Origin: Nitratiruptor tergarcus DSM 16512
GTDB lineage: Bacteria; Campylobacterota; Campylobacteria; Campylobacterales; Nitratiruptoraceae
Direction of reading: 5' to 3'
DNA: 64,000 bases
NCBI RefSeq assembly: GCF_027946175.1
Contig: NZ_AP026671.1
Span: 620,001-684,000, forward strand
Position 1 is the stretch's first letter, and every line of letters begins with the position of its first letter. The position numbers and the translations under genes are program-made. This document shows positions 1 through 64,000 of this stretch, piece after piece. The notes under the pieces are model-generated. The model was not told where the DNA came from and did no database searches. It worked only from the letters and a program-made list of their open reading frames with translations.

Positions 1-722
1 GTCGCAATTTCACTCTCTATGATCTTTTTGATGAAAGATTCGAGCCAGCCTTTTTCATAAACCCACTCATAGGTATTTGGCCAAAGACCAAACTTCTCAG
101 CATCATCAAAAATAATTGCATTTTCATAAGAGCTTATGGCTTGCAATGCATCATCTACCAGATAAAATGGAATTGCATAGCGCAGTTTTTTTGCAATAGG
201 AAAGAGGGCAAAGCTATTTCCGCTCTCTTCACTCAAAAAAAATCCATCAAGCTCCTCATAATCAAATCCACTGGCAAGAAAGTGATAATCATCCACCGCC
301 ACATACTCAATTCCACACTCTTGGAAATCCAAGGCAACTGAGCTCTCCCATACTCGCTCGGTCAGCCATAGTCCCTTTGGCTTTTTGTCAAAATAGTGCT
401 CAATATAGCTACTGAGTTTTTGGATTTGTGCTATACGATCCTCTCTTGGAATACTTGCAAGTACCGGTTCATAAAAGCCACCACTGAAAAACTCGATACT
501 TCCTTGCTCATTTAGATAGCAAATATCTTCAAAGACATCACTGTATTTTGTGCGTAGCTGCTCAAAGAGCCAACCACTGCAGTGTAGAGCGAAGCGAAAT
601 TGGGGATATTTTTTTAATGTTTGAAAAAGAGGTCTATAGCATTGCTTCACTGCATTCTCTACAGCCTCATGGAGATTATCTACTGGCTGGTGCATATGTA
701 GACCAAAATAGAGCTGACTCAT
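1..722 (-). CDS. GH57 4-alpha-glucanotransferase/alpha-amylase, N-terminal part (cut by window edge)
   Basis: The reading frame is open from an ATG at 722 to the left edge of the window, so the C-terminus is missing. It starts MSQLYFGLHMHQP, the GH57 N-terminal histidine motif. Further on it has GLWLTERVWES, which matches the region of the GH57 catalytic glutamate. The stretch IIFDDAEKFGLWP matches the catalytic aspartate region of Thermococcus litoralis-type 4-alpha-glucanotransferases (DDGEKFG). Family knowledge says such enzymes transfer or hydrolyse alpha-1,4-glucans in the cytoplasm. It starts 9 bp after the stop of the next GH57 gene, so it is the last visible gene of the glycogen operon. 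GH57 membership is sure; transferase rather than amylase is inferred from the motifs. Confidence 0.85.
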   Translation of the reverse strand, partial: MSQLYFGLHMHQPVDNLHEAVENAVKQCYRPLFQTLKKYPQFRFALHCSGWLFEQLRTKYSDVFEDICYLNEQGSIEFFSGGFYEPVLASIPREDRIAQIQKLSSYIEHYFDKKPKGLWLTERVWESSVALDFQECGIEYVAVDDYHFLASGFDYEELDGFFLSEESGNSFALFPIAKKLRYAIPFYLVDDALQAISSYENAIIFDDAEKFGLWPNTYEWVYEKGWLESFIKKIIESEIA

Positions 723-731
723 GTAAGCACC

Positions 732-2645
732 TTATACAAACCAGTTTTTAGAGTAGTCATTATCAATCCTTATAAATAGTCTTGTCGTTGATGGAATAAT
801 CTGTAGCAGTCTCGTATCTTTATAAACTTCTATACGTACTTCAAAATATTTTTTGTTGCAGCTGTTTTTGTCTATCTCAATCTCTGCAATAGAAACTGTT
901 GCCCTTCTTTTTATAGCTACTTCATCCTCATCAAAAAAGATGCGAAAATCTAAACTCTTTATATCTTTGGCATCTATTCTAAAAAAGAGAGATTTCTCAT
1001 TTTCACCCCAAAAGAGCTTCTGAACCGTAAAGCTACTTTGCATAGTCGAAGAGACCCTCTCATCTAGATATCCACTTCCAAGCCATTCAAAAAATGATGT
1101 AACTTTGCCATCAATAATTGGATAGATATATCCTTTTGGTTCATTGAGGAAAGCTTGTATCGTATGTGATCCTACGATAGGTATCGTAATATCAGTTGGA
1201 GGTACGATACCAAGATGCTTGTAGATAGCTATGAGATGATTTCTATATATTGCATCAAACTCTAGTGCGAACTCTGTATAGTGGCCATATCCATACCACC
1301 AAAACCAGTCAGAAGCTTCTGCAAGCAAAAAGTGCTGCTGGATAAATGGATCTTGCGAGTGATGGAGAGTGTCTCTTTTTGTTTGAAAAAGAAGCTCCCA
1401 AGCTCTGTTTTTCTCTTCATCTCCGATCCAAGTATCAAAATTGCCATAGATCCATGAGCCAGGTGAGAGTCTATCGAGCGTTTTAGATGTTAAGGAGGTA
1501 GCTTCATCGAAAGTGATTGTGCTTTTGTTCTCAAGCATTTCATAAAAGGCATTGAGAAACTCCCAGCCGTTTTTGGGATAGTGTTCCCAGGCATTTTCCC
1601 CATCTAAAATAACAAAGATTGTTCCTTTTTCAGGTAGCCTTTGTGCAAAATCTTTGACTGCCCCTTGGGCTGGGAAGTTTTTGTAAACAAATCCTATGAG
1701 ATCGCTGAGTTCATGGTCACGAAAGAAAATTTTGATTCCATTAAAAGAGTAGGGGGAGTATTTGTCACTGCCGCCGCTTTTTTGCAAAATCATTTCATCG
1801 GTTGCTATCCACTCAATCCCTTCTTGTTTATAGAGTGCTACGCTTTTTTCATCTACTGCACCTTCAGCCGGCCAAAAACCTCGAGGCTCTTTACCAAAAA
1901 TATCTTTATAGATCTCTTTTGCTTTTTGGATATGAAGGAGGGCATCCTCTTTTAGGCTTAGTGGCTTTTGTGGCAGTGTAATAGATGGATTTGCCTCTTT
2001 TGCTACATTGATATCAAGAAGCAGTGGTAAGATTGGATGGGAGTAGGGGGTAGTTGCAACAGAGATTTTTCCTGCATCTTGCAACGATTTATAAAGAGGC
2101 AGTATAGAAGGTAAAAAAGCAAAGAGAGTCTGCAAGAGACGTTCTTTTTCAATTTGTGTAAATGAATCTTTTTGTAGAAGTGACTGGATAAAAGGATCAC
2201 TGTTTCTTAAATAGTTGCCACACCAGCTTAAAAGAAAAAAGACCTCTAGATCATTGAGCTCTTCGTTATTCAGCCTCTTTTTTTCAAATAATGAAAAGAA
2301 GCGATTATGTAAACCGTAAGCCATCGTTTTTGGATGGAGTGTGTAGCACAATTTTTGGATAGCTTCTCTCTCCTCTTGACTCACTTGCTCTGTTTTTTTG
2401 CGGAGAAGTTGTAGCATTCTATCGCAGCTAGGCCCTCTGTTTATGTACTCTTGTAATTGCTCAATGAGAATTGGAGTGAGATTAAAACTTACCTTCACAT
2501 TATATTGTGAAGCAATATATGGCATATCGTAGTAATCTTTTATTGCATGCAAAAAGACCCAAGGGAGAATAAATTCTCCTTTTTCGTTCCTATAATCTGG
2601 TTGGTGCATATGCCATAGAAGTGCTATATTCACTCGTTCAACCAC
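732..2645 (-). CDS. GH57 family alpha-glucan hydrolase (alpha-amylase/amylopullulanase-like)
   Basis: A 637-residue cytoplasmic protein with no signal peptide. The GH57 motifs are in order: HMHQPDY at residues 12-18, GFWPAEGAV at 256-264 with Glu261 as likely nucleophile, TDEMI near 282, and VILDGENAWEHYP near 345-357 with Asp348 as likely acid/base. The C-terminal part (about 490-637) resembles the beta-rich tail of GH57 amylases. It is expected to cleave or rearrange alpha-1,4/1,6 glucan. Its start overlaps the end of the nucleotidyltransferase gene by 16 bp, and a second, different GH57 enzyme follows. It clearly belongs to the glycogen operon. Exact bond specificity cannot be read from the sequence. 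Confidence 0.88.
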   Translation of the reverse strand: MVERVNIALLWHMHQPDYRNEKGEFILPWVFLHAIKDYYDMPYIASQYNVKVSFNLTPILIEQLQEYINRGPSCDRMLQLLRKKTEQVSQEEREAIQKLCYTLHPKTMAYGLHNRFFSLFEKKRLNNEELNDLEVFFLLSWCGNYLRNSDPFIQSLLQKDSFTQIEKERLLQTLFAFLPSILPLYKSLQDAGKISVATTPYSHPILPLLLDINVAKEANPSITLPQKPLSLKEDALLHIQKAKEIYKDIFGKEPRGFWPAEGAVDEKSVALYKQEGIEWIATDEMILQKSGGSDKYSPYSFNGIKIFFRDHELSDLIGFVYKNFPAQGAVKDFAQRLPEKGTIFVILDGENAWEHYPKNGWEFLNAFYEMLENKSTITFDEATSLTSKTLDRLSPGSWIYGNFDTWIGDEEKNRAWELLFQTKRDTLHHSQDPFIQQHFLLAEASDWFWWYGYGHYTEFALEFDAIYRNHLIAIYKHLGIVPPTDITIPIVGSHTIQAFLNEPKGYIYPIIDGKVTSFFEWLGSGYLDERVSSTMQSSFTVQKLFWGENEKSLFFRIDAKDIKSLDFRIFFDEDEVAIKRRATVSIAEIEIDKNSCNKKYFEVRIEVYKDTRLLQIIPSTTRLFIRIDNDYSKNWFV

Positions 2646-5155
2646 TCTTGTATGAGATTTGCATAACTGTCATGCAGTTTTTTACCTTGCTCTTCGTTGT
2701 TTGCTTGAATGAAGAGATTGAGATCTTCAGTGTATTGATCAGGAATCATCAAAATCCAGTCTGTATCGTTCTCCCAAATTTTAACCCCATCAAGCGTTGA
2801 ATGGGGTTTGTCGTGTGCATATTCAATAAACTTTCTCATCATTTTGCCCTTTTTATGTTGAGGGCAAGGGATTTTACACCGTTTATAGAAAAAGTGTTTG
2901 ACCTCTTTTTCTATTTGTGAGAGTAAAATGTTATGACGGCTAAGAAGTTCCATGATTTTAAGGGTTGCATAGATTCCATCTCTATGGTATGCAAACTCTG
3001 TAAAAGCAAAGTTTCCATCTACAGTGGCTATCAAGTCATACTGCTTAAAATCTTCTCGTTTGAAATTGAGATATTTTCCTCTATCAATTTCTAGATGTTT
3101 AAAATCACTGTCCATCATATCTGGCGCCCATGATGGTAAGAATACTCTATATTTCTTTCCATTTGTTGCTGCATCGATATCCATGAGTCTCAGAACTGCT
3201 ATGAGTGCATCAACTCGGTCTAAAATCTCTCCATCATCACTAATAAGTGTCAATCTTTGCCCATGAGGATAGATGAGCACACCTAGTTGAAATTCAAGAG
3301 CAGTTACTATCTTGGCAACTTCATGTTGCGACTCTTTTATGTAATGAGTAATATTTTCTAGCTTTAATCTATCATAATAGGCGTTGAGTAAAATATTTTC
3401 AATTTGCAGCTCTGAAAGAATTCGAGGAAATATCTCCTTTGTAATACCGTACATGAGATCTATTACTACTTGAAAATTACTGCCTCGAATTATTTTGTGA
3501 TCGATAAGCTCTTTGATCTTTTCCAAATAGTTTGCACATGCATTTTTGTGCAAAGATGCTTCATCATTGAGGCTTCCCATCTCTTTATAATCAACTTTGC
3601 GAAAATCTTGCTTGAAGTAGTTTTTCTCAACTTTTTTGGCTGTTTCGGTATTGAGTCTATGCCCTTCGCTGGTATACAGAAGTATCTCTACACTTGTAGG
3701 ATCTTGAATACTCTTGCGAAAATATGCACCAGCATTAATATTATCATTTTTTTGTATGTAGTGTCTAAGAACTGAAGCTGGAATTACTTGCAGATCTTCA
3801 ATGTTTACACCTGTTGCAAGAACACCTCCATCAAAGGAGCGCTTTAGCATTCTTGAAGAGTCTTCAAAATCTCGACCTATAGCAATTGTGCTTCCTTCTG
3901 GCAGCAAAGATGCAAATGCCTCAGCAATTCTGCACGACATCTCACAATCGATCTCAATATTTGCTTTACCTCGAATAACACCTTCTTGGAAAATAGCGTT
4001 TTTATACTTCGTACCCCAGACAACATTGTTCGTAACGATGGCTGCCGGCTCAATCTCTTTATTTGGCCACACAGTCACATCTTGATCAAAGGTAACAAAC
4101 TTGCCAACATGGCACCCTTCAGCAAGAATTACGCCTGCTTTTGCCGTAACCATATCTTCAATGATGTTATCGTTACAAATGACTGCATTATCAAAGACGC
4201 ACTTTTTTCCTATAGTAATGTCGTGCCAAAGGATGGAGTTTCTGAGTTTACACTCTTCACCAATTGTGACATTATCTCCAATTGTTACATTGTGGAGTCT
4301 ACTGTTTTTGCCAATTTTTACATTATTACCTATGACAACGGTATCGATGATCTCAACGCTTTTATCAATTTCACTGTTGCCTTGAAGATAGAGAGTTCCT
4401 TCGGGATACTCAATTACTTTACCTGGAATATCAAAATGCACTTTTTCTAAAAAGAGATCTCGATGTACTTCTCTGTAGCTTTCTGGATTGCCAACATCTC
4501 TCCAATATCCATGAGCAGTATAGCCTAAAAGGTCAATTCCTTCTTGCATGAGAAGTGGAAAGAGATCTTTTGCAAAGTCAAAAGGCTCCCCTTTTGGGAT
4601 ATATTTTAAAATCTCAGGCTCAATAACATAAATTCCCGTATTTATCGTATCGCTAAAGACCTCTCCCCAGCTTGGTTTTTCCAAAAACTTCTCAATTTTC
4701 CCCTCTTCATTGACGATGACCACCCCAAATTGTAAGGGATTATCGACTGAAGTTAATGTAATAGTGAGCTTTGATTCTCTTTTCTCATGGTAGTGCAAGA
4801 TCTTTTGAAAATCAAAATCGGTAACCAAATCACCACTTACTATCATAAATGTGGTATCAAGATACTCTCTGGCCATTCCTACTGCACCTGCAGTTCCATA
4901 GTCAGCATCTGGCAGAACATAGTGGATTTTGACACCCCAATCACTTCCATCTTTGAAGTGGTTTTTTATAATTTCTGGTTTGTAATAGAGGAGTATTACA
5001 ACCTCATCGATTCCAACTTTTACAAGTTGTTTGAGGACATTTTCCATCATAGGAACATTGACTACTGGGAGCATCGGTTTTGGGATAGAGTGGGTGAGTG
5101 GCTGGATTCTTGTGCCAAATCCTCCAGCCATTATGACCGCTTTGACCTTTTTCAT
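2630..5155 (-). CDS. Sugar-1-phosphate nucleotidyltransferase fused to left-handed beta-helix and degenerate phosphomannomutase-like domain
   Basis: An 841-residue fusion. Residues 1-235 are a nucleotidyltransferase with the glycine-rich loop IMAGGFGTR (8-16) and PKPML (25-29). Residues about 265-372 are hexapeptide repeats of a left-handed beta-helix. From about 388 to the end the protein has the alpha-D-phosphohexomutase fold. The mutase catalytic residues are gone: the serine loop (normally TASHNP) reads AYFRKSIQDP at 477-486, and the metal loop (normally DGDGDR) reads LIYPHGQR at 627-634. Similar fusions are annotated in cyanobacteria and elsewhere as mannose-1-phosphate guanylyltransferases. 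The glycogen context suggests making or sensing a nucleotide sugar, but the nucleotide and sugar used are unknown. It overlaps the CBM48 gene by 4 bp (ATGA). Confidence 0.85.
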   Translation of the reverse strand: MKKVKAVIMAGGFGTRIQPLTHSIPKPMLPVVNVPMMENVLKQLVKVGIDEVVILLYYKPEIIKNHFKDGSDWGVKIHYVLPDADYGTAGAVGMAREYLDTTFMIVSGDLVTDFDFQKILHYHEKRESKLTITLTSVDNPLQFGVVIVNEEGKIEKFLEKPSWGEVFSDTINTGIYVIEPEILKYIPKGEPFDFAKDLFPLLMQEGIDLLGYTAHGYWRDVGNPESYREVHRDLFLEKVHFDIPGKVIEYPEGTLYLQGNSEIDKSVEIIDTVVIGNNVKIGKNSRLHNVTIGDNVTIGEECKLRNSILWHDITIGKKCVFDNAVICNDNIIEDMVTAKAGVILAEGCHVGKFVTFDQDVTVWPNKEIEPAAIVTNNVVWGTKYKNAIFQEGVIRGKANIEIDCEMSCRIAEAFASLLPEGSTIAIGRDFEDSSRMLKRSFDGGVLATGVNIEDLQVIPASVLRHYIQKNDNINAGAYFRKSIQDPTSVEILLYTSEGHRLNTETAKKVEKNYFKQDFRKVDYKEMGSLNDEASLHKNACANYLEKIKELIDHKIIRGSNFQVVIDLMYGITKEIFPRILSELQIENILLNAYYDRLKLENITHYIKESQHEVAKIVTALEFQLGVLIYPHGQRLTLISDDGEILDRVDALIAVLRLMDIDAATNGKKYRVFLPSWAPDMMDSDFKHLEIDRGKYLNFKREDFKQYDLIATVDGNFAFTEFAYHRDGIYATLKIMELLSRHNILLSQIEKEVKHFFYKRCKIPCPQHKKGKMMRKFIEYAHDKPHSTLDGVKIWENDTDWILMIPDQYTEDLNLFIQANNEEQGKKLHDSYANLIQEWLNE

Positions 5156-5412
5156 GGCTCAACCTTCAAAACTGAATTTAAACTTCCATAAGGAGATGGT
5201 GTTGTAGGAAGAGTCTCATCGGCGAGCCACCGACCATCAACTTCATATCCGAATTCATAGGTCCCGGGTTTAAGGCGTTTTGTCTTTGTAAACACTCCAT
5301 CTTTTCGCATCATAGGCTCAGCTTTCCAATCGTTCCAACTCCCTTTGATTTTAACTTCATTAGCCTCTGTTTGTAAAATAAAAGTGATGCTTTTTGGATG
5401 TATTTTGATCAT
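5152..5412 (-). CDS. Free-standing CBM48/AMPK-type glycogen-binding protein
   Basis: An 86-residue protein consisting of a single carbohydrate-binding module of the isoamylase-N/AMPK-beta type. It has the pattern VKIKGSWNDWKAEPM, with Trp26 and Trp29 at the usual sugar-stacking positions, then a GTYEFGYEVDG stretch typical of the family. There is no catalytic domain, signal peptide or membrane segment. The gene lies between the short phosphorylase homologue (9 bp upstream) and the nucleotidyltransferase, which it overlaps by 4 bp. By family it should bind glycogen or maltodextrin. Acting as a targeting or regulatory partner for the neighbouring enzymes is an inference from the operon. Confidence 0.85.
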   Translation of the reverse strand: MIKIHPKSITFILQTEANEVKIKGSWNDWKAEPMMRKDGVFTKTKRLKPGTYEFGYEVDGRWLADETLPTTPSPYGSLNSVLKVEP

Positions 5413-5421
5413 TGCAGCTCC

Positions 5422-7062
5422 TTAGTAGGTATACATTTTCTTATAATACTCATCTGCCATTCTAGTACTATCGAATTTGTGTAAAATGTCTCTCATGCCG
5501 TTTTGGGCAATTTCTATCCACTTTTTTTGATTGTTATAATACATTGGTAAAATAGTAGATTCGAGTTTATCCATCAAGGTTTCGTAGTCTTGGCTATCTA
5601 TCTGCTCTATTGGTAGATTTGGTTCTGCATGAGGAATGACAAAAGCGTTTTGTCCATCTTGTGCAAATTCTGCAATCCATCCATCATCGATAGAGAAATT
5701 GATGCTTGCATTGACTCCGGCACTCATACCACTTGTGCCACTTGCCTCTCTTCCCCATCTTGGAGTGTTGAGCCAGAGATCACTTCCTTGTTTTAAAAGT
5801 TTGGAGAGTCGTAGTTCATAGCCTATGAGAACAGCTACATTTTTAAACTCTTTGCTTAAAAGTACAAGTTCATTGAAAGCTTCAATAGCATTGGTATCGA
5901 ATGGATAAGGTTTGCCTGCCCATATAATCTGAATAGGGTACTCACTATTTTGTACAAGCTTTCGAAATCGTTCAATATCGTGAACAAGTAATTTTGGACG
6001 TTTGTACTCAGCAAATCGCCTAGCCCATACAAGTGTACAAACATCTGGATCAAAGAGTTTACCTGTTTGGTCTGCTACCTCTTCAAAGAGTTTATGCTTG
6101 AGATGTTTTTTACGTCCTATGAGCTGATACTCTTCGTGCTCTTGCATCCAGCTAAGCAGTTGCTTGTCTGCCCAGTAGTTCATATCTTGCGCATTAGTGA
6201 TACTAATAATCTCGCTTTTTCCTTCAACATGGGACCACATCTGATTGGAGACTTTTTCATGAATTTTAGACACAGCATTAGATCGTTTGGAGAGTTTCAA
6301 AGCTCCTACAGTTAAAGAGAAGTTTGTATCATACATAGCAAGGAGATTTTGTACTTCTGTAGCACTCATGCCGTCAAAAAATCCCATTTTTGCTAGTAAA
6401 TCAATATTGTGCTCCTCATTTCCTGCCATCTCTGGAGTATGAGTGGTAAAAACTAGACGTTTTTTAACTTCATCGATACTCTTATATCTTTGGTAAAGAG
6501 CAAAGGCTAAAGGCAGTGAGTGTCCTTCATTCATATGATATATATCAATATTACATCCCAGTTTTTCTAAAACTTTTAATCCACCAATCCCCAATACAAT
6601 CTCTTGAGCAATTCTTGTCTCTTCATTGATATCATAGAGCTTGTGGGATATTGTTTGACTCAAATAATCATTTTCAAAAATATCGGTAGTAAGCAGTATG
6701 ACTGGAGCTGTTCCAAAGACATCTCCTGGTAGCAGATAGGCTTTGACCTTCACAGGTTTGCCATTAATCATGACATCAACAACAATGTTTGTCTCTTGCA
6801 AAAAGTAGTAAAACTTTCTTCTAAATTCAACCTTTAAAGTATTATCTTCATATCTACTTTGATCATAATACCCATAGCTCCAAAGCATCCCAATACCAAC
6901 AATATTTTGGCGAAGTTCTGCGGCACTTCGCATGTGTGAACCTGCCAAAAAACCAAGCCCCCCGCTATATGTTTTGAATGCTTGATCAATAGCAAACTCC
7001 ATAGAAAAATAAGCAACACTTGTTTTATATTGTGGATCGATTTGATAGTGATGAAGTCTCAT
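5422..7062 (-). CDS. Short GT35 (alpha-glucan phosphorylase family) protein lacking the PLP lysine
   Basis: A 546-residue GT35-fold protein, shorter than the 722-residue phosphorylase in the same operon. It keeps YSGGLGFLAG near 32-41, an HLNEGH-like HMNEGH near 176-181, WARRFAEYKRP near 346-356 and EASGTSGM at 439-446. In phosphorylases the next residue is the lysine that holds pyridoxal phosphate. Here codon 447 (5722-5724) is AGT, serine. The full-length paralogue has the lysine in the same motif. A classical PLP-dependent phosphorolysis is therefore doubtful. The protein might be a glucosyltransferase with another mechanism, a regulator or an inactive relative. It overlaps pgi by 4 bp. 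Databases are likely to call it alpha-glucan family phosphorylase. Confidence 0.82.
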   Translation of the reverse strand: MRLHHYQIDPQYKTSVAYFSMEFAIDQAFKTYSGGLGFLAGSHMRSAAELRQNIVGIGMLWSYGYYDQSRYEDNTLKVEFRRKFYYFLQETNIVVDVMINGKPVKVKAYLLPGDVFGTAPVILLTTDIFENDYLSQTISHKLYDINEETRIAQEIVLGIGGLKVLEKLGCNIDIYHMNEGHSLPLAFALYQRYKSIDEVKKRLVFTTHTPEMAGNEEHNIDLLAKMGFFDGMSATEVQNLLAMYDTNFSLTVGALKLSKRSNAVSKIHEKVSNQMWSHVEGKSEIISITNAQDMNYWADKQLLSWMQEHEEYQLIGRKKHLKHKLFEEVADQTGKLFDPDVCTLVWARRFAEYKRPKLLVHDIERFRKLVQNSEYPIQIIWAGKPYPFDTNAIEAFNELVLLSKEFKNVAVLIGYELRLSKLLKQGSDLWLNTPRWGREASGTSGMSAGVNASINFSIDDGWIAEFAQDGQNAFVIPHAEPNLPIEQIDSQDYETLMDKLESTILPMYYNNQKKWIEIAQNGMRDILHKFDSTRMADEYYKKMYTY

Positions 7063-8300
7063 TTTTGCATAAACCTTGTTTTTAAGATCTGTTTGCCAAG
7101 TTCAACTCCTGGTTGATTGTATGTATTGATCCCAAACATCGCACCAACCAAGGAGGTCAAAAGCTCATAATAAGCCATAAGTTCTCCAATACTATCTTCA
7201 TTGATAAAAGGAAGCACTATTTTATCGGTAGGGACTCCTTGTCCCTTGACACTTTCCATCGTCGCTTTGCACTCTTCATTGAGTAAGCGATTAAATAGAG
7301 CACCATTAACAAAATCTGTTTTTGCAAGGTGTGGTAGTGATATATCGGGGATAGCAATCTCCTCTTCGAAATTTTCAATGCAGATAAATGTAAGGGTTTT
7401 ATCTTTTGGACCTTCCATCACAAGTTGCAAAAAGGAGTGTTGATCAACTGAACCAATATGTGCAATGGGAGTAGTGCCCACAGGGTTGCCTGCTGGATCT
7501 TTTTTACCAAGAGACTCACCCCAAAGCTGTACATACCATTTATTAAAGTTTTCCAACTCATCGGCATAGGAAAAGAGTACATTCATACTGTATTGCTGCC
7601 AGTTTTTGTAGATAAAAGCAGCTTTTTGCAATATATGCTCTTCGTGAAGCATGAAGAAGCGCTCAAACATCCCTTTTGCACCTTCCAAAAAGCCTAGAGT
7701 ATCATATCCAGCAATGCTCAAAGGGACGATGCCAACAGCACTCATAACAGAAAAACGCCCACCTACATTTTTAGGAATAGCAAAACTCTCAATTCCATAC
7801 TCCTGGGCAAAAAGATGCAGAGGTGAGTCTATATCGGTAATTACCATTAGCTGCTCATTATCTTTAGCAAGATCGATTTTGTAGTGAGCAAGAGCCGTTT
7901 TAAAGATGGAGATAGTCTCAATGGTTGTACCTGATTTTGATACGATGATAAAGAGAGTATTTTCTTTTGGAATCTGCTCAAATTGATGGCGAATTGCTAC
8001 TGGATCTGGATTTTCTAAAAAATAGATTGGCCTATGAACTTTTTTGTATCGCAAAAAATGATCGACTGCCTTAGTTCCCAAAGAGGAGCCCCCTATACCA
8101 ATGACTACTATTCTGTCAAATTTTTGATCAAGCTCTCGTTTTTTGATCTCTTCTACAATGAGCCCAGACTCTTCAGGGAGGTTGTAATAACCTGTAACTC
8201 CTTGCTCTTTTTCATGCACTAATGCACCAAATGCGTTTGCCATGAGGTTTTTAATATCACTATCAACTTCGAGTGGATAGTCGAGATGGTAACTATTCAT
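7059..8300 (-). CDS. pgi: Glucose-6-phosphate isomerase
   Basis: A 413-residue protein, in the length range of the short bacterial and archaeal-bacterial PGI forms. It carries the SIS-type sugar phosphate motif VIGIGGSSLGTKAVD, the phosphate-binding stretch VSKSGTTIET, and the signature region around WGESLGK followed by PVGTTPIAHIGSVDQHS. It interconverts glucose-6-phosphate and fructose-6-phosphate in the cytoplasm. It sits between pgm (4-bp overlap) and the short GT35 gene (4-bp overlap). With pgm it links glucose-1-phosphate from glycogen to central metabolism, and it would also work in the gluconeogenic direction during autotrophic growth. Confidence 0.95.
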   Translation of the reverse strand: MNSYHLDYPLEVDSDIKNLMANAFGALVHEKEQGVTGYYNLPEESGLIVEEIKKRELDQKFDRIVVIGIGGSSLGTKAVDHFLRYKKVHRPIYFLENPDPVAIRHQFEQIPKENTLFIIVSKSGTTIETISIFKTALAHYKIDLAKDNEQLMVITDIDSPLHLFAQEYGIESFAIPKNVGGRFSVMSAVGIVPLSIAGYDTLGFLEGAKGMFERFFMLHEEHILQKAAFIYKNWQQYSMNVLFSYADELENFNKWYVQLWGESLGKKDPAGNPVGTTPIAHIGSVDQHSFLQLVMEGPKDKTLTFICIENFEEEIAIPDISLPHLAKTDFVNGALFNRLLNEECKATMESVKGQGVPTDKIVLPFINEDSIGELMAYYELLTSLVGAMFGINTYNQPGVELGKQILKTRFMQK

Positions 8301-9886
8301 ATCAATTTCCTTACTATATTTTGTGCTTCTTCTTGGAGGAGTTTGAGATGTTTGGGAGAGAGAAAACTCTCTGCATAGATTTTATAGATATCTTCTGTTC
8401 CAGATGGCCGTAGGGCAATCCATCCATTTTCTGTAACGATTTTTATGCCACCAACACTCATGCCATTAATTTGGGTAAAAATATCTTTAATACTCTCTCC
8501 CGCCAAGACTTTAAGACCAAGCTTTTGAGGATCAATCGATTTTATCTTTGATCGGGTCTCTTCATTTGCTGGAATATCTATTCTTTCATAGTAACTTTTG
8601 CCAAACTTTACTTCAAGATCTTGATAGAGGAGGGCTGGGTCTTTGCTTTTTGCTTTGATTTCTGCTGCCAAAAGCGCCATGATAATACCATCTTTATCAG
8701 TTGTCCAGACACTCCCATCTCTTCGTAAAAAACTTGCTCCTGCGCTCTCTTCTCCAGCAAATCCAAGCCATCCTTCATACAGTCCCTTGGCGAACCATTT
8801 AAATCCAACAGGCGTCTCATACACTTCTACTCCCAATGATTTTGCTACACGATCAATCATGGAGCTTGAGACAAATGTTTTTCCAACTTTGAGATCTTTT
8901 GGCCAGTTGCGGTGTGTAAAAAGATACCATATAGCAACGCTTAAAAAGTGGTTTGGATTCATTAAGCCCCCAATTGGTGTAACGATTCCATGCCTATCAC
9001 CGTCCGTGTCATTTGCAAAGGCTACATCATACCTATCTTTTATCTCTAATAAAGAGGCCATAGCATAAGGGCTTGAACAGTCCATGCGTATCTTGCCATC
9101 ATGATCAAGACTCATAAAAGAGAAGCGATAATCTACGTAATTGTGACGAAGATCCATATCGAGATTATAGTATTCTTTAATTTTTTCATATACTTGCATT
9201 GTCGATCCGCCCAGTGCATCGGCACAGAGCTTAAGTCCACTTTTTTGGATCGCTTCCATATCGACTATCTCACCCAAAGACTCTACATAAGGAGTAATGA
9301 AGTCCTCTTTTTTAATATGCTCCTTTTCCAAAGCCTCTTCATAATCGATTGCATTGAAAGAGCCATTTTGCAAGATCGCATTTGCATCTTTTTCTATGAC
9401 AGCCGTTATATCTGTATCTGCTGGCCCCCCGTTTGGAGGATTATATTTGTATCCTCCATCTTCTGGTGGATTGTGTGAAGGAGTCAAGACAATTCCATCA
9501 CATTTTTTACCTTTCTTGTTCTTCTCTAATATTGTAAAAGAGACTAATGGAGTAGGGGTGAACTTGTCTGTATGGATCACTTCTATGCCATTTGCAGCAA
9601 ATACACGCAAAGCACTCATTTGCGCAGGAGTTGAGAGGGCATGGGTGTCGATTCCGATGATGATCTCTTGCGTACCGCTTCTTTTTTTGTAGTTGCAGAT
9701 TGCTTGAGAAATAGCTAAAATATGAGACTCATTGAAACTCCTTCTGCGAGCGCTCCCTCTGTGACCACTTGTACCAAATTTTACTGGGACAAGATCTTTT
9801 TTGATATAAAAATATTCGCTCACCAGTTTTGCCGTATCTATCAAAATATCTTTTGGGGCTTTTTTTCCAGGGATTAATCTTTTCAT
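8297..9886 (-). CDS. pgm: Phosphoglucomutase, alpha-D-glucose-phosphate specific
   Basis: A 529-residue alpha-D-phosphohexomutase with all four active-site loops intact: the phosphoserine loop TPSHNPP (135-141, Ser137), the metal loop NDTDGDRHG, the sugar-specificity loop GEESAGASF and the phosphate loop RPSGTEDIYKIY near the C-terminus. The GEESAGASF and TDKDGI combination is typical of the Pgm (glucose) type. It interconverts glucose-1-phosphate and glucose-6-phosphate, joining phosphorylase and pgi. It overlaps the phosphorylase gene by 4 bp and pgi by 4 bp, so all three are likely translationally coupled. Confidence 0.95.
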   Translation of the reverse strand: MKRLIPGKKAPKDILIDTAKLVSEYFYIKKDLVPVKFGTSGHRGSARRRSFNESHILAISQAICNYKKRSGTQEIIIGIDTHALSTPAQMSALRVFAANGIEVIHTDKFTPTPLVSFTILEKNKKGKKCDGIVLTPSHNPPEDGGYKYNPPNGGPADTDITAVIEKDANAILQNGSFNAIDYEEALEKEHIKKEDFITPYVESLGEIVDMEAIQKSGLKLCADALGGSTMQVYEKIKEYYNLDMDLRHNYVDYRFSFMSLDHDGKIRMDCSSPYAMASLLEIKDRYDVAFANDTDGDRHGIVTPIGGLMNPNHFLSVAIWYLFTHRNWPKDLKVGKTFVSSSMIDRVAKSLGVEVYETPVGFKWFAKGLYEGWLGFAGEESAGASFLRRDGSVWTTDKDGIIMALLAAEIKAKSKDPALLYQDLEVKFGKSYYERIDIPANEETRSKIKSIDPQKLGLKVLAGESIKDIFTQINGMSVGGIKIVTENGWIALRPSGTEDIYKIYAESFLSPKHLKLLQEEAQNIVRKLI

Positions 9887-12051
9887 CCTTTGGCTATCCT
9901 CTCATAAAATTTGTTTTTGTACTCTTTCATCATACGCCTGGCACTAAAATGGGGAGCTACGCTTTTGATAGCCTCTTTCATCATTTTCGTCCATCCTTTT
10001 GGGATTCCTTTTTCATTTTGATCATAATAGAGAGGTACTATCTCATTTTCTAGTAAATCATATAGCTCGTTAGCATCTTTTGCATCATCACTTGGATCTG
10101 TTCCAAACGCCCAGCCATTCTTGCCGTTGTACCCTTCTGGCCACCAACCATCAAGGGTAGAGCAGTGCAATACGCCATTTATAGAAGCTTTCATACCACT
10201 TGTACCACATGCTTCAAGAGGAAGTTTGGGATTATTTAGCCATATATCACACCCTTTGACCATATATTTTGCAAGCTCTTCACCATAATCTTCCACAAAG
10301 GCAATCCTTCCTTGAAATTTCGGATCTTTTGCTACATTAAAAATCTTCTGAATAATCTGCTTTCCTGGGATATCTGCTGGATGCGCTTTGCCTGCAAAAA
10401 TAATTTGAACAGGGCGAGAAGAGTTATTGACGATTTGCTCTAATTTATGAAGATCATATAAAATAAGATCAGGCCGTTTATACTCTGTCATTCTTCTTGC
10501 AAAACCGATAGTAAGTACTTCAGGATCGAGTAAAATACCTTCAGCTAAAAGCACCATAGGATCAATAGTGCCTCCAGCCCATTTTTTGCGGCATTTTTCT
10601 TTAATGAAATTGAGCATATCATATTTGTTTTGCATATGCATCTGCCATATAAATAGTTCATCAATATCACCTACCTTAAACCATATATCAGGATCATCTT
10701 GAAATTCACACCATTCACTCCCAAGCGTTCTATCAAGTTCTTTTTCTAAATCTCCATCAAGCCATGTACTCAGATGCACTCCATTAGTAATTGCTTCGAT
10801 TTTAGAATTTTCTGCTTCTAAAATCTTTTGCCAAATTTGTGATGCAACCTTTTGATGTTTTTTACTTACTCCGTTTTTATATTCACAAAGTTTGAGTGCC
10901 AGTACTGTCATATTAAATCCATTTGCAGGATTGGCTGGATCTATGCCAAAAGAGAGCAAATCATGCAGATCAATACCAAGTTTTTGTGCAAAAGCCAAAA
11001 AGTAGCTTCCTACCATATCGAATTGATATACGTCAGTAGCAGCCATCAATGGAGTATGTGTTGTAAATATGGAAGTTTGTTTTACTTTTTGCACAGATTC
11101 TTGAAAATTGAGATTCTGGTTTTCCATAAAAAAACGCAGTCTCTCAAAGAGGGCAAATGCTGGATGTCCTTCATTGAGATGCAAAATAGAAAAATCAATC
11201 CCAAGATTTTCCAGTACTGCATGACCTCCAACACCTAAAACAATCTGCTGTCGGAGTCTTTGATGCATATCGGAAGTGTAGAGGCGATAACTAATCATAC
11301 GATCCCATGGATCATTTTGCTCAATATCGGTATCTAATAGATACAAACTTATTCTTCCAACATTTACTTTCCAAACTGCTATATAAACTGCAGGTGTGAT
11401 GTGAGGAACTTGGATGATGAGCTGGTTGCCATCTTTATCTATAACCTTTTCTATTGGTGCTATCTCTTTTTCTATTGTTTCATTCTCTCCCTTTTGCCAA
11501 CCATCGCTTCCAATAACTTGATGCACATATCCCCCTGGATACATAAAGCCAATGCCTACCATTGGAAGATTCATATCACTTGCTTCTTTTAAAATATCAC
11601 CAGCTAAAAAGCCAAGACCCCCAGAGTAGATGGGAAGTGAGCGATGGAGCCCATACTCAGCACAAAAGTAGGCAATAGTCTCTCCTATTGGAGGAGCGGA
11701 GATTTGCATATATTGTTTGAAAAGAGCATACACATAGTGATACTCTTTTAAAAAATCTTCATTTTTCAAAAGTCTTTCATAATCTTTTTGCGTAAGCTGG
11801 CGAAGAAGTTTAATGGGATTATGAACAGTCTCTTTCCATAAATAGGGATCAATTGTACGAAAAAGATGTCTTGCTCTAGCATTCCAACTCCACCAAAGAT
11901 TGAGAGCAATTTCTTGAAGGCCTGCAAGCTCATCTGGAAGATAAGGAATTTGAATAGAGAGAGATGGATCGTTCATTACTCCAGCCTTATACTCGTCATT
12001 AAACAAATTATACTCTCTCAAGATTACATTTTGATTAAAAGCTCCTCTCAT
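9883..12051 (-). CDS. glgP: Alpha-glucan (glycogen) phosphorylase
   Basis: Up to 722 residues, GT35 family with an N-terminal DUF3417-type region (LQEIALNLWWSWNARARHLF). The catalytic core has YSGGLGFLAGD, FARRMTEYKRPDL and EACGTSGMKAS, with Lys621 as the PLP-binding residue. It releases glucose-1-phosphate from alpha-1,4-glucan ends. It is the first gene of the operon. Start choice is uncertain: the ATG at 12051 has no clear ribosome site, and a TATAAT-like hexamer lies at 12007-12012 (minus strand) inside the longest frame. The ATG at 11976, giving MNDPSLSIQIPYLPDEL, fits the family start better and follows GGAG closely. Confidence 0.92.
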   Translation of the reverse strand: MRGAFNQNVILREYNLFNDEYKAGVMNDPSLSIQIPYLPDELAGLQEIALNLWWSWNARARHLFRTIDPYLWKETVHNPIKLLRQLTQKDYERLLKNEDFLKEYHYVYALFKQYMQISAPPIGETIAYFCAEYGLHRSLPIYSGGLGFLAGDILKEASDMNLPMVGIGFMYPGGYVHQVIGSDGWQKGENETIEKEIAPIEKVIDKDGNQLIIQVPHITPAVYIAVWKVNVGRISLYLLDTDIEQNDPWDRMISYRLYTSDMHQRLRQQIVLGVGGHAVLENLGIDFSILHLNEGHPAFALFERLRFFMENQNLNFQESVQKVKQTSIFTTHTPLMAATDVYQFDMVGSYFLAFAQKLGIDLHDLLSFGIDPANPANGFNMTVLALKLCEYKNGVSKKHQKVASQIWQKILEAENSKIEAITNGVHLSTWLDGDLEKELDRTLGSEWCEFQDDPDIWFKVGDIDELFIWQMHMQNKYDMLNFIKEKCRKKWAGGTIDPMVLLAEGILLDPEVLTIGFARRMTEYKRPDLILYDLHKLEQIVNNSSRPVQIIFAGKAHPADIPGKQIIQKIFNVAKDPKFQGRIAFVEDYGEELAKYMVKGCDIWLNNPKLPLEACGTSGMKASINGVLHCSTLDGWWPEGYNGKNGWAFGTDPSDDAKDANELYDLLENEIVPLYYDQNEKGIPKGWTKMMKEAIKSVAPHFSARRMMKEYKNKFYERIAKG

Positions 12052-12102
12052 AGGGTAGTGTAAGATAGAAATCGTTATAATTAAAATAAAAAAGGCGTAT
12101 GC

Positions 12103-13623
12103 ATGCGAGCATTACTCAGTGTTAGTGATAAAACGGGGATTGTTGATTTTGCAAAAGGATTGATTGATCTTGGGTTTGAGATCGTCAGTACAGGAGGTAC
12201 TTGGAGAGTTTTAAAAGATGCAGGACTTGAAGTAACAGAAATCAGTGAAATTACAAATTTCCCAGAGTGTTTTGAAGGAAGGGTAAAAACTCTCAATCCT
12301 TATGTGCATGGAGGAATACTTTATAGAAGAAATAAACCTGACCATGTAGAGGAAGCAAAGAAACTGGGCATTGAGCCAATAGATCTTGTATGTGTTAATC
12401 TCTATCCATTCAAAGAGACAATAGAGCGCACAGATAATTTTGAAGAGATTATCGAAAATATCGATATTGGCGGACCAACGATGGTAAGGAGTGCAGCCAA
12501 AAATTTTGAGAGTGTGATTATCGTAACGGATCCTAACGATTATGACAAAGTTTTGATGGCTTTAAAAGAGAATAAAAATACACTTGAATTTCGAAGAGAG
12601 CTCATGATAAAAGCGTATGAACATACGGCTCAGTACGACGCGACTATCGCAAACTATATGAATGAGCGATTTAACGAAGGATTTGGTAACAAACAGTTTA
12701 TTGTTGGCAAAAAAGTATTTAATACGCGCTATGGAGAGAACCCGCATCAAAAGGGAGCTCTGTACGAGTTTGAAGATTTTTACAATGAGCTTAATATTTT
12801 AAAAGGTGAGCCAAGCTTCAATAACCTCACAGACATCAATGCAGCAACCAAGATTGCAGTAAGCCTTGGAAAGGGAAGCGTCGTTATCGTCAAACATGGC
12901 AATCCTTGTGGAGCCGCTCTCAAAGAAGATCTCATTACTTCATGGCAAAAAGCGCTTGCGGCAGACCCAGTGAGCGCATTTGGCGGGGTAGTAGCAGTCA
13001 ATGGTGTGGTGACAAAAGAACTTGCTGAAGAGATCAATAAAATTTTCGTAGAAGTATTGATTGCTGGAAAGATAACCCAAGAGGCGCAAGAAGTATTTGC
13101 AAACAAAAAACGCATCAAGCTCTTTGATCTTGGACAGGCTGAACTTGAGATCAGCGGTGATATGTATGATTTTAAACATATTGAAGGCGGTTTTGTCTAT
13201 CAAACAGCCGACTTTGTCAAGGACGAAGAGGTGTTGGAAGCAAAGCAGGTCAGTATTGTAGGGGTAGAAGATAAAAAAGATCTTTTGATGGCATACAAAA
13301 TTGCTGCTCTTACCAAATCAAACTGCGTAGCATACGTTAAAGATGGAGCGCTTGTGGCAATCGGTATGGGAATGACGAGTAGAGTGGATGCGGCAAAATG
13401 CGCACTCAAAAAAGCTGAGGAGCTTGGCATCGATGTAAAAGGCGCAGCAATGGCAAGCGAAGCTTTTTTTCCATTTAGAGACAGCGTGGATGAGGCGGCC
13501 AAAGCCGGAATCAAAGCGATTGTAGAGCCTGGTGGAAGCATCAGGGATGATGAGGTGATAGAAGCTGCCAACGAGCATGGCATTGCCCTTTACTTTACTG
13601 GTGTAAGGCACTTTTTACACTAA
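12103..13623 (+). CDS. purH: Bifunctional AICAR formyltransferase/IMP cyclohydrolase
   Basis: A 506-residue enzyme of the last two steps of purine synthesis, AICAR to FAICAR to IMP. The N-terminus ([20 protein letters not shown]) and STGGTWRVL are typical of the MGS-like cyclohydrolase domain (about 1-195). The rest is the transformylase domain with [18 protein letters not shown] and the C-terminal [15 protein letters not shown] and [12 protein letters not shown]. It is divergent from glgP across about 50 bp. A TATAAT hexamer at 12076-12081 is a plausible -10 box. It is followed without a gap by a DUF72 gene whose ATG overlaps the purH stop by one base. Confidence 0.97.
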
Positions 13624-14333
13624 TGACTTACATAGGCACTGCTGGATGGAGCATACCAAAGGTGTATGCTCATCTCTTTCCAAGTGAGGGAACACATCTA
13701 GAGCGTTATGCAAAAAAATTTACTATTACAGAGATAAACCGGACTTTTTATAGACTCCCTCGTGCTTCCACTTTGCAAAAATGGAGTGAGCAAACACCTC
13801 CTAGTTTCAAATTTAGCGCTAAGCTCAATAGAAGTTTTACACATTTTCATAAACTCCAATCTACCCAAGGGCTTGAAGAACATATTGAAACATTGAAAAA
13901 TTTGGGATCAAAATTTTTTGCACTCTTAGTACAACTGCCTCCATCTTTGGAGTTTAATGAGAATGTTGCAAAGAGTTTTTTTGAAAAGTTACGAGAAATA
14001 TTTAGTGGATATATTGCATTAGAGGCAAGGCATGAGAGTTGGAAAAAGAGTGATAAACTTTTAAAAGAATTACAAATTGCAAGGGTTGCATCTGATCCTC
14101 CAAAATTTGTGTTCGATAGTGAACCGGGTGGATATGAAGAGTTCGCATATTTTCGATTGCATGGATCTCCAAAGATCTACTATAGTGAATATACAAAAGG
14201 GTTTTTACAAAATTTAGCAGATAGAGTAAAGGCATTGAGAGCAACAGATAAAGTAGTTATTTTTGATAATACCGCAAGCGGCGCAGCAATCAAAAATGCT
14301 TTAGAATTGAAAAAATTATTAGATCTTAAATAA
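13623..14333 (+). CDS. DUF72 (YecE family) protein
   Basis: A 236-residue protein of the DUF72/YecE TIM-barrel-like family. It starts [13 protein letters not shown], then has the EINRTFYRLPRASTLQKWSEQTP block and the FKFSAKLNRSFTH stretch. Further on it has EARHESW and the FRLHGSPKIYY motif. The molecular function of the family is not established. The ATG overlaps the last base of the purH stop codon (TAATG), so it is probably cotranslated with purH. A strong hairpin just downstream (14341-14363) likely ends the transcript. Confidence 0.9.
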   Translation: MTYIGTAGWSIPKVYAHLFPSEGTHLERYAKKFTITEINRTFYRLPRASTLQKWSEQTPPSFKFSAKLNRSFTHFHKLQSTQGLEEHIETLKNLGSKFFALLVQLPPSLEFNENVAKSFFEKLREIFSGYIALEARHESWKKSDKLLKELQIARVASDPPKFVFDSEPGGYEEFAYFRLHGSPKIYYSEYTKGFLQNLADRVKALRATDKVVIFDNTASGAAIKNALELKKLLDLK

Positions 14334-14340
14334 AAATTTT

Positions 14341-14363
14341 GGCGGATATGATTTATATCCGCC
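14341..14363. terminator. Bidirectional hairpin terminator
   Basis: A perfect 9-bp inverted repeat (GGCGGATAT, 5-base loop, ATATCCGCC) lies between the converging DUF72 and beta-helix genes. The minus-strand transcript continues with a T-rich run (AAAATTTTTATTTA), which suits intrinsic termination. The plus-strand side is less T-rich. Likely serves both genes. Confidence 0.7.
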
Positions 14364-14380
14364 ATATAAGTATCTTGATT

Positions 14381-15529
14381 TTATAAACTCAATCTTCTTC
14401 TTATGTAAAACAAAGATGAGCTTGCTGTAAAAATAATAAACAAGATTAGACCATATACATTCATAGCTGGTACAGAAACAGAAGCAACTAAACTTTTAAA
14501 CTCATCTGCTCCTATATCAACAATTCCATCTATAATTCTTGGATCACCTTCAAAATCTGTTGGAGGAAGCGCAGGAGCATTGTTATTTCCTTTATTTATA
14601 CATGGAGAATTTGGTTGTAAATGAAAATCTCCATTTGCAGGATCTACAAATTTTGGATCTTCGTCTATATTTCCTGTACCTGTATAGCCTCCCTCGATAT
14701 CGGAATAGGTGACTGTTATAGTTGAATGATAATTATAAATCTGATCATTACTGTTCGCCCATATAATAGTGTTTGTAATGGTAGAATGTGAACTACTAGT
14801 ATTATATATTCCACCACCACTATGAGTAGCGGTATTATTGTATATGTTGCAGTTAGTTATAGTAGGTGATGAAAGAGTATTTTTGATTCCACCACCATCT
14901 TCAGCTATATTGTTAAATATGTTGGAATTTATTATTTTTGGAGCGGAATTCCCATTTCCAATCCCACCTCCATCTAAAACAGCGGTATTACTATGTATAT
15001 TACAGTTTATAATGCTTGTATGAGTACTCTCATTACGTATTCCTCCACCTCTGTGAGCTGTGTTGTTATATATATTGCAGTTTCTTATTAAAGGAGGATT
15101 AGGTATGGAGTTATTATATATCCCACCTCCATTTTCCTGAGTGTGTCCCTTCGTTATATTAAATCCATCCAACGTTGCACCAGCAGTTATATAGAAACAT
15201 CTCACACTGTTATTTCCATCAACTATTGTTTTGTTAGCCTGCCAGTCTCTTTGATTTCTTTGGCTTTCTGTACCATTAAAACCTCCATAAATACCAACAG
15301 CCTTATTGACATTGATTTGGCTTGATAGAGTATATGTTCCTTTCGCCACCCATATCTCATCTCCATCTGATGCAGAATCTATCGCTTTTTGGATAGTGGC
15401 AAATGCATCAGTCCATGAAGTTCCACCGTTTGTATCACTTCCATCTGTTTTTACATACCATGTAGCAGCCATAGCTGAAGATGTAAAAATAAAGAAAATT
15501 GCAAAAACTAACAATCTTGCTGTTTTCAT
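14381..15529 (-). CDS. Secreted right-handed beta-helix protein with C-terminal IPTL-type sorting anchor
   Basis: A 382-residue exported protein. Residues 1-21 are a signal peptide ending SSAMAA. A parallel beta-helix follows with about five repeats of roughly 20-25 residues built on NCNIYNNTA..GGGI.N. Then comes DEDPKFVDPANGDFHLQPNSPCIN and DIGADEF, typical of choice-of-anchor Q beta-helix proteins. The C-terminus is a short motif VPAMNVYGL, a hydrophobic segment and FYIRRRL. This is the layout of IPTL/PEP-CTERM-like sorting signals. Function is unknown; a surface adhesin or polysaccharide-active protein is possible. It is a single gene, flanked by a terminator and an AT-rich gap. Confidence 0.8.
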   Translation of the reverse strand: MKTARLLVFAIFFIFTSSAMAATWYVKTDGSDTNGGTSWTDAFATIQKAIDSASDGDEIWVAKGTYTLSSQINVNKAVGIYGGFNGTESQRNQRDWQANKTIVDGNNSVRCFYITAGATLDGFNITKGHTQENGGGIYNNSIPNPPLIRNCNIYNNTAHRGGGIRNESTHTSIINCNIHSNTAVLDGGGIGNGNSAPKIINSNIFNNIAEDGGGIKNTLSSPTITNCNIYNNTATHSGGGIYNTSSSHSTITNTIIWANSNDQIYNYHSTITVTYSDIEGGYTGTGNIDEDPKFVDPANGDFHLQPNSPCINKGNNNAPALPPTDFEGDPRIIDGIVDIGADEFKSLVASVSVPAMNVYGLILFIIFTASSSLFYIRRRLSL

Positions 15530-15730
15530 AACAGTCTCCCTTGAAAATTTTAAATTAATACATTGTATAATAAAAAATTTATAATAAACTTAATTAATCT
15601 TCTTTTTTTAGATTGATAAATTGGTCATTGAGTTTTATTATATAATTTACATTATAATTTACATATTATATTTGATAGTACTGCATGTGGAGTAGCAATT
15701 AAAATGCATTATAATTACAAGAGTTGATTC
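15530..15730. other. AT-rich intergenic region between divergent genes
   Basis: About 200 bp of strongly AT-rich DNA separates the divergent beta-helix and reductase genes. It contains two near-copies of TATAATTTACAT (about 15639-15667) and a GCATTATAATTAC stretch close to the reductase start that could supply a -10 box. I see no RNA gene, DnaA-box cluster or ORF here. Confidence 0.5.
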
Positions 15731-17293
15731 ATGAAGCTTAATAAGATTGAAAAATTAAAACTTTCACTCAAGCCAGCAAAGTTTTATCAAAAAATAGAGA
15801 AGCTAGATCCAACAAATCTCACTGAAGCAGATAGATTTTATTTAAAAAATTTTGGGATCTACAATACTAAATTGCGTCCAGATAAATTTATGCTGCGCCT
15901 ACGTATACCAGGAGGGCGTATTACAAAAGCGCAACTGGATGCAATATTTGAGAGTGCAAAAGAGTTTAAACCAAAAATTTTACTTACTGCGCGCTCCCAA
16001 ATAGAGCTCCATGATTTAGATTTTTTTCAGCTCCTCGCAATCCATAAAGAGTTAGAAAAAAGAGGTGTAACCTCTTTTCAAACGCTCACTGATAATTTTC
16101 GCAATATCATCACACATCCTCTTGATGGAGTAGGGGAGGATAGTATCATTGAAGTCTATCCACTTATTCTAAAGATGCAAGATCTTTTTTTGAAGAAAGA
16201 GGAATTTATAGGTATGATTCCAAGAAAATTCAATACAGCAATAAGTGGAAATCTTTCCTCTCCTCAACCATTTTTTGGAAATGATTGCTATTTTGCATTA
16301 GCATTAAAAGATGGTGTGTATGGATTCAACCTTTATTTAGGAGGAAAAAACAGTGAATTAGCACAAGATGCAGACATTTTCGTACCTCCCCATGAGGTAG
16401 CGGATATTTTTGGTGCAATAATACAAGCATTTAAAAAGTATGGTTTACGAAGCTCGCGTACCAAAACGAGGTTGTATCATCTCTTACAAGAAATAGGTAT
16501 AGAAGGTTTCAAGAGTAAGATGGAAGAGTTCTATAAAAATAATTTTCTTACAAGAGGCAAGGCTTTAGTAAGAAAATATAAGAATACTGAAGATTTCTTT
16601 CAACTTAAAGATAATACGTTTGCCTTTCGATGGAAAACAAAATTTGGTGAAATCTCTTGGGAAGAGTTTGAAAAAGTATTAACATTAGCACAAAAGTATG
16701 AAGTAAGAATAGGCATAGATCAAAATGTCTATTTCTTACATCTACTACAAAAAGAGAGACTCCTTTCTCATCGCTCACAAAATAGTACAGTTTTGGTTTG
16801 TGCTGGGGAGCGCTATTGCATCTACTCGCTTTTTGATACAAAGAGTAAAGCTGCTGATTTACCGTTAGATCTTTTAGAAAAATACAATATTAGAGTAGGG
16901 TATAGTGGATGCTTAAAGGGGTGTGGAAGACATATTTTGGCTGATATTGGACTTGTGGGCATACGCACAAACCTTTTTGGGGAGATTGAAAGAGGTGTAA
17001 GACTCTATCTAGGTGGAGAATATACTACAGGAAAAAAGGCTGCAAGATTGATATTTTGGGCTGTTCCACTGCGCAATCTTGGAATTATGTTGAGAATAAT
17101 AATAGAAGATTTTTTGCAAAGTGGATATGATGATTTTGAGCAGTTTTCCAAAGAGAGACTTAATAAATTTAGTGAAGCTGCGATAGCTTACTACTATCTC
17201 CAAAAATTCTTACATAAAGATGTTACGTTGTGTGAATTTAATAACTATGAGACTATTAAACTATTAGAGCAAGAAGCTTTCAAGCTTCCGTAA
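15731..17293 (+). CDS. Siroheme/4Fe-4S nitrite or sulfite reductase, ferredoxin-dependent type
   Basis: A 520-residue protein with the two-fold repeated ferredoxin-like half domains of nitrite/sulfite reductases (first half near LRLRIPGGRITKAQL, second near FRWKTKFGEISWEEF). The siroheme-4Fe4S cysteine pattern is complete: CAGERYC (C-x5-C) then SGCLKGCGRH (C-x3-C). It should carry out six-electron reduction of nitrite or sulfite. The substrate cannot be decided from these motifs, and no flavoprotein partner is next to it. The last 14 bp overlap the convergent GTPase gene. Confidence 0.85.
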   Translation: MKLNKIEKLKLSLKPAKFYQKIEKLDPTNLTEADRFYLKNFGIYNTKLRPDKFMLRLRIPGGRITKAQLDAIFESAKEFKPKILLTARSQIELHDLDFFQLLAIHKELEKRGVTSFQTLTDNFRNIITHPLDGVGEDSIIEVYPLILKMQDLFLKKEEFIGMIPRKFNTAISGNLSSPQPFFGNDCYFALALKDGVYGFNLYLGGKNSELAQDADIFVPPHEVADIFGAIIQAFKKYGLRSSRTKTRLYHLLQEIGIEGFKSKMEEFYKNNFLTRGKALVRKYKNTEDFFQLKDNTFAFRWKTKFGEISWEEFEKVLTLAQKYEVRIGIDQNVYFLHLLQKERLLSHRSQNSTVLVCAGERYCIYSLFDTKSKAADLPLDLLEKYNIRVGYSGCLKGCGRHILADIGLVGIRTNLFGEIERGVRLYLGGEYTTGKKAARLIFWAVPLRNLGIMLRIIIEDFLQSGYDDFEQFSKERLNKFSEAAIAYYYLQKFLHKDVTLCEFNNYETIKLLEQEAFKLP

Positions 17294-18638
17294 TATGCTC
17301 CTCTTTTTTTAAATTTATGTATTGATCATTGAGTTTTTGGATGAAGTGTTTTGAAGCATTAATAAGAGAAGAGAGCTTTTCTTCAATCTTTTTTCTATTG
17401 AGAAAGCTACCTGCAAGTAAATAGGGTTTTACCCAACGTGTATGTTTTATAAAAGCCTTTTTTATTGTACTATTTTCTATTTTCTTACTCATATAAGAAG
17501 ATATTACAGATTTTAATTTAAAATGTGCTGTAAGAAATATAAGAAAGAATAGGAAAATAAAAAGGTAATTGCTGTAAGAAAAATCGATTATGTTTGCAAG
17601 ATAATAAGAAATTCCGCCAACTATTACTATAAGAACTATATCAATAACAAGCATTGTAATTTTAAAAGTCGAGAGTTTTTCTTTTAAAGGTTCAATCTGC
17701 TCAATGATCTCTTTTGCTCGTGTTTCAATATTTTTTGCTATCCGATAAGCCCTATCGATAATAACTTTTTCCATTTTTTCAGTTATTGCGCTGAGATCTT
17801 CATCCTTTTTCTTTTTAAGCCGTTGGGCAAGTTCTGGATCCTCTATATGTGCTAATGACTCATTGTAGATTGCATAAAACTTTCCGCTTACAATTCCTTT
17901 TTGACTCAGTGCTCTTTGCCAAGCACCTATAATCTCTTCAAGATTATCCTCTTTTGCACAGGTATCAATCTGATTGAGTATATAGAGAACTTTATCTGCA
18001 TCAGTATGGGTAATAGCTGTTTGTACAAGATGATTGAGAGTGTCACGCATAGCACCAGGTTCTGGATGACGAGCATCAAAAAAGATAAGCACTAAATCGG
18101 AGAGATCTATTATATGACTTGTAATACGAAGGATTGCATCTCTTTGCACATCTGCATCAAATCCAGGAGAATCTATGAGGATTTTTCCTTTGATTTTGTC
18201 ACTCTTTACAGCTTTAAGTTGGAGGTAGCGATTAATATTTTTATCATTTGGATCAAGCTTTTCTATCTGCGTCGAGATATTATAAAAAGGAAAACGGGGA
18301 TCTGCATCTAGGGCTACTCCAGGAAGAGTCGTGATCTCCTCGTTTTTAGAATAGCAAATAACAGTAAATTTATCATCTACTGCTTGATTTCCGGTATTTT
18401 GCACCTTTTTCCCAAGATATTCATTAATAAAACTTGACTTTCCTGCACTAAATGTACCAAGTATTGCAATCAGAGGCCACCAAGATATTGATGCAGTATA
18501 TGTTTCATTTTTATCTAAAAAGCCAATACTCCTCGCAATAGTATCAAGATCTCTATATCTATCAATGACCTCAACAAGAAGAGGATTTTCCTCAGCTAAA
18601 TGCTCTTTGAGTTTTATATAGCGCTCTTTTGGAGTCAT
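17280..18638 (-). CDS. Dynamin-like membrane GTPase
   Basis: A 452-residue GTPase. G1 is GTFSAGKSS at 61-69, G3 is DSPGFDAD, followed by a stretch common to bacterial dynamins (DLVLIFFDARHPEPG), and G4 is NQID. Two adjacent hydrophobic segments (starting about residues 318 and 345) form a hairpin or pair of membrane passes. The remainder is helical and charged. By family it may bind and remodel the inner membrane. Many Campylobacterota have a tandem pair of larger dynamin-like genes; here a single shorter gene is present. Its 3' end overlaps the reductase gene by 14 bp. Confidence 0.82.
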   Translation of the reverse strand: MTPKERYIKLKEHLAEENPLLVEVIDRYRDLDTIARSIGFLDKNETYTASISWWPLIAILGTFSAGKSSFINEYLGKKVQNTGNQAVDDKFTVICYSKNEEITTLPGVALDADPRFPFYNISTQIEKLDPNDKNINRYLQLKAVKSDKIKGKILIDSPGFDADVQRDAILRITSHIIDLSDLVLIFFDARHPEPGAMRDTLNHLVQTAITHTDADKVLYILNQIDTCAKEDNLEEIIGAWQRALSQKGIVSGKFYAIYNESLAHIEDPELAQRLKKKKDEDLSAITEKMEKVIIDRAYRIAKNIETRAKEIIEQIEPLKEKLSTFKITMLVIDIVLIVIVGGISYYLANIIDFSYSNYLFIFLFFLIFLTAHFKLKSVISSYMSKKIENSTIKKAFIKHTRWVKPYLLAGSFLNRKKIEEKLSSLINASKHFIQKLNDQYINLKKEEHITEA

Positions 18639-18768
18639 TTACTTCCTTTTTTGTTTTAAAGTATAGCAAAACGATAAATCCGATGCAATTTAGTAATTTA
18701 ATGAAGAAAACTTGATACAATATGACTAAATATGATAAAATCTTCAAAAAAATTTTGAGGAGGTGTAT

Positions 18769-20568
18769 ATGGCAAAACACCATTTTGAAGCAGAAGTAAG
18801 TAAACTTTTACATATTGTTATTCACTCACTCTATACTAATAAAGAGATATTTTTGCGAGAACTCATCTCAAACGCTTCTGATGCAATCGATAAACTGCAT
18901 CTATTGAGTCTAACTGAAGAGAAATATAAAGAGTTTGTTGCTGAGCCAAAAATTACAATCACTTTAGATGAGATTGAAAAGAGACTTATTGTGAGTGACA
19001 ATGGTATAGGAATGGATGATGTAGATTTGATTGAAAACCTCGGTACAATTGCAAAGAGTGGGACAAAGAAATTTTTGGAAGAGTTAGAAGAGAATAAGCA
19101 GAAAGAAAATCTTATCGGCCAATTTGGAGTAGGGTTCTACAGTGCTTTTATGGTTGCAAAGAGAGTAGAGGTAGTATCAAGAAAAGCAGGGGATGAGAAG
19201 GCCTGGATATGGGTGAGTGAGGCAAGTGGTGAGTTTGAAGTTGATGAAGCAAAGCGAGAAACTCACGGAACCGATGTAATCCTTTATCTACGCGAAGATG
19301 CTAAAGAGTTTTTGGATGAGTGGCGTATTAAAGAGATAGTCAAAAAATATAGCGATCATATCCCATATAAAATCTATCTCAAAAAAGGTGACAAAGAGGA
19401 GCAGATTAATAGTGCAAAAGCTCTTTGGAAACTTAATAAGAGCGAAATAAAAGAAGAGGAGTATAAAGAGTTTTATAAAACTTTATCCCACGATATGCAA
19501 GATCCACTCTTTTGGATACATACAAAAGCTGAAGGAACATTGGAATATACTACACTCTTTTATATTCCAAGTGTAAGACCATTTGATCTTTTTAGAGCTG
19601 ATTATGAGCCTGGAGTAAAACTCTATGTCAAAAATGTTTTCATTATGCAAGATAGAGACCTTCTTCCAGCATATCTTCGTTTTGTAAGAGGGATTATTGA
19701 TGCTGAAGATTTACCATTAAACATATCAAGAGAGACTTTACAGTACAATGCTGTTTTGAGTAAAATCAAAAAAGCTTCTATCAGAAAAATTCTTACTGAA
19801 CTCAAAAAACTCAAAGAGAATGACAAAGAGAAATATATCAAGTTTTGGGATCTTTTTGGAAAAGTGATAAAAGAGGGGATTTTGAGTGATTTTGACAATA
19901 GAGAACTCATCAAAGAACTCATCCTCTTTAAAACAAGTAAGAGTAATTCTTATATAGATTTTGCAACCTATGTAAAAAATATGAAAGAGCATCAAAAATC
20001 AATCTACTATTTAATTGGGAGTGAGCAAAAAGATTCTCCACTCCTTGATAGATTCAAAAAAGAGGATTTTGAAGTAATATTTTTCAGTGATGATATAGAT
20101 TCTCTTATAGTACCTGCACTAGAGAGTTATAAAGAAAAAAGACTCAAATCTATTGCGAGTACAGAAGCAGATGAGGATTTTGAAGAGGTATCTTTGGATG
20201 AAGCGAAATATAGTGATTTGTTAAGAGCATTGAAAGAGGGTCTTAAAGAAAAAGTAAAAGATGTAAAACTCTCAGCAAGATTAACTGAATATCCTGTATG
20301 TCTTGTGTATGATAAAAACGATCCAGAGTATCAAACTGCAATGCTCTTGCAGCAAATGGGTGAGTATGCAGTGAAACCGCAGCCGATTTTAGAGATAAAT
20401 CCTCATCATGAAATATTTACAAAGCTTCTTTTGAAAAATGATATGAAGAGTGTGGAAAATATAGCACTGCTACTCTATAACGAAGCAAGAATATTAGAGG
20501 GTATGGAAGTAGATGATCCTGCAAATACCGCAAAAGCTCTCAATACACTTATCTCACAATCCCTTTAA
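18769..20568 (+). CDS. htpG: Chaperone HtpG (Hsp90)
   Basis: A 599-residue Hsp90. The GHKL ATP-binding motifs are present: ELISNASDAIDKL, DNGIGMD, GTIAKSGTKKF and IGQFGVGFYSAF. The middle domain includes the DLPLNISRETLQ block. The chosen start is the ATG at 18769, preceded at six bases by a strong GAGGAGG. An in-frame GTG at 18763 lies too close to that site. HtpG assists folding of client proteins under heat stress. The cbpA and hspR genes lie close downstream, making a heat-shock neighbourhood. Confidence 0.97.
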   Translation: MAKHHFEAEVSKLLHIVIHSLYTNKEIFLRELISNASDAIDKLHLLSLTEEKYKEFVAEPKITITLDEIEKRLIVSDNGIGMDDVDLIENLGTIAKSGTKKFLEELEENKQKENLIGQFGVGFYSAFMVAKRVEVVSRKAGDEKAWIWVSEASGEFEVDEAKRETHGTDVILYLREDAKEFLDEWRIKEIVKKYSDHIPYKIYLKKGDKEEQINSAKALWKLNKSEIKEEEYKEFYKTLSHDMQDPLFWIHTKAEGTLEYTTLFYIPSVRPFDLFRADYEPGVKLYVKNVFIMQDRDLLPAYLRFVRGIIDAEDLPLNISRETLQYNAVLSKIKKASIRKILTELKKLKENDKEKYIKFWDLFGKVIKEGILSDFDNRELIKELILFKTSKSNSYIDFATYVKNMKEHQKSIYYLIGSEQKDSPLLDRFKKEDFEVIFFSDDIDSLIVPALESYKEKRLKSIASTEADEDFEEVSLDEAKYSDLLRALKEGLKEKVKDVKLSARLTEYPVCLVYDKNDPEYQTAMLLQQMGEYAVKPQPILEINPHHEIFTKLLLKNDMKSVENIALLLYNEARILEGMEVDDPANTAKALNTLISQSL

Positions 20569-20581
20569 GGCCTCTCGCCTT
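20567..20581 (+). terminator. Possible weak terminator after htpG
   Basis: A short inverted repeat, AAGGC with a 5-base loop and GCCTT, starts within the htpG stop codon and is followed by TTCTTTCTT. The stem is only 5 bp, so efficiency is doubtful. Confidence 0.35.
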
Positions 20582-20645
20582 TCTTTCTTATAAGATTTAC
20601 TTGCTACTTCTTATGTTATAATGAAGAAAAAAAGAGGTTTGCAAT

Positions 20646-21026
20646 ATGGAATCTTATGGAGATCGTATAAAAAAGATACGGCAGGAATTAGGACTATCAC
20701 AAAGTGAACTAGCACAAAAGCTTGGTATTCATAAACAGATGGTAAGTGATGTTGAAAGAGGCAAACAAAAAAGTTTCAATCCGCAAATAGAAAAAAAACT
20801 CATATCCCTTTTTTCACTCAATCCCCATTGGCTTTTAGAGGGGAGGGGAGAGATGTTTATGAAAGATGTTTCCTCTTCCGAAAATGGGAGTACGCAAGAT
20901 ACCTATGAAACATTGAGTGATGAAGAGAGAGTTTTACTGCGATACTTTCGCGAGAGTCCAGCACACGAGAGACTACAAATCCTTGCATGTATCATGCAAT
21001 GTCTCGCACAACATAAAAAAAGTTAG
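20646..21026 (+). CDS. XRE family helix-turn-helix regulator
   Basis: A 126-residue protein. Residues 5-65 are a Cro/CI-type HTH: RIKKIRQELGLSQSELAQKL, then HKQMVSDVERGKQ. The next stretch, LFSLNPHWLLEGRGEMF, is common in stand-alone repressors of this type. A C-terminal part (about 90-126) is predicted helical and may dimerise. A TATAAT at 20617-20622 is a good -10 candidate. It lies between htpG and the cbpA-hspR pair on the same strand. Targets are unknown. Confidence 0.85.
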   Translation: MESYGDRIKKIRQELGLSQSELAQKLGIHKQMVSDVERGKQKSFNPQIEKKLISLFSLNPHWLLEGRGEMFMKDVSSSENGSTQDTYETLSDEERVLLRYFRESPAHERLQILACIMQCLAQHKKS

Positions 21027-21049
21027 CAAACTTTACTTTAAAGATATTA

Positions 21050-21068
21050 CTAAATTTGATTGATTTAG
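21050..21068. promoter_or_regulatory. Inverted repeat upstream of cbpA-hspR, candidate HspR operator
   Basis: A perfect 6-7-6 inverted repeat, CTAAAT / ATTTAG, lies just upstream of a TATAAT hexamer (21084-21089) in the cbpA promoter region. HspR repressors are known to bind inverted repeats in the promoters of their own operons. A related half site, GACTAAATATGAT, occurs upstream of htpG near 18723-18737. Assignment to HspR is inference. Confidence 0.4.
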
Positions 21069-21119
21069 ACTAAAATTTTATGTTATAATCACAATAAAAA
21101 AATTATGAGGAGGATACCA

Positions 21120-22016
21120 TTGAGTAAAAGTTTATATGAGACATTGGGTGTCTCTCCAAATGCCTCTGCAGATGAAATAAAAAAAGCTTATCGAAAATTA
21201 GCACGAAAATATCACCCAGATATCTGTAAAGAAGCAGAGTGTGAAGAGAAATTTAAAGAGATTAATGCTGCTTATGAAATTTTGAGCGATCCTGAAAAAC
21301 GTAAGCAGTATGATCAGTATGGTGATGCAATGTTCGGTGGTCAAAACTTCCACGATTTTGCGCAGCAGAATTTTCAAGGGGGAGTAGATCTCGATGAGAT
21401 TTTGCGATCTATTTTTGGAGGAGGTGGATTTGGCGGATTCTCCTCTGGAGGCTTTGGAAGATCTAGTGGTTTTGGTGGTTTTGAAGAGTTTGTACATCCT
21501 GACCTTGATATTCATGCAAAAATCACTATCCCTTTTCGAACGGCAATTTTGGGGGGAACGCACTCAATAAGCATAAATGGCGAGACCTTTGATGTGAGAA
21601 TTCCTCCGGGCGTGAAAAATGGGGATACATTGCGCATTCGTGGAAAAGGTAAAAGTTACAACGGTAAAAGAGGCGATCTTTTACTCAAAGTAGAAGTTGC
21701 AAAAGATCCTGAGTATGAGCGCATAGGCAACGATCTCTACAAGCGTATAGATATTCCTCTTAAAACTGCTATGTTTGGAGGGAAAGTAAAAGTTGATACA
21801 CTTGAAAAAGAGATTACCCTTAAAGTTCCAAAGAACACTAAATGTGGCCAAAAATTTCGTGTAAAAGGCCTTGGAGCAATGGATAGGAAGACAAAAACAA
21901 AAGGAGATCTCTATTTAGAAGCCAATATTGTATTACCAAAAGTAGAAGAGCTCGATCCTGAGCTTGCAAAAATGATGGAGGAGAAACTTCCAGGAGGTGA
22001 AAATGCATCCGTATGA
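21120..22016 (+). CDS. cbpA: CbpA-type DnaJ co-chaperone
   Basis: A 298-residue class II J-domain protein. The start chosen is TTG at 21120, because a GAGGAGGA ribosome site sits just upstream and overlaps an in-frame ATG at 21105. The J domain has YHPD at residues 31-34. A Gly/Phe-rich linker follows (about 75-115), then the C-terminal substrate-binding domain. The Cys-rich zinc finger of DnaJ is absent. It stimulates DnaK. Its 3' end overlaps hspR by 14 bp, the arrangement seen in several Campylobacterota (cbpA-hspR). Confidence 0.93.
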
Positions 22017-22383
22017 TGAACCGGTTTATCTTATAAGTGTTGTGGCCAAAGTACTCAATATTCATCCACAAACCCTCAGGCAGTATGAAAGAGAAGGGCT
22101 GATATCCCCATCAAGAACTGAGGGTAAAACAAGACTCTATTCACAAAAAGATATCGATAGAATCAAAACAATCTTACGCCTTACAAGAGAGCTTGGGGTT
22201 AATTTAGCTGGAGTGGATATTATTTTGCGTCTTAAAGAGCAGATGCAAGAGATGGAAAAAGAGATAGAGTATCTGCGAAGTGAGCTGCAAAAATATGAAG
22301 AGGGCATGGCAGTTCCCAAAAATAGGGCAGTAGTAAAGAAAAATTATAATACAGAAATAATTATTTTTGAGGAGAAAGAGTAA
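22003..22383 (+). CDS. hspR: MerR-family heat-shock repressor HspR
   Basis: A 126-residue protein with the start set at ATG 22003 behind AGGAGGTGA; an upstream GTG lies within that ribosome site. Residues about 8-75 are a MerR-type winged helix ([31 protein letters not shown]), followed by a coiled coil ([19 protein letters not shown]). HspR is known to repress chaperone operons with DnaK or CbpA help. Translationally coupled to cbpA. It ends 3 bp from the convergent murA stop. Confidence 0.92.
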
Positions 22384-22386
22384 GAT

Positions 22387-23649
22387 TTACTCTTTGAGCC
22401 TTTCAATATCTGCCCCAAGCCTGCTGAGCTTAGATTCTAATTTTTCGTATCCGCGATCAAGATGGTAGATACGGTGGATATTGCTCGTACCTTGTGCTGC
22501 AAGAGCCGCTAAAACAAGGGCACTACTTGCTCGCAGATCTGTTGCCATAACATCAGCCCCATAAAGCTCCGTAGGGCCTATAACGGTAGCAATGTTGCCT
22601 TTGAGTTGGATATTTGCTCCAAAGCGTCTTAGCTCACTTACATGCATGAAGCGATTTTCAAAAAGACGCTCTTCAATGATAGATGTGCCTTGCGCTAAAA
22701 GAGCAAGAGCCATAAACTGCGCTTGCATATCGGTTGGAAAGCCAGGATATTCACTTGTAACAATTTCAATTGGATTGACTTTGGAGGCTGGAAGAATTGT
22801 CATATTTGTATCTTGAATCTCTATTCCAAAGCCCATCTGTTGGAGTTTGATTGTAATGCTTTCAAGATGCTCGGGTAAAACGTTGTGGAGTGTAATAGGA
22901 GAGTTTGTAATCGCACCAGCACATAGATATGTTCCAGCTTCTATGCGATCAGGGATCACATGAATTGCATCTATTTCAAGCAGTTCACCATCAGTTCCAG
23001 TAATCTGCAGCTCATCACTTCCTATACCTTCAATCTCTACACCACTTTTTTGTAAAACTTCACATAGTTGTACTACCTCTGGCTCTTTTGCTGCATTGAT
23101 AATTGTAGTTTTTCCTTTTGCTAAGGCAGCTGCCATAAGGATATTTTCTGTACCAGTGACGGTGATCTTATCAAATACTATATGAGTACCTTTTAGTCCT
23201 TTTGGAGCTAGAGCGTGAACATATCCACCTTTAATTGAAATTGAAGCTCCCATTTGCTCAAGAGCCTTGAGGTGAAGATCGATAGGTCTTTGACCTATAG
23301 CGCATCCTCCAGGCAAACTTACTTCACAATGGCCAAAACGAGCAAGTAGAGGTCCCAATACGAGAATAGAAGCACGCATAGTGCGTACAATATCGTAAGT
23401 GGCTGTAGTGGAGTTAATGGATGTAGTATCAATGAGTGCACTGTTGGTATTGTAGATATACTTGGCTCCAAGATTATCTAAGAGTTTAAGGAGTGTACGA
23501 ATATCACGTACATCTGGAAGATTATCTATTTTGACGCTTTTTTTTGCTAAGATTGTAGCTGCTATAAGAGGTAGCGCGGCATTTTTTGCTCCAGAAATTG
23601 CTACACTTCCTTGTAATTTTTTACCACCTTTAACCCTTAAATAATCCAT
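22387..23649 (-). CDS. murA: UDP-N-acetylglucosamine 1-carboxyvinyltransferase
   Basis: A 420-residue EPSP-synthase-fold enzyme for the first committed step of peptidoglycan synthesis: enolpyruvyl transfer from PEP to UDP-GlcNAc. [16 protein letters not shown] is at the N-terminus, and the catalytic loop [11 protein letters not shown] holds Cys116. That cysteine implies usual sensitivity to fosfomycin. Length and motifs are full. The gene stands alone on the minus strand, convergent with hspR. Confidence 0.97.
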
Positions 23650-23717
23650 AGAGCCCCTTTTTTAAAGGAAATTATACTACAATACTGCTTGATATTATTT
23701 AATATTATGGAGAGAGG

Positions 23718-24131
23718 ATGGAAAGTATCAAAAGAGTAGAGGAGCTTTTGAGCTCTTTAAAGACGACAAATAGTATAAGAATAAAAAACAAAAAGAGAGT
23801 ATGTGAGCTTTTTGAAGAGTTGGGACTTAACGAAAAGGTAGTGGATTGTGATGAACTTTTCAGTTTTGTTGCAATAAATCTTATGGGAATTTCTTTACAA
23901 AGAGAGACCCTTGGAGAGGTTCAGCCGAAGCGTTATGCACAGATCATTGGAATTAAAAAGAGCGATAAAGGAACAAGAAATATAAATCTTCGCTATTTTG
24001 GTAGAGCGGAATTTATTGAAGAGATACTCAAAGATAAAATAGTTGAGTTTGTGCTTCGTTGGAGATTGGAAAAGAGTTTTAGGAGTGTAGACCACTATAA
24101 AGATCTTTTAGGAGTAAAATTTGAAAAGTAA
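23718..24131 (+). CDS. Conserved hypothetical protein
   Basis: A 137-residue soluble protein that I do not recognise. It starts MESIKRVEELLSSLKTTNSI after a GAGAGG ribosome site. It is highly charged, with no signal peptide, membrane segment or clear motif. The middle reads QPKRYAQIIGIKKSDKGTRN. It overlaps the next gene (methyltransferase) by 11 bp and probably forms a two-gene unit with it. Coding is supported by this coupling and by its length; function is unknown. Confidence 0.65.
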   Translation: MESIKRVEELLSSLKTTNSIRIKNKKRVCELFEELGLNEKVVDCDELFSFVAINLMGISLQRETLGEVQPKRYAQIIGIKKSDKGTRNINLRYFGRAEFIEEILKDKIVEFVLRWRLEKSFRSVDHYKDLLGVKFEK

Positions 24132-24627
24132 ATGGGATGCACGATATAAAAACGCAACTACAATGCCACAGATAAATGATTTTCTTAAAAGATTTCTCCA
24201 TAAAGCTAAAAAAGGGGTAGCACTTGATATAGCTGCTGGAATGGGGCAGAATGCTCTGTTTTTAGCTGAGCATGGTTTTGAGGTGGATGCAGTTGATATT
24301 TCTGCAGTTGGATTACAAAATATACAAGGCATAGAGAATATCCACTGCTATGTAACTGATATACAAAAGTTTGCATTTCCAAAAAATCATTACACTGTCA
24401 TTTTAAATCTCAATTTTTTAGACCGCAGTATCTTTCAAGATGTAATTATCTCATTGCAAGAGGGTGGTCTGCTCTTTTTTCAAAGTTTTACACAAAAGTC
24501 ACATATGAATCTTCTCTTTTGTGTGGAGAAAAATGAGCTTTTGCAACAATTTAGTGATTTAGAGGTTTTGTATTATGAACTTTTTGATGATGAAAAAAGA
24601 GTTTTTATGTTGGCTCGAAAGAGTTGA
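24121..24627 (+). CDS. Class I SAM-dependent methyltransferase (TehB-like)
   Basis: A 168-residue protein starting at TTG 24121, inside the end of the upstream gene. It begins WDARYKNATTMPQINDFL and has motif I as ALDIAAGMGQNALFLAEHG, then VDAVDISAVGLQ as motif II. The following VILNLNFLDRSIF suits the small TehB-like class. The substrate is not evident. Its 3' end overlaps the convergent tetR-family gene by 23 bp. Confidence 0.8.
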   Translation: MKSKWDARYKNATTMPQINDFLKRFLHKAKKGVALDIAAGMGQNALFLAEHGFEVDAVDISAVGLQNIQGIENIHCYVTDIQKFAFPKNHYTVILNLNFLDRSIFQDVIISLQEGGLLFFQSFTQKSHMNLLFCVEKNELLQQFSDLEVLYYELFDDEKRVFMLARKS

Positions 24628-25246
24628 TACATACCCCTTCCCAGAAAAAATCTACATGTTTTTCAAATATTGTTGATAGGTGTGTAGTAGATCTGTTTTC
24701 CATTTTAAATAGAAGTATTTGGATGCGAAAATAGAAGAGGGGAGCAAAAAACTCTTGGGCAGTGAGCATAGGATCTCCACTTCTGATAAGCCCTTTTTGC
24801 ATCATGAGAAAAAAAGCTTCTGCAAGATTTTTTATATTTTTATCAAAAAAGTGTTCCAAAAACATCTTACGTACTTCGCTATTTTCCATAAGTTCCCAAA
24901 GTACAATGCGAAATAGTTTTTCATGTTTTGGATCAAAGCTAATGAGCTTGATAGTAGCAACATATTCATATAGATAGCGTTTACCTCTATGTGCATGCTC
25001 TTGAGGAGGTTTTTTGAGAAAAAAATTGTCAAAATCTGTTACAAAAAGTTTTTGCATTATCGCAAAAAATATCTCCTCTTTGTTTTTATAGTGATTATAG
25101 ATGGCACTCTCTCTCAAACCAACCTTTTTTGCTATCTTTCTCATGGAGGCTTTTTGATATCCCATTTGTGCAATAAGCTCTAAGGCGGCATCAAGTATTT
25201 TTTCTTTTGTGGACCCCTTTTTAATTGCCTCTATTTGCGCATCCAT
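24605..25246 (-). CDS. TetR/AcrR family transcriptional regulator
   Basis: A 213-residue protein. The N-terminal HTH is typical: KEKILDAALELIAQMGYQKAS, then MRKIAKKVGLRESAIYNHYKNKEEIF. The ligand-binding half is all-helical with no recognisable specificity. The ATG at 25246 follows a GGAAGG. Four operator-like palindromes begin about 19 bp upstream, in the gap shared with divergent xerH, so it probably represses itself and perhaps xerH or an unlinked gene. No transporter gene is adjacent. Confidence 0.88.
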   Translation of the reverse strand: MDAQIEAIKKGSTKEKILDAALELIAQMGYQKASMRKIAKKVGLRESAIYNHYKNKEEIFFAIMQKLFVTDFDNFFLKKPPQEHAHRGKRYLYEYVATIKLISFDPKHEKLFRIVLWELMENSEVRKMFLEHFFDKNIKNLAEAFFLMMQKGLIRSGDPMLTAQEFFAPLFYFRIQILLFKMENRSTTHLSTIFEKHVDFFWEGVCINSFEPT

Positions 25247-25264
25247 GGCCTTCCTTTAAATAAA

Positions 25265-25344
25265 TGAACACTTGTTAATAGCTATATGAACAACTGTTAA
25301 TGAATATATTAACGATTGTTAATTCATATATTAACATAAGTTCA
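25265..25344. promoter_or_regulatory. Four 14-bp palindromic operator sites at an exact 22-bp period
   Basis: Sites are TGAACACTTGTTAA (25265-25278), TGAACAACTGTTAA (25287-25300), TTAACGATTGTTAA (25309-25322) and TTAACATAAGTTCA (25331-25344). All fit T(G/T)AAC-N4-GTT(A/C)A, and starts are 22 bp apart, close to two DNA turns, so bound dimers would lie on one face. They sit directly upstream of the TetR-family gene. Binding by that regulator is inferred. Confidence 0.75.
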
Positions 25345-25403
25345 CTTAATGAGAAAATAGAGAATAGTTGTTATATAATAATAATAGGAACAGAAATAAA
25401 AGT

Positions 25404-25423
25404 TTGAAAATTATAGTTTTCAA
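25404..25423. other. Candidate dif site (chromosome dimer resolution) next to xerH
   Basis: A palindrome with 7-bp arms TTGAAAA / TTTTCAA around a 6-base centre TTATAG lies 27 bp before the xerH start. The 6-bp spacer between inverted arms is the layout of dif sites. The GAAAA..TATA..TTTTC core resembles difSL/difH sites used by single-recombinase Xer systems, as I recall them. Adjacency to the recombinase gene supports the call. Confidence 0.55.
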
Positions 25424-25449
25424 TACAAATATTGTAGAGAGGAATCTTC

Positions 25450-26502
25450 ATGAAATATGCTCTCGATTTTAAAGATGATTTTGCCCAAACTCTTCGTTTT
25501 TGGATTGAGAGATATATACGATTTAAGCTTACTTCTTTGTCCAATAGACAAGTAAAAGATCAAGAAAAACTCTCTCAAGTTATACGTGCACTTACACTTG
25601 GTACAAAAGATATGGATGAACTTACAAAACTTGCTAAAACTGCAAGAAACGCTGGACTTATTGGAGTTAATACCTATTTTAAGCCATTAGAAAAGCTCTA
25701 TTACTATCTCAATAATCTTGGTTTAGCTTCTATGAAAGAGATTGATGAAGAAATGATAATAGACTTTTTGACCTCTACTACTGGAGGTTTAAGCGATGCT
25801 ACAAAGAAAAACTACCGTATCGCGATGATTAATTTTTTTGCTTATATTGATAAGAACAATGAAGATAGTCATATCTATGCTATTGAATTAAAAAACTGGG
25901 GAGGACTAAGAGGCAAAGCTGGGCAAAAGCTTCCAGTATATATGACTGAAGAAGAGATTGCACGATTTCTCCATGCATTGCAAACCTACCCTTTTAGAAG
26001 TGATGTAGCTGCGAGAAACCGCCTGGTAATAAAAATTATACTTTATACTGGAATTCGTGTTAGTGAAGCTATCAATTTAAAGGTAAAAGATATTATTCCA
26101 CAAGATAATGTATTTATGCTCAAAATAGTAGGCAAAGGGAATAAAATAAGAGTTGTTATGATAAAATCGGATAAAATTAAAAACGATCTTGATGAGTGGA
26201 TGCAAAAGAGAAGATGTGAAGATGGGTTATTATTGTGTAATAGTAGAGGAAAACCACTTACACAGGCATATATAAGCAGAATTGTAGAGCAGATACTTTT
26301 AAGTTGTGGTATCAAAAAAGAGAAAAATGGTGCGCATATGTTGCGTCACACTTTTGCTACCCTACTCTATAATAAAAGCAAAGATCTGGTTCTTGTGCAA
26401 GAGAGTTTGGGGCATGCAAGCCTTGATACCTCTCGTATATATACCCATTTTGATAAAGAGAGGCTCTATAAAGCTGCAAGCATACTAGATGATATTGAAT
26501 AA
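25450..26502 (+). CDS. xerH: Tyrosine recombinase XerH
   Basis: A 350-residue tyrosine recombinase of the Campylobacterota single-Xer type. The SAM-like N-terminal domain covers about 60-140. Catalytic residues are visible: Arg203 in TGIRVSEAINL, Lys229 in VGKGNK, His296 and Arg299 in HMLRHTFATLL, His322 in LGHASLDTS and Tyr331 in IYTHFD. It resolves chromosome dimers at dif. A dif-like palindrome lies just upstream. No phage or integron genes are nearby, which favours the housekeeping role. A chorismate mutase gene follows after 15 bp. Confidence 0.93.
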   Translation: MKYALDFKDDFAQTLRFWIERYIRFKLTSLSNRQVKDQEKLSQVIRALTLGTKDMDELTKLAKTARNAGLIGVNTYFKPLEKLYYYLNNLGLASMKEIDEEMIIDFLTSTTGGLSDATKKNYRIAMINFFAYIDKNNEDSHIYAIELKNWGGLRGKAGQKLPVYMTEEEIARFLHALQTYPFRSDVAARNRLVIKIILYTGIRVSEAINLKVKDIIPQDNVFMLKIVGKGNKIRVVMIKSDKIKNDLDEWMQKRRCEDGLLLCNSRGKPLTQAYISRIVEQILLSCGIKKEKNGAHMLRHTFATLLYNKSKDLVLVQESLGHASLDTSRIYTHFDKERLYKAASILDDIE

Positions 26503-26517
26503 TATGAAGGAGAAAAG

Positions 26518-26817
26518 ATGGAAGTGAAAAACTGTAATAGTTTGGAAGAAGTACGTGATGCTATTGATAAAATTGATGAAGAGATTGTAAAACTTATTGC
26601 CTTGCGAAGTAAGTATGTCAAGCAGGCTGCAAAATTTAAAGAGAGCGTAGAAGAGATTAAGAGTGATGAACGAATTAATGATGTGCTCAATCATGTGCGC
26701 CATCTTGCTGCGACTCTTGGAATTTCGCCAAATCTTGTAGCAGATATATTTAAAATTCTCATAGATAAAATGGTGGAGATGGAGATTGAGGAGTTTAAAA
26801 ATGGAGGGGCCTACTGA
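26518..26817 (+). CDS. Chorismate mutase (AroQ class)
   Basis: A 99-residue all-helical protein of the CM_2 family. It starts with VRDAIDKIDEEIVKLIALRSKYVKQAAKFK, where the conserved Asp, Arg and Lys of the AroQ active site are recognisable, and ends with a helix around FKILIDKMVEMEIEEF. It converts chorismate to prephenate for Phe/Tyr synthesis. It follows xerH by 15 bp behind a GGAG site. An isochorismate pyruvate-lyase role is possible for this subfamily but not supported by neighbours. The end overlaps convergent motB by 7 bp. Confidence 0.85.
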   Translation: MEVKNCNSLEEVRDAIDKIDEEIVKLIALRSKYVKQAAKFKESVEEIKSDERINDVLNHVRHLAATLGISPNLVADIFKILIDKMVEMEIEEFKNGGAY

Positions 26818-27491
26818 GGCTTGTCAACTTCGATAAGAATCTCTACCCTATTGTTTCTACGCTTTAAAAGTGGATTATTCCATGTGTAAAGCGGTTTGGT
26901 GTCCCCATATCCAGTTATGAAAAAGCGTGATGGTTCGACACCCTTTTGCATAAGGTAGAAAGCAACCTGCTCTGCTCTTTTGATAGAGAGATCCCAACTA
27001 TCTTTTATATCAGCCGGAATTGGATCATCAGTTAAAAATGCATGTCCTTGGACTTTGATTTTAAAGTTTTTATCTTTTTTTTGTAGCTCTTTAAGCACCT
27101 CTACCATAGCATCGAGAGCCTCTTTTGCTTTTGGTAGCAACGTATAGTTGTTTGGCTCGAAAAATACATCATTAAATAGTCTAATCATTGCATATTTCGT
27201 AGTGACACTCAATTGAAAAGCGTGTGTAGGAAGAAGCTTTTTAATGCGTTTTTTTATCTTTTTCACTACATCAGTCGTAAAGGGGACTATTGGTGGGACG
27301 ACATTTATTTGCAGAGGCTTATATTTTGGTTCGCCCTGAAAATATGAAAGAAACTTTAAAGCTTTTGTAATATCTACTGTACTCATCGCATATAGCAGTA
27401 TAAAAAATGTAAGAAGAAGGGACATAAGGTCGCCAAAGCTTACAAGCCATCCAGGTATACTGGGGCACTCTTCTTTTTTCTCTCTCGCCAT
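26811..27491 (-). CDS. motB: MotB-like flagellar stator protein (second copy)
   Basis: A 226-residue protein. One membrane segment (GWLVSFGDLMSLLLTFFILLYAMS, described in parts: residues about 14-37) holds the conserved Asp of the stator ion channel. A periplasmic OmpA/MotB domain follows, with the peptidoglycan-binding pattern VQGHAF..., LSIKRAEQVAFYLM and RRNNRVEI. It starts in a TAATG overlap with the stop of the first motB. The first 20 residues are almost identical to that copy, down to a 58-bp identical DNA stretch. Heteromeric stators with MotA are possible. Confidence 0.88.
   Translation of the reverse strand: MAREKKEECPSIPGWLVSFGDLMSLLLTFFILLYAMSTVDITKALKFLSYFQGEPKYKPLQINVVPPIVPFTTDVVKKIKKRIKKLLPTHAFQLSVTTKYAMIRLFNDVFFEPNNYTLLPKAKEALDAMVEVLKELQKKDKNFKIKVQGHAFLTDDPIPADIKDSWDLSIKRAEQVAFYLMQKGVEPSRFFITGYGDTKPLYTWNNPLLKRRNNRVEILIEVDKPQ
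27406..27463. repeat. 58-bp direct repeat, copy 1 (motB second copy)
   Basis: Identical over 58 bp to 28112-28169. Both lie in the membrane-segment codons of the two tandem motB genes. The rest of the genes is much less alike, which points to strong constraint, recent gene conversion or both. Confidence 0.85.
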
Positions 27492-28197
27492 TACCCTACT
27501 CCTGGAATATCTATTACAAACTCTACACGTCTATTTTTAGCTCTATTTTGTGGAGAATCATTGGGCGCTATAGGGTCATATTCTCCCCTTCCCTCTGCTG
27601 AGAGCAATCTTTTATCGTATCCGCATTTAATAAAAAGACGCAAGATATTGATTGCTCTATATGCAGAAAGTTCCCAATTGTTTTTGAATTTTTTCGAACG
27701 TATGGGAGTGTTGTCTGTATATCCTATGATATTGACATGAAACCCCGAAGATTGAAATCTTTTACAGAGTGAAAGAAAATGCGCCATTGCTTCCCTTGTA
27801 GGAAAAGCACTGCCAGGAAGAAATATATTATCGCTAAAAATGCGCAAAACTACTTTACTGCCATGATCAACCACTTCTGCTGCAATATTTGCATGTTGTA
27901 GTGCCTCTTTTATTGCATTGAGCTCTTTAAGGACTTTTTTTTCTTTTTGATTCTTGGGTACATATTTTTAAATTGCAGTTCGAGGTTGTTTTTGATGAGA
28001 GTCCTGGCATCCTGGGTCATTTTTCTTCCACCAAAAGCTTCAGTAAGTCCTCTTATAGATTGATAGAACTTTTCTAAAGAGACGGTACTCATTGAATAGA
28101 GAAGAATAAAGAATGTAAGAAGAAGGGACATAAGGTCGCCAAAGCTTACAAGCCATCCAGGTATACTGGCGCACTCCTCCTTCTTTTTCCTAGCCAT
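27491..28197 (-). CDS. motB: MotB stator protein (first copy), split by a -1 frameshift at an A8 run
   Basis: Two frames together encode one MotB. Frame 1 (28197 down to 27910, 95 codons) has the membrane segment with channel Asp and a linker, ending after KKKKKSLKSSMQ. Frame 2 (an open stretch ending at 27491) continues as KVLKELNAIKEALQHANIAAE, then the OmpA-type peptidoglycan-binding domain with NIIGYTDN, LSAYRAINILRLF and AKNRRVEF. The junction is the run AAG AAA AAA AAG at 27945-27934. One extra A, or a -1 slip, restores a full protein of about 235 residues. It could be programmed or transcriptional slippage, phase variation or a sequence error. It lies 3 bp after motA. Confidence 0.8.
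27934..27942 (-). other. Slippery A8G run inside motB
   Basis: On the minus strand the zero frame reads AAG AAA AAA AAG, so the heptamer A AAA AAG (27940-27934) is in the phase used for -1 frameshifting in dnaX. A -1 move here joins the two motB halves. The run is also long enough for polymerase slippage. Confidence 0.7.
28112..28169. repeat. 58-bp direct repeat, copy 2 (motB first copy)
   Basis: Second copy of the 58-bp repeat at 27406-27463, coding for the same membrane segment of the first motB. The copies are 706 bp apart and could recombine to fuse the two genes. Confidence 0.85.
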
Positions 28198-28200
28198 TTT

Positions 28201-28959
28201 TTATCCTGTTACCTCTACTCCAAAAAGTGCAGAGAGCTGTTGTTGCAATGAGTTAGGATTTACACCTTTTTCGATGCTTTTTATAGTGATAATGTATGAT
28301 TCTTTATAAAGAAGCAAAAGGTCTTTATAGTATTTGAGCTTTTTTGATACTGGTATACAAAGTACATTGGCTAGTACTGCACCATAGAGTGTTGTAATCA
28401 TTGCAACAGCCATTCCAGGACCCAATGCTGCAGGATCTGATAAGTTTTGGAGCATCTGAATAAGTCCAATGAGGGTTCCAATCATTCCCAATGCTGGGAA
28501 GAGCTCACCTAGCGAATCCCAAACTTTCACTTCAGTATCAAGTTTTTGATCCTCTTGTGCGATGGCATTTTCAAAATTGCTCTCAATCTCTTCAATACTT
28601 TGACCATCGATCAGCATGCGCATGAGATTGCCAAGAATTTTATCTTTTTCATAGAAGCTGTCGATATCAGCTTCCAGCGCCAAGATGCCCTCTTTTCTTG
28701 CTTTTTTCGTAGCATCTACTAAAAAATCGATAAGTTCCAGGGGATCTGGCAGTGTAGGCTTAAAAACTTTACCTATTGCTTTAACACCAGTTATGAAGTC
28801 TTTGAGGGGAAATGCTGCTAAAGAAGCTGCAAACCCTCCCCCTATAACGATAAGAATAGATGGACCATTTATGAAAGCACCTGGGCTTCCCCCTAAAACT
28901 ACAGAAATGATAATAAGTAGCCAAGCGCCGCCAATCCCTATGAGTGTACCTAAATCCAT
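28201..28959 (-). CDS. motA: Flagellar stator protein MotA
   Basis: A 252-residue membrane protein of the MotA/PomA type. There are two N-terminal membrane segments (LIGIGGAWLLIIISVVLGG and the next around residues 32-52), a cytoplasmic loop, and a C-terminal pair beginning ELFPALGMIGTLIGLIQML and AMITTLYGAVLANVL. It forms the ion channel with MotB and drives flagellar rotation. It precedes two motB genes by 3 bp. H+ or Na+ use cannot be decided from sequence alone. Confidence 0.95.
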   Translation of the reverse strand: MDLGTLIGIGGAWLLIIISVVLGGSPGAFINGPSILIVIGGGFAASLAAFPLKDFITGVKAIGKVFKPTLPDPLELIDFLVDATKKARKEGILALEADIDSFYEKDKILGNLMRMLIDGQSIEEIESNFENAIAQEDQKLDTEVKVWDSLGELFPALGMIGTLIGLIQMLQNLSDPAALGPGMAVAMITTLYGAVLANVLCIPVSKKLKYYKDLLLLYKESYIITIKSIEKGVNPNSLQQQLSALFGVEVTG

Positions 28960-29011
28960 GGCTATCCTAATAAGAAGAGTTCTATGTTTGCAAAATTATC
29001 GGTAAAAGGGG

Positions 29012-29239
29012 TTATTTTTTGAGATCGTTGTAGAGTTTTGTAAGATGTTCCATCATTTTGTCATAACTATCGAAATATACCTCTTTTTTTGTGCCATTTT
29101 TATAAAGGAGAATGAGGGCAAAACTTATTAATGCCACATCCTCTTTATTTTGCTCATACCACTCTAAAGATATAGTAGTCTGTGTCTCACCATGTTTGAC
29201 GAGTACACTAGGATAGATGTTTATGAGATCTTCATACAT
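29012..29239 (-). CDS. Small hypothetical protein between dksA and motA
   Basis: A 75-residue acidic-to-neutral soluble protein (MYEDLINIYPSVLVKHG...), not recognised. It starts immediately after the dksA stop with no intervening base and lies 53 bp upstream of motA, so it is probably cotranscribed. No motif, signal peptide or cysteine pattern is present. Confidence 0.6.
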   Translation of the reverse strand: MYEDLINIYPSVLVKHGETQTTISLEWYEQNKEDVALISFALILLYKNGTKKEVYFDSYDKMMEHLTKLYNDLKK

Positions 29240-29587
29240 TTATCGGTTGGGCTCTTTTTCGATAATTTCTCTACAGATGATGCAATATTTAGCGTATGGT
29301 TTGATTTTAAGTCGCAGGGTCTTTATTGGCTCTCCACACATTTCACAAATTCCATAGTCTCCATTTTTAATCTTTTTGAGAGCATATTCTATCTCTTCAA
29401 GCTCTTTGAGCTGCTGGTCTTGTATTGCATATTCTATCATATTATCTGCACAAACAGAAGCATAGTCTCCATCATCATTAACTTCAACATTTTTGAGATC
29501 TTGAATTTCCATTTTTGAAGTATCGAGGTTTTTTAAAATCTGCTCTTTTCTTTCTAAAAGGAGTTTTTCAAAATATTTTATTTCCAT
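29240..29587 (-). CDS. dksA: DksA/TraR family RNA polymerase-binding protein
   Basis: A 115-residue protein, shorter than E. coli DksA (151). It has an N-terminal coiled coil with the tip motif DDGDYA fitting D-x-x-D-x-A. It ends in a zinc finger with CEMCGEPI and YCIIC, four cysteines in two CxxC pairs. DksA binds the RNA polymerase secondary channel and works with ppGpp. The ATG follows GAGGCAGC. It heads the unit dksA-orf-motA-motB-motB. Confidence 0.9.
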   Translation of the reverse strand: MEIKYFEKLLLERKEQILKNLDTSKMEIQDLKNVEVNDDGDYASVCADNMIEYAIQDQQLKELEEIEYALKKIKNGDYGICEMCGEPIKTLRLKIKPYAKYCIICREIIEKEPNR

Positions 29588-29707
29588 GCTGCCTCAACCT
29601 TACTGAAATTTTTGGGAATTTTAGCATAAAAAGCTTTTGGAATTATTAATATTGATATAATTTTTTCTTAATTTCGCTATAATTTCGAAAAATTTAAAGG
29701 AGAGCAA

Positions 29708-30154
29708 ATGAGTCTTAAAGAGCAGTTGCAAAATGATCTTAAAAAAGCAATGAAAGAGAAGGATACTTTCACACGAGATACAATACGCTTTCTTATGAGT
29801 GCAATTAAGCAAGTAGAGGTTGATACAAGAAAAGAGCTTAGTGATGCTGATATTATAAAAATCATTCAAAAAAGTGTCAAACAAAGAGAAGAAGCAGCCA
29901 ATCAATATAAAGAGGGAGGCAGAGAGGATCTCTATGAAAAAGAGATGCAAGAAGCCGAGATTCTCAAGCGCTATTTACCAAAACAACTCAGTGATGAAGA
30001 GCTAGAAGAGGAGCTTAAAAAGATTATTGAAGAAGTTGGCGCATCTTCGCTCAAAGATATGGGAAAAGTTATGGGAGTTGCAACGAAAAAACTTGCTGGA
30101 GTGGCTGATGGCAAACGCATCAACCAAACCGTAAAAAAGCTATTAGGTTCTTAA
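29708..30154 (+). CDS. yqeY: GatB/YqeY domain protein
   Basis: A 148-residue protein covering the whole YqeY family: [19 protein letters not shown], then LRFL-like [39 protein letters not shown] and the C-terminal [19 protein letters not shown]. The family resembles the tail domain of the GatB amidotransferase subunit and may bind tRNA; its role is not fixed. A TATAAT-type -10 lies near 29680, and an AAAGGAGAG ribosome site precedes the ATG. It overlaps convergent trpC by 4 bp. Confidence 0.92.
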
Positions 30155-30939
30155 GCTTTTCCTTTGATATCTTGTACTGCCAGGGCGATATCGTCTTGGC
30201 GCATGAAATGCTCACCAATTAAAAAGGCATCTACTCCAATTTCATGGAGATTTTTTACCTGCTCATGAGAGTGTATGCCACTTTCTGCTACAATGATTTT
30301 TCCTTTTGGTATTAAAGGAACAAGTTTTTCACTTAAGCTCAAATCTATTTCAAAAGTCTCAAGGTTTCTATGATTGATGCCAATAATATTGGCTCCTGCA
30401 AAAATTGCCTTTATAAGATCCTTTTTATCATGAATCTCAACCAATGCTTCCATTCCTAAATGCCAAGTATACTCTAAAAGCTCTTTGAGCTCTTTGCGGC
30501 TAAGAGCCTTTGCTATAAGCAGTACGAAGTCTGCACCATATACCAAAGCTTCTACAAGTTGGTATTTATCTATTATGAAATCTTTTCTTAAAAGTGGCAT
30601 AGGCACATAGCGTCGTATCTGTGTAAGGTATTCAATATCACCTTTGAAAAAATGGGGTTCAGTAAGAACAGAAACTGCGTTTGCCCCACCCTTTTCATAC
30701 TCTTTTGCGATAGCAACAGGATCAAAATCTTCTCTAATAATACCTTTACTTGGACTTGCCTTTTTTACTTCTGCAATTATTTTATATGGATCTTCATCAC
30801 TGCTTCTTAAAACATCTTCAACAGGGCGTGGAACAAAGGGGTTGTATGCTAGACTTCTACCTAACCATTCCAAGGGATACTCTTTTTTTCTCTTTTCCAA
30901 ATCCTCTTTTGTCTTTTTTATTATTTCATCAAGTATCAA
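30151..30939 (-). CDS. trpC: Indole-3-glycerol phosphate synthase
   Basis: A TIM-barrel enzyme of tryptophan synthesis, about 262 residues from the chosen TTG at 30939. That start follows AAAGGA and overlaps the upstream stop as TTGA. It gives the usual N-terminus [22 protein letters not shown] at 30957 would add six residues. Motifs include [54 protein letters not shown] and [10 protein letters not shown]. No other trp gene is adjacent; it is coupled to a TPR lipoprotein gene. Confidence 0.95.
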
Positions 30940-32186
30940 TGCTTTTCCTTTACACACTTTTTGATCTTTTCAAGATGTAATTTTATCTCATCATCTTTGA
31001 ATTGCAAATCGTAATATACTTTCTTTATAAGTTTAAGAGCTTCTTTGCATTTGCCTATTTTATAGTATCCCCACGCAAGAGAATCAAGATAGTAGGGAGA
31101 GAGAGGATCTGCTTGTAAAGCCTCTTTAACAAGTGCAATCCCCCTTTTGATATTAAGTTCATGATCAATATAGAGATACCCTAGATAATTTAAAAAGATA
31201 GGATCGCGGTTTTTTTTGATAGCTTTTTCTAATTTTTGTGCTACATCTTCGAGGAGTTTGCGATCTTTTTTTGGATGTGCTTCATATTCGAAAATAGCTG
31301 CTTGAGCAAGATATTTTGGATCTTTTGTTTGATTATAGAACTGCATAGCAAGTTCATAAGCTTTTTTAAATTTTTTTGTTGTTTTATACAAAGAAAAGAG
31401 TAGCTCAGTATCATTTATTTTTTTTGCCCACTCTATTGCTTTGCTGAACTCTTTATTGTAGATATAGAGTTCTGCAATTTTTTTTGCGTAGGCAATATCG
31501 TTATATTTTTGATAGAGTCTTTTATATACTGATATGAGTCCATCAATATTATTATTGAGACTGTAAAAAGATATGAGCGTTCCACACACCTCTTTGCTGC
31601 AACCATAGAGCCTTGTATGTGTTTCTAAATAGGCTATCGCCTCTGTTTTTTTGTCGAGATAAAAAAAGAGTATATATGCGATGGTGTTGATTGTTTTTGG
31701 TGATGGGTCGAGTGCATACGCACCCTTGTAGTATTTAAGAGCGGCTTCATACTCCTTCTTTGCTAAGAGAATTGAGCCTAAAAAAGTTAAGTTTTGAGAA
31801 GTTTTTTTGATTGATATCGCTTTTTTTATATAATCGATTGCTCTATCATAATCAGAAGTTGCAAAATATATTGCTGCAAGTTGCTCGTAAAAGATTCTAT
31901 TTTTTGGGAACTCTTTGAGAGCTTGTTTGGCGGTGGCAATTGCTTTTTCATAGTTTTTTGCACGGTAATAGTTATTAATTATTTTTTGTAAAAGAATAGG
32001 ATCGTGTGTAATTTTGTATGCTTTTTCATATATTGCATTTGCATTAATATACAGTCCTTGAGACTCCAAAAGCAGAGCCTCAACTAACAAACTATCAATT
32101 TGATGATTGGGTATTGTACTTTGCTGTTTCAAAGCACATCCACTTACAATCATTATCAAGAGTAGTGCAACAATATACCTTTGCAT
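30936..32186 (-). CDS. TPR-repeat lipoprotein
   Basis: About 416 residues from ATG 32186 (an upstream ATG at 32195 lies too close to the GAGG site). The N-terminus [17 protein letters not shown] is a lipoprotein signal with Cys17 as acylation site. The rest is a long array of tetratricopeptide-like helix pairs with the A-x-x-Y-x-K-A spacing, for example [16 protein letters not shown] and [16 protein letters not shown]. It is likely a periplasm-facing scaffold, role unknown. It is translationally coupled to trpC downstream and overlaps the cysteine-cluster gene upstream. Confidence 0.85.
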
Positions 32187-32545
32187 TCTTGGCATACCTC
32201 ACTTATATTTTTTTTATCTTTGTATCTCTCCCAAAAAGGATAGTCTCTACACTGTTTTGGACGTACAGGATAGATGCTACATCCTCTTCCCTCTTCAAAA
32301 AAGATGCAAAAATGCTCCCCTTTTGATTTTATCTCTTTGATAGAGTATCTATATCCCTCTTTTTTGAGATAATTGGATATAAAATCTTGAGTAGATAGTT
32401 GTAAAAATTGCGCTATTGCTTCAATCTCTTGTTTGCTCACCCATATATATCCACTCTCACCTCTACAGCATGCTCCATTACAGGAAGCACACGCATTAGG
32501 ATCAAATGCAAATGAAAATCCCTCTTTTTTTATTACAAGCTGCAT
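32156..32545 (-). CDS. YkgJ-type cysteine cluster protein
   Basis: A 129-residue protein of the YkgJ (UPF0153) family. The cysteine pattern is CASCNGACC, then CIFFEEGRGCSIYPVRPKQCRDYPFW, and a late CQEC. This cluster probably binds zinc or iron-sulfur. Function is not established. It overlaps the methyltransferase gene upstream by 13 bp and the TPR lipoprotein downstream by about 31 bp. Confidence 0.88.
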   Translation of the reverse strand: MQLVIKKEGFSFAFDPNACASCNGACCRGESGYIWVSKQEIEAIAQFLQLSTQDFISNYLKKEGYRYSIKEIKSKGEHFCIFFEEGRGCSIYPVRPKQCRDYPFWERYKDKKNISEVCQECKGILLHYS

Positions 32546-33228
32546 TTTATACTATGTACTCCTACTTTTTTAAATATCTCATGCGTATGTTTGGCATACT
32601 CACCTTTTTCGTTAAATACTACCAGAGGTGGGAAGATTTTACATAAACTCTTCGAACTTTTTTTGGCATAAATCATAACAAGTGATGCTGGTTTTGTCGC
32701 ATGTGGATGGACAAATTTCATAGCTTCTATTTGAAATTTATATAGTGAAAGTTTACTCATTAGCTCTTGGACCTGTTTGGCATCATAGCAAAAAATAAGT
32801 CCTCCTTTTGGTTTGAGTATGCTGTTTGCTTTTTGCAAAAATTTTTCAAAAGGTAAGTGTCCAGAATACCTTGCAAAGTCTATCATCTTATTATGGCTTC
32901 GTAATACATTATGATGGTAAAATGGTGGATTGCTTATCAAAAAGTCAAATTTTTTTTCAAAGACCATATGCAAAAAATTTCCAAAATAGATAGTTATATC
33001 CTTTTTATTTGCTTGTGCGTTTATTTTGGCATATTTGACAAACTCCTCTTGAATCTCTATGGCATTCACTTTCGCATCATAATCTCTTGCTACCAAAAGT
33101 GCCAAAATCCCGGATCCTGTTCCAATATCGAGCACCTCTCCAGATATTTTAAAATTTGTAATAAAATCGTATAAAAAAATAGTATCACTATTGTAGCAAT
33201 ATCCGTGAGGGGGTTGATATATAATCAT
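32533..33228 (-). CDS. tRNA1(Val) A37 N6-methyltransferase-like protein
   Basis: A 231-residue methyltransferase of the YfiC/TrmN6 type. It begins IIYQPPHGYCYNSDTIFLYDF, has SAM motif I VLDIGTGSGILALLVA, and the N6-adenine motif SNPPFY. By family it would methylate adenine 37 of tRNA1(Val) or a similar target; specificity is inferred. First gene of a minus-strand set continuing to trpC. It is divergent from kdsB across 44 bp. Confidence 0.85.
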   Translation of the reverse strand: MIIYQPPHGYCYNSDTIFLYDFITNFKISGEVLDIGTGSGILALLVARDYDAKVNAIEIQEEFVKYAKINAQANKKDITIYFGNFLHMVFEKKFDFLISNPPFYHHNVLRSHNKMIDFARYSGHLPFEKFLQKANSILKPKGGLIFCYDAKQVQELMSKLSLYKFQIEAMKFVHPHATKPASLVMIYAKKSSKSLCKIFPPLVVFNEKGEYAKHTHEIFKKVGVHSIKCSL

Positions 33229-33272
33229 TCAACTCCTTTATTTGCTATAATTTTATCTAAAAAAGGGATACT

Positions 33273-33971
33273 GTGATAATTATTCCAGCACGTATTGCAT
33301 CTACAAGGTTTCCTCGCAAAGTTTTGTATGAGATAGATGGCTTACCTATGGTGATACGTACCGCATTGCAAGCTAAAGAGGTTGATGATGTAGTAATAGC
33401 AACAGATTCACAAGAGGTTATAGCAGTTGCAAAAAATCACGGTTTTGATGCTGTTTTGACAAGTGCAACACATGCAAGTGGAACCGATAGAATTAATGAG
33501 GCAGCTACAATTTTAGGCGTGGATCAAACTGAAATTATTCTCAATGTACAAGCAGATGAGCCCTTTATAGAGCCAGAAGTTATTAAGACACTACAAGAAT
33601 TGACGCAAAAACATCGTGACTTTGAAAATGTTATGATGTGTACACTCTATAAGAGTGAGCCTTATCAAGCAAAAGATGATCCAAATAGAGTCAAAGTTGT
33701 AGTCGATGGGGCTGGATATGCACTCTATTTTTCCCGCTCTCAAATACCGTATCCGCGCTCCTCTTTAAAAAATATCAAAATCCATCTTGGTCTTTATGGC
33801 TATACAAAAAAGATGCTTGAGCGTTTTTGTGCATTACAGCAAGCCCCATTAGAAGAGATTGAAAAACTCGAGCAGTTACGGGCACTCTATCATGGCTATA
33901 AAATAGCTATCAAAGAGGTCAAGTCACAAAGTATTGGAATTGATACACCTGAAGATCTTCAAAAACTCTAA
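33273..33971 (+). CDS. kdsB: 3-deoxy-manno-octulosonate cytidylyltransferase
   Basis: A 232-residue enzyme that makes CMP-KDO for lipopolysaccharide core. The N-terminus IIPARIASTRFPRKVL is the typical nucleotide-binding motif. VVIATDS, QADEPFIEP and YFSRSQIPYPR are also in place, and IGIDTPEDL is near the end. The start is GTG at 33273 behind AAAGGG. It implies a KDO-containing, Gram-negative outer membrane. The 3' end overlaps the convergent membrane protein gene by 4 bp. Confidence 0.95.
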   Translation: MIIIPARIASTRFPRKVLYEIDGLPMVIRTALQAKEVDDVVIATDSQEVIAVAKNHGFDAVLTSATHASGTDRINEAATILGVDQTEIILNVQADEPFIEPEVIKTLQELTQKHRDFENVMMCTLYKSEPYQAKDDPNRVKVVVDGAGYALYFSRSQIPYPRSSLKNIKIHLGLYGYTKKMLERFCALQQAPLEEIEKLEQLRALYHGYKIAIKEVKSQSIGIDTPEDLQKL

Positions 33972-34336
33972 ATCCTCTTTTTCTTCTTTTCTATGAGATC
34001 CTGTGCTAACGCAGCGATCTCTTTTTTTGTAAGTTTTTGCTGTTTGGATTTATGCTTTTTATTTTCATCACTTTTTTGCATTTTTTCTGACTTTTTTAAG
34101 CTCTTTTTTGTATTCATAATAAGATAAAGCAGTGCCCCAAAAAAGAGACTCCACTTTCCAAAAAGAATATAGGGCATATACTCTATTTTCTTTGCCATCT
34201 GGAGATATTGGACTATATCACGATATATAAACTCTATGAGAATTAAAAGTAACAAAATAACAACAGTTTTGAATAAAAGGGATCTATAGCGGTAAACATA
34301 TGTCCAAATGATTGCAGATTTAAGCTGTCTAAACAT
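33968..34336 (-). CDS. Small membrane protein of unknown function
   Basis: A 122-residue protein with two hydrophobic segments (about 22-38 and 57-72) and a lysine-rich cytoplasmic tail ending KKEIAALAQDLIEKKKKRI. No family recognised. It is last in a tight minus-strand set rsmD, ABC permease, small protein, this gene, with 9 bp to its upstream neighbour. Confidence 0.65.
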   Translation of the reverse strand: MFRQLKSAIIWTYVYRYRSLLFKTVVILLLLILIEFIYRDIVQYLQMAKKIEYMPYILFGKWSLFFGALLYLIMNTKKSLKKSEKMQKSDENKKHKSKQQKLTKKEIAALAQDLIEKKKKRI

Positions 34337-34345
34337 AACTTATTC

Positions 34346-34588
34346 CTAAAAAAGACTCAGTCCCAATGCTGCAAGGAGTGCTATGAGTCCTTTTGATTTA
34401 AGCTCATCATAGAGTTTAAGCCTCTCATCTTGGTAGATAATATCTAGTTCTTGGGGTGTAAACTCTTCTTTTTTGAGGTGATGCTGCGCTAAGCGTGCTT
34501 GCACACGAAGCTCCACCCTCTTTTCAATTGCTTTTTTGATCTTTTCTCTAAGCTTGTTTGTTAAAGCGAATTTATCCAGAAATTTCAT
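34346..34588 (-). CDS. Small hypothetical protein
   Basis: An 80-residue, basic, helical protein (MKFLDKFALTNKLREKIKKA...) with a short hydrophobic C-terminus, LIALLAALGLSLF. Not recognised. The ATG overlaps the stop of the ABC permease gene by 4 bp (ATGA), which supports real translation. Confidence 0.6.
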   Translation of the reverse strand: MKFLDKFALTNKLREKIKKAIEKRVELRVQARLAQHHLKKEEFTPQELDIIYQDERLKLYDELKSKGLIALLAALGLSLF

Positions 34589-35388
34589 ACCATCTTCTCT
34601 TTTTTATTAGTAATTTTTTGCAAATAGTCACTGATATTGATGAGACTGAAGGTAACAAGAAATATCATGAGGCCTGGGAAAAAACTAACCCACCAGGCAA
34701 TATCTATGACCTCTTTGCCTTCACTGAGAATCGAACCCCAGCTCATCTGTGGTGGTAATACACCAAGTCCCAAAAAGCTGAGCCCCGATTCTGCTAGTAT
34801 CGCTCCCCCTACTCCAAACGTAAATCCAATAAAAAATATTGGTGCGATGAGAGGCGTAAAGTATTTTAATATTATTTTATATGAAGGAGTATGTGCAATT
34901 TGTAAAATTTTAATAAACGGCTTTTTTGCAATAGCAAAACTCTCACTGCGAATCATCCTTGCATTGCCCATCCACCCAGTTATTGAAATAACTATAATGA
35001 GTACCAATGAAGAAGCAGGAATATAACTCACCAACGCTAAGAGCAAGAAAAATGTAGGAAAAGTCAAGAAGAGATCTACTACTATCACAAAAAATTTATC
35101 CACAACTCCGCGAAAAAAGCCTGCGCTCACACCAGCAATAAGCCCAATCAAAGAAGCTATTACTGCACTGCCTACTCCAATGATAATAGAGTTTTTCCCC
35201 CCTTCAATAATGCGAGCAAGAAGATCTCTGCCAAGTCTATCCGTTCCTAAAGGGTGTTCTAGTGATGGCGGCAATAAAATTGCACCTGGATTTAATTGGT
35301 AAGGTGACACTGTATATATGAACTGACCAAAAAAAGTAACGAGCAAAACAATACTCAGTACAATAATACTTAAAAGTGGCTTTTTCAT
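34585..35388 (-). CDS. ABC transporter permease, peptide/nickel (DppC) type
   Basis: A 267-residue inner-membrane permease. An N-terminal anchor segment precedes HPLGTDRLGRDLLARIIEGGKNSI, the typical DppC/OppC signature. Then come several membrane segments and the EAA loop-like ILAESGLSFLGLGVLPPQMSWG block common to this family. By family it belongs to a peptide or nickel importer with a DppB partner, two ATPases and a binding protein. None of these is adjacent. It overlaps rsmD by 4 bp. Confidence 0.88.
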   Translation of the reverse strand: MKKPLLSIIVLSIVLLVTFFGQFIYTVSPYQLNPGAILLPPSLEHPLGTDRLGRDLLARIIEGGKNSIIIGVGSAVIASLIGLIAGVSAGFFRGVVDKFFVIVVDLFLTFPTFFLLLALVSYIPASSLVLIIVISITGWMGNARMIRSESFAIAKKPFIKILQIAHTPSYKIILKYFTPLIAPIFFIGFTFGVGGAILAESGLSFLGLGVLPPQMSWGSILSEGKEVIDIAWWVSFFPGLMIFLVTFSLINISDYLQKITNKKEKMV

Positions 35389-35966
35389 TGAAAAAAACTT
35401 AGTGTGCTCTTACCATATTTGCGTTTTTTCACAAGTTGATAGTTTCCAAGTTGCTCATCAAAATCGTGACTGCTCATATGCTCAATAATAATTGCTTCAA
35501 CAGCTTCTTTTGGAATTTTTTTAATAAGTTCACTCACCTGCTCATAAATATCTTCATACCCTTCTCTAATGCTAAAGGGAGGATCGAAGTAAAAGTAAGC
35601 TTTCTCTTTTTTTCGTCTGAGATCTTCTATTACATCCCAAATCGCTTCAAAGGCATCACCAAATCGCAGTTTACAAGATTTTTCATCAATAGAAGCGATA
35701 TTTTTTTTCAACACATTGTAAGAGTTGCGATTTTTTTCTATAAAAAAGACCTCTTTTGCTCCACGGCTCAGTGCTTCAAGCCCAACACTCCCACTCCCGC
35801 CAAAAACTTCTACAAAGTTTTTGTCAACTATATCAAATTGTAAAATATTAAAAAGCGCTTCTCTTAACATATTTTTTGAACTTCTCGTAACACTCTTTTG
35901 TGGCAAAAGTATCTTTTTGCCCTTATATTTTCCACCAATTACACGCGTACTTAGCTCTTTTTTCAT
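35385..35966 (-). CDS. rsmD: 16S rRNA (guanine966-N2)-methyltransferase
   Basis: A 193-residue methyltransferase. The N-terminus RVIGGKYKGKKI and TRSSKNMLREALFNIL are typical of RsmD, followed by VEVFGGSGSVGLEALSRGA as SAM motif I and the catalytic motif DPPF. It modifies G966 of 16S rRNA. Heads a minus-strand operon with an ABC permease. Divergent from argG across about 73 bp. Confidence 0.93.
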   Translation of the reverse strand: MKKELSTRVIGGKYKGKKILLPQKSVTRSSKNMLREALFNILQFDIVDKNFVEVFGGSGSVGLEALSRGAKEVFFIEKNRNSYNVLKKNIASIDEKSCKLRFGDAFEAIWDVIEDLRRKKEKAYFYFDPPFSIREGYEDIYEQVSELIKKIPKEAVEAIIIEHMSSHDFDEQLGNYQLVKKRKYGKSTLSFFQ

Positions 35967-36039
35967 GCTGCCCCTTTAGGAAATTTTAACATAAACAAAT
36001 TTTGGATAGAATTATAAAAAATTTTTTAAAAGGAACTAG

Positions 36040-37257
36040 ATGGGCAAAAAGGTCAATAAGGTAGTTTTGGCTTATAGTGGTGGTTTGGATACATCAGTAA
36101 TACTTAAATGGCTCCAAGAAACTTACCAGTGCGAAGTGGTAACTTTTACTGCTGATATTGGTCAAGGTGAAGAGGTAGAGCCTGCGCGACAAAAAGCACT
36201 ACAACTTGGAATAAAGCCTGAAAATATCTTCATAGAAGATCTCAAAGAGGAGTTTGTACGTGACTATGTATTCCCTATGTTTCGCGCAAATGCCATTTAT
36301 GAAGGGGAATATCTCCTTGGAACATCTATTGCAAGACCACTCATTGCAAAGCGACAGATTGAAATAGCCCAAAAAGTGGGAGCAGACGGTGTTGCGCATG
36401 GTGCGACTGGTAAAGGAAATGACCAGGTACGTTTTGAAATCGCTTATCTTGCACTCAATCCAGATATTACAGTAATCGCACCATGGAGAGAATGGGAACT
36501 CAACTCTCGTGAAAAACTTCTCAAATTTGCTGAGAGTCATGGAATTCCTATAGAAAAGCACGGCAAAAAAAGCCCCTACTCTATGGATGCTAATCTTCTC
36601 CATATCTCCTATGAAGGGGGAATACTTGAAGATCCTTGGAATGAGCCAGAAGAGGATATGTGGCGCTGGACAAATTCAATCGAAGAAGCACCAAATGAAC
36701 CAGAGTATATAACGATCGATTTTGAAAAAGGTGATCCAGTAGCTATCAATGGCGAGCCACTCTCACCTGCAAAGCTTCTTGAAGCTCTCAATGAGTATGG
36801 TAAACGTCATGGTATAGGAAGAATCGATATTGTAGAAAACCGCTTTGTCGGGATGAAATCACGAGGCTGTTATGAAACTCCAGGTGGTACCATACTACTC
36901 AAGGCTCATAGAGCAATTGAAAGCATTACACTTGATCGCGAAGAGGCTCATGAAAAAGATAAACTGATGCCAAAATATGCTGAGCTTATCTACAATGGCT
37001 TTTGGTTTAGCCCAGAGCGGGAAATGATGCAAGCTGCAATCGATAAGACGCAAGAAAATGTCAATGGTACAGTACGCTTGAAGCTTTTTAAAGGAAATGT
37101 ATTTGTCGTGGGGCGCAAATCACCAAATTCACTCTTTGCACCAGAATTTAGTACTTTTGAAGAGGATCAAGTTTACAATCAAAAAGATGCAGAAGGTTTT
37201 ATTAAACTCAATGCGCTACGATTTATTATTGAAGGTCATGTAAGGAGAAAAAAATGA
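36040..37257 (+). CDS. argG: Argininosuccinate synthase
   Basis: A 405-residue enzyme joining citrulline and aspartate with ATP. The PP-motif [17 protein letters not shown] is near the N-terminus, and the family blocks [15 protein letters not shown] and [18 protein letters not shown] are present. Length is usual for type 1 ArgG. The start follows AAAAGGAACT. It is first of a likely long operon with rplI, hslV, hslU and era; it overlaps rplI by 4 bp. Confidence 0.97.
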
Positions 37258-37697
37258 AAGTATTATTGATAAAAGATGTAAAAGATCTTGGAAAAGCGGG
37301 AGAAGTCAAAGAGGTAAAAGATGGATATGGAAAAAACTTTCTCATAGCACGCGGTTTTGCCAAGTTAGCTACTCCAGAAGTTATTGAAGCATGGGAAAAA
37401 GAACAAGCTAAAAAAGCTGAGGAAGAAGCAAAAGAGATCGAAAAACTAAAAAAGCTCCAAGAAAAAATTGAATCTATTAAGCTTACTATCAAACATAAAG
37501 CTGGAGCAAATGGAGCCCTTTTTGGAGCAATTACCAATAAGGAGGTAGCTGAAGAACTTAAAAAACAAGGTATTGAAATAGATAAAAAGCATATCGATAT
37601 TCATCCACCTATTAAGCAGGCTGGTGAATATAATATTGATGTGAAGCTTGGACACGGTATTCATGCAACACTTGATTTGGTAGTAGAGGCTGAGTAA
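37254..37697 (+). CDS. rplI: 50S ribosomal protein L9
   Basis: A 147-residue L9. The N-terminal RNA-binding domain reads [36 protein letters not shown] in its conserved form, then a long helix (about 40-75) and the C-terminal domain with [16 protein letters not shown]. It begins within the argG stop (ATGA) and its stop overlaps the hslV ATG by one base. Confidence 0.97.
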
Positions 37698-38233
37698 TGT
37701 TCGAAGCTACAACGATACTTGGGTATAAAGGTGATGGAATCGCTGTTATTGGCGGAGATGGCCAAGTCACTTTTGGCAATACTGTCTTGAAAGGTAATGC
37801 TACCAAGATTAGAACACTCTATAATGGCAAAGTACTTGCCGGATTTGCAGGAAGTACAGCAGATGCATTTAATCTCTTTGATATGTTTGAAAATATTTTA
37901 GAGAATAAAAAAGGGGATCTTTTAAAAAGTGTTATCGAATTTAGTAAAGAGTGGAGAAAAGATAGATATCTACGGCGTCTTGAAGCAATGATGATAGTGC
38001 TTAATACAAAAAATATTTTTATTCTTAGTGGAACAGGCGACGTAGTTGAGCCAGAAGATGGCAAAATAGCAGCAATTGGAAGCGGCGGTAATTTTGCTCT
38101 TTCAGCTGCAAGAGCACTTGACAAGCACGCCTCTTTGGATGCAAAGAGTTTGGTAGAGGAGTCCTTAAAAATTGCAGGGGAACTGTGCATCTATACAAAT
38201 ACAAATATTAAACTACTCACGTTGGAGGATTGA
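37697..38233 (+). CDS. hslV: ATP-dependent protease subunit HslV
   Basis: A 178-residue proteasome-like peptidase. The catalytic threonine follows a four-residue leader ([14 protein letters not shown], Thr5), the form typical of Campylobacterota. [30 protein letters not shown] and [14 protein letters not shown] are conserved. It assembles with HslU as the HslVU protease. The stop codon overlaps the hslU ATG (TGATG). Confidence 0.96.
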
Positions 38234-39564
38234 TGGATCTTACACCAAAAGAGATTGTGAAGTATCTCGATGAATATATAATTGGACAAAAAGATGCAAA
38301 AAAAGTTATAGCAATCGCACTGCGCAATCGTTATAGACGTATGAAACTCCCTAAAGATTTGCAAGATGAGATTACTCCTAAAAATATTCTCATGATAGGA
38401 AGCACAGGGGTTGGAAAAACAGAGATTGCTAGACGTCTTGCCAAGACTTTGGATCTTCCTTTTGTAAAAGTAGAAGCGAGTAAATATACGGAAGTGGGAT
38501 TTGTAGGTCGCGATGTAGAATCGATGGTGCGAGATCTGGTAGCAAATGCAATTGTTCTTGTTAAAGAGATCCACAAAGAGAAAAACAGAGAAGCAATTGA
38601 AGAGTATGTAATAAAGAAAATATTAGAAAAGCTTTTGCCTCCTCTTCCAAAAATGGCTAGTGAAGAGAAAAAGAGCGAGTATCAAAAAACTTATGAGAAG
38701 ATGCGAGAGCGTCTCATTAATGGAGAACTTGATAATCTTAAAATTGAAATAGAGATACCAAAAAGCTCTATCTCTTTGGATGATTCAAATCTTCCGCCAG
38801 AAATTGCAAAAGCACAGGAGTCTATTGCGAAGATTTTTACTATTGGCGTAAATAAAGAACAGATAAAAAAAGAGGTGAGCGTAAAAGAGGCAAAAGAGCT
38901 ATTGAAAAATGAAGCGAGCGAAAAACTGCTCGATATGGAGCAGATAAAACTTGAAGCTTTGCAAAAAGCGCAAGAAGAGGGAATTATTTTTATCGATGAA
39001 ATCGATAAAATTGCAGTAAGTAGCAAGACAAGTGGAAGACAAGATCCTTCTAAAGAGGGTGTGCAGCGCGATCTTTTACCAATAGTAGAAGGAAGTACAG
39101 TTAATACTAAATGGGGACCAGTAAAAACAGATCATATACTTTTCATCGCAGCTGGAGCTTTTCATCTCAGTAAACCAAGTGATCTTATTCCTGAACTCCA
39201 GGGACGTTTTCCTCTGCGCGTAGAGCTTAATTCTTTAGATGAAGAGATTCTCTATAAGATCCTCACACAAACTAAAAATTCATTAATCAAGCAGTATCAA
39301 GCACTCTTTGAGGTGGAAGGTGTGGAGCTGGAATTTAAAGATGAGGCACTTCGAGCTATTGCAAAGTATGCCTATACGGCCAATCAAAAACTAGAAGACA
39401 TAGGAGCAAGACGCCTCCATACTGTTGTAGAAAATCTTCTTGAAGATCTTAGTTTTGAGGCTGATGAGCATAAAGGTGAAAAAATTACTATTGATAAAGA
39501 ATTTGTTGATGAGAAACTAGGTGAAATTGTAGAAAATGAAGATCTGGCTAAATATATACTTTAA
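38233..39564 (+). CDS. hslU: ATP-dependent protease ATPase subunit HslU
   Basis: A 443-residue AAA+ unfoldase starting at ATG 38233 behind GGAGG; an in-frame TTG three bases earlier is a less likely start. It has Walker A GSTGVGKTEIARRLA, the GYVGRD-type pore loop as GFVGRD, Walker B IIFIDEIDKIA and sensor regions around LQGRFPLRVEL and EDIGARRLHTVVE. The I-domain lies between. It unfolds and feeds substrates to HslV. Confidence 0.97.
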   Translation: MDLTPKEIVKYLDEYIIGQKDAKKVIAIALRNRYRRMKLPKDLQDEITPKNILMIGSTGVGKTEIARRLAKTLDLPFVKVEASKYTEVGFVGRDVESMVRDLVANAIVLVKEIHKEKNREAIEEYVIKKILEKLLPPLPKMASEEKKSEYQKTYEKMRERLINGELDNLKIEIEIPKSSISLDDSNLPPEIAKAQESIAKIFTIGVNKEQIKKEVSVKEAKELLKNEASEKLLDMEQIKLEALQKAQEEGIIFIDEIDKIAVSSKTSGRQDPSKEGVQRDLLPIVEGSTVNTKWGPVKTDHILFIAAGAFHLSKPSDLIPELQGRFPLRVELNSLDEEILYKILTQTKNSLIKQYQALFEVEGVELEFKDEALRAIAKYAYTANQKLEDIGARRLHTVVENLLEDLSFEADEHKGEKITIDKEFVDEKLGEIVENEDLAKYIL

Positions 39565-39572
39565 GGTCAATA

Positions 39573-40457
39573 ATGAATAATACAAAATCTGGATATGTAG
39601 CTTTGGTTGGAAGACCAAATGCTGGAAAAAGCACCCTCCTTAACTGGCTCCTTGGCGAAAAAATCGCCATGGTTAGCCATAAAGCACAAGCTACAAGAAA
39701 ACGGCTCTATGCAATTGTGATGCATAAAGATGCGCAAATTATTTTTATCGATACACCGGGACTCCATGAAAAAGAGAGACTTCTCAATAAATTTATGCTT
39801 GAAGAGGCCCTCAAAGCAATAGGCGATTGTGATTTGATTCTTTTTTTAGCTCCTGCTACCGATGATATTAAATACTATGAAAGATTTTTAGAGCTCTCAA
39901 AAGGTAAACCCCATATCTTAGTACTTACAAAAATTGATATGGTGAATAATGCAAAACTGTTGGCCAAAATAGCTGAATATCAAAAATATCAAGATCGTTT
40001 TTTAGAACTTGTTCCTGTATCAGTGAAAAAAAATATAGGAAAAGAAGAGCTTCTTGATGCAATAGTAAAATATCTTCCCCACCATCCCTATTATTATTAT
40101 GATCCAGAACTTTTGACCACAGAAAATATTCGAGATATCTACAAAGAGCTCATACGAGAAGCTATTTTTGAAAATATAAGCGATGAAATACCGTATGAGA
40201 GTGATGTTGTTATTGAAAAAATTGAAGAGACGCCTACTCTTGACAGAGTCTATGCAATGATTATTGTTGAAAAACCCTCCCAAAAAGGAATTGTTATAGG
40301 TAAAAAAGGTGAAGCAATCAAAAGGATTGGAAGAGATGCTAGAAAACTCCTTGAGCAGTTTAGTCAAAAAAAGATTTTTCTTAATCTCATAGTTGTTGTA
40401 AAAAAAGGTTGGACAAAGAACAAAAAAGAGCTTGAAAAAATTGGTTATATCTTCTAA
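39573..40457 (+). CDS. era: GTPase Era
   Basis: A 294-residue ribosome-assembly GTPase. G1 is GRPNAGKSTLLNWLLG, G3 is DTPGLHE, G4 is TKIDM. The C-terminal KH domain contains GIVIGKKGEAIKRIGRDAR. It binds 16S rRNA near the 3' end. Last of the argG-rplI-hslVU-era set; the pilus operon starts 82 bp later. Confidence 0.96.
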   Translation: MNNTKSGYVALVGRPNAGKSTLLNWLLGEKIAMVSHKAQATRKRLYAIVMHKDAQIIFIDTPGLHEKERLLNKFMLEEALKAIGDCDLILFLAPATDDIKYYERFLELSKGKPHILVLTKIDMVNNAKLLAKIAEYQKYQDRFLELVPVSVKKNIGKEELLDAIVKYLPHHPYYYYDPELLTTENIRDIYKELIREAIFENISDEIPYESDVVIEKIEETPTLDRVYAMIIVEKPSQKGIVIGKKGEAIKRIGRDARKLLEQFSQKKIFLNLIVVVKKGWTKNKKELEKIGYIF

Positions 40458-40539
40458 GAACCCCCGTAATTAGCCTATATTAAAGTAACATTCAGTTTGC
40501 CTGTGTTAGAATTTTTAAAACTTCATAAAATGAGGTAAA

Positions 40540-42060
40540 ATGAAAATTGAGGCATATAAAAGATTTGTTACTATCGATCCCTACAATCATACCTCTTATA
40601 TATTAGAAAATAATGTCCTCAAAAGTTATAAATCTCTCAAATTTAATAATAAAAACTTTTATATCTCTTATCTCCAAGTAAAAGATACAATTATTACTAC
40701 ACTTGAAATCAGTAGAAACATTCCTCCAGAAGATTTGAGGGATGTTATTGAGATTAAAGCATATGAGGAACTGGATCTTGATGAAGTTAATGAATATAAA
40801 ATAGAATTTATTGAAATCCCTACCCCACTCCATGAAAAAAATAGAAAATTTCAGTTATATATCACTGAAATACAAATAATCCGTGATGTGTTTAGAGAGA
40901 TTACTAAAAAAATTGAATATATTGATTATATTTTACCTGCACCAGTTCTTTTTAAATCTCTCTATGATGAAGAGATTCTTGATAATACTGAAATACACCT
41001 TTTTATCTATTTTCAAAAAGATGATGCTTTCGTAACTTTATATAGTGAAGGATCACTGGTATATGCAAAATCACTCAAGTACTCTTTTTCTGATATTGCT
41101 GAAAGGATTAGTGAGCTCAAAGGCGAAAATATAGATGTACAGACTATCATGCAAACCCTTGCAAAAGATGGAGTAAAAATTGCAGATCCAGATGAAATCC
41201 AATTCTATATGCAAGTTTTTAGTGAAATTTTTATGCATATCAATGATATATTGATTTATGCGAAACGTGTACATAAGATTGAAATTGTAGATAAAATTTT
41301 TATAAGCTCAGATATAGGATATATCAAGGGAATTGAAGAGTATTCACGTACATATTTAGCCCAAGATGCATTTGATTTCAATTTTGATTATCCAATAACC
41401 TCTAATGAGCCGTATGTAGAGGATTTACACTTTCTTTTGGCATTAAGTGCAAAAAATATTGTTGAGCGTTTGGAAAGATTACCAAATCTTACGATTTTCC
41501 ATCGTCCACCACCTTTATGGAAAAGACCTAGTGGCCATCTACTTGCAATTACTCTTGTTACATTACTTTTAGCTTTAGCTTATCCAGCATATAACTTTTT
41601 TCTTACTTATAAATTACGTTATGAAACAACGTTACTGCATAATAAATATCCTTTAATTCATGCAAAGAGAGTTGCATTAGAGACACGCATCAATGAACTT
41701 AAGAAGCAAATTAAAGATATACAGAACAAAATAGTTCGAGAGCAACAAGAGTTGCAAAGAATAAAAAATATTCTCTTGCAAATATATAACAAAAAAGTTC
41801 ATTATGTTATGAAAGCTTCAACAATTGCTGAACTTTCTCAGGATATGGTGCATCACAAAATTAATCTTATAAATATTGATAATAATGCTACCTCTTTTGA
41901 TTTCAATGTTACAGCAGTAGACAATAAAAACATTACGCGATTTATCAAATATATTGCCGATAATAAAAGCGATAGATATGAAGTTTCTACAAAAGAGATC
42001 AATAAAACAGATATAAATAGCACTGTGTATGTGAGTAATATAGAGGTAAAAATCAAATGA
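40540..42060 (+). CDS. MshI-like pilus assembly protein (PilM/PilN-type fusion)
   Basis: A 506-residue protein. The first 300 residues have an actin-like PilM/GspL cytoplasmic fold judged from layout (IPPEDLRDVIEIKAYEELDLD, where E-IKAYEEL recalls PilM). One membrane segment follows (about 330-352), then a periplasmic coiled coil (LIHAKRVALETRINELKKQ) and a small alpha-beta domain as in PilN. In MSHA systems MshI is this component of the inner-membrane platform. First gene of the operon; its stop overlaps the next start by 4 bp. Sequence similarity is weak, so the call leans on gene order. Confidence 0.7.
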   Translation: MKIEAYKRFVTIDPYNHTSYILENNVLKSYKSLKFNNKNFYISYLQVKDTIITTLEISRNIPPEDLRDVIEIKAYEELDLDEVNEYKIEFIEIPTPLHEKNRKFQLYITEIQIIRDVFREITKKIEYIDYILPAPVLFKSLYDEEILDNTEIHLFIYFQKDDAFVTLYSEGSLVYAKSLKYSFSDIAERISELKGENIDVQTIMQTLAKDGVKIADPDEIQFYMQVFSEIFMHINDILIYAKRVHKIEIVDKIFISSDIGYIKGIEEYSRTYLAQDAFDFNFDYPITSNEPYVEDLHFLLALSAKNIVERLERLPNLTIFHRPPPLWKRPSGHLLAITLVTLLLALAYPAYNFFLTYKLRYETTLLHNKYPLIHAKRVALETRINELKKQIKDIQNKIVREQQELQRIKNILLQIYNKKVHYVMKASTIAELSQDMVHHKINLINIDNNATSFDFNVTAVDNKNITRFIKYIADNKSDRYEVSTKEINKTDINSTVYVSNIEVKIK

Positions 42061-42689
42061 GTATGCTAAAACAGATTGACAATTTTTTTCAAAATAGAAA
42101 AAGTAGCGAGAAGATACTCATTTATTTCACCATCGCAATAGCTATCTTTGCATTTTCGTATCAATATTTTTTTCCTATGAGCGAAAAAATGTATAAAAAT
42201 GCAGCAGAGCAAAAAAAGGTAATTGAGACAAAGATAAATCTTGATAGAGCTTATATTAAAGCTGTGACTGTCAATGGTGATGAGAATTTCTATATAAAAA
42301 AATATGACAAAGATCTTCAAAATCTAAAAGAAAAATATAAACAAGTAATTGATAAAAAACGATATATTGACTATAAAATCAAAGAACTCTCCTATCTCTT
42401 ATACAACAAAAAAAAGTGGGCAGAATTTTTCGATAGTCTAACGCAAATAGCCACACGTAACGGGATTGAGATCAATTATATTCTCAATAATTTTCTCGAC
42501 GCAACAAAAACTTTTGGGCATGTTTTAGAAGTTGAAATTTCATGTAAAGGGGACTTCAAAAACATTGTAGCGTATATTAACGATATAGAGCAAAGCGATC
42601 TTGTTGTAGATGTTTACGCACTGCATATAAGCGGTAAATCGCCACTAGAATCAATCTTTAAGGTTTCGGTATGGGGTATAAATTATTAA
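42057..42689 (+). CDS. MshJ/PilO-like pilus assembly protein
   Basis: A 210-residue protein with a short cytoplasmic start, a membrane segment at about 20-37 (ILIYFTIAIAIFAFSYQYFF), a coiled coil and a ferredoxin-like periplasmic domain. This is the PilO/GspM/MshJ layout. It is expected to pair with the upstream PilN-like protein. It overlaps both neighbours (4 bp and 19 bp). The family call is from position and topology. Confidence 0.68.
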   Translation: MSMLKQIDNFFQNRKSSEKILIYFTIAIAIFAFSYQYFFPMSEKMYKNAAEQKKVIETKINLDRAYIKAVTVNGDENFYIKKYDKDLQNLKEKYKQVIDKKRYIDYKIKELSYLLYNKKKWAEFFDSLTQIATRNGIEINYILNNFLDATKTFGHVLEVEISCKGDFKNIVAYINDIEQSDLVVDVYALHISGKSPLESIFKVSVWGINY

Positions 42690-43096
42690 TTTTTGTAACA
42701 TTTTTCTCTAGCTTCATTTTAGCTAACACGCAATATCCAGATATTGATAGATTGATTGAACAAGTAAAAACAAAAAGAGTTGGTTTATCTAAAAAAGAGA
42801 TAGAAAAGTTGCAAAATCCTTTTATTAATGAAAAAAAACTGCAAAAAATAATAAAAAAACAGAAAGTTGCTAAAAAAAAGCCAAAAAGAAGGATTCATCT
42901 AAAACTCTATTCGATTTTCAATAATAGAGCAAAAATCAATGGAAAATGGTATACAATTGGTAATACAATATATGGTTATAGACTAGTTAAAATCGATAAG
43001 GGTAAAAAAAGAGTGATACTGTTCAAAAAAAAGCGAATGCTTGTTTTATATTTGAACAATGTTAACAAGAGAAAATTCAAACTCTTGAAAATGTAA
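42671..43096 (+). CDS. MshK/PilP-like periplasmic pilus protein
   Basis: A 141-residue protein with a signal peptide (cut likely after FILA), a lysine-rich linker, and a small beta domain containing KLYSIFNNRAKINGKWYTIG and RVILFKKKRMLVLYL. This is the pattern of GspC/PilP/MshK domains that touch the secretin. It overlaps the PilO-like gene by 19 bp and precedes the secretin gene by 13 bp. Confidence 0.68.
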   Translation: MGYKLLIFVTFFSSFILANTQYPDIDRLIEQVKTKRVGLSKKEIEKLQNPFINEKKLQKIIKKQKVAKKKPKRRIHLKLYSIFNNRAKINGKWYTIGNTIYGYRLVKIDKGKKRVILFKKKRMLVLYLNNVNKRKFKLLKM

Positions 43097-43109
43097 TGGA
43101 GAATTTATT

Positions 43110-44612
43110 ATGAAAAAAATCATAGCTACTTTATCTGTTTTTATTACACTACTATTTGCACAAAATAGTTGTGAAACAAGATTTTTTACCCTTGAAAGCA
43201 AACCAGGTATTTCGATAGGTGAAATTATTAATAATATTAGTGATGAGTGTGATTATACTGTTTTATTGAAAGATAAATTCGCAAAGAAGAAAATGAAGGA
43301 GAGACTGGGTAAATTATCTTTAAAAAAAGTTACACTTGATACCCTCTTAAATGTAATATTGCTAGAACATAATTTAGATTACACTCTTGTAGATAATATA
43401 CTCTCTATTAATTATCTTATAACAAAAACTTTTAAAATAGATTATGTAACAACAAAAAGAGTTGGACAAGCAGTGACAGATGCATCTGTTGATATTGGAG
43501 GTGTTTCTCAGGCTGATGGAGGTGGAGTATCAGCAGGAACTTCTACAAAAACAAGAGATGTGAATATAATTTCATCAAAAGATGAGTTTGATTTTTGGAA
43601 AAATATTCAACAAGAGATTTACGATATTCTCAATAGACCTTCTGATGAGTATAATGCACCTAAACCTATCGTTAATGCAAACGCAGGACTAGTTACTGTA
43701 ACAGGAACAAGAAAGCAGATTGAAAGAGTAGCAACATATATTGATGAATTAGAAGATCGTATGCATAAAGAGGTGCTTATAGATGTGTCTATTTTAGCTG
43801 TATTTCTCAATAAAAATATTACAACAGGAATAGATTGGAGCCGCTTTAGTCTTACGCTCAATGGGGAGTATGATGCAAACGGTAATTTTTCTCCAACAAA
43901 TCCACTTGCTACTTATCAAAGTGTGGGGGTTGGTACAAATTTTAAAAATATAGATTATGCAAGTACTGCAACAGCAATCATAAACTCTTCATTAAATCTC
44001 TCTGGACTTATAGATTTTTTACAAAAAGATGGAAAAGTTGTTACTCTTTCAAATCCAAAAATTCTAACTCTTAATAATCAACCTGCTATTATTACAATAG
44101 GTGATAATATAAACTATAATGTTCCAACATCTATTACCATTGGCACACAAGGTGATCTTGGAGAAAAAGCGTATACTCCCTCTTCTATCTTTGTAGGAAT
44201 TTTACTAAATATTACTCCTGAAATAACTGATGATAATGAGATAATTTTGCGCATCAATCCATCTATTTCGGAGCTAAGAAATCCTGATGATTTAACACTT
44301 AAAGGCACAAGCTCTTTCAGAGAAATTGCTCCTGATACAAAAGAGAAAAAAATATCATCGGTAGTCAAAGTAAGAGATGGCTCTACTCTAATACTTGGGG
44401 GGCTCATATCAAATACAAAAAATTTCATGATAAATGGTGTTCCTCTTATTAAAGATATACCTCTATTTGGTAATCTATTTAAGAGTAAGAAAAGAGAGAA
44501 CCAAAGATTTGAACTCATTTTTGTTTTGAAACCTAAAATTATTAAAAGCAACAAGGATATGGATATTTCTTTGAAAGATTTAGGATATCGAAAATTAACA
44601 TATGAAAAATGA
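43110..44612 (+). CDS. mshL: MshL-type secretin (GspD/PilQ family)
   Basis: A 500-residue outer-membrane secretin with a signal peptide (MKKIIATLSVFITLLFA). An N-terminal STN-like region is followed by a GspD N-domain (VNANAGLVTVTGTRKQIERV) and the C-terminal secretin domain. The conserved VRDGSTLILGGLI and GVPLIKDIPLFGNLFK stretches are present. It would form the pilus or secretion pore. A Gly/Ser-rich insert lies near 130-150. Its end overlaps the mshM-like ATPase start by 11 bp. Confidence 0.88.
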   Translation: MKKIIATLSVFITLLFAQNSCETRFFTLESKPGISIGEIINNISDECDYTVLLKDKFAKKKMKERLGKLSLKKVTLDTLLNVILLEHNLDYTLVDNILSINYLITKTFKIDYVTTKRVGQAVTDASVDIGGVSQADGGGVSAGTSTKTRDVNIISSKDEFDFWKNIQQEIYDILNRPSDEYNAPKPIVNANAGLVTVTGTRKQIERVATYIDELEDRMHKEVLIDVSILAVFLNKNITTGIDWSRFSLTLNGEYDANGNFSPTNPLATYQSVGVGTNFKNIDYASTATAIINSSLNLSGLIDFLQKDGKVVTLSNPKILTLNNQPAIITIGDNINYNVPTSITIGTQGDLGEKAYTPSSIFVGILLNITPEITDDNEIILRINPSISELRNPDDLTLKGTSSFREIAPDTKEKKISSVVKVRDGSTLILGGLISNTKNFMINGVPLIKDIPLFGNLFKSKKRENQRFELIFVLKPKIIKSNKDMDISLKDLGYRKLTYEK

Positions 44613-45390
44613 TAATATTTATGAAAAAGCAAAAAGAATTTTTGAAGAGAGTAATGATCCAAAAGATTTTGTAAAGATTGAATCTAATATTGCTTGCCTT
44701 GAAACACTCCATTATTGCATGGAAGAATCTTTCAAATTCATTTTACTCTATGGACCTCCTGGTATTGGTAAGTCTATGCTTTTGCGTAGATTTTATTATG
44801 AACAACATAGCGAGAGCCTCTTTTTCTATCCGGCACCATTTCTAAGTAGAAAAGAGCTTTTTTATCGTCTATCTATGGATCTGCTTTCAAAAAAGGTAGG
44901 AAATTTCATTCAATCTATTTCACAAATACCTAACAAAACTTATACTATCTTAATTGATGAAGCACAAATGTACGACGAGAATATGCTTGAAATTTTTAGA
45001 ATACTTGCAGATACCAAAAAGATTCGCTTCATTCTTGCTCTTCATACACAAAAACATGATGCTATTCTTGCAAAAGAACATTTTAGTACAAGAATATATA
45101 AAGATATTGCCCTTACACCCCCTACACTACGTGAATTTCATAGTTATCTACAAAAAAAGCTTTTCCAAAAAGGGTGTAATGAACTAGCTGTTGCCATGCA
45201 ACTCTCGACGGCTAAGCAAATCTATAAATTTACACAAGGTAACTTCCGCCAAACTGATAAGTTTCTCTATGTGCTTTTTGATATAATGGCATACTTTAGC
45301 AAAAACTATCCATCTAAAATCAAAAATGGCAAAATAGAGAAAAAATTTATAGAGATGAGTGCAATTCATTTAGGATTGATTAATGCATGA
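44602..45390 (+). CDS. mshM: MshM/ExeA-like AAA ATPase
   Basis: A 262-residue ATPase with Walker A YGPPGIGKSML (50-60) and Walker B TILIDEAQM (about 113-121). ExeA/MshM-type ATPases help place the secretin in the envelope. No membrane segment or peptidoglycan-binding domain is seen. It overlaps the secretin gene upstream and the MshN-like gene downstream. Confidence 0.82.
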   Translation: MKNDNIYEKAKRIFEESNDPKDFVKIESNIACLETLHYCMEESFKFILLYGPPGIGKSMLLRRFYYEQHSESLFFYPAPFLSRKELFYRLSMDLLSKKVGNFIQSISQIPNKTYTILIDEAQMYDENMLEIFRILADTKKIRFILALHTQKHDAILAKEHFSTRIYKDIALTPPTLREFHSYLQKKLFQKGCNELAVAMQLSTAKQIYKFTQGNFRQTDKFLYVLFDIMAYFSKNYPSKIKNGKIEKKFIEMSAIHLGLINA

Positions 45391-46072
45391 GTATGAAAGA
45401 TTGGAACAGCGATGGAAAGTATATAATTTTAAAAAAAATTTCAAATCATTTTTTTTACTATCTATTCTTTTTTTATTGATTGGAGGAGCCTTTTATATCC
45501 TAAAAATGAAAAGCTCTTCTTCATTAAAACCAAAAAATATATCTTCAAACCAAAAAACTATCAACAATGTATCTCATAATAAAAACTTTTTAGCTCCTGC
45601 TTTGGATTTTGAAAAGAGACTGCTAAATAAAAAAGTAATAAATAAAAGTCAGAAAAAAAGTAATAGAAAACAAAGTAATAACAAAAAAAAGGTAACAGAT
45701 AAGAAAGCAACAAAAAATAAACCTAATATAAAAAATAGATCTAAAAAAGACACCTTCAAAATAGAGACACAAACATTGAGTCTCAAAGAGATGATACGTA
45801 ATTTTAAAAAAAGACCAAGTGCACCACTTGCTTTACTTATAGCAAAAAAATATTTTACTAAAGGGGAGTATAAGCATGCACTTGAGTGGAGTATAAAATC
45901 GAATGAATTGGATAAAAATTTAGAAGAGAGTTGGATACTTTTTGCTAAAAGTGCTTATAGAATAGGCGATAAAAAGCGTGCTATTAAAGCGTTACAAATA
46001 ATTATAAGGAAAAATAATTCGAAAGAGGCGAAACGCTTATTAAGAAAAATATCTCGGGGCCAAAAGATATGA
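45383..46072 (+). CDS. MshN-like membrane-anchored TPR protein
   Basis: A 229-residue protein with one N-terminal membrane segment (about 21-41), a long lysine/asparagine/serine-rich linker (about 45-120) and two or three TPR-like helix pairs at the C-terminus (GEYKHALEWSIKSNELD, GDKKRAIKALQIIIRK). This matches the layout of MshN in Vibrio-type MSHA operons. It overlaps both neighbours by 8 and 4 bp. Confidence 0.72.
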   Translation: MHEYERLEQRWKVYNFKKNFKSFFLLSILFLLIGGAFYILKMKSSSSLKPKNISSNQKTINNVSHNKNFLAPALDFEKRLLNKKVINKSQKKSNRKQSNNKKKVTDKKATKNKPNIKNRSKKDTFKIETQTLSLKEMIRNFKKRPSAPLALLIAKKYFTKGEYKHALEWSIKSNELDKNLEESWILFAKSAYRIGDKKRAIKALQIIIRKNNSKEAKRLLRKISRGQKI

Positions 46073-46611
46073 AAAAAATATTGCTTCTCTTACCTTTCAT
46101 TCTTTTTTGTGGTGAAATCTCTGTGAAAAAACTTATTGACAACTATCAACGAGGGCATTACAAATATGTGTGTCTTGAAGGATATAAGAATTTTAGAATA
46201 TTGGAAAAGGATGAAGATCTTCTCTCTATGTATGCATTTTCCTGCCTACGAAGTGATTATATTGATCGACTTGCAGTTCCTATTTTAATACTTGGAAAAA
46301 CAAGAGAGTCACGTAAAAATAGAGCTTACTTCTCACTTATTTTAGCACAAAAAAATATACTCATTTCTGCATTGACAGATGGAGAAAAGTATACCAATTT
46401 GCATGTGCCAACAAGTGACCATATAATATCAAAAGTCTTCAATCTCTATTTTCAAAAAAAATATAAAAAGATCGATAATATCTATGAATTTTTTGATAAA
46501 AATAATAAAAACTGTATATACAGGGTTTATATACAGTATAAGAAATCTCGACCTTTTCTTGTTATTGAAGAGATTCAAAATAAAAGCAAAAAAATCCATA
46601 TATATAGGTGA
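46069..46611 (+). CDS. Exported hypothetical protein in pilus operon
   Basis: A 180-residue protein with an N-terminal signal peptide (MKKILLLLPFILFC), possibly a lipoprotein since Cys14 follows a hydrophobic run, although the lipobox is poor. The rest is helical and lysine-rich (LIDNYQRGHYKYVCLEGYKNF, YAFSCLRSDYIDR) and could be TPR-like. It has no counterpart that I know in the MSHA order. It sits between mshN-like and mshE-like genes and overlaps the former by 4 bp. Confidence 0.65.
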   Translation: MKKILLLLPFILFCGEISVKKLIDNYQRGHYKYVCLEGYKNFRILEKDEDLLSMYAFSCLRSDYIDRLAVPILILGKTRESRKNRAYFSLILAQKNILISALTDGEKYTNLHVPTSDHIISKVFNLYFQKKYKKIDNIYEFFDKNNKNCIYRVYIQYKKSRPFLVIEEIQNKSKKIHIYR

Positions 46612-46614
46612 ACT

Positions 46615-48357
46615 ATGAATGAAAGACTACTCAATATTATCCTTTCAAGTTTAACTCTTGATGAGCTTGATATAAAAAATATTAAAGAAAATCTTACAAA
46701 TATAAAAAATGTTATATATTTTCTTGTCAATCGTGAATTTGTTAAAGAAGAGGAACTTATAGAACTTTTAGCAAAGAGACTGCGGGAAGGAAAGCTTTCT
46801 ATAGATGATCTTGATGATTTGCCAATGGAACTAACCGAAAAAGTCCTCAAAAAATATGCAAAAATTCTCAATATTGAGTATGTGGATCTTGATACATTTG
46901 ATATAAATATGCGACTACTATCTCGTATTCCACTTAATCAACTAAAAAAATTCAAAGTTGTACCTTTAAAAGAGAGCGAAATAAATATCTTGGTAGCAAT
47001 AAGTGATCCAATAGATATTGCTGCGCAAGAAGCTGTACAAAGGATGTTTCCCAAAAAGCCTGTAAAATTTGTACTCGCTTCCAAAAAACAGATTGAAAAC
47101 TTTCTCTACAAAGTAGAGCTCAATGAAAATATTAAAGAGTATATTAATGAGATTCGTCAAGATTTGCTCACAGGTATAGAAAAAAAGGGAGGAATAGAAG
47201 AATCAAGCGCTGTTTTAAAACTTATTGAAGCCATCCTCAAAACTGCGATACTTTCGCGTGCAAGTGACATTCATATAGAGCCTACAGAAAATAGTTGTAT
47301 TGTACGCACGAGAGTCGATGGAATTTTGAATGAAAAATTTATATTTGATAGAGATATTTACCCTCCTCTCTCTTCTCGGCTTAAGCTCATGGCCAATCTT
47401 GATATAGCAGAAAAGAGAAAACCTCAAGATGGTCGTTTTTCTGAAACCATTATGAATAAAGAGTTCGATTTTAGGATATCTACTCTTCCAATTATCTCTG
47501 GAGAGTCAATAGTTATGAGGATTCTTGATAAATCAAAGGCTTTGATTCCTTTGGAAGAAGCTGGTATGAGTAATTATAACTTCACAGTTTTTACTAAAGC
47601 TCTCAAAGTTCCATATGGCATTATTCTTGTCACAGGTCCAACCGGAAGTGGTAAATCTACCACCCTCTATGGTGCGCTTAATATGTTAAGAAGTGTGGAG
47701 AAAAAGATAATAACTGTAGAAGATCCTGTCGAATATCAAATTAATCATGTACAACAATCACAAGTAAACCCAAAAATTGGTTTTACTTTTGCCTCTGCTT
47801 TGCGCTCTATTTTACGTCAAGATCCAGATATTATAATGATAGGTGAGATTCGTGATCAAGAAACTATGCGCATAGCTGTGCAAGCTGCCTTGACAGGTCA
47901 TCTCGTTCTTTCAACTCTACATACCAATGATGCAATCAGTGCAATTAACAGAATTATAGATATGGGTATAGAGCCCTATCTCGTTAGTGGAGCTCTTATC
48001 GCAATAGAAGCACAAAGGTTAGTAAGAAGAATATGCCCATATTGTAAAACTGAAATAGAACTAGAACCAACAGCGTATAATGACATCAAACCTTATTTAC
48101 CAGAAAACTATAGATTCTATAAAGGTAAAGGTTGTAGACATTGCGATTATACCGGCTATAGTGGAAGAGAAATGATAAGTGAAGTTTTGCGTGTTGATGA
48201 AGATATTGCAAGAATGATTGCAAAGGAAGAGAGTAAAGAAAAAATTACGCAGACAGCTTTAGAAAAAGGGTTTAAAACTATGCTAGAAGATGGCATAAAT
48301 AAAGCGATAGAGGGCTCTACTACTATAGATGAAGTTTTGAGAGTTACAAGGTTGTAG
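46615..48357 (+). CDS. mshE: MshE/GspE-type pilus assembly ATPase
   Basis: A 580-residue secretion ATPase. Residues about 60-170 are the T2SSE N-terminal domain. The ATPase core has Walker A TGPTGSGKSTTLYGALN, the Asp box VEDPVEYQI, Walker B PDIIMIGEIRDQETM and the His box LSTLHTNDA. A zinc-binding set CPYC and CRHC follows. It powers pilin extraction at the inner membrane. One base separates it from the mshG gene. Confidence 0.93.
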   Translation: MNERLLNIILSSLTLDELDIKNIKENLTNIKNVIYFLVNREFVKEEELIELLAKRLREGKLSIDDLDDLPMELTEKVLKKYAKILNIEYVDLDTFDINMRLLSRIPLNQLKKFKVVPLKESEINILVAISDPIDIAAQEAVQRMFPKKPVKFVLASKKQIENFLYKVELNENIKEYINEIRQDLLTGIEKKGGIEESSAVLKLIEAILKTAILSRASDIHIEPTENSCIVRTRVDGILNEKFIFDRDIYPPLSSRLKLMANLDIAEKRKPQDGRFSETIMNKEFDFRISTLPIISGESIVMRILDKSKALIPLEEAGMSNYNFTVFTKALKVPYGIILVTGPTGSGKSTTLYGALNMLRSVEKKIITVEDPVEYQINHVQQSQVNPKIGFTFASALRSILRQDPDIIMIGEIRDQETMRIAVQAALTGHLVLSTLHTNDAISAINRIIDMGIEPYLVSGALIAIEAQRLVRRICPYCKTEIELEPTAYNDIKPYLPENYRFYKGKGCRHCDYTGYSGREMISEVLRVDEDIARMIAKEESKEKITQTALEKGFKTMLEDGINKAIEGSTTIDEVLRVTRL

Positions 48358-48358
48358 G

Positions 48359-49603
48359 GTGAAATATTTTAATGTGTTAGTTTTGAGTAAGGGGAAGAAA
48401 AATAGCTTTCTCATTCGATCAGATTCAAAAAAAGAGGCAATTGAAAAAGCAAAACTCAAAACTAATGGAGTAGTTCTAAAAATAGAAGAGACATCTCAGC
48501 CATTAGAAGAAAAAGTTGAAGAGTTTAAAAACTATCTCCTTTCATTTAGAAAAATTAAAATTAAACGTGCCAATCTCATTGCTACTATGAGACAGTTAGC
48601 TGTTATGGCAAATGCTGGTATCCCTCTCCATGATGCTTTGAATGAAATAGCAAACTCCACAAATGACAAACAACTACAGATAATTTTGAAAGATATTGCA
48701 GAGAGTATAAATGCTGGTATAAGTCTCTCCCAGTCTATGGAAAAATATAAAGATGAACTAGGCAATCTTACAATAATGATGATTAAACTTGGAGAGCAAA
48801 CGGGCGATATGGCCTCAGCACTCTTTACTTTAACTAACATTTTGGAAAAAATTGATGAGAATGTACGCAAATTCAAAAAAGCGATTCGCTACCCTCTTAT
48901 AACTTTAGGGGCAATGGCTATCGCTTTTACTATTTTGATTGTTTATGTAGTTCCAAAATTCAAAGAGATCTTTGAAAGATTTCATGCCAAACTACCCCTT
49001 CCAACAAGAATTTTGCTTAATATCGAATATATTTTTACACATTATGGTCTTTATATTCTACTGTTTTTAATTGCATCTACTATTTTTGTGATATTTTTAT
49101 ATAGAACAAACCCCCAATTTAAAAAAAGTATTGATACTTTTCTTTTAAAGCTCTATCTGCTTAAAGATATTATCTATTATGCGCAGCTCAATCGTTTCAT
49201 GCTCGTCTTCTCTGAACTTGTGAAAGCTGGTATTCCTGTTATTGATGCATTGGAAAATTCGATAAGCCTGGTAGATAACAGTTACTTACAAGAGAAGCTA
49301 GAGATAGTAAAAACTATGGTTGAAAAAGGATCTTCTATTGAAGAGGCTTTTGCACAAACAGGACTTTTTGAAAATATGATTTTGCAAATGATTGCAGCGG
49401 GTGAAGCGAGTGGTCAATTGGATAATATGCTACAAAAAATTACAGAATATTATGGTATGAAATTTGATTACATCCTCGATAATCTTTCAAGTTATATTGA
49501 GCCTATTATGCTCGTTATAATTGCAGCTATGGTACTTCTTTTGGCTCTTGGAATTTTCTTGCCAATGTGGGATATGGCGCAAGTTATACAAGGGCGAGGC
49601 TAA
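48359..49603 (+). CDS. mshG: MshG/GspF/PilC-type inner-membrane platform protein
   Basis: A 414-residue polytopic protein starting at GTG 48359. It has two T2SSF repeats (LRQLAVMANAGIPLHDAL near residue 80 and LVFSELVKAGIPVIDAL near 280), each followed by membrane segments, and a last segment near the C-terminus (IMLVIIAAMVLLLALGIFLPMW). It anchors the ATPase. Last plus-strand gene of the operon; convergent uvrD-like overlaps it by 4 bp. Confidence 0.93.
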   Translation: MKYFNVLVLSKGKKNSFLIRSDSKKEAIEKAKLKTNGVVLKIEETSQPLEEKVEEFKNYLLSFRKIKIKRANLIATMRQLAVMANAGIPLHDALNEIANSTNDKQLQIILKDIAESINAGISLSQSMEKYKDELGNLTIMMIKLGEQTGDMASALFTLTNILEKIDENVRKFKKAIRYPLITLGAMAIAFTILIVYVVPKFKEIFERFHAKLPLPTRILLNIEYIFTHYGLYILLFLIASTIFVIFLYRTNPQFKKSIDTFLLKLYLLKDIIYYAQLNRFMLVFSELVKAGIPVIDALENSISLVDNSYLQEKLEIVKTMVEKGSSIEEAFAQTGLFENMILQMIAAGEASGQLDNMLQKITEYYGMKFDYILDNLSSYIEPIMLVIIAAMVLLLALGIFLPMWDMAQVIQGRG

Positions 49604-51588
49604 TCTACAAGCCCTGCTTCTTGCAAAAATCTTGAGGGTAAAAACTCTTGCTTTTTTACCCTGTCATATTTTGCATAACTCAAATAGAGCATCTCTTTTG
49701 CTCGTGTTACTGCTACATAAAAAAGTCTGCGCTCCTCTTCGATAGATCCGCCTTTGCTAACTAATTTGAGATTGGGAAATCGTCCTTCCATGAGATCGAG
49801 CACATACACCTCTTTAAATTCCAGCCCTTTACTTGCATGAATGGTCAAGAGATTGACCCCTTCTCCTTGTACCATTTCACTACTACCAAGAACCATTGCA
49901 TTATAAAATTTATATATATCGTTATGGTTTTTTGCGATATGTACAATTAATGCTGCACGCCTCTCTATTTTATGTATCGCTTCATTATACAAAGTAGGAT
50001 CGATACTCCCATCTTTTCTTTTTGCTCTTTGCTGTGCAAGTTGCTCTTTAATATTATTAAATATGAATGAGTCTACTATGTGTTCAATAAAACTTTGTGG
50101 TCTTTTGAGTCGTAGCCGCAAAAGTTTTGCAAGTTCATTGAGATACAACGCTCCATCTTGGGAGAGTTTTGGATGTTTGAGAACTGGATTATCTAAAATG
50201 CTTAACCCTTGAAATCTTGATTTACTTCCTAATTGTCCCAAATCATCAAAGAGGCCCAACTGATAATTTCTCGCTCTTTTTGTGAAGGGATCTTTTAGAT
50301 CTTTTGGATTGAGAAGGCCTTTTTTAAGATCTCCCTCTCCACATAGTACCAAGGCTTCATAGAGATCTTTAGCAATATTTGCTCCAATGCCTTTGGCGTA
50401 CTCTAATATATGAATAAAGGCTAACAGATCTTTTGGGTTGATAAGAATAGCTAAGAGATCGAAAATTGCTTTAACCTCTTTAAGATCAAAAAGATTGGTT
50501 CCTCCTTTTCTTTTACATCCTATTCCCTGCTCTCGTAATGCAGCTTCAATTCCATCCGCGCTTGCATTATTGCGATAAATAACAGCTATTTCATTGCGGG
50601 GAGTCAAAGAAGCTCGAATTCTCGCAGCTACACCTTCATATTGTGCATAGAGATCTTCAAATGCCAAAAGTTTCGGTAAGATAGCATTTTTTCTATTCAT
50701 TACTTCAAGATTTTTTGGATAAATACGCTCATTGTTTATTATTACTCGATTGGCAAGATCTAGAATATATTTGGTGGATCGATAGTTTTTGCTTAGATTA
50801 AATACATTTACTGGATGATAGCGATCTTTAAAAGTTGCTATGATATCTATATTGGCGCCATTAAAAGCATATATACTTTGATCATAGTCTCCTACACAAA
50901 AAAGCGAATCAAATTGAAGAGCATCAATGAATTTTCCTTGAAGATTGTTTGTGTCCTGATACTCATCAACAAGAACTTCCTTAAATTTTTTTATTGCATT
51001 TTTATTTTCTATTATCTTCAAAAGCAGATCATTGAAACTTAAAAACCCATATCTATTTTTAAGCTCTTCATACTCCAGGACAATATCTTCATATATTGGC
51101 GCAAGTTCTTTATGCTCCTGATTCTTTAGGGCTATCCATTCACCAAAGCTTTTTATAAATTCGCTATTTTGATACAAAGAGTAGTAATCATAAAGAGAAC
51201 TTGCTGCATATGGTTTGATCTCTGTAACTTGAGAAAAATCTCTGCGCTCATATATACTTTTAAAGAGTGTTTTAAGCTCTTTTGGTTGTTTGAGTACAAG
51301 ACGTGAATCTATATTTTTAAGCCAACGATAACTGACAGCATGAAAAGTTCCAGCTTCAATATCCTTAGCCTTTTTGCCAAACTTTTGCTCAAGCCGTTTT
51401 ATCATCTCTGCCGCAGCTTTATTTGTGAAGGTGAGCAGTAAAATATCTTGAGGCTCAACTCCCTCTTCAAGTAGTCTCGCAATGCGTGCTACTATAGTGG
51501 AGGTTTTTCCTGTTCCAGCACTTGCAATGACAAGATTGTACCCATAAGGGGCGTTAACGGCTGCAAGCTGTTCAGGATTTAACATCAT
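49600..51588 (-). CDS. UvrD/Rep-type superfamily I DNA helicase
   Basis: A 662-residue helicase. Motif I is ASAGTGKTSTIVARI, motif II VDEYQDTNNLQ, motif III DQSIYAFNGA, motif IV region FNLSKNYRST, motif V TIHASKGLEFKEVYVLDL and motif VI RRLFYVAVTRAKEMLYLSY. It unwinds DNA 3' to 5' in repair or replication restart. It is a single gene, divergent from valS across 62 bp. UvrD, Rep and PcrA cannot be separated here. Confidence 0.93.
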   Translation of the reverse strand: MMLNPEQLAAVNAPYGYNLVIASAGTGKTSTIVARIARLLEEGVEPQDILLLTFTNKAAAEMIKRLEQKFGKKAKDIEAGTFHAVSYRWLKNIDSRLVLKQPKELKTLFKSIYERRDFSQVTEIKPYAASSLYDYYSLYQNSEFIKSFGEWIALKNQEHKELAPIYEDIVLEYEELKNRYGFLSFNDLLLKIIENKNAIKKFKEVLVDEYQDTNNLQGKFIDALQFDSLFCVGDYDQSIYAFNGANIDIIATFKDRYHPVNVFNLSKNYRSTKYILDLANRVIINNERIYPKNLEVMNRKNAILPKLLAFEDLYAQYEGVAARIRASLTPRNEIAVIYRNNASADGIEAALREQGIGCKRKGGTNLFDLKEVKAIFDLLAILINPKDLLAFIHILEYAKGIGANIAKDLYEALVLCGEGDLKKGLLNPKDLKDPFTKRARNYQLGLFDDLGQLGSKSRFQGLSILDNPVLKHPKLSQDGALYLNELAKLLRLRLKRPQSFIEHIVDSFIFNNIKEQLAQQRAKRKDGSIDPTLYNEAIHKIERRAALIVHIAKNHNDIYKFYNAMVLGSSEMVQGEGVNLLTIHASKGLEFKEVYVLDLMEGRFPNLKLVSKGGSIEEERRLFYVAVTRAKEMLYLSYAKYDRVKKQEFLPSRFLQEAGLVD

Positions 51589-51650
51589 ATTCCTTAAAGT
51601 TAAATTTTGGTAAAATTGCCCTAAATTTTTATAGCTTAAAGGTCACTTAA

Positions 51651-54254
51651 ATGAGCAGATATAACCCTCAAGAAATAGAAAAGCAATTTTACCAAATATG
51701 GGAACAAAGAGGCTATTTTGAGATAGATGGAAATAAAAAGATCCAAAAAGGTAAAAACTTTTGCATCATGATGCCACCTCCCAATGTTACTGGGAGACTC
51801 CATATCGGTCATGCTCTCACATTCACGCTCCAAGATATTATGGTGCGCTATAAGCGGATGGATGGCTACAAAACTTTGTGGCAACCAGGGACTGACCATG
51901 CTGGAATTGCTACGCAAAATGTAGTTGAAAAGCAATTACTAGCTAAGGGAATAAAAAAAGAGGAAATAGGTAGAGAAAAGTTCTTAGAGTATGTGTGGAA
52001 ATGGAAAGAGGAGTCTGGTAATGCCATTGTAACGCAGTTAAGACTTCTTGGAGTGAGTCCAGCGTGGAGCAGAGAGCGCTTTACTATGGATGAAGGGCTC
52101 AAAAATGCTGTACGAGAAGCTTTTGTGAGACTATACAACGAAGGGCTTATTGTCAAAGGCAACTATCTTGTCAACTGGTGTACACACGATGGGGCTTTAA
52201 GTGATATTGAAGTGGAGTATGAGGAGAAAGAGGGAGCACTCTATCATATTCGCTACCCACTTGTTGAAGAGGATGGGTATGTGGTCGTTGCTACCACAAG
52301 ACCTGAGACATTCTTCGGCGATACCGCAGTGATGGTCAATCCCAATGATGAGCGCTACAAGCACTTAATCGGAAAGCATGTGCGTTTGCCTCTAATCAAT
52401 CGAGAGATTCCTATCATTGCAGATGAGCATGTAGATATGGAGTTTGGAACAGGTGTTGTGAAAGTTACTCCAGCGCACGATCCAAACGACTATGAGGTAG
52501 GTAAACGCCACAATCTAGAATTCATCACCATCTTTGATGAAAAAGGTATTCTCAACGAGCATGCAGGAGAGTTTGCAGGGCTTGAGCGTCTAGAAGCAAG
52601 AGATAAGGTAGTACAAAAGCTTCAAGAAGAGGGATTTATAGAAAAGATTGAGCCACACCGCCACCAGGTAGGACACTGCTATCGCTGTGGAAATGTAGTT
52701 GAGCCTTACATCTCTCCACAGTGGTTTGTAAAAGCTGAAATTGCAAAAGATGCCGTACGTAAGGCAAATGAAGGTGAGACAAAGTTCTATCCGCCACAAT
52801 GGCTCAATAACTTCAATGCTTGGATGCGAGAGCTTAGAGACTGGTGTATAAGCCGCCAACTATGGTGGGGGCATAGGATCCCAGTTTGGTATTGCAAAGA
52901 TTGTGGCAATGAGTGGGCAAGCAAAAAAGAGCATGAAGAAAAATGTCCAAAATGTGGATCGACTAATATCTATCAAGATCCAGATGTGCTCGACACCTGG
53001 TTTAGCTCTGCTCTTTGGCCATTCTCTACACTTGGATGGGGAAATGGTGATTGGGGAAAAGGCATAAAGTGGAATGAGACAGATCTTAAGGAGTTTTATC
53101 CAAATGATCTTCTCATTACTGGATTTGATATCCTCTTTTTCTGGGTTGCTCGTATGATGATGATGGGAGAGCACTTCTTGCATAAACTCCCTTTCAAAGA
53201 TGTCTATCTCCATGCACTTGTACGCGATGAGCATGGCCAGAAGATGAGTAAATCAAAAGGAAATGTAATCGATCCAATCGATACAATCAATGAATATAGC
53301 GCCGATGCAATGCGCTTTACTCTCGCAATCCTTGCAGTGCAAGGGCGCGATATACGTCTGAGCAAAGATCGCCTCGAGCTCTATCGCAACTTCACCAACA
53401 AACTCTACAATGCAGCAAGATTTTTGCAGATGAATCAAGAGAAGTTTGATGACTTGCAAAATACTCAGATCCAAACAGAACTAGGACGCTATATATTGAG
53501 TAGATTCAACAACACAGTCAAAGAGGTGCGCGAAAATCTTGATAGCTACCGCTTCAATGATGCAGCTACCACGCTCTATCGATTTTTGTGGGGTGAGTTT
53601 TGTGACTGGGGAATTGAGCTGAGCAAAGCTGATAAGAGTAGTATCCCTGAGCTTGGTGCAATTTTCAAAGAGTCTATGAAGCTTCTCCATCCATTTATGC
53701 CTTTTATTACTGAATATCTCTACCAGATGCTCAGTGGAACAGATCTTGAATCAAATGAATCGATTATGATTATGGAGTACCCTGTAGCTGGGGAGCGTGA
53801 TGAAACAATAGAAGCTGAGTTTGCAAAGATTATCGATGCGATTGTGACAATTCGCCGCGCAAAAGCGCTTATCGATATGGCAAACAAAACTATTCCAAAA
53901 GCCTATATCAAAGGCCAAATGAGCGATGAGGCCAAAAAATATATCCAAAAGCTTGCAAAAGTTGAAGAAGTTCTTTTCACACAAGAAGCAATAGCAAATG
54001 CAGTAGCAGATATTGGTGATGAGGTAGAAGTCTTTATTCCTCTTGAGGGAATTGATCTCTCACCTATTATTAATCGTCTGACAAAGCAGAAAGAGAAAGT
54101 GCAAAAAGAGATTGAAAAGCTCTCTAAAATGTTAAGCAATGAAAACTTTGTCAAAAATGCACCAGCTCAGGTAGTTGAGCAAAACCAAAAAGCGCTTCAA
54201 GAAGCCCAAGAAAAACTATCTAAAATCGAAGAGGAGTTAGGACGTCTCTCCTAA
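51651..54254 (+). CDS. valS: Valyl-tRNA synthetase
   Basis: An 867-residue class I synthetase. The HIGH motif is at 51-54 (LHIGHALTF), the connective editing domain carries TTRPETFFGDTAV and GTGVVKVTPAHDPNDYEVG, a zinc-type motif WYCKDCG...CPKCGS lies within, and KMSKSKGN is near residue 535. A coiled-coil tail (VQKEIEKLSKMLSN) ends the protein, as usual for ValS. It charges tRNA-Val. Confidence 0.97.
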   Translation: MSRYNPQEIEKQFYQIWEQRGYFEIDGNKKIQKGKNFCIMMPPPNVTGRLHIGHALTFTLQDIMVRYKRMDGYKTLWQPGTDHAGIATQNVVEKQLLAKGIKKEEIGREKFLEYVWKWKEESGNAIVTQLRLLGVSPAWSRERFTMDEGLKNAVREAFVRLYNEGLIVKGNYLVNWCTHDGALSDIEVEYEEKEGALYHIRYPLVEEDGYVVVATTRPETFFGDTAVMVNPNDERYKHLIGKHVRLPLINREIPIIADEHVDMEFGTGVVKVTPAHDPNDYEVGKRHNLEFITIFDEKGILNEHAGEFAGLERLEARDKVVQKLQEEGFIEKIEPHRHQVGHCYRCGNVVEPYISPQWFVKAEIAKDAVRKANEGETKFYPPQWLNNFNAWMRELRDWCISRQLWWGHRIPVWYCKDCGNEWASKKEHEEKCPKCGSTNIYQDPDVLDTWFSSALWPFSTLGWGNGDWGKGIKWNETDLKEFYPNDLLITGFDILFFWVARMMMMGEHFLHKLPFKDVYLHALVRDEHGQKMSKSKGNVIDPIDTINEYSADAMRFTLAILAVQGRDIRLSKDRLELYRNFTNKLYNAARFLQMNQEKFDDLQNTQIQTELGRYILSRFNNTVKEVRENLDSYRFNDAATTLYRFLWGEFCDWGIELSKADKSSIPELGAIFKESMKLLHPFMPFITEYLYQMLSGTDLESNESIMIMEYPVAGERDETIEAEFAKIIDAIVTIRRAKALIDMANKTIPKAYIKGQMSDEAKKYIQKLAKVEEVLFTQEAIANAVADIGDEVEVFIPLEGIDLSPIINRLTKQKEKVQKEIEKLSKMLSNENFVKNAPAQVVEQNQKALQEAQEKLSKIEEELGRLS

Positions 54255-54290
54255 CCTCTTTTGCTACATATCAATTCTAAAGGTTCATAT

Positions 54291-55769
54291 TTGTCTTTAC
54301 AAAAACGTTATAACTTCACAACAAATCCAAAAAATGACATATTAAGTGGGACTGTCGTAGCAGTCGCTCTCATACCTGAAGCAATCGCATTTGCACTTAT
54401 CGCAGGTTTGAGTCCGCAAATAGGTCTCTATACTGCATTTATTTTAGGACTTATTACTGCGCTTATTGGTGGAAAGCCTGGTATGATTAGTGGTGCTACG
54501 GGAGCTGTGGCAGTAGTCTTGGTAGATCTTGTTTTAAAACATGGCGTAGAGTATATGTTTTGGGCAGCAGTTCTTGCTGGAATCATACAGATCCTCATAG
54601 GCCTTTTTCGTCTTGGAAAATTTATACGTCTCGTTCCGCAGCCTGCAATTTATGGCTTTGTCAACGGTCTTGCTATTGTGATTGCTACAAGCCAAATCCC
54701 TCTCATTAAAGATAGTAACCTCATGACTATCTTTTTAGTGCTACTCACTATGGCAATTATCTACATTTTACCACGATTTACCAAAGCGATTCCTGCAAGT
54801 CTTGGAGCGCTCATTGCGATAACTGCTCTTGTACTTACATTTAATATTGATACAAAGCAGATTAAAGATCTTGCAGATATTAGCGGTTCATTTCCAACTT
54901 TTCATTTACCAGCTGCACCTCTTAATTTTGAAACACTCAAAATTATTCTCCCCTACTCCATCATAATTGCTTTGGTAGGTTTGATTGAGTCACTCTTAAC
55001 GCTTTCAGTGCTTGATGAGATGAGTGGTGAGCGAGGTAGTGGCAATCAGGAGTGTATAGCACAAGGCGTAGGAAATATGACTTGTGGTCTTTTTGGGGCA
55101 ATGCCAGGATGTGCGATGATTGGACAATCGATGATCAACTTCACCAGTGGCGGAAAAGGACGGCTATCAGCTCTGACTGCTGCTATTTTACTTATTCTCT
55201 TTGTTGTGGTACTGAGTAAATATATTGCTCTTATACCTCTTGCAGCACTTGTTGGTATTATGTTTGTTGTTGCCATTGCTACTTTTAGCTGGAGCAGTTT
55301 AGGACATTTCAAAAGAATGCCAAAAGAGGATCTGTTTGTGATGATTGCAGTAACAATTATTACTATTTTTGCAGATTTGGCAATTGCAGTTATTGCTGGA
55401 GTTATTATCTCTGCACTTGTCTTTGCCTGGAAGCATGCAAAGATCTATGCAAGGACTCACATGGAAGGTGAGCGTAAAATCTATGAGCTTGAAGGTCCCC
55501 TCTTCTTTGGCTCAGTCCACTCCTTTTTAGAAAAGTTCGATCCAAAAAATGATCCTTTTGAGGTAGTTATAGATTTTAAAAATGCTCGCGTGTTGGATCA
55601 AAGTGGTGTAGAAGCTATTGATAAAATTACAAAAAAGTATAAAGAGGCCGGTAAAAGTATTGTGCTACGTCATTTAAGTAATGAATGCAAGGAGCTTCTT
55701 ACTGAAGCTGGTCCATACTGTACATGGGAAGAGGACGATCCAAATTATCGGGTAGCAATAGATTATTAA
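54291..55769 (+). CDS. SulP family anion transporter with STAS domain
   Basis: About 492 residues from TTG 54291, preceded by AAAGG at good spacing; an in-frame TTG at 54261 has no ribosome site. The membrane part (about 10-385) begins NDILSGTVVAVALIPEAIAFALIAGLSPQIGLYTA in the form typical of SLC26/SulP proteins. A C-terminal STAS domain (about 400-490) has VVIDFKNARVLDQSGVEAIDKI. It may move sulfate, bicarbonate or another anion; the substrate is not determinable. Confidence 0.9.
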   Translation: MSLQKRYNFTTNPKNDILSGTVVAVALIPEAIAFALIAGLSPQIGLYTAFILGLITALIGGKPGMISGATGAVAVVLVDLVLKHGVEYMFWAAVLAGIIQILIGLFRLGKFIRLVPQPAIYGFVNGLAIVIATSQIPLIKDSNLMTIFLVLLTMAIIYILPRFTKAIPASLGALIAITALVLTFNIDTKQIKDLADISGSFPTFHLPAAPLNFETLKIILPYSIIIALVGLIESLLTLSVLDEMSGERGSGNQECIAQGVGNMTCGLFGAMPGCAMIGQSMINFTSGGKGRLSALTAAILLILFVVVLSKYIALIPLAALVGIMFVVAIATFSWSSLGHFKRMPKEDLFVMIAVTIITIFADLAIAVIAGVIISALVFAWKHAKIYARTHMEGERKIYELEGPLFFGSVHSFLEKFDPKNDPFEVVIDFKNARVLDQSGVEAIDKITKKYKEAGKSIVLRHLSNECKELLTEAGPYCTWEEDDPNYRVAIDY

Positions 55770-55778
55770 GGAGAAAAA

Positions 55779-56453
55779 ATGGAAAAAATTTATGAGATGT
55801 TACAGCTACAAAATGAGCTCAACAATGATACAAATGGCTTGCAGTGGCGGGAAGGTATGACAAAAAATGGAAAAGTAATTAACTGGAAGCGTTGTATCTA
55901 TATGGAGAGCGCCGAACTCATCGACTCATTCCCATGGAAGCACTGGAAAAGTATTGATGCACAACCAGATTTTGCAAATATCAAAATAGAGCTCGTTGAT
56001 ATCTGGCACTTTATTATGAGCTATCTCTTACAGTACAATGATTTAACGCAGGCTGCAAAGCTTATAAATAATTCTAAAGATAGTATGAGCGATATAAAGA
56101 TCAAAGTATGGGATAATGCAAAGGTTGATGAGTATCTTGATATTTTTGAAGAGCTCATGGCACTAGCTTTAGTGAAAAATGATAGTGAAGCACTGCAAGA
56201 GTCTCTTTTGGAAACCTTTTTTAAAGCGTGTGATAGTGTGAATCTCACATTTGCTGAACTTTATAGCCTCTATATTGGCAAAAATGCACTCAATCAGTTT
56301 CGCCAAGAGCATGGATACAAAGAGGGAACATACAAAAAAATTTGGAATGGAAAAGAGGATAATGTAGTTATGCAAGAAATTTTAGCTGCAAATCCTAATA
56401 TTACATATACAAAACTCAAAGAAGAACTTGCTACTATGTATGAGGATTTATAG
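55779..56453 (+). CDS. dut: Dimeric dUTPase (all-alpha NTP pyrophosphohydrolase)
   Basis: A 224-residue protein of the dimeric dUTPase type found in Campylobacter, unrelated to the trimeric form. MESAELIDSFPWKHWK and KIELVDIWHF supply the metal-binding E-x-x-E and E-x-x-D sites, and FRQEHGYKEGTYKKIWNGKEDN is the C-terminal signature. It removes dUTP and supplies dUMP. It ends 2 bp from the 3' end of the convergent rnpB RNA. Confidence 0.92.
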   Translation: MEKIYEMLQLQNELNNDTNGLQWREGMTKNGKVINWKRCIYMESAELIDSFPWKHWKSIDAQPDFANIKIELVDIWHFIMSYLLQYNDLTQAAKLINNSKDSMSDIKIKVWDNAKVDEYLDIFEELMALALVKNDSEALQESLLETFFKACDSVNLTFAELYSLYIGKNALNQFRQEHGYKEGTYKKIWNGKEDNVVMQEILAANPNITYTKLKEELATMYEDL

Positions 56454-56454
56454 A

Positions 56455-56778
56455 GGCGCAGCTGTAAGCCGAGTTCTGTCTTGGATAGCAATTTATCTAG
56501 GCTTTATGTCACCATAAAGCTCAAGCGTCGCACTCGTAACGTGAGGCTTCAACCAGGTGCGACTTGCTGCGGGTTGGGTTTACACTGCCTTCTGTGTTAC
56601 CACAGAAGCGGTGAGCTCTTACCTCACCCTTTCACCCTTGCCTGTGCCAAAAGGCCATCGGCGGTTTATTTTCTGTTGCACTTTCCCTCGGCTTTCACCG
56701 GCCACCCGTTAGGTGGAACCCTGCCTCACTGCAGCTCGGACTTTCCTCTTGGATTTCCAAGTAGCTATCCGCTGCGCC
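56455..56778 (-). ncRNA. rnpB: RNase P RNA (M1 RNA), bacterial type A
   Basis: On the minus strand this stretch has the universal elements: GAGGAAAGTCC (56748-56738), ACAGAAAATAAACCGCC (56676-56660) and the 3' element CAGAACTCGGCTTACAG. The ends pair as P1: GGCGCAGC at 56778 with GCTGCGCC at 56455. Length is about 324 nt. It matures tRNA 5' ends. A strong promoter lies directly upstream. An insertion sequence sits just beyond that promoter. Confidence 0.95.
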
Positions 56779-56784
56779 AGTGAA

Positions 56785-56813
56785 ATTATACCTTAAATAT
56801 AACTTAATGTAAA
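56785..56813 (-). promoter_or_regulatory. Promoter of rnpB
   Basis: Read on the minus strand: TTTACA (56813-56808), a 17-base spacer, and TATAAT (56790-56785), six bases before the predicted RNA 5' end. The -35 box directly abuts the 5-bp target duplication (56814-56818) of the adjacent IS, so any upstream activating sequence now comes from the IS. Confidence 0.8.
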
Positions 56814-57445
56814 GATAGTGTATAAGTCCAATACATATGGCACTCATAATGATTTTCAAGAAGGTATTGTACCGGAGATTTAAAATTAAGAGAAGAGTGT
56901 GGTATTTTGGTATTGTAATCGATGAGCCATTTTGCTAATTTTTTATTGAATTCATCCAAATCTGTAAAGAGTAAATCTTCATAGTATTGAATAAATTGTT
57001 CTTGAATTGTTCTATTAAATCGTTCATTGTGTGCATTCATTTTAGGGCTCCTTGGATATGTCCAGTAGTGTGTAAAGCCTTTTTGTTCAAGCAGAGCATC
57101 AAACTCTTTTTTAAATTCACTGCCATTATCTGAAAGAATTGCAAGTGTACGTTTTTGTTTGATGGAAGTTATTCCATCAATTAAAGCTTCAAGAGCATAT
57201 GCAGTATGTTTTGCTCTTTTGGAGGGAATTGCTACTGCGAATGCAATACGTGTGAGTGGGTCAATCATAGTAAGGATATATCGTTTTATACCGTTTGATA
57301 CTATTTGGATGGTATCGACTGCCCACAGTTCAAATGGTTTGGATTTGAGGTTTTTTGGTTTTCTGTTTTTTTGTGTCTTCTTTTTTGGTTTCACTTTTCC
57401 TTTTGTATCGATGCGGTAGGGAAAAAGTCTCATTGTATCTGGTGC
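56804..57445 (-). pseudogene. Transposase, C-terminal (catalytic rve) half, cut by IS21
   Basis: This frame continues the transposase interrupted at 57445. It carries the DDE core: WAVDTIQI (first Asp), LSDNGSEFKKEF (second Asp) and NAHNERFNRTIQEQ (Glu). The C-terminus reads through the left inverted repeat and stops at 56804, in DNA outside the element, so the stop is supplied by the insertion site. The frame is open further upstream inside the IS21 end, but that part is not transposase. Confidence 0.8.
57414..57445. repeat. 32-bp direct repeat, left copy, flanking IS21
   Basis: Identical to 59473-59504. It codes APDTMRLFPYR of the interrupted transposase. It directly abuts the left IS21 terminus. 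Confidence 0.9.
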
Positions 57446-57556
57446 TGTCACCTGCAATGTTAAAATACACCACAGACGCAAGATGAAAATGTACCATCCA
57501 TGAGATGAGGAAATATAAAAGAATATAATCGCTTCCAAAAATATTTGGAGGCAATA

Positions 57557-58633
57557 GTGATTACATACGAGGAGTTTGTGATGGTACATACACTTTACAG
57601 ACAAGGATACAGCATAAGAGCTATTGCAAGGATGACAGGACTTGATAGAAGAACCGTATCCAAAAGACTCAAAGAGGATAAGCTTCTGCCAAGAAAACCG
57701 AGAGTTTACAAATCGAAGCTTGATCCATACAAAGAGTATATAAAAAAGAGAATAGCTCAAGGGTTGCCGGATAAAATTCCTTCAACGGTAATATACCGGG
57801 AGATTACAGCCAAAGGGTATGAGGGGAAGATAAGAATATTGCAGGCGTTTATGAGCGGGCTTTATAAAGAGCATATGAATGTAAAAGAGGAAGAGGTAGT
57901 GCGATTTGAGACAGATCCGGGCGAGCAGGCGCAAGCTGACTGGACGGTGATACGAAGAGGGAAGAATCCCGTTTATGCCTTTGCGATGATTTTGGGCTAT
58001 AGCAGATACGCATTTATCTGCTTTACAGACAATATGCGCTTTGATAGTTTTATAAATTGTCATAAAAAGGCTTTCGCCTTCTTTGGGGGAGTGCCAAGAA
58101 CCATTCTTTACGACAACCTCAAAAGCGTGGTGATAGAGCATAACGCTTACGGGAATGCAAAACACAGATTTAATGAGAGGTTTTTGGATTTTTCCAAAGA
58201 GTATGGATTTATTCCAAAACTTTGTAAACCCTACAGGGCAAAAACAAAAGGGAAGGTAGAGAGAGTTATAGGCTATATGAAAGGAAACTTCTATATTCCT
58301 TTGAAAGCAAGACTCAAAAACTCTTCGCTTGTTATAGATACAAAGCTTCTTAACAGCCAGATATTTCAGTGGCTTGAAATCGTTCATAATAGAGTGCACG
58401 CAACAACGAAGCAAAAACCAAAAGAGCTCTTTATAAAAGAGCAAAAAGCTCTGCTGCCGCTAATAATTTCAGCCAAGCCAAAAAGCTTGCATAACAAAAA
58501 TGAATATGACAATTGCATAGACAAAAAGCTTTCCTTGTCAAATAAAAAGTATAAAAACAGCATAAACATACATAATACAGCTAAGAGTTCTTTAGAGGAG
58601 TATGATGCGCTTTTGGGAGTTTGCCATGCATAA
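57557..58633 (+). CDS. istA: IS21 transposase IstA
   Basis: 358 residues from GTG 57557 behind GGAGG. The N-terminal HTH reads GYSIRAIARMTGLDRRTVSKRL. The rve core has QAQADWTVIRRGKN, PRTILYDNLKSVV and AKTKGKVERVIGYMKGN, giving the DDE residues. It appears intact. Its end overlaps istB by 8 bp. Confidence 0.93.
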   Translation: MITYEEFVMVHTLYRQGYSIRAIARMTGLDRRTVSKRLKEDKLLPRKPRVYKSKLDPYKEYIKKRIAQGLPDKIPSTVIYREITAKGYEGKIRILQAFMSGLYKEHMNVKEEEVVRFETDPGEQAQADWTVIRRGKNPVYAFAMILGYSRYAFICFTDNMRFDSFINCHKKAFAFFGGVPRTILYDNLKSVVIEHNAYGNAKHRFNERFLDFSKEYGFIPKLCKPYRAKTKGKVERVIGYMKGNFYIPLKARLKNSSLVIDTKLLNSQIFQWLEIVHNRVHATTKQKPKELFIKEQKALLPLIISAKPKSLHNKNEYDNCIDKKLSLSNKKYKNSINIHNTAKSSLEEYDALLGVCHA

Positions 58634-59414
58634 AGAGATACACAGTATAAATGAACAGATACAAGAGTATGCTGCGCTTTTTAAACTTCCTGCCATTAAA
58701 GAGAGCTTTTCATCCATAGCTCAAGAAGCAGCTAAAAAGAATCTTTCATACAGTCACTTTTTGCTTGAGCTTTTTAGATATGAACATCAAAAGAAGATAG
58801 AGCGTTCAAAAGCAACAACACTAAAAATGGCAGGCTTTCCAAAAGTAAAGACTCTGGAGATGTTTGATTTCTCATCTTCTGCGGTAGATAGAAATATTAT
58901 TAATGAACTTTCTACTTTAAGATTTATAGAGAATGCCGAAAATATCCTGCTTATTGGACCAAGCGGTGTTGGGAAAACCCACCTGGCCATAGCTTTGGGA
59001 TATTTGGCTACACAAGCAAGAATAAAAACAAAATTCATCACTGCAGCAGATCTGTTATTGCAACTTGAGATAGCCCAGCAGACAAACAGATTGCAGTACT
59101 ATTTCAAAAAGGTTATCAATACAGTAAAACTCTTGATTATCGATGAATTTGGCTATATCAAGCTCAATGAAAACCAGGCCAATCTCTTTTTTCAGGTAAT
59201 CAACAAAAGATATGAAACAGGTTCAATTATCATTACAAGCAATCTATCTTTTACAAAATTCAAGGAGGTGTTAAACAATGATGAAGCGTTAACTACTGCT
59301 GTTCTTGATAGACTTATTCACCATAGCCATATACTCAATATCCAAGGTGAAAGCTACAGGCTTAAGCAAAAAAGAAAAGCTGGTGTCCTTACTGGACTCG
59401 ATAACAATTTTTAG
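58626..59414 (+). CDS. istB: IS21 helper ATPase IstB
   Basis: 262 residues from ATG 58626 behind GGGAG; a frame extension to 58602 is possible. DnaC-like AAA+ fold with Walker A IGPSGVGKTHLAIALGY and Walker B LLIIDEFGYI. It directs target choice and activates IstA. Intact, so the element may be mobile. Confidence 0.93.
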   Translation: MHKEIHSINEQIQEYAALFKLPAIKESFSSIAQEAAKKNLSYSHFLLELFRYEHQKKIERSKATTLKMAGFPKVKTLEMFDFSSSAVDRNIINELSTLRFIENAENILLIGPSGVGKTHLAIALGYLATQARIKTKFITAADLLLQLEIAQQTNRLQYYFKKVINTVKLLIIDEFGYIKLNENQANLFFQVINKRYETGSIIITSNLSFTKFKEVLNNDEALTTAVLDRLIHHSHILNIQGESYRLKQKRKAGVLTGLDNNF

Positions 59415-59472
59415 TTTCAAAGTGGTACATTTTCACTTCGCATCTTGGTACATTTTTAGGTTGCACTTGACA

Positions 59473-59504
59473 CGGTAGGGAAAAAGTCTCATTGTATCTG
59501 GTGC
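59473..59504. repeat. 32-bp direct repeat, right copy, flanking IS21
   Basis: Identical to 57414-57445 and in the same orientation, directly abutting the right IS21 end. Deleting the IS21 plus one copy restores an uninterrupted transposase frame. Confidence 0.9.
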
Positions 59505-59927
59505 TTTTGCGATTATTCTTCCTATTGTGGATTCCGAGGGAGTTTTAAGTTCTTTTTCTTCACAAAAAGGTTTAAGCAGGTGGTAGAGTTTTGCTTTGCC
59601 GATATTGGGATACTCTTTTCTTAATCTTTTTATCTCATTAATAACTTCTCTTGGTACTTTTGACTCTCTTACTCTTTTTGGTCTTCGTGATTTTGGATTT
59701 AAGGCTTTTATATCGCCATCTGCATCATTGAAACTCTTTTTCCATCGAAAGAGTGTTCTTCTGCTTACTCCAAAAGCTTCAGTTGTTGCTGCTAGTCCAT
59801 ATTTTTCCCAAAACTCCAATATCTTTTTTCTTCTTTTTGCCTCTTCGCTTATCATAAGCGAATTGTAGTATATCCTCTCTAATCTTTTATATCCTTTGAG
59901 CCCTGGCAACGTGTATTTGATTTGCAC
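59473..59927 (-). pseudogene. Transposase, N-terminal (HTH) half, cut by IS21
   Basis: The frame starts near 59927 (a later Met giving MISEEAKRRKKILEFW may be the true start). It has an HTH of the form AATTEAFGVSRRTLFRWKKSF, a basic linker and IKRLRKEYPNIGKAKLYHLL, then runs into the 32-bp repeat. Beyond the insertion point it gains a few foreign residues and stops at 59433 inside IS21. With the piece at 56804-57445 it makes one transposase of about 355-365 residues. Confidence 0.8.
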
Positions 59928-59978
59928 TCCTCACTCTCCCTCTCGGAGTGCCATATGTGTTTGAACTTATGCAGATAG

Positions 59979-60012
59979 TGTATAAGTCCTCTAGACATGG
60001 AACTCCTAATGA
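59979..60012. repeat. Solo remnant of an IS end next to the intact IS
   Basis: The sequence TGTATAAGTCCTCTAGACATGG and onward closely resembles the left end of the neighbouring IS (56819-56852), in the same orientation, and is preceded by the same GATAG. No transposase follows it. It may be the leftover end of an older, related element into whose edge the present IS inserted. Confidence 0.6.
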
Positions 60013-60131
60013 ATTTTAACTATGATTCATATTGTAATTAAAATTAATTAAGCTTATGTCGATTAAATATATCTCGATTTTACTTTAATTAAAAACTGGT
60101 GACAGTTTAATGCAAGAAATATTGCGTGTTT

Positions 60132-60159
60132 TTAACATTTGCTTCGATAGTGCTATAAT
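60132..60159 (+). promoter_or_regulatory. Promoter of small membrane protein gene
   Basis: TTAACA (60132-60137), 16-base spacer, TATAAT (60154-60159), 17 bp before the ATG with an AAGGAG ribosome site. The region 60013-60131 is otherwise AT-rich with no visible feature. Confidence 0.55.
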
Positions 60160-60176
60160 TACAAAAAGGAGTATAA

Positions 60177-60611
60177 ATGAAAAAAATAGTAATTGCTCTT
60201 GCAACTCTAGGCTTTTTAGCTCTGCAAATTTATTTAACTTACTATACAAGAAGTGCTTGGATAATATTAGGTTCTTTACTTTTAATGGCATATTTTATTA
60301 TTACAAACTTTAAAGAGTTGGCTTTAGCAATAGTTCTAGCAATATTTGGATATGGTGGTGTCCTAGCTACCATGAAACATCAACAATATATATCGAACAA
60401 TATTACTGTTAAAGACAATATTGTTTATGATACTCAGAGTGGGAAAAAATTTCAAATTCTTTATGAGGCATACCATACAAATGAGAAAAAAAGCACAGCA
60501 AATAAAATTTTAGTGTGTGAGCAGTATATTTTATTCCATAAGCCAACAAAAGACAAATTTTGCTATTTAAGAGAAGGTAGTAAACTTTATAGAATAGAAG
60601 AAAAAGCCTAG
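60177..60611 (+). CDS. Small membrane protein of unknown function
   Basis: A 144-residue protein with three hydrophobic segments (about 4-22, 27-43 and 48-66) and a soluble C-terminal half with two cysteines (ILVCEQYILFH, KFCYLREGSKLYRI). I do not recognise the family. It has its own promoter and ribosome site and ends within a hairpin shared with the convergent oor operon. It lies between the IS nest and oorC. Confidence 0.7.
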   Translation: MKKIVIALATLGFLALQIYLTYYTRSAWIILGSLLLMAYFIITNFKELALAIVLAIFGYGGVLATMKHQQYISNNITVKDNIVYDTQSGKKFQILYEAYHTNEKKSTANKILVCEQYILFHKPTKDKFCYLREGSKLYRIEEKA

Positions 60612-60623
60612 CCAAAAGGCTAG
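60608..60623. terminator. Bidirectional hairpin terminator
   Basis: CTAGCC-AAAA-GGCTAG lies between the converging membrane-protein gene and oorC and includes the TAG stop of the former. On the minus strand it is followed by CTTTTTCTTC, a good T-rich tail for ending the oor transcript. On the plus strand the tail is weaker. Confidence 0.65.
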
Positions 60624-60626
60624 AGC

Positions 60627-61247
60627 TTATACTGCACAAATATCTTTTGCTTTGAGGGCTTCTGCTTCTGCTACAGTTTTGATTCTGCCCTTCTCTTTTG
60701 CTTCTCTTGCATATTTTACACCAAGATTGTATGCAGTTTTATTAAGTTCAACAAATTTAGGCGGAACTTTGGAGATCATTGTCTCATACACGAGCTCTTC
60801 AGGCAATACTTTTGTCATCTCAATGGTTACACCTAGAGCAACTACAGATTGCGTTACAACATTTCCTACTTCTTCTTTTGCAATAGAGATAATAGGAATC
60901 GCATACATCTCCCATCTATCGAGATCTTCTTGGGAAGGCGTTACAAGGTTTGGCTCAAATACAATGATACCACCATCTTTTACACCACTTTTAAACTGAT
61001 TGTAACTTACTTGTGCAGTTGAGAGCATATATTCTATTTCACCCTCATTTGCGTAAGGGTACAAAATCTCTTCATCATCGAGGATGATATCCACTTTTGT
61101 AGGACCACCTCGCACTTGAGATGTATATGTTGCAGCTTTTACACCATATCCGCCAGCTTTAATCTTTGCAGCAGCCAGAATTTCACCTGCGAGCAAAACA
61201 CCTTGACCGCCAACTCCGGTAAATCGTAATTGATGTCTCATAGTCAA
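60627..61247 (-). CDS. oorC: 2-oxoglutarate:ferredoxin oxidoreductase, gamma subunit
   Basis: A 206-residue POR gamma-type subunit starting MTMRHQLRFTGVGGQGVLLAGEIL, with the TYTSQVRGGPTKVDI and ANEGEIEYMLSTAQ blocks. With OorA, B and D it interconverts 2-oxoglutarate and succinyl-CoA using ferredoxin, a key reaction of the reductive TCA cycle and also oxidative in many relatives. It is separated from oorB by 76 bp that holds a GC-rich hairpin. Confidence 0.95.
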   Translation of the reverse strand: MTMRHQLRFTGVGGQGVLLAGEILAAAKIKAGGYGVKAATYTSQVRGGPTKVDIILDDEEILYPYANEGEIEYMLSTAQVSYNQFKSGVKDGGIIVFEPNLVTPSQEDLDRWEMYAIPIISIAKEEVGNVVTQSVVALGVTIEMTKVLPEELVYETMISKVPPKFVELNKTAYNLGVKYAREAKEKGRIKTVAEAEALKAKDICAV

Positions 61248-61307
61248 CTTCCTTTGAGTTTGTTTTTGTATTCTAGTGAATAACTACTATGAGTGTAGCA
61301 ATTCAAA

Positions 61308-61320
61308 GGGGCGAAGCCCC
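61308..61320 (-). other. GC-rich hairpin between oorB and oorC
   Basis: GGGGC-GAA-GCCCC lies just after the oorB stop. On the minus strand it is followed by TTTGAATTG, a short T run only, so it may be a partial terminator or an mRNA-stabilising hairpin that sets the oorC level. Confidence 0.5.
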
Positions 61321-61323
61321 AGA

Positions 61324-62178
61324 TTAGAATGGTTTAACCTGAACAGGAATATCCACTTTTTTCTTATTCTGTGCTGCTTCAATAACAAGATCGTAAGCAT
61401 CACAATATTCCATTTGATCTGTTACATGGTGCAAGATTCCAGTTGGAAAATAGTTGATTTTTTCCTCTTCTGGAAGCTTATCATATTTTGCTTTTGACAT
61501 TGTGATACTATCGATCCAGTTTTGATTTTGAATCGCTTCACCCATTTTGTTTTTTCTTCCCAAGTTAACGTGACAGTTACTAAATACATCAAAGAAACTA
61601 AATCCTCTGTGTTGAAAACCTTTAATAAACATTTTCTCTAGTTTTTTTGGATCTGTTACAGTCTCTCTTGCAATAAAAGTTGCCCCTGCACCTTTTGCAA
61701 GCTCACATGCATCAAATGTTGGATCAACGTTTCCATATTGAGTAGTAACTGCCCACATTCCTTTTGGTGTTGTAGGACTTACTTGTGAGTTTGTAAGACC
61801 ATAGATGAAGTTATTGATCAAAATGAAATTAAGATCGATGTTTCTTCTACAACCGTGAATAGTGTGGTTCCCACCGATAGCAAGTCCGTCACCATCACCT
61901 GCTACGACGATCACATGTTTATCAGGATTTGCCAATTTAATTCCAGTTGCATAGGCAACGGTTCGTCCGTGTGTGGTATGCACAGTATTACAATTGAGAT
62001 ATGAGCTAAATCGACCGCTACATCCGATTCCAGAAACTACACATACATCATCCATATTCCAACCAAGACTGTCAATTGCTCGAATTACTGATTTAAGGAT
62101 AATTCCATCACCACATCCCCAACACCAAAGCGTTGGCATCTTGTCCGTTCGTAAATATTCATTGTAATTAAAAGCCAT
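61324..62178 (-). CDS. oorB: 2-oxoglutarate:ferredoxin oxidoreductase, beta subunit
   Basis: A 284-residue thiamine-diphosphate-binding subunit. It has CWGCGDGII and SGIGCSGRFSSYLN near the start, the TPP/Mg motif VVAGDGDGLAIGGNH and the N-end FILINNFIYGLTNSQVSPTT typical of beta subunits. Cysteines near the start and in SNCHVNLGR may ligate the 4Fe-4S cluster. It follows oorA after 12 bp. Confidence 0.96.
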   Translation of the reverse strand: MAFNYNEYLRTDKMPTLWCWGCGDGIILKSVIRAIDSLGWNMDDVCVVSGIGCSGRFSSYLNCNTVHTTHGRTVAYATGIKLANPDKHVIVVAGDGDGLAIGGNHTIHGCRRNIDLNFILINNFIYGLTNSQVSPTTPKGMWAVTTQYGNVDPTFDACELAKGAGATFIARETVTDPKKLEKMFIKGFQHRGFSFFDVFSNCHVNLGRKNKMGEAIQNQNWIDSITMSKAKYDKLPEEEKINYFPTGILHHVTDQMEYCDAYDLVIEAAQNKKKVDIPVQVKPF

Positions 62179-62190
62179 CTTCTCCCCCTT

Positions 62191-63339
62191 TTATATACCC
62201 ATCTCTTTGAGTTTTTCTATGATTTCAGCTGGGCTGATTGGACGACCGTTTGCTTTATTGAGTGCCACAGGTCGCTTTTTCATAACTCGTTCTACTTCAT
62301 CGATATATTGACCCATATTGAGTTCTGGCATCAAGATTTTCTCAGCTGGGAATCTCTCACCAATCTCTTTCATCTTCTCTTCTGGACTTGGCCAAAGTGT
62401 AATTGGTCTAAACATACCAATTTTTACACCTTGATCTCTAAGTCTATTGATAGCTTCTCGTGCACTTCTACTCACACTTCCATACGCAACAATGAGCCAC
62501 TCTGCATCATCAAGCATATACTCTTCATAGCTATCGAGAAGATCTTTTCTTCTGACATCGATTTTTCTATGAAGTCTCTCAATCAGATTTTGACAGATCT
62601 CTGCATCCTCAGTTGGGAATCCTGTAGGCCCGTGGTGGAGACCAGTAAGGTGGAACCTATATCCCTGGAACATTGGAGGAATTACAGCCGGTTTATCTTG
62701 CGGAACATCAAAAGGTTTGAACTCCTCTTTTGGAATTGACGGATCAGGTTTTGCGCGATCAACAATCGAAGCTTGTACCTCTTCTAAATCTGGAAGCACT
62801 GCTTTTCCATGCATATGTCCAAGAGTCTCATCCAAAAGTACAAATACTGGAGTCATAAGCTCTTCTGCCACATTGAAAGCTCGCACAACTTCAGTGTAGC
62901 ACTCTTCAAGGCTACCTGGACAGAAAGTGATAGATTTATAGTCACCGTGTGTTGGTGCTTTTGCTTGGTTGATATCACCTTGCTGCACACGAGTAGGAAG
63001 ACCAGTTGATGGACCACCTCTCATTACGTTTGTAATTACAAGTGGAGTCTCTGTCATAAAACCAAGACCGATCTGCTCAGCCTTAAGACTGATACCAGGG
63101 CCTGAAGTATTTGTCATAGATTTTACTCCACTCATACTAGCACCTAGTGCTACCGCAATACCACCGATCTCATCTTCCATCTGGATAAATTTTCCACCAA
63201 CTCTTGGAAGTAGGACACTCATCTCATGTGCTACTTCGCTCGATGGTGTAATAGGATATCCTCCAAAAAATCTACATCCTGCATCAATTGCTGCTTTTGC
63301 AGCCAATTCGTTACCACTTGATATTACTTCTCTTGCCAT
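62191..63339 (-). CDS. oorA: 2-oxoglutarate:ferredoxin oxidoreductase, alpha subunit
   Basis: A 382-residue alpha subunit with the FFGGYPITPSSEVAHEM signature at the N-terminus, then MEDEIGGIAVALGASMSG and SGPGISLKAEQIGL, and the C-terminal domain II/III (VAYGSVSRSAREAI, MPELNMGQYIDEV). It forms the catalytic pair with OorB. It follows oorD after 9 bp. Confidence 0.96.
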   Translation of the reverse strand: MAREVISSGNELAAKAAIDAGCRFFGGYPITPSSEVAHEMSVLLPRVGGKFIQMEDEIGGIAVALGASMSGVKSMTNTSGPGISLKAEQIGLGFMTETPLVITNVMRGGPSTGLPTRVQQGDINQAKAPTHGDYKSITFCPGSLEECYTEVVRAFNVAEELMTPVFVLLDETLGHMHGKAVLPDLEEVQASIVDRAKPDPSIPKEEFKPFDVPQDKPAVIPPMFQGYRFHLTGLHHGPTGFPTEDAEICQNLIERLHRKIDVRRKDLLDSYEEYMLDDAEWLIVAYGSVSRSAREAINRLRDQGVKIGMFRPITLWPSPEEKMKEIGERFPAEKILMPELNMGQYIDEVERVMKKRPVALNKANGRPISPAEIIEKLKEMGI

Positions 63340-63348
63340 TACCTCTCC

Positions 63349-63687
63349 TTACGCACAAAGTGCTTTGATATCTTCTTCACGAGCCATATAGTGATTTTTC
63401 TTAATTGCTTCTGCTCGCTCTTTCGCTTCTTTGCTGAGTTTTGCAAATTTATACTCTTTTCTATCAGCCACCATAATTGCAAAGTCTGGACACTCAAGCT
63501 CACAGTCATTGCATCCAATACAACTATCTGGATAAACAACCTTTACCATAGCACCAAGAATAGTTTTAGGCTCAGGAACCATTGCCAAAACACCTGCTGG
63601 GCAATAAGCAACACAAAGGTCACACGCTTTACAGTTATTCTCTTCAACCCATACAGGTGTGTTTTCAGGGGCTTTTAATAATCCCAT
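63349..63687 (-). CDS. oorD: 2-oxoglutarate:ferredoxin oxidoreductase, delta (2x[4Fe-4S]) subunit
   Basis: A 112-residue ferredoxin-like subunit. Two cluster motifs are visible: CKACDLCVAYCPAGV and CIGCNDCELECPDFAI. It passes electrons between the alpha/beta core and ferredoxin. First of oorDABC. It lies only one base after the HMA-domain gene. Confidence 0.96.
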   Translation of the reverse strand: MGLLKAPENTPVWVEENNCKACDLCVAYCPAGVLAMVPEPKTILGAMVKVVYPDSCIGCNDCELECPDFAIMVADRKEYKFAKLSKEAKERAEAIKKNHYMAREEDIKALCA

Positions 63688-63688
63688 A

Positions 63689-63982
63689 TTATTCTCCTTT
63701 ATCTAAAGTAAATTTTCCAACTGCACAGCTCACAAAACTTTTTGTTTTGAGGCCTAATTTATCCATTGAGGATAATTTTTGATCATATAAAGGATAACCT
63801 AGACCTATTAATATCTCTTTGAATTTCTCTTCATCGGCCTCATTTTGCAACTCAACTGTTACGATTCGAGGCTCTTTTGTAAGATTAACATCTATGAAAC
63901 TAAAATGAGGAGAAAGCGCTTTTTTGATACTATTCGCGCACCCCTCACATCGAATATTTGCTACTGCAAAACTTTTTTTCAT
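63689..63982 (-). CDS. Small heavy-metal-associated (HMA) domain protein
   Basis: A 97-residue protein. Residues 1-68 form an HMA/MerP-like ferredoxin fold with the metal-binding motif RCEGCANSIKKAL (Cys12 and Cys15), followed by a basic C-terminal tail with one more Cys (SFVSCAVGK). By family it binds Cu+ or another soft metal. It overlaps the previous stop codon (TAATG) and precedes oorD by one base, so it is coexpressed with the 2-oxoglutarate oxidoreductase. No metal pump is adjacent in view. Confidence 0.82.
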   Translation of the reverse strand: MKKSFAVANIRCEGCANSIKKALSPHFSFIDVNLTKEPRIVTVELQNEADEEKFKEILIGLGYPLYDQKLSSMDKLGLKTKSFVSCAVGKFTLDKGE

Positions 63983-64000
63983 TATTTGCCAAGTGCCTTT
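63983..64000 (-). CDS. 3' end of an upstream gene, possibly sucD (cut by window edge)
   Basis: The last codons on the minus strand read KALGK and a TAA that overlaps the HMA gene start (TAATG). In Campylobacter the oor genes follow sucC-sucD, so the succinyl-CoA synthetase alpha subunit is the likely identity. Only five codons are visible, so this is a guess from gene order. Confidence 0.4.

Follow-up and report, generated by a model that had tools for sequence, protein, structure and literature searches.

A row of four palindromes upstream of a tetR gene probably constitutes the autoregulatory multi-operator of that gene, bound by the repressor on one face of the DNA and probably cooperatively. 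We give this reading, which is based on sequence comparisons, a probability of roughly 0.78. The array appears to belong to tetR, as it moves with tetR and not with the neighbouring recombinase gene xerH or with dif.

The four-site array and its neighbours

The original prediction described four 14-bp palindromes of the form T(G/T)AAC-N4-GTT(A/C)A at 22-bp steps between tetR and the divergent xerH. Both the coordinates and the gene context were as claimed, and the start-to-start distances of sites 1-4 are exactly 22, 22 and 22 bp. The features of the window, meaning the whole 64-kb stretch of DNA that was analysed, are as follows.

24605-25246, minus strand: TetR-family regulator of 213 aa, the proposed array-binding protein (TetR_N and TetR_C_7 matches; orthologues with arrays)
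25265-25278, no strand: operator site 1, tetR-proximal, TGAACACTTGTTAA (exact pattern match; kept in orthologous loci)
25287-25300, no strand: operator site 2, TGAACAACTGTTAA (exact pattern match; kept in relatives)
25303-25308, minus strand: candidate tetR -10 box (TATATT) just 3' of site 3, placed by analogy with the fixed offset in relatives
25309-25322, no strand: operator site 3, TTAACGATTGTTAA (exact pattern match; kept in relatives)
25331-25344, no strand: operator site 4, xerH-proximal and the weakest, TTAACATAAGTTCA (its N4, ATAA, deviates from RNNY)
about 25394-25433, minus strand: difH recombination site, outside the array (Nitratiruptor sp. SB155-2 difH 40-mer, PMC2731167)
25450-26502, plus strand: xerH tyrosine recombinase, the divergent neighbour, adjoining difH (Phage_int_SAM_6 2.9e-59, Phage_integrase 9.6e-36)

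The window contains four matches to the pattern, all of them in the array. As a null, 100 dinucleotide-preserving shuffles of the window were scanned; these gave a mean of 0.40 matches and a maximum of 2, and none of the 100 reached four. Across the whole host genome the strict pattern was matched 13 times compared to 10 times for a reversed control, indicating that single sites are at background level and that the cluster alone stands out.

The tetR gene forms a single-gene unit that ends against a convergent gene. Its product carries the N-terminal TetR_N helix-turn-helix (PF00440, 1.2e-15) and an all-helical ligand/dimer domain, TetR_C_7 (PF14246, 4.3e-08), as expected of the TetR family; no equivalog was found for it in NCBIfam. 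The AlphaFold monomer is all-helical with a mean pLDDT of 77, and its best PDB match is 3bhq, followed by FadR-type TetRs. These matches are only generic, so the model is uninformative on dimer-dimer contacts. From its sequence and model, the protein appears to be a typical TetR carrying a TetR_C_7 domain.

On the other side of the array, a site fitting the difH consensus TGAAAAC---A-TTTTCAAA (PMC2731167, Table 2) lies beside xerH, between the array and that gene. A short chorismate-mutase-like gene (CM_2, 7.9e-17) follows directly after xerH at 26518-26817 on the plus strand, and in many same-family relatives it likewise adjoins xerH. The window also contains the RNase P RNA gene, rnpB (56449-56780, minus strand), a gene that in Sulfurimonas-type genomes flanks this tetR divergently.

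Distribution of the array and its candidate targets

Searching 60 relatives yielded a TetR orthologue in 25, one match being weak and partial. In these 60 genomes the array was present with the orthologue and absent without it, the exceptions being G021, where the array has collapsed, and G027, which has a weak partial match. With 80 further TetR loci fetched from the genome collection, 94 distinct Campylobacterota loci with at least one site were available. Four sites were present in 62 of these, three in 24, five in 3 and one or two in the others, counts that include a few upstream regions cut by contig ends. The array was located just upstream of tetR, and the PWM from 352 sites reads T[G/T]AAC-RNNY-GTT[C/A]A. 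Conservation of site number and spacing in relatives had been proposed as a check; the array is indeed kept with tetR and usually has four sites, but its spacing is not fixed at 22 bp.

Several variants were observed among these loci. In G021 (L029), tetR is kept and its upstream array is reduced to one recognisable site, a natural deletion. Five loci (L060, L064, L066, L072 and L078) have an extra TGAAC-N4-GTTAT, conserved in their clade, about -262 from tetR, which is about 138 bp, or about 13 turns, farther upstream than the array. In Sulfurimonas-type loci, proximal sites 3 and 4 are nearly always the asymmetric TTAAC-N4-GTTCA and the distal sites vary; the asymmetry perhaps reflects overlap with promoter elements.

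The original prediction named xerH as a possible target. Distal-site dimers would then block or activate the xerH promoter and couple the level of the recombinase to a ligand. The divergent order tetR-difH-xerH is kept both in Nitratiruptoraceae and in Hydrogenimonas, whose TetRs are roughly 50-68% identical to the window protein; the xerH start is 105 bp from the distal array site, and candidate xerH -10 boxes sit between the array and difH. However, the array still precedes tetR in genomes where xerH lies elsewhere or is missing. In Sulfurimonas-type genomes tetR lies divergently beside rnpB (Rfam rnpB matches at 6/6 loci tested) and in another clade beside murA, in both cases with the array, and G037 and G045 have the same arrays and no xerH match. 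Conversely, the Hydrogenimonas-family genome G043 (L210) has difH-xerH without tetR and has no array, with a best PWM score of 2.5 compared to a median of 18.6 for real sites. No -10 box facing xerH was conserved within the 93 arrays analysed, whereas the conserved -10 faces tetR. Control of xerH as the main role of the array is thus unlikely.

An action on dif by shaping its DNA, so that the array would aid XerH recombination in an architectural or accessory role, was also suggested. It draws on proximity, as difH begins 49 bp from site 4 in the window, but it is contradicted by the arrays in G037 and G045 and by the array-less difH-xerH of G043, and the published account, in which difH and xerH are linked in most epsilonproteobacteria, makes no mention of such an array (PMC2731167). 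We consider this reading very improbable. The array may control xerH or dif incidentally, but such control is not supported as its purpose.

We searched for further targets in several ways. Pairs of KAACNNNNGTT 21-51 bp apart were found essentially only upstream of tetR, both in 12 genomes and order-wide, the few chance matches being at control level; each of the 12 genomes has essentially one array. A genome scan for single sites had been proposed as a route to the regulon. It yielded none with strict patterns: no single-site regulon was found with TKAACRNNYGTTMA in 12 genomes or with WKAACRNNYGTTMW in the host genome, where every match outside the array was inside an ORF. In the relatives examined, nearly all strict single sites were coding; four were called intergenic (L170, L167, L198 and L199), of which L170 proved coding. 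On this sequence evidence, either there is no strong target besides tetR, or other targets rely on weaker sites that strict patterns miss. Retention of a regulator so widely without a recognisable second target is odd, and the genome-wide scans used strict patterns only, so they may have overlooked a regulon whose sites are weaker or different.

The same results bear on whether the protein could be a chromosome-organising TetR akin to SlmA or RefZ, with the array as its loading centre. Multi-site loading and weak family scores point that way, but the scores (42 bits for RefZ against a cut-off of 180; 25 bits for SlmA against 120) fall far short of the cut-offs and derive largely from the DNA-binding domain that these proteins share, and in place of chromosome-wide sites there is one array per genome with stray strict sites almost all in genes, which makes such a role highly unlikely.

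Helical spacing and the tetR promoter

The spacing between sites was examined in the about 94 loci. All 250 in-array spacings fall at 21-22 bp (19), 31-33 bp (216), 42-43 bp (12), 53 bp (1) or 63 bp (2), classes that correspond to 2, 3, 4, 5 and 6 helical turns, and spacings of 23-30, 34-41 and 44-52 bp were found in 0 of the 250 gaps. A visibly decayed site is present in some gaps of 42-43, 53 and 63 bp (e.g. L019, L022 and L051); L037 has three true 43-bp gaps. The resultant length of the 250 spacings was 0.95 at a period of 10.4-10.5 bp and did not change when each identity cluster (80, 70 or 60%) was represented by a single member. In the 20 representatives of the 70% clusters, every gap that did not belong to the common three-turn class (17 of 17) was on whole turns; the corresponding chance of 4e-12 under a flat 15-70 bp expectation is too strong a figure, since the gaps of any one array lack independence and the choice of period was post hoc. 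A fairer measure is the count of changes on the TetR tree. Turn class (all-2-turn, all-3-turn, all-4-turn or mixed) changed at least about 11 times, with the mixed class including one single-site locus and some labels reflecting site loss. Mixed arrays of 2-3-2, 3-3-2, 4-3-3 and 2-3-3-3 turns were seen, showing that gaps can change singly and still by whole turns only.

This whole-turn spacing suggests that several repressor molecules bind on one side of the DNA. The original prediction of one-face phasing holds in this respect across about 94 loci, but its exact 22 bp is only one value among several, 32 bp being the commonest and 43 bp also occurring. Uniform spacing could instead have arisen simply because a unit of about 22 or 32 bp was duplicated in tandem, with no selection on helical phase; spacing is often uniform within an array and the copies in the window show 71-76% similarity across 34 bp, but units that are not whole turns never occur and the mixed arrays indicate that gaps change independently, leaving this explanation with little likelihood.

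In three genomes of a family termed f7, two-site GAACATATGTTC pairs were observed 33 bp apart with a TATAAT-like box between them (G061:C33:56824-56868, G193:C20:6032-6076 and G228:C325:3301-3345). A full orthologue of the window TetR was not found in this family, and the pairs perhaps belong to another regulator with the same phasing rule.

The position of the tetR promoter was examined in 93 arrays. On the tetR strand, 69 of the 93 have a hexamer matching TATAAT at 5/6 positions or more after the second-proximal site, and in 59 of the 93 a TATAAT-like box lies 2 bp 3' of that site (offset +2). A perfect TATAAT after this site was found in 38 arrays on the tetR strand compared to 3 on the other strand. 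In six loci of a further clade (L035, L036, L058, L075, L080 and L097), the promoter is of the TTGACA-17-TATAAT type and its spacer is filled by the proximal site. Operators beside the -10 box and inside the promoter spacer are both classic locations for repressors. By sequence, the operator overlaps the promoter of its own gene, as in a TetR-family autoregulator, less clearly so in the window genome. Here the -10 candidates are weak (TATATT and TATAGC) and two other TATA-like spacers compete with TATATT, so the exact place of the tetR promoter, assigned by analogy, is uncertain.

Proposed mechanism and known systems

We infer that the window TetR binds these sites, that its binding is cooperative and that the effect is repression. 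Repressor homodimers would occupy three to five, usually four, TGAAC-N4-GTTCA-like palindromes straddling the tetR promoter. Of these palindromes, one would cover or adjoin the -35/-10 spacer, another would sit at the transcription start or immediately after it, and the others would lie upstream. The whole-turn distances between all sites would place the dimers on one DNA face, where they could act together. Cooperative loading is the natural reading of an array that is kept with tetR at whole-turn spacing, and by spacing alone the arrangement fits cooperative binding of two or more dimers of the EthR/QacR type. The outcome would be steep, switch-like autorepression, releasable by a ligand.

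TetR-family dimers are of a size at which neighbours could touch at 22 bp and could not at 32-43 bp on straight DNA, so that the longer distances would call for bending, looping or a common partner. Direct dimer contact may accordingly operate across two-turn gaps, with DNA bending or looping a conceivable route to cooperativity across three- to four-turn gaps. The filament-like complex of the original prediction is not indicated, as there are usually four sites and gaps of 32-43 bp would preclude side-by-side contact on straight DNA. A more tentative possibility is that about four repressor dimers and the array make up a single compact complex in which the DNA is wrapped or looped, with the repressor's own promoter as the only recognisable target. 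Contacts through bent DNA would allow gaps of two, three or four turns to be tolerated, leaving the face constrained and the distance free.

In the literature outside subscription journals, no description was found of helically phased TetR operator arrays or of the window TetR in Campylobacterota. The dif and xerH of the window are the known difH/XerH module of epsilonproteobacteria (PMC2731167), and the array is no part of that module. The closest resemblance at the level of the site is to RolR of Corynebacterium glutamicum, a TetR-family repressor whose operator REP1 is TGAAC-N4-GTTCA (PMC9210681). This palindrome is recovered by the PWM, with an identical half-site and spacer, and RolR likewise places more than one dimer on an operator. 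However, the RolR operator is 29 bp long, with one such palindrome and a second, different one, and is no array of three to five identical sites at whole turns. EthR of Mycobacterium tuberculosis binds a 55-bp operator as an octamer (cited in PMC9210681 and PMC9736018), which resembles the proposed array complex in bringing four TetR-family dimers' worth of protein together cooperatively on one operator region. In contrast, its operator is a single long composite, without separable palindromes at two-, three- or four-turn gaps. QacR and CgmR also bind with more than one dimer per operator (PMC9210681), but as a pair of dimers on a single 28-32 bp operator and not as a series of separate ones. 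None of RolR, QacR/CgmR or EthR is described as having a separable, whole-turn-spaced array of identical palindromes (PMC9210681, PMC9736018). As likely reasons for the array, xerH and dif can be dropped, and the natural 22, 32 and 43 bp variants allow a direct test of whether a TetR-family repressor cooperates in a face-dependent manner. The helical phasing of operators is normally demonstrated in a single engineered promoter; at these about 94 loci, natural evolution appears to have performed the phasing experiment, altering the gaps by whole turns only.
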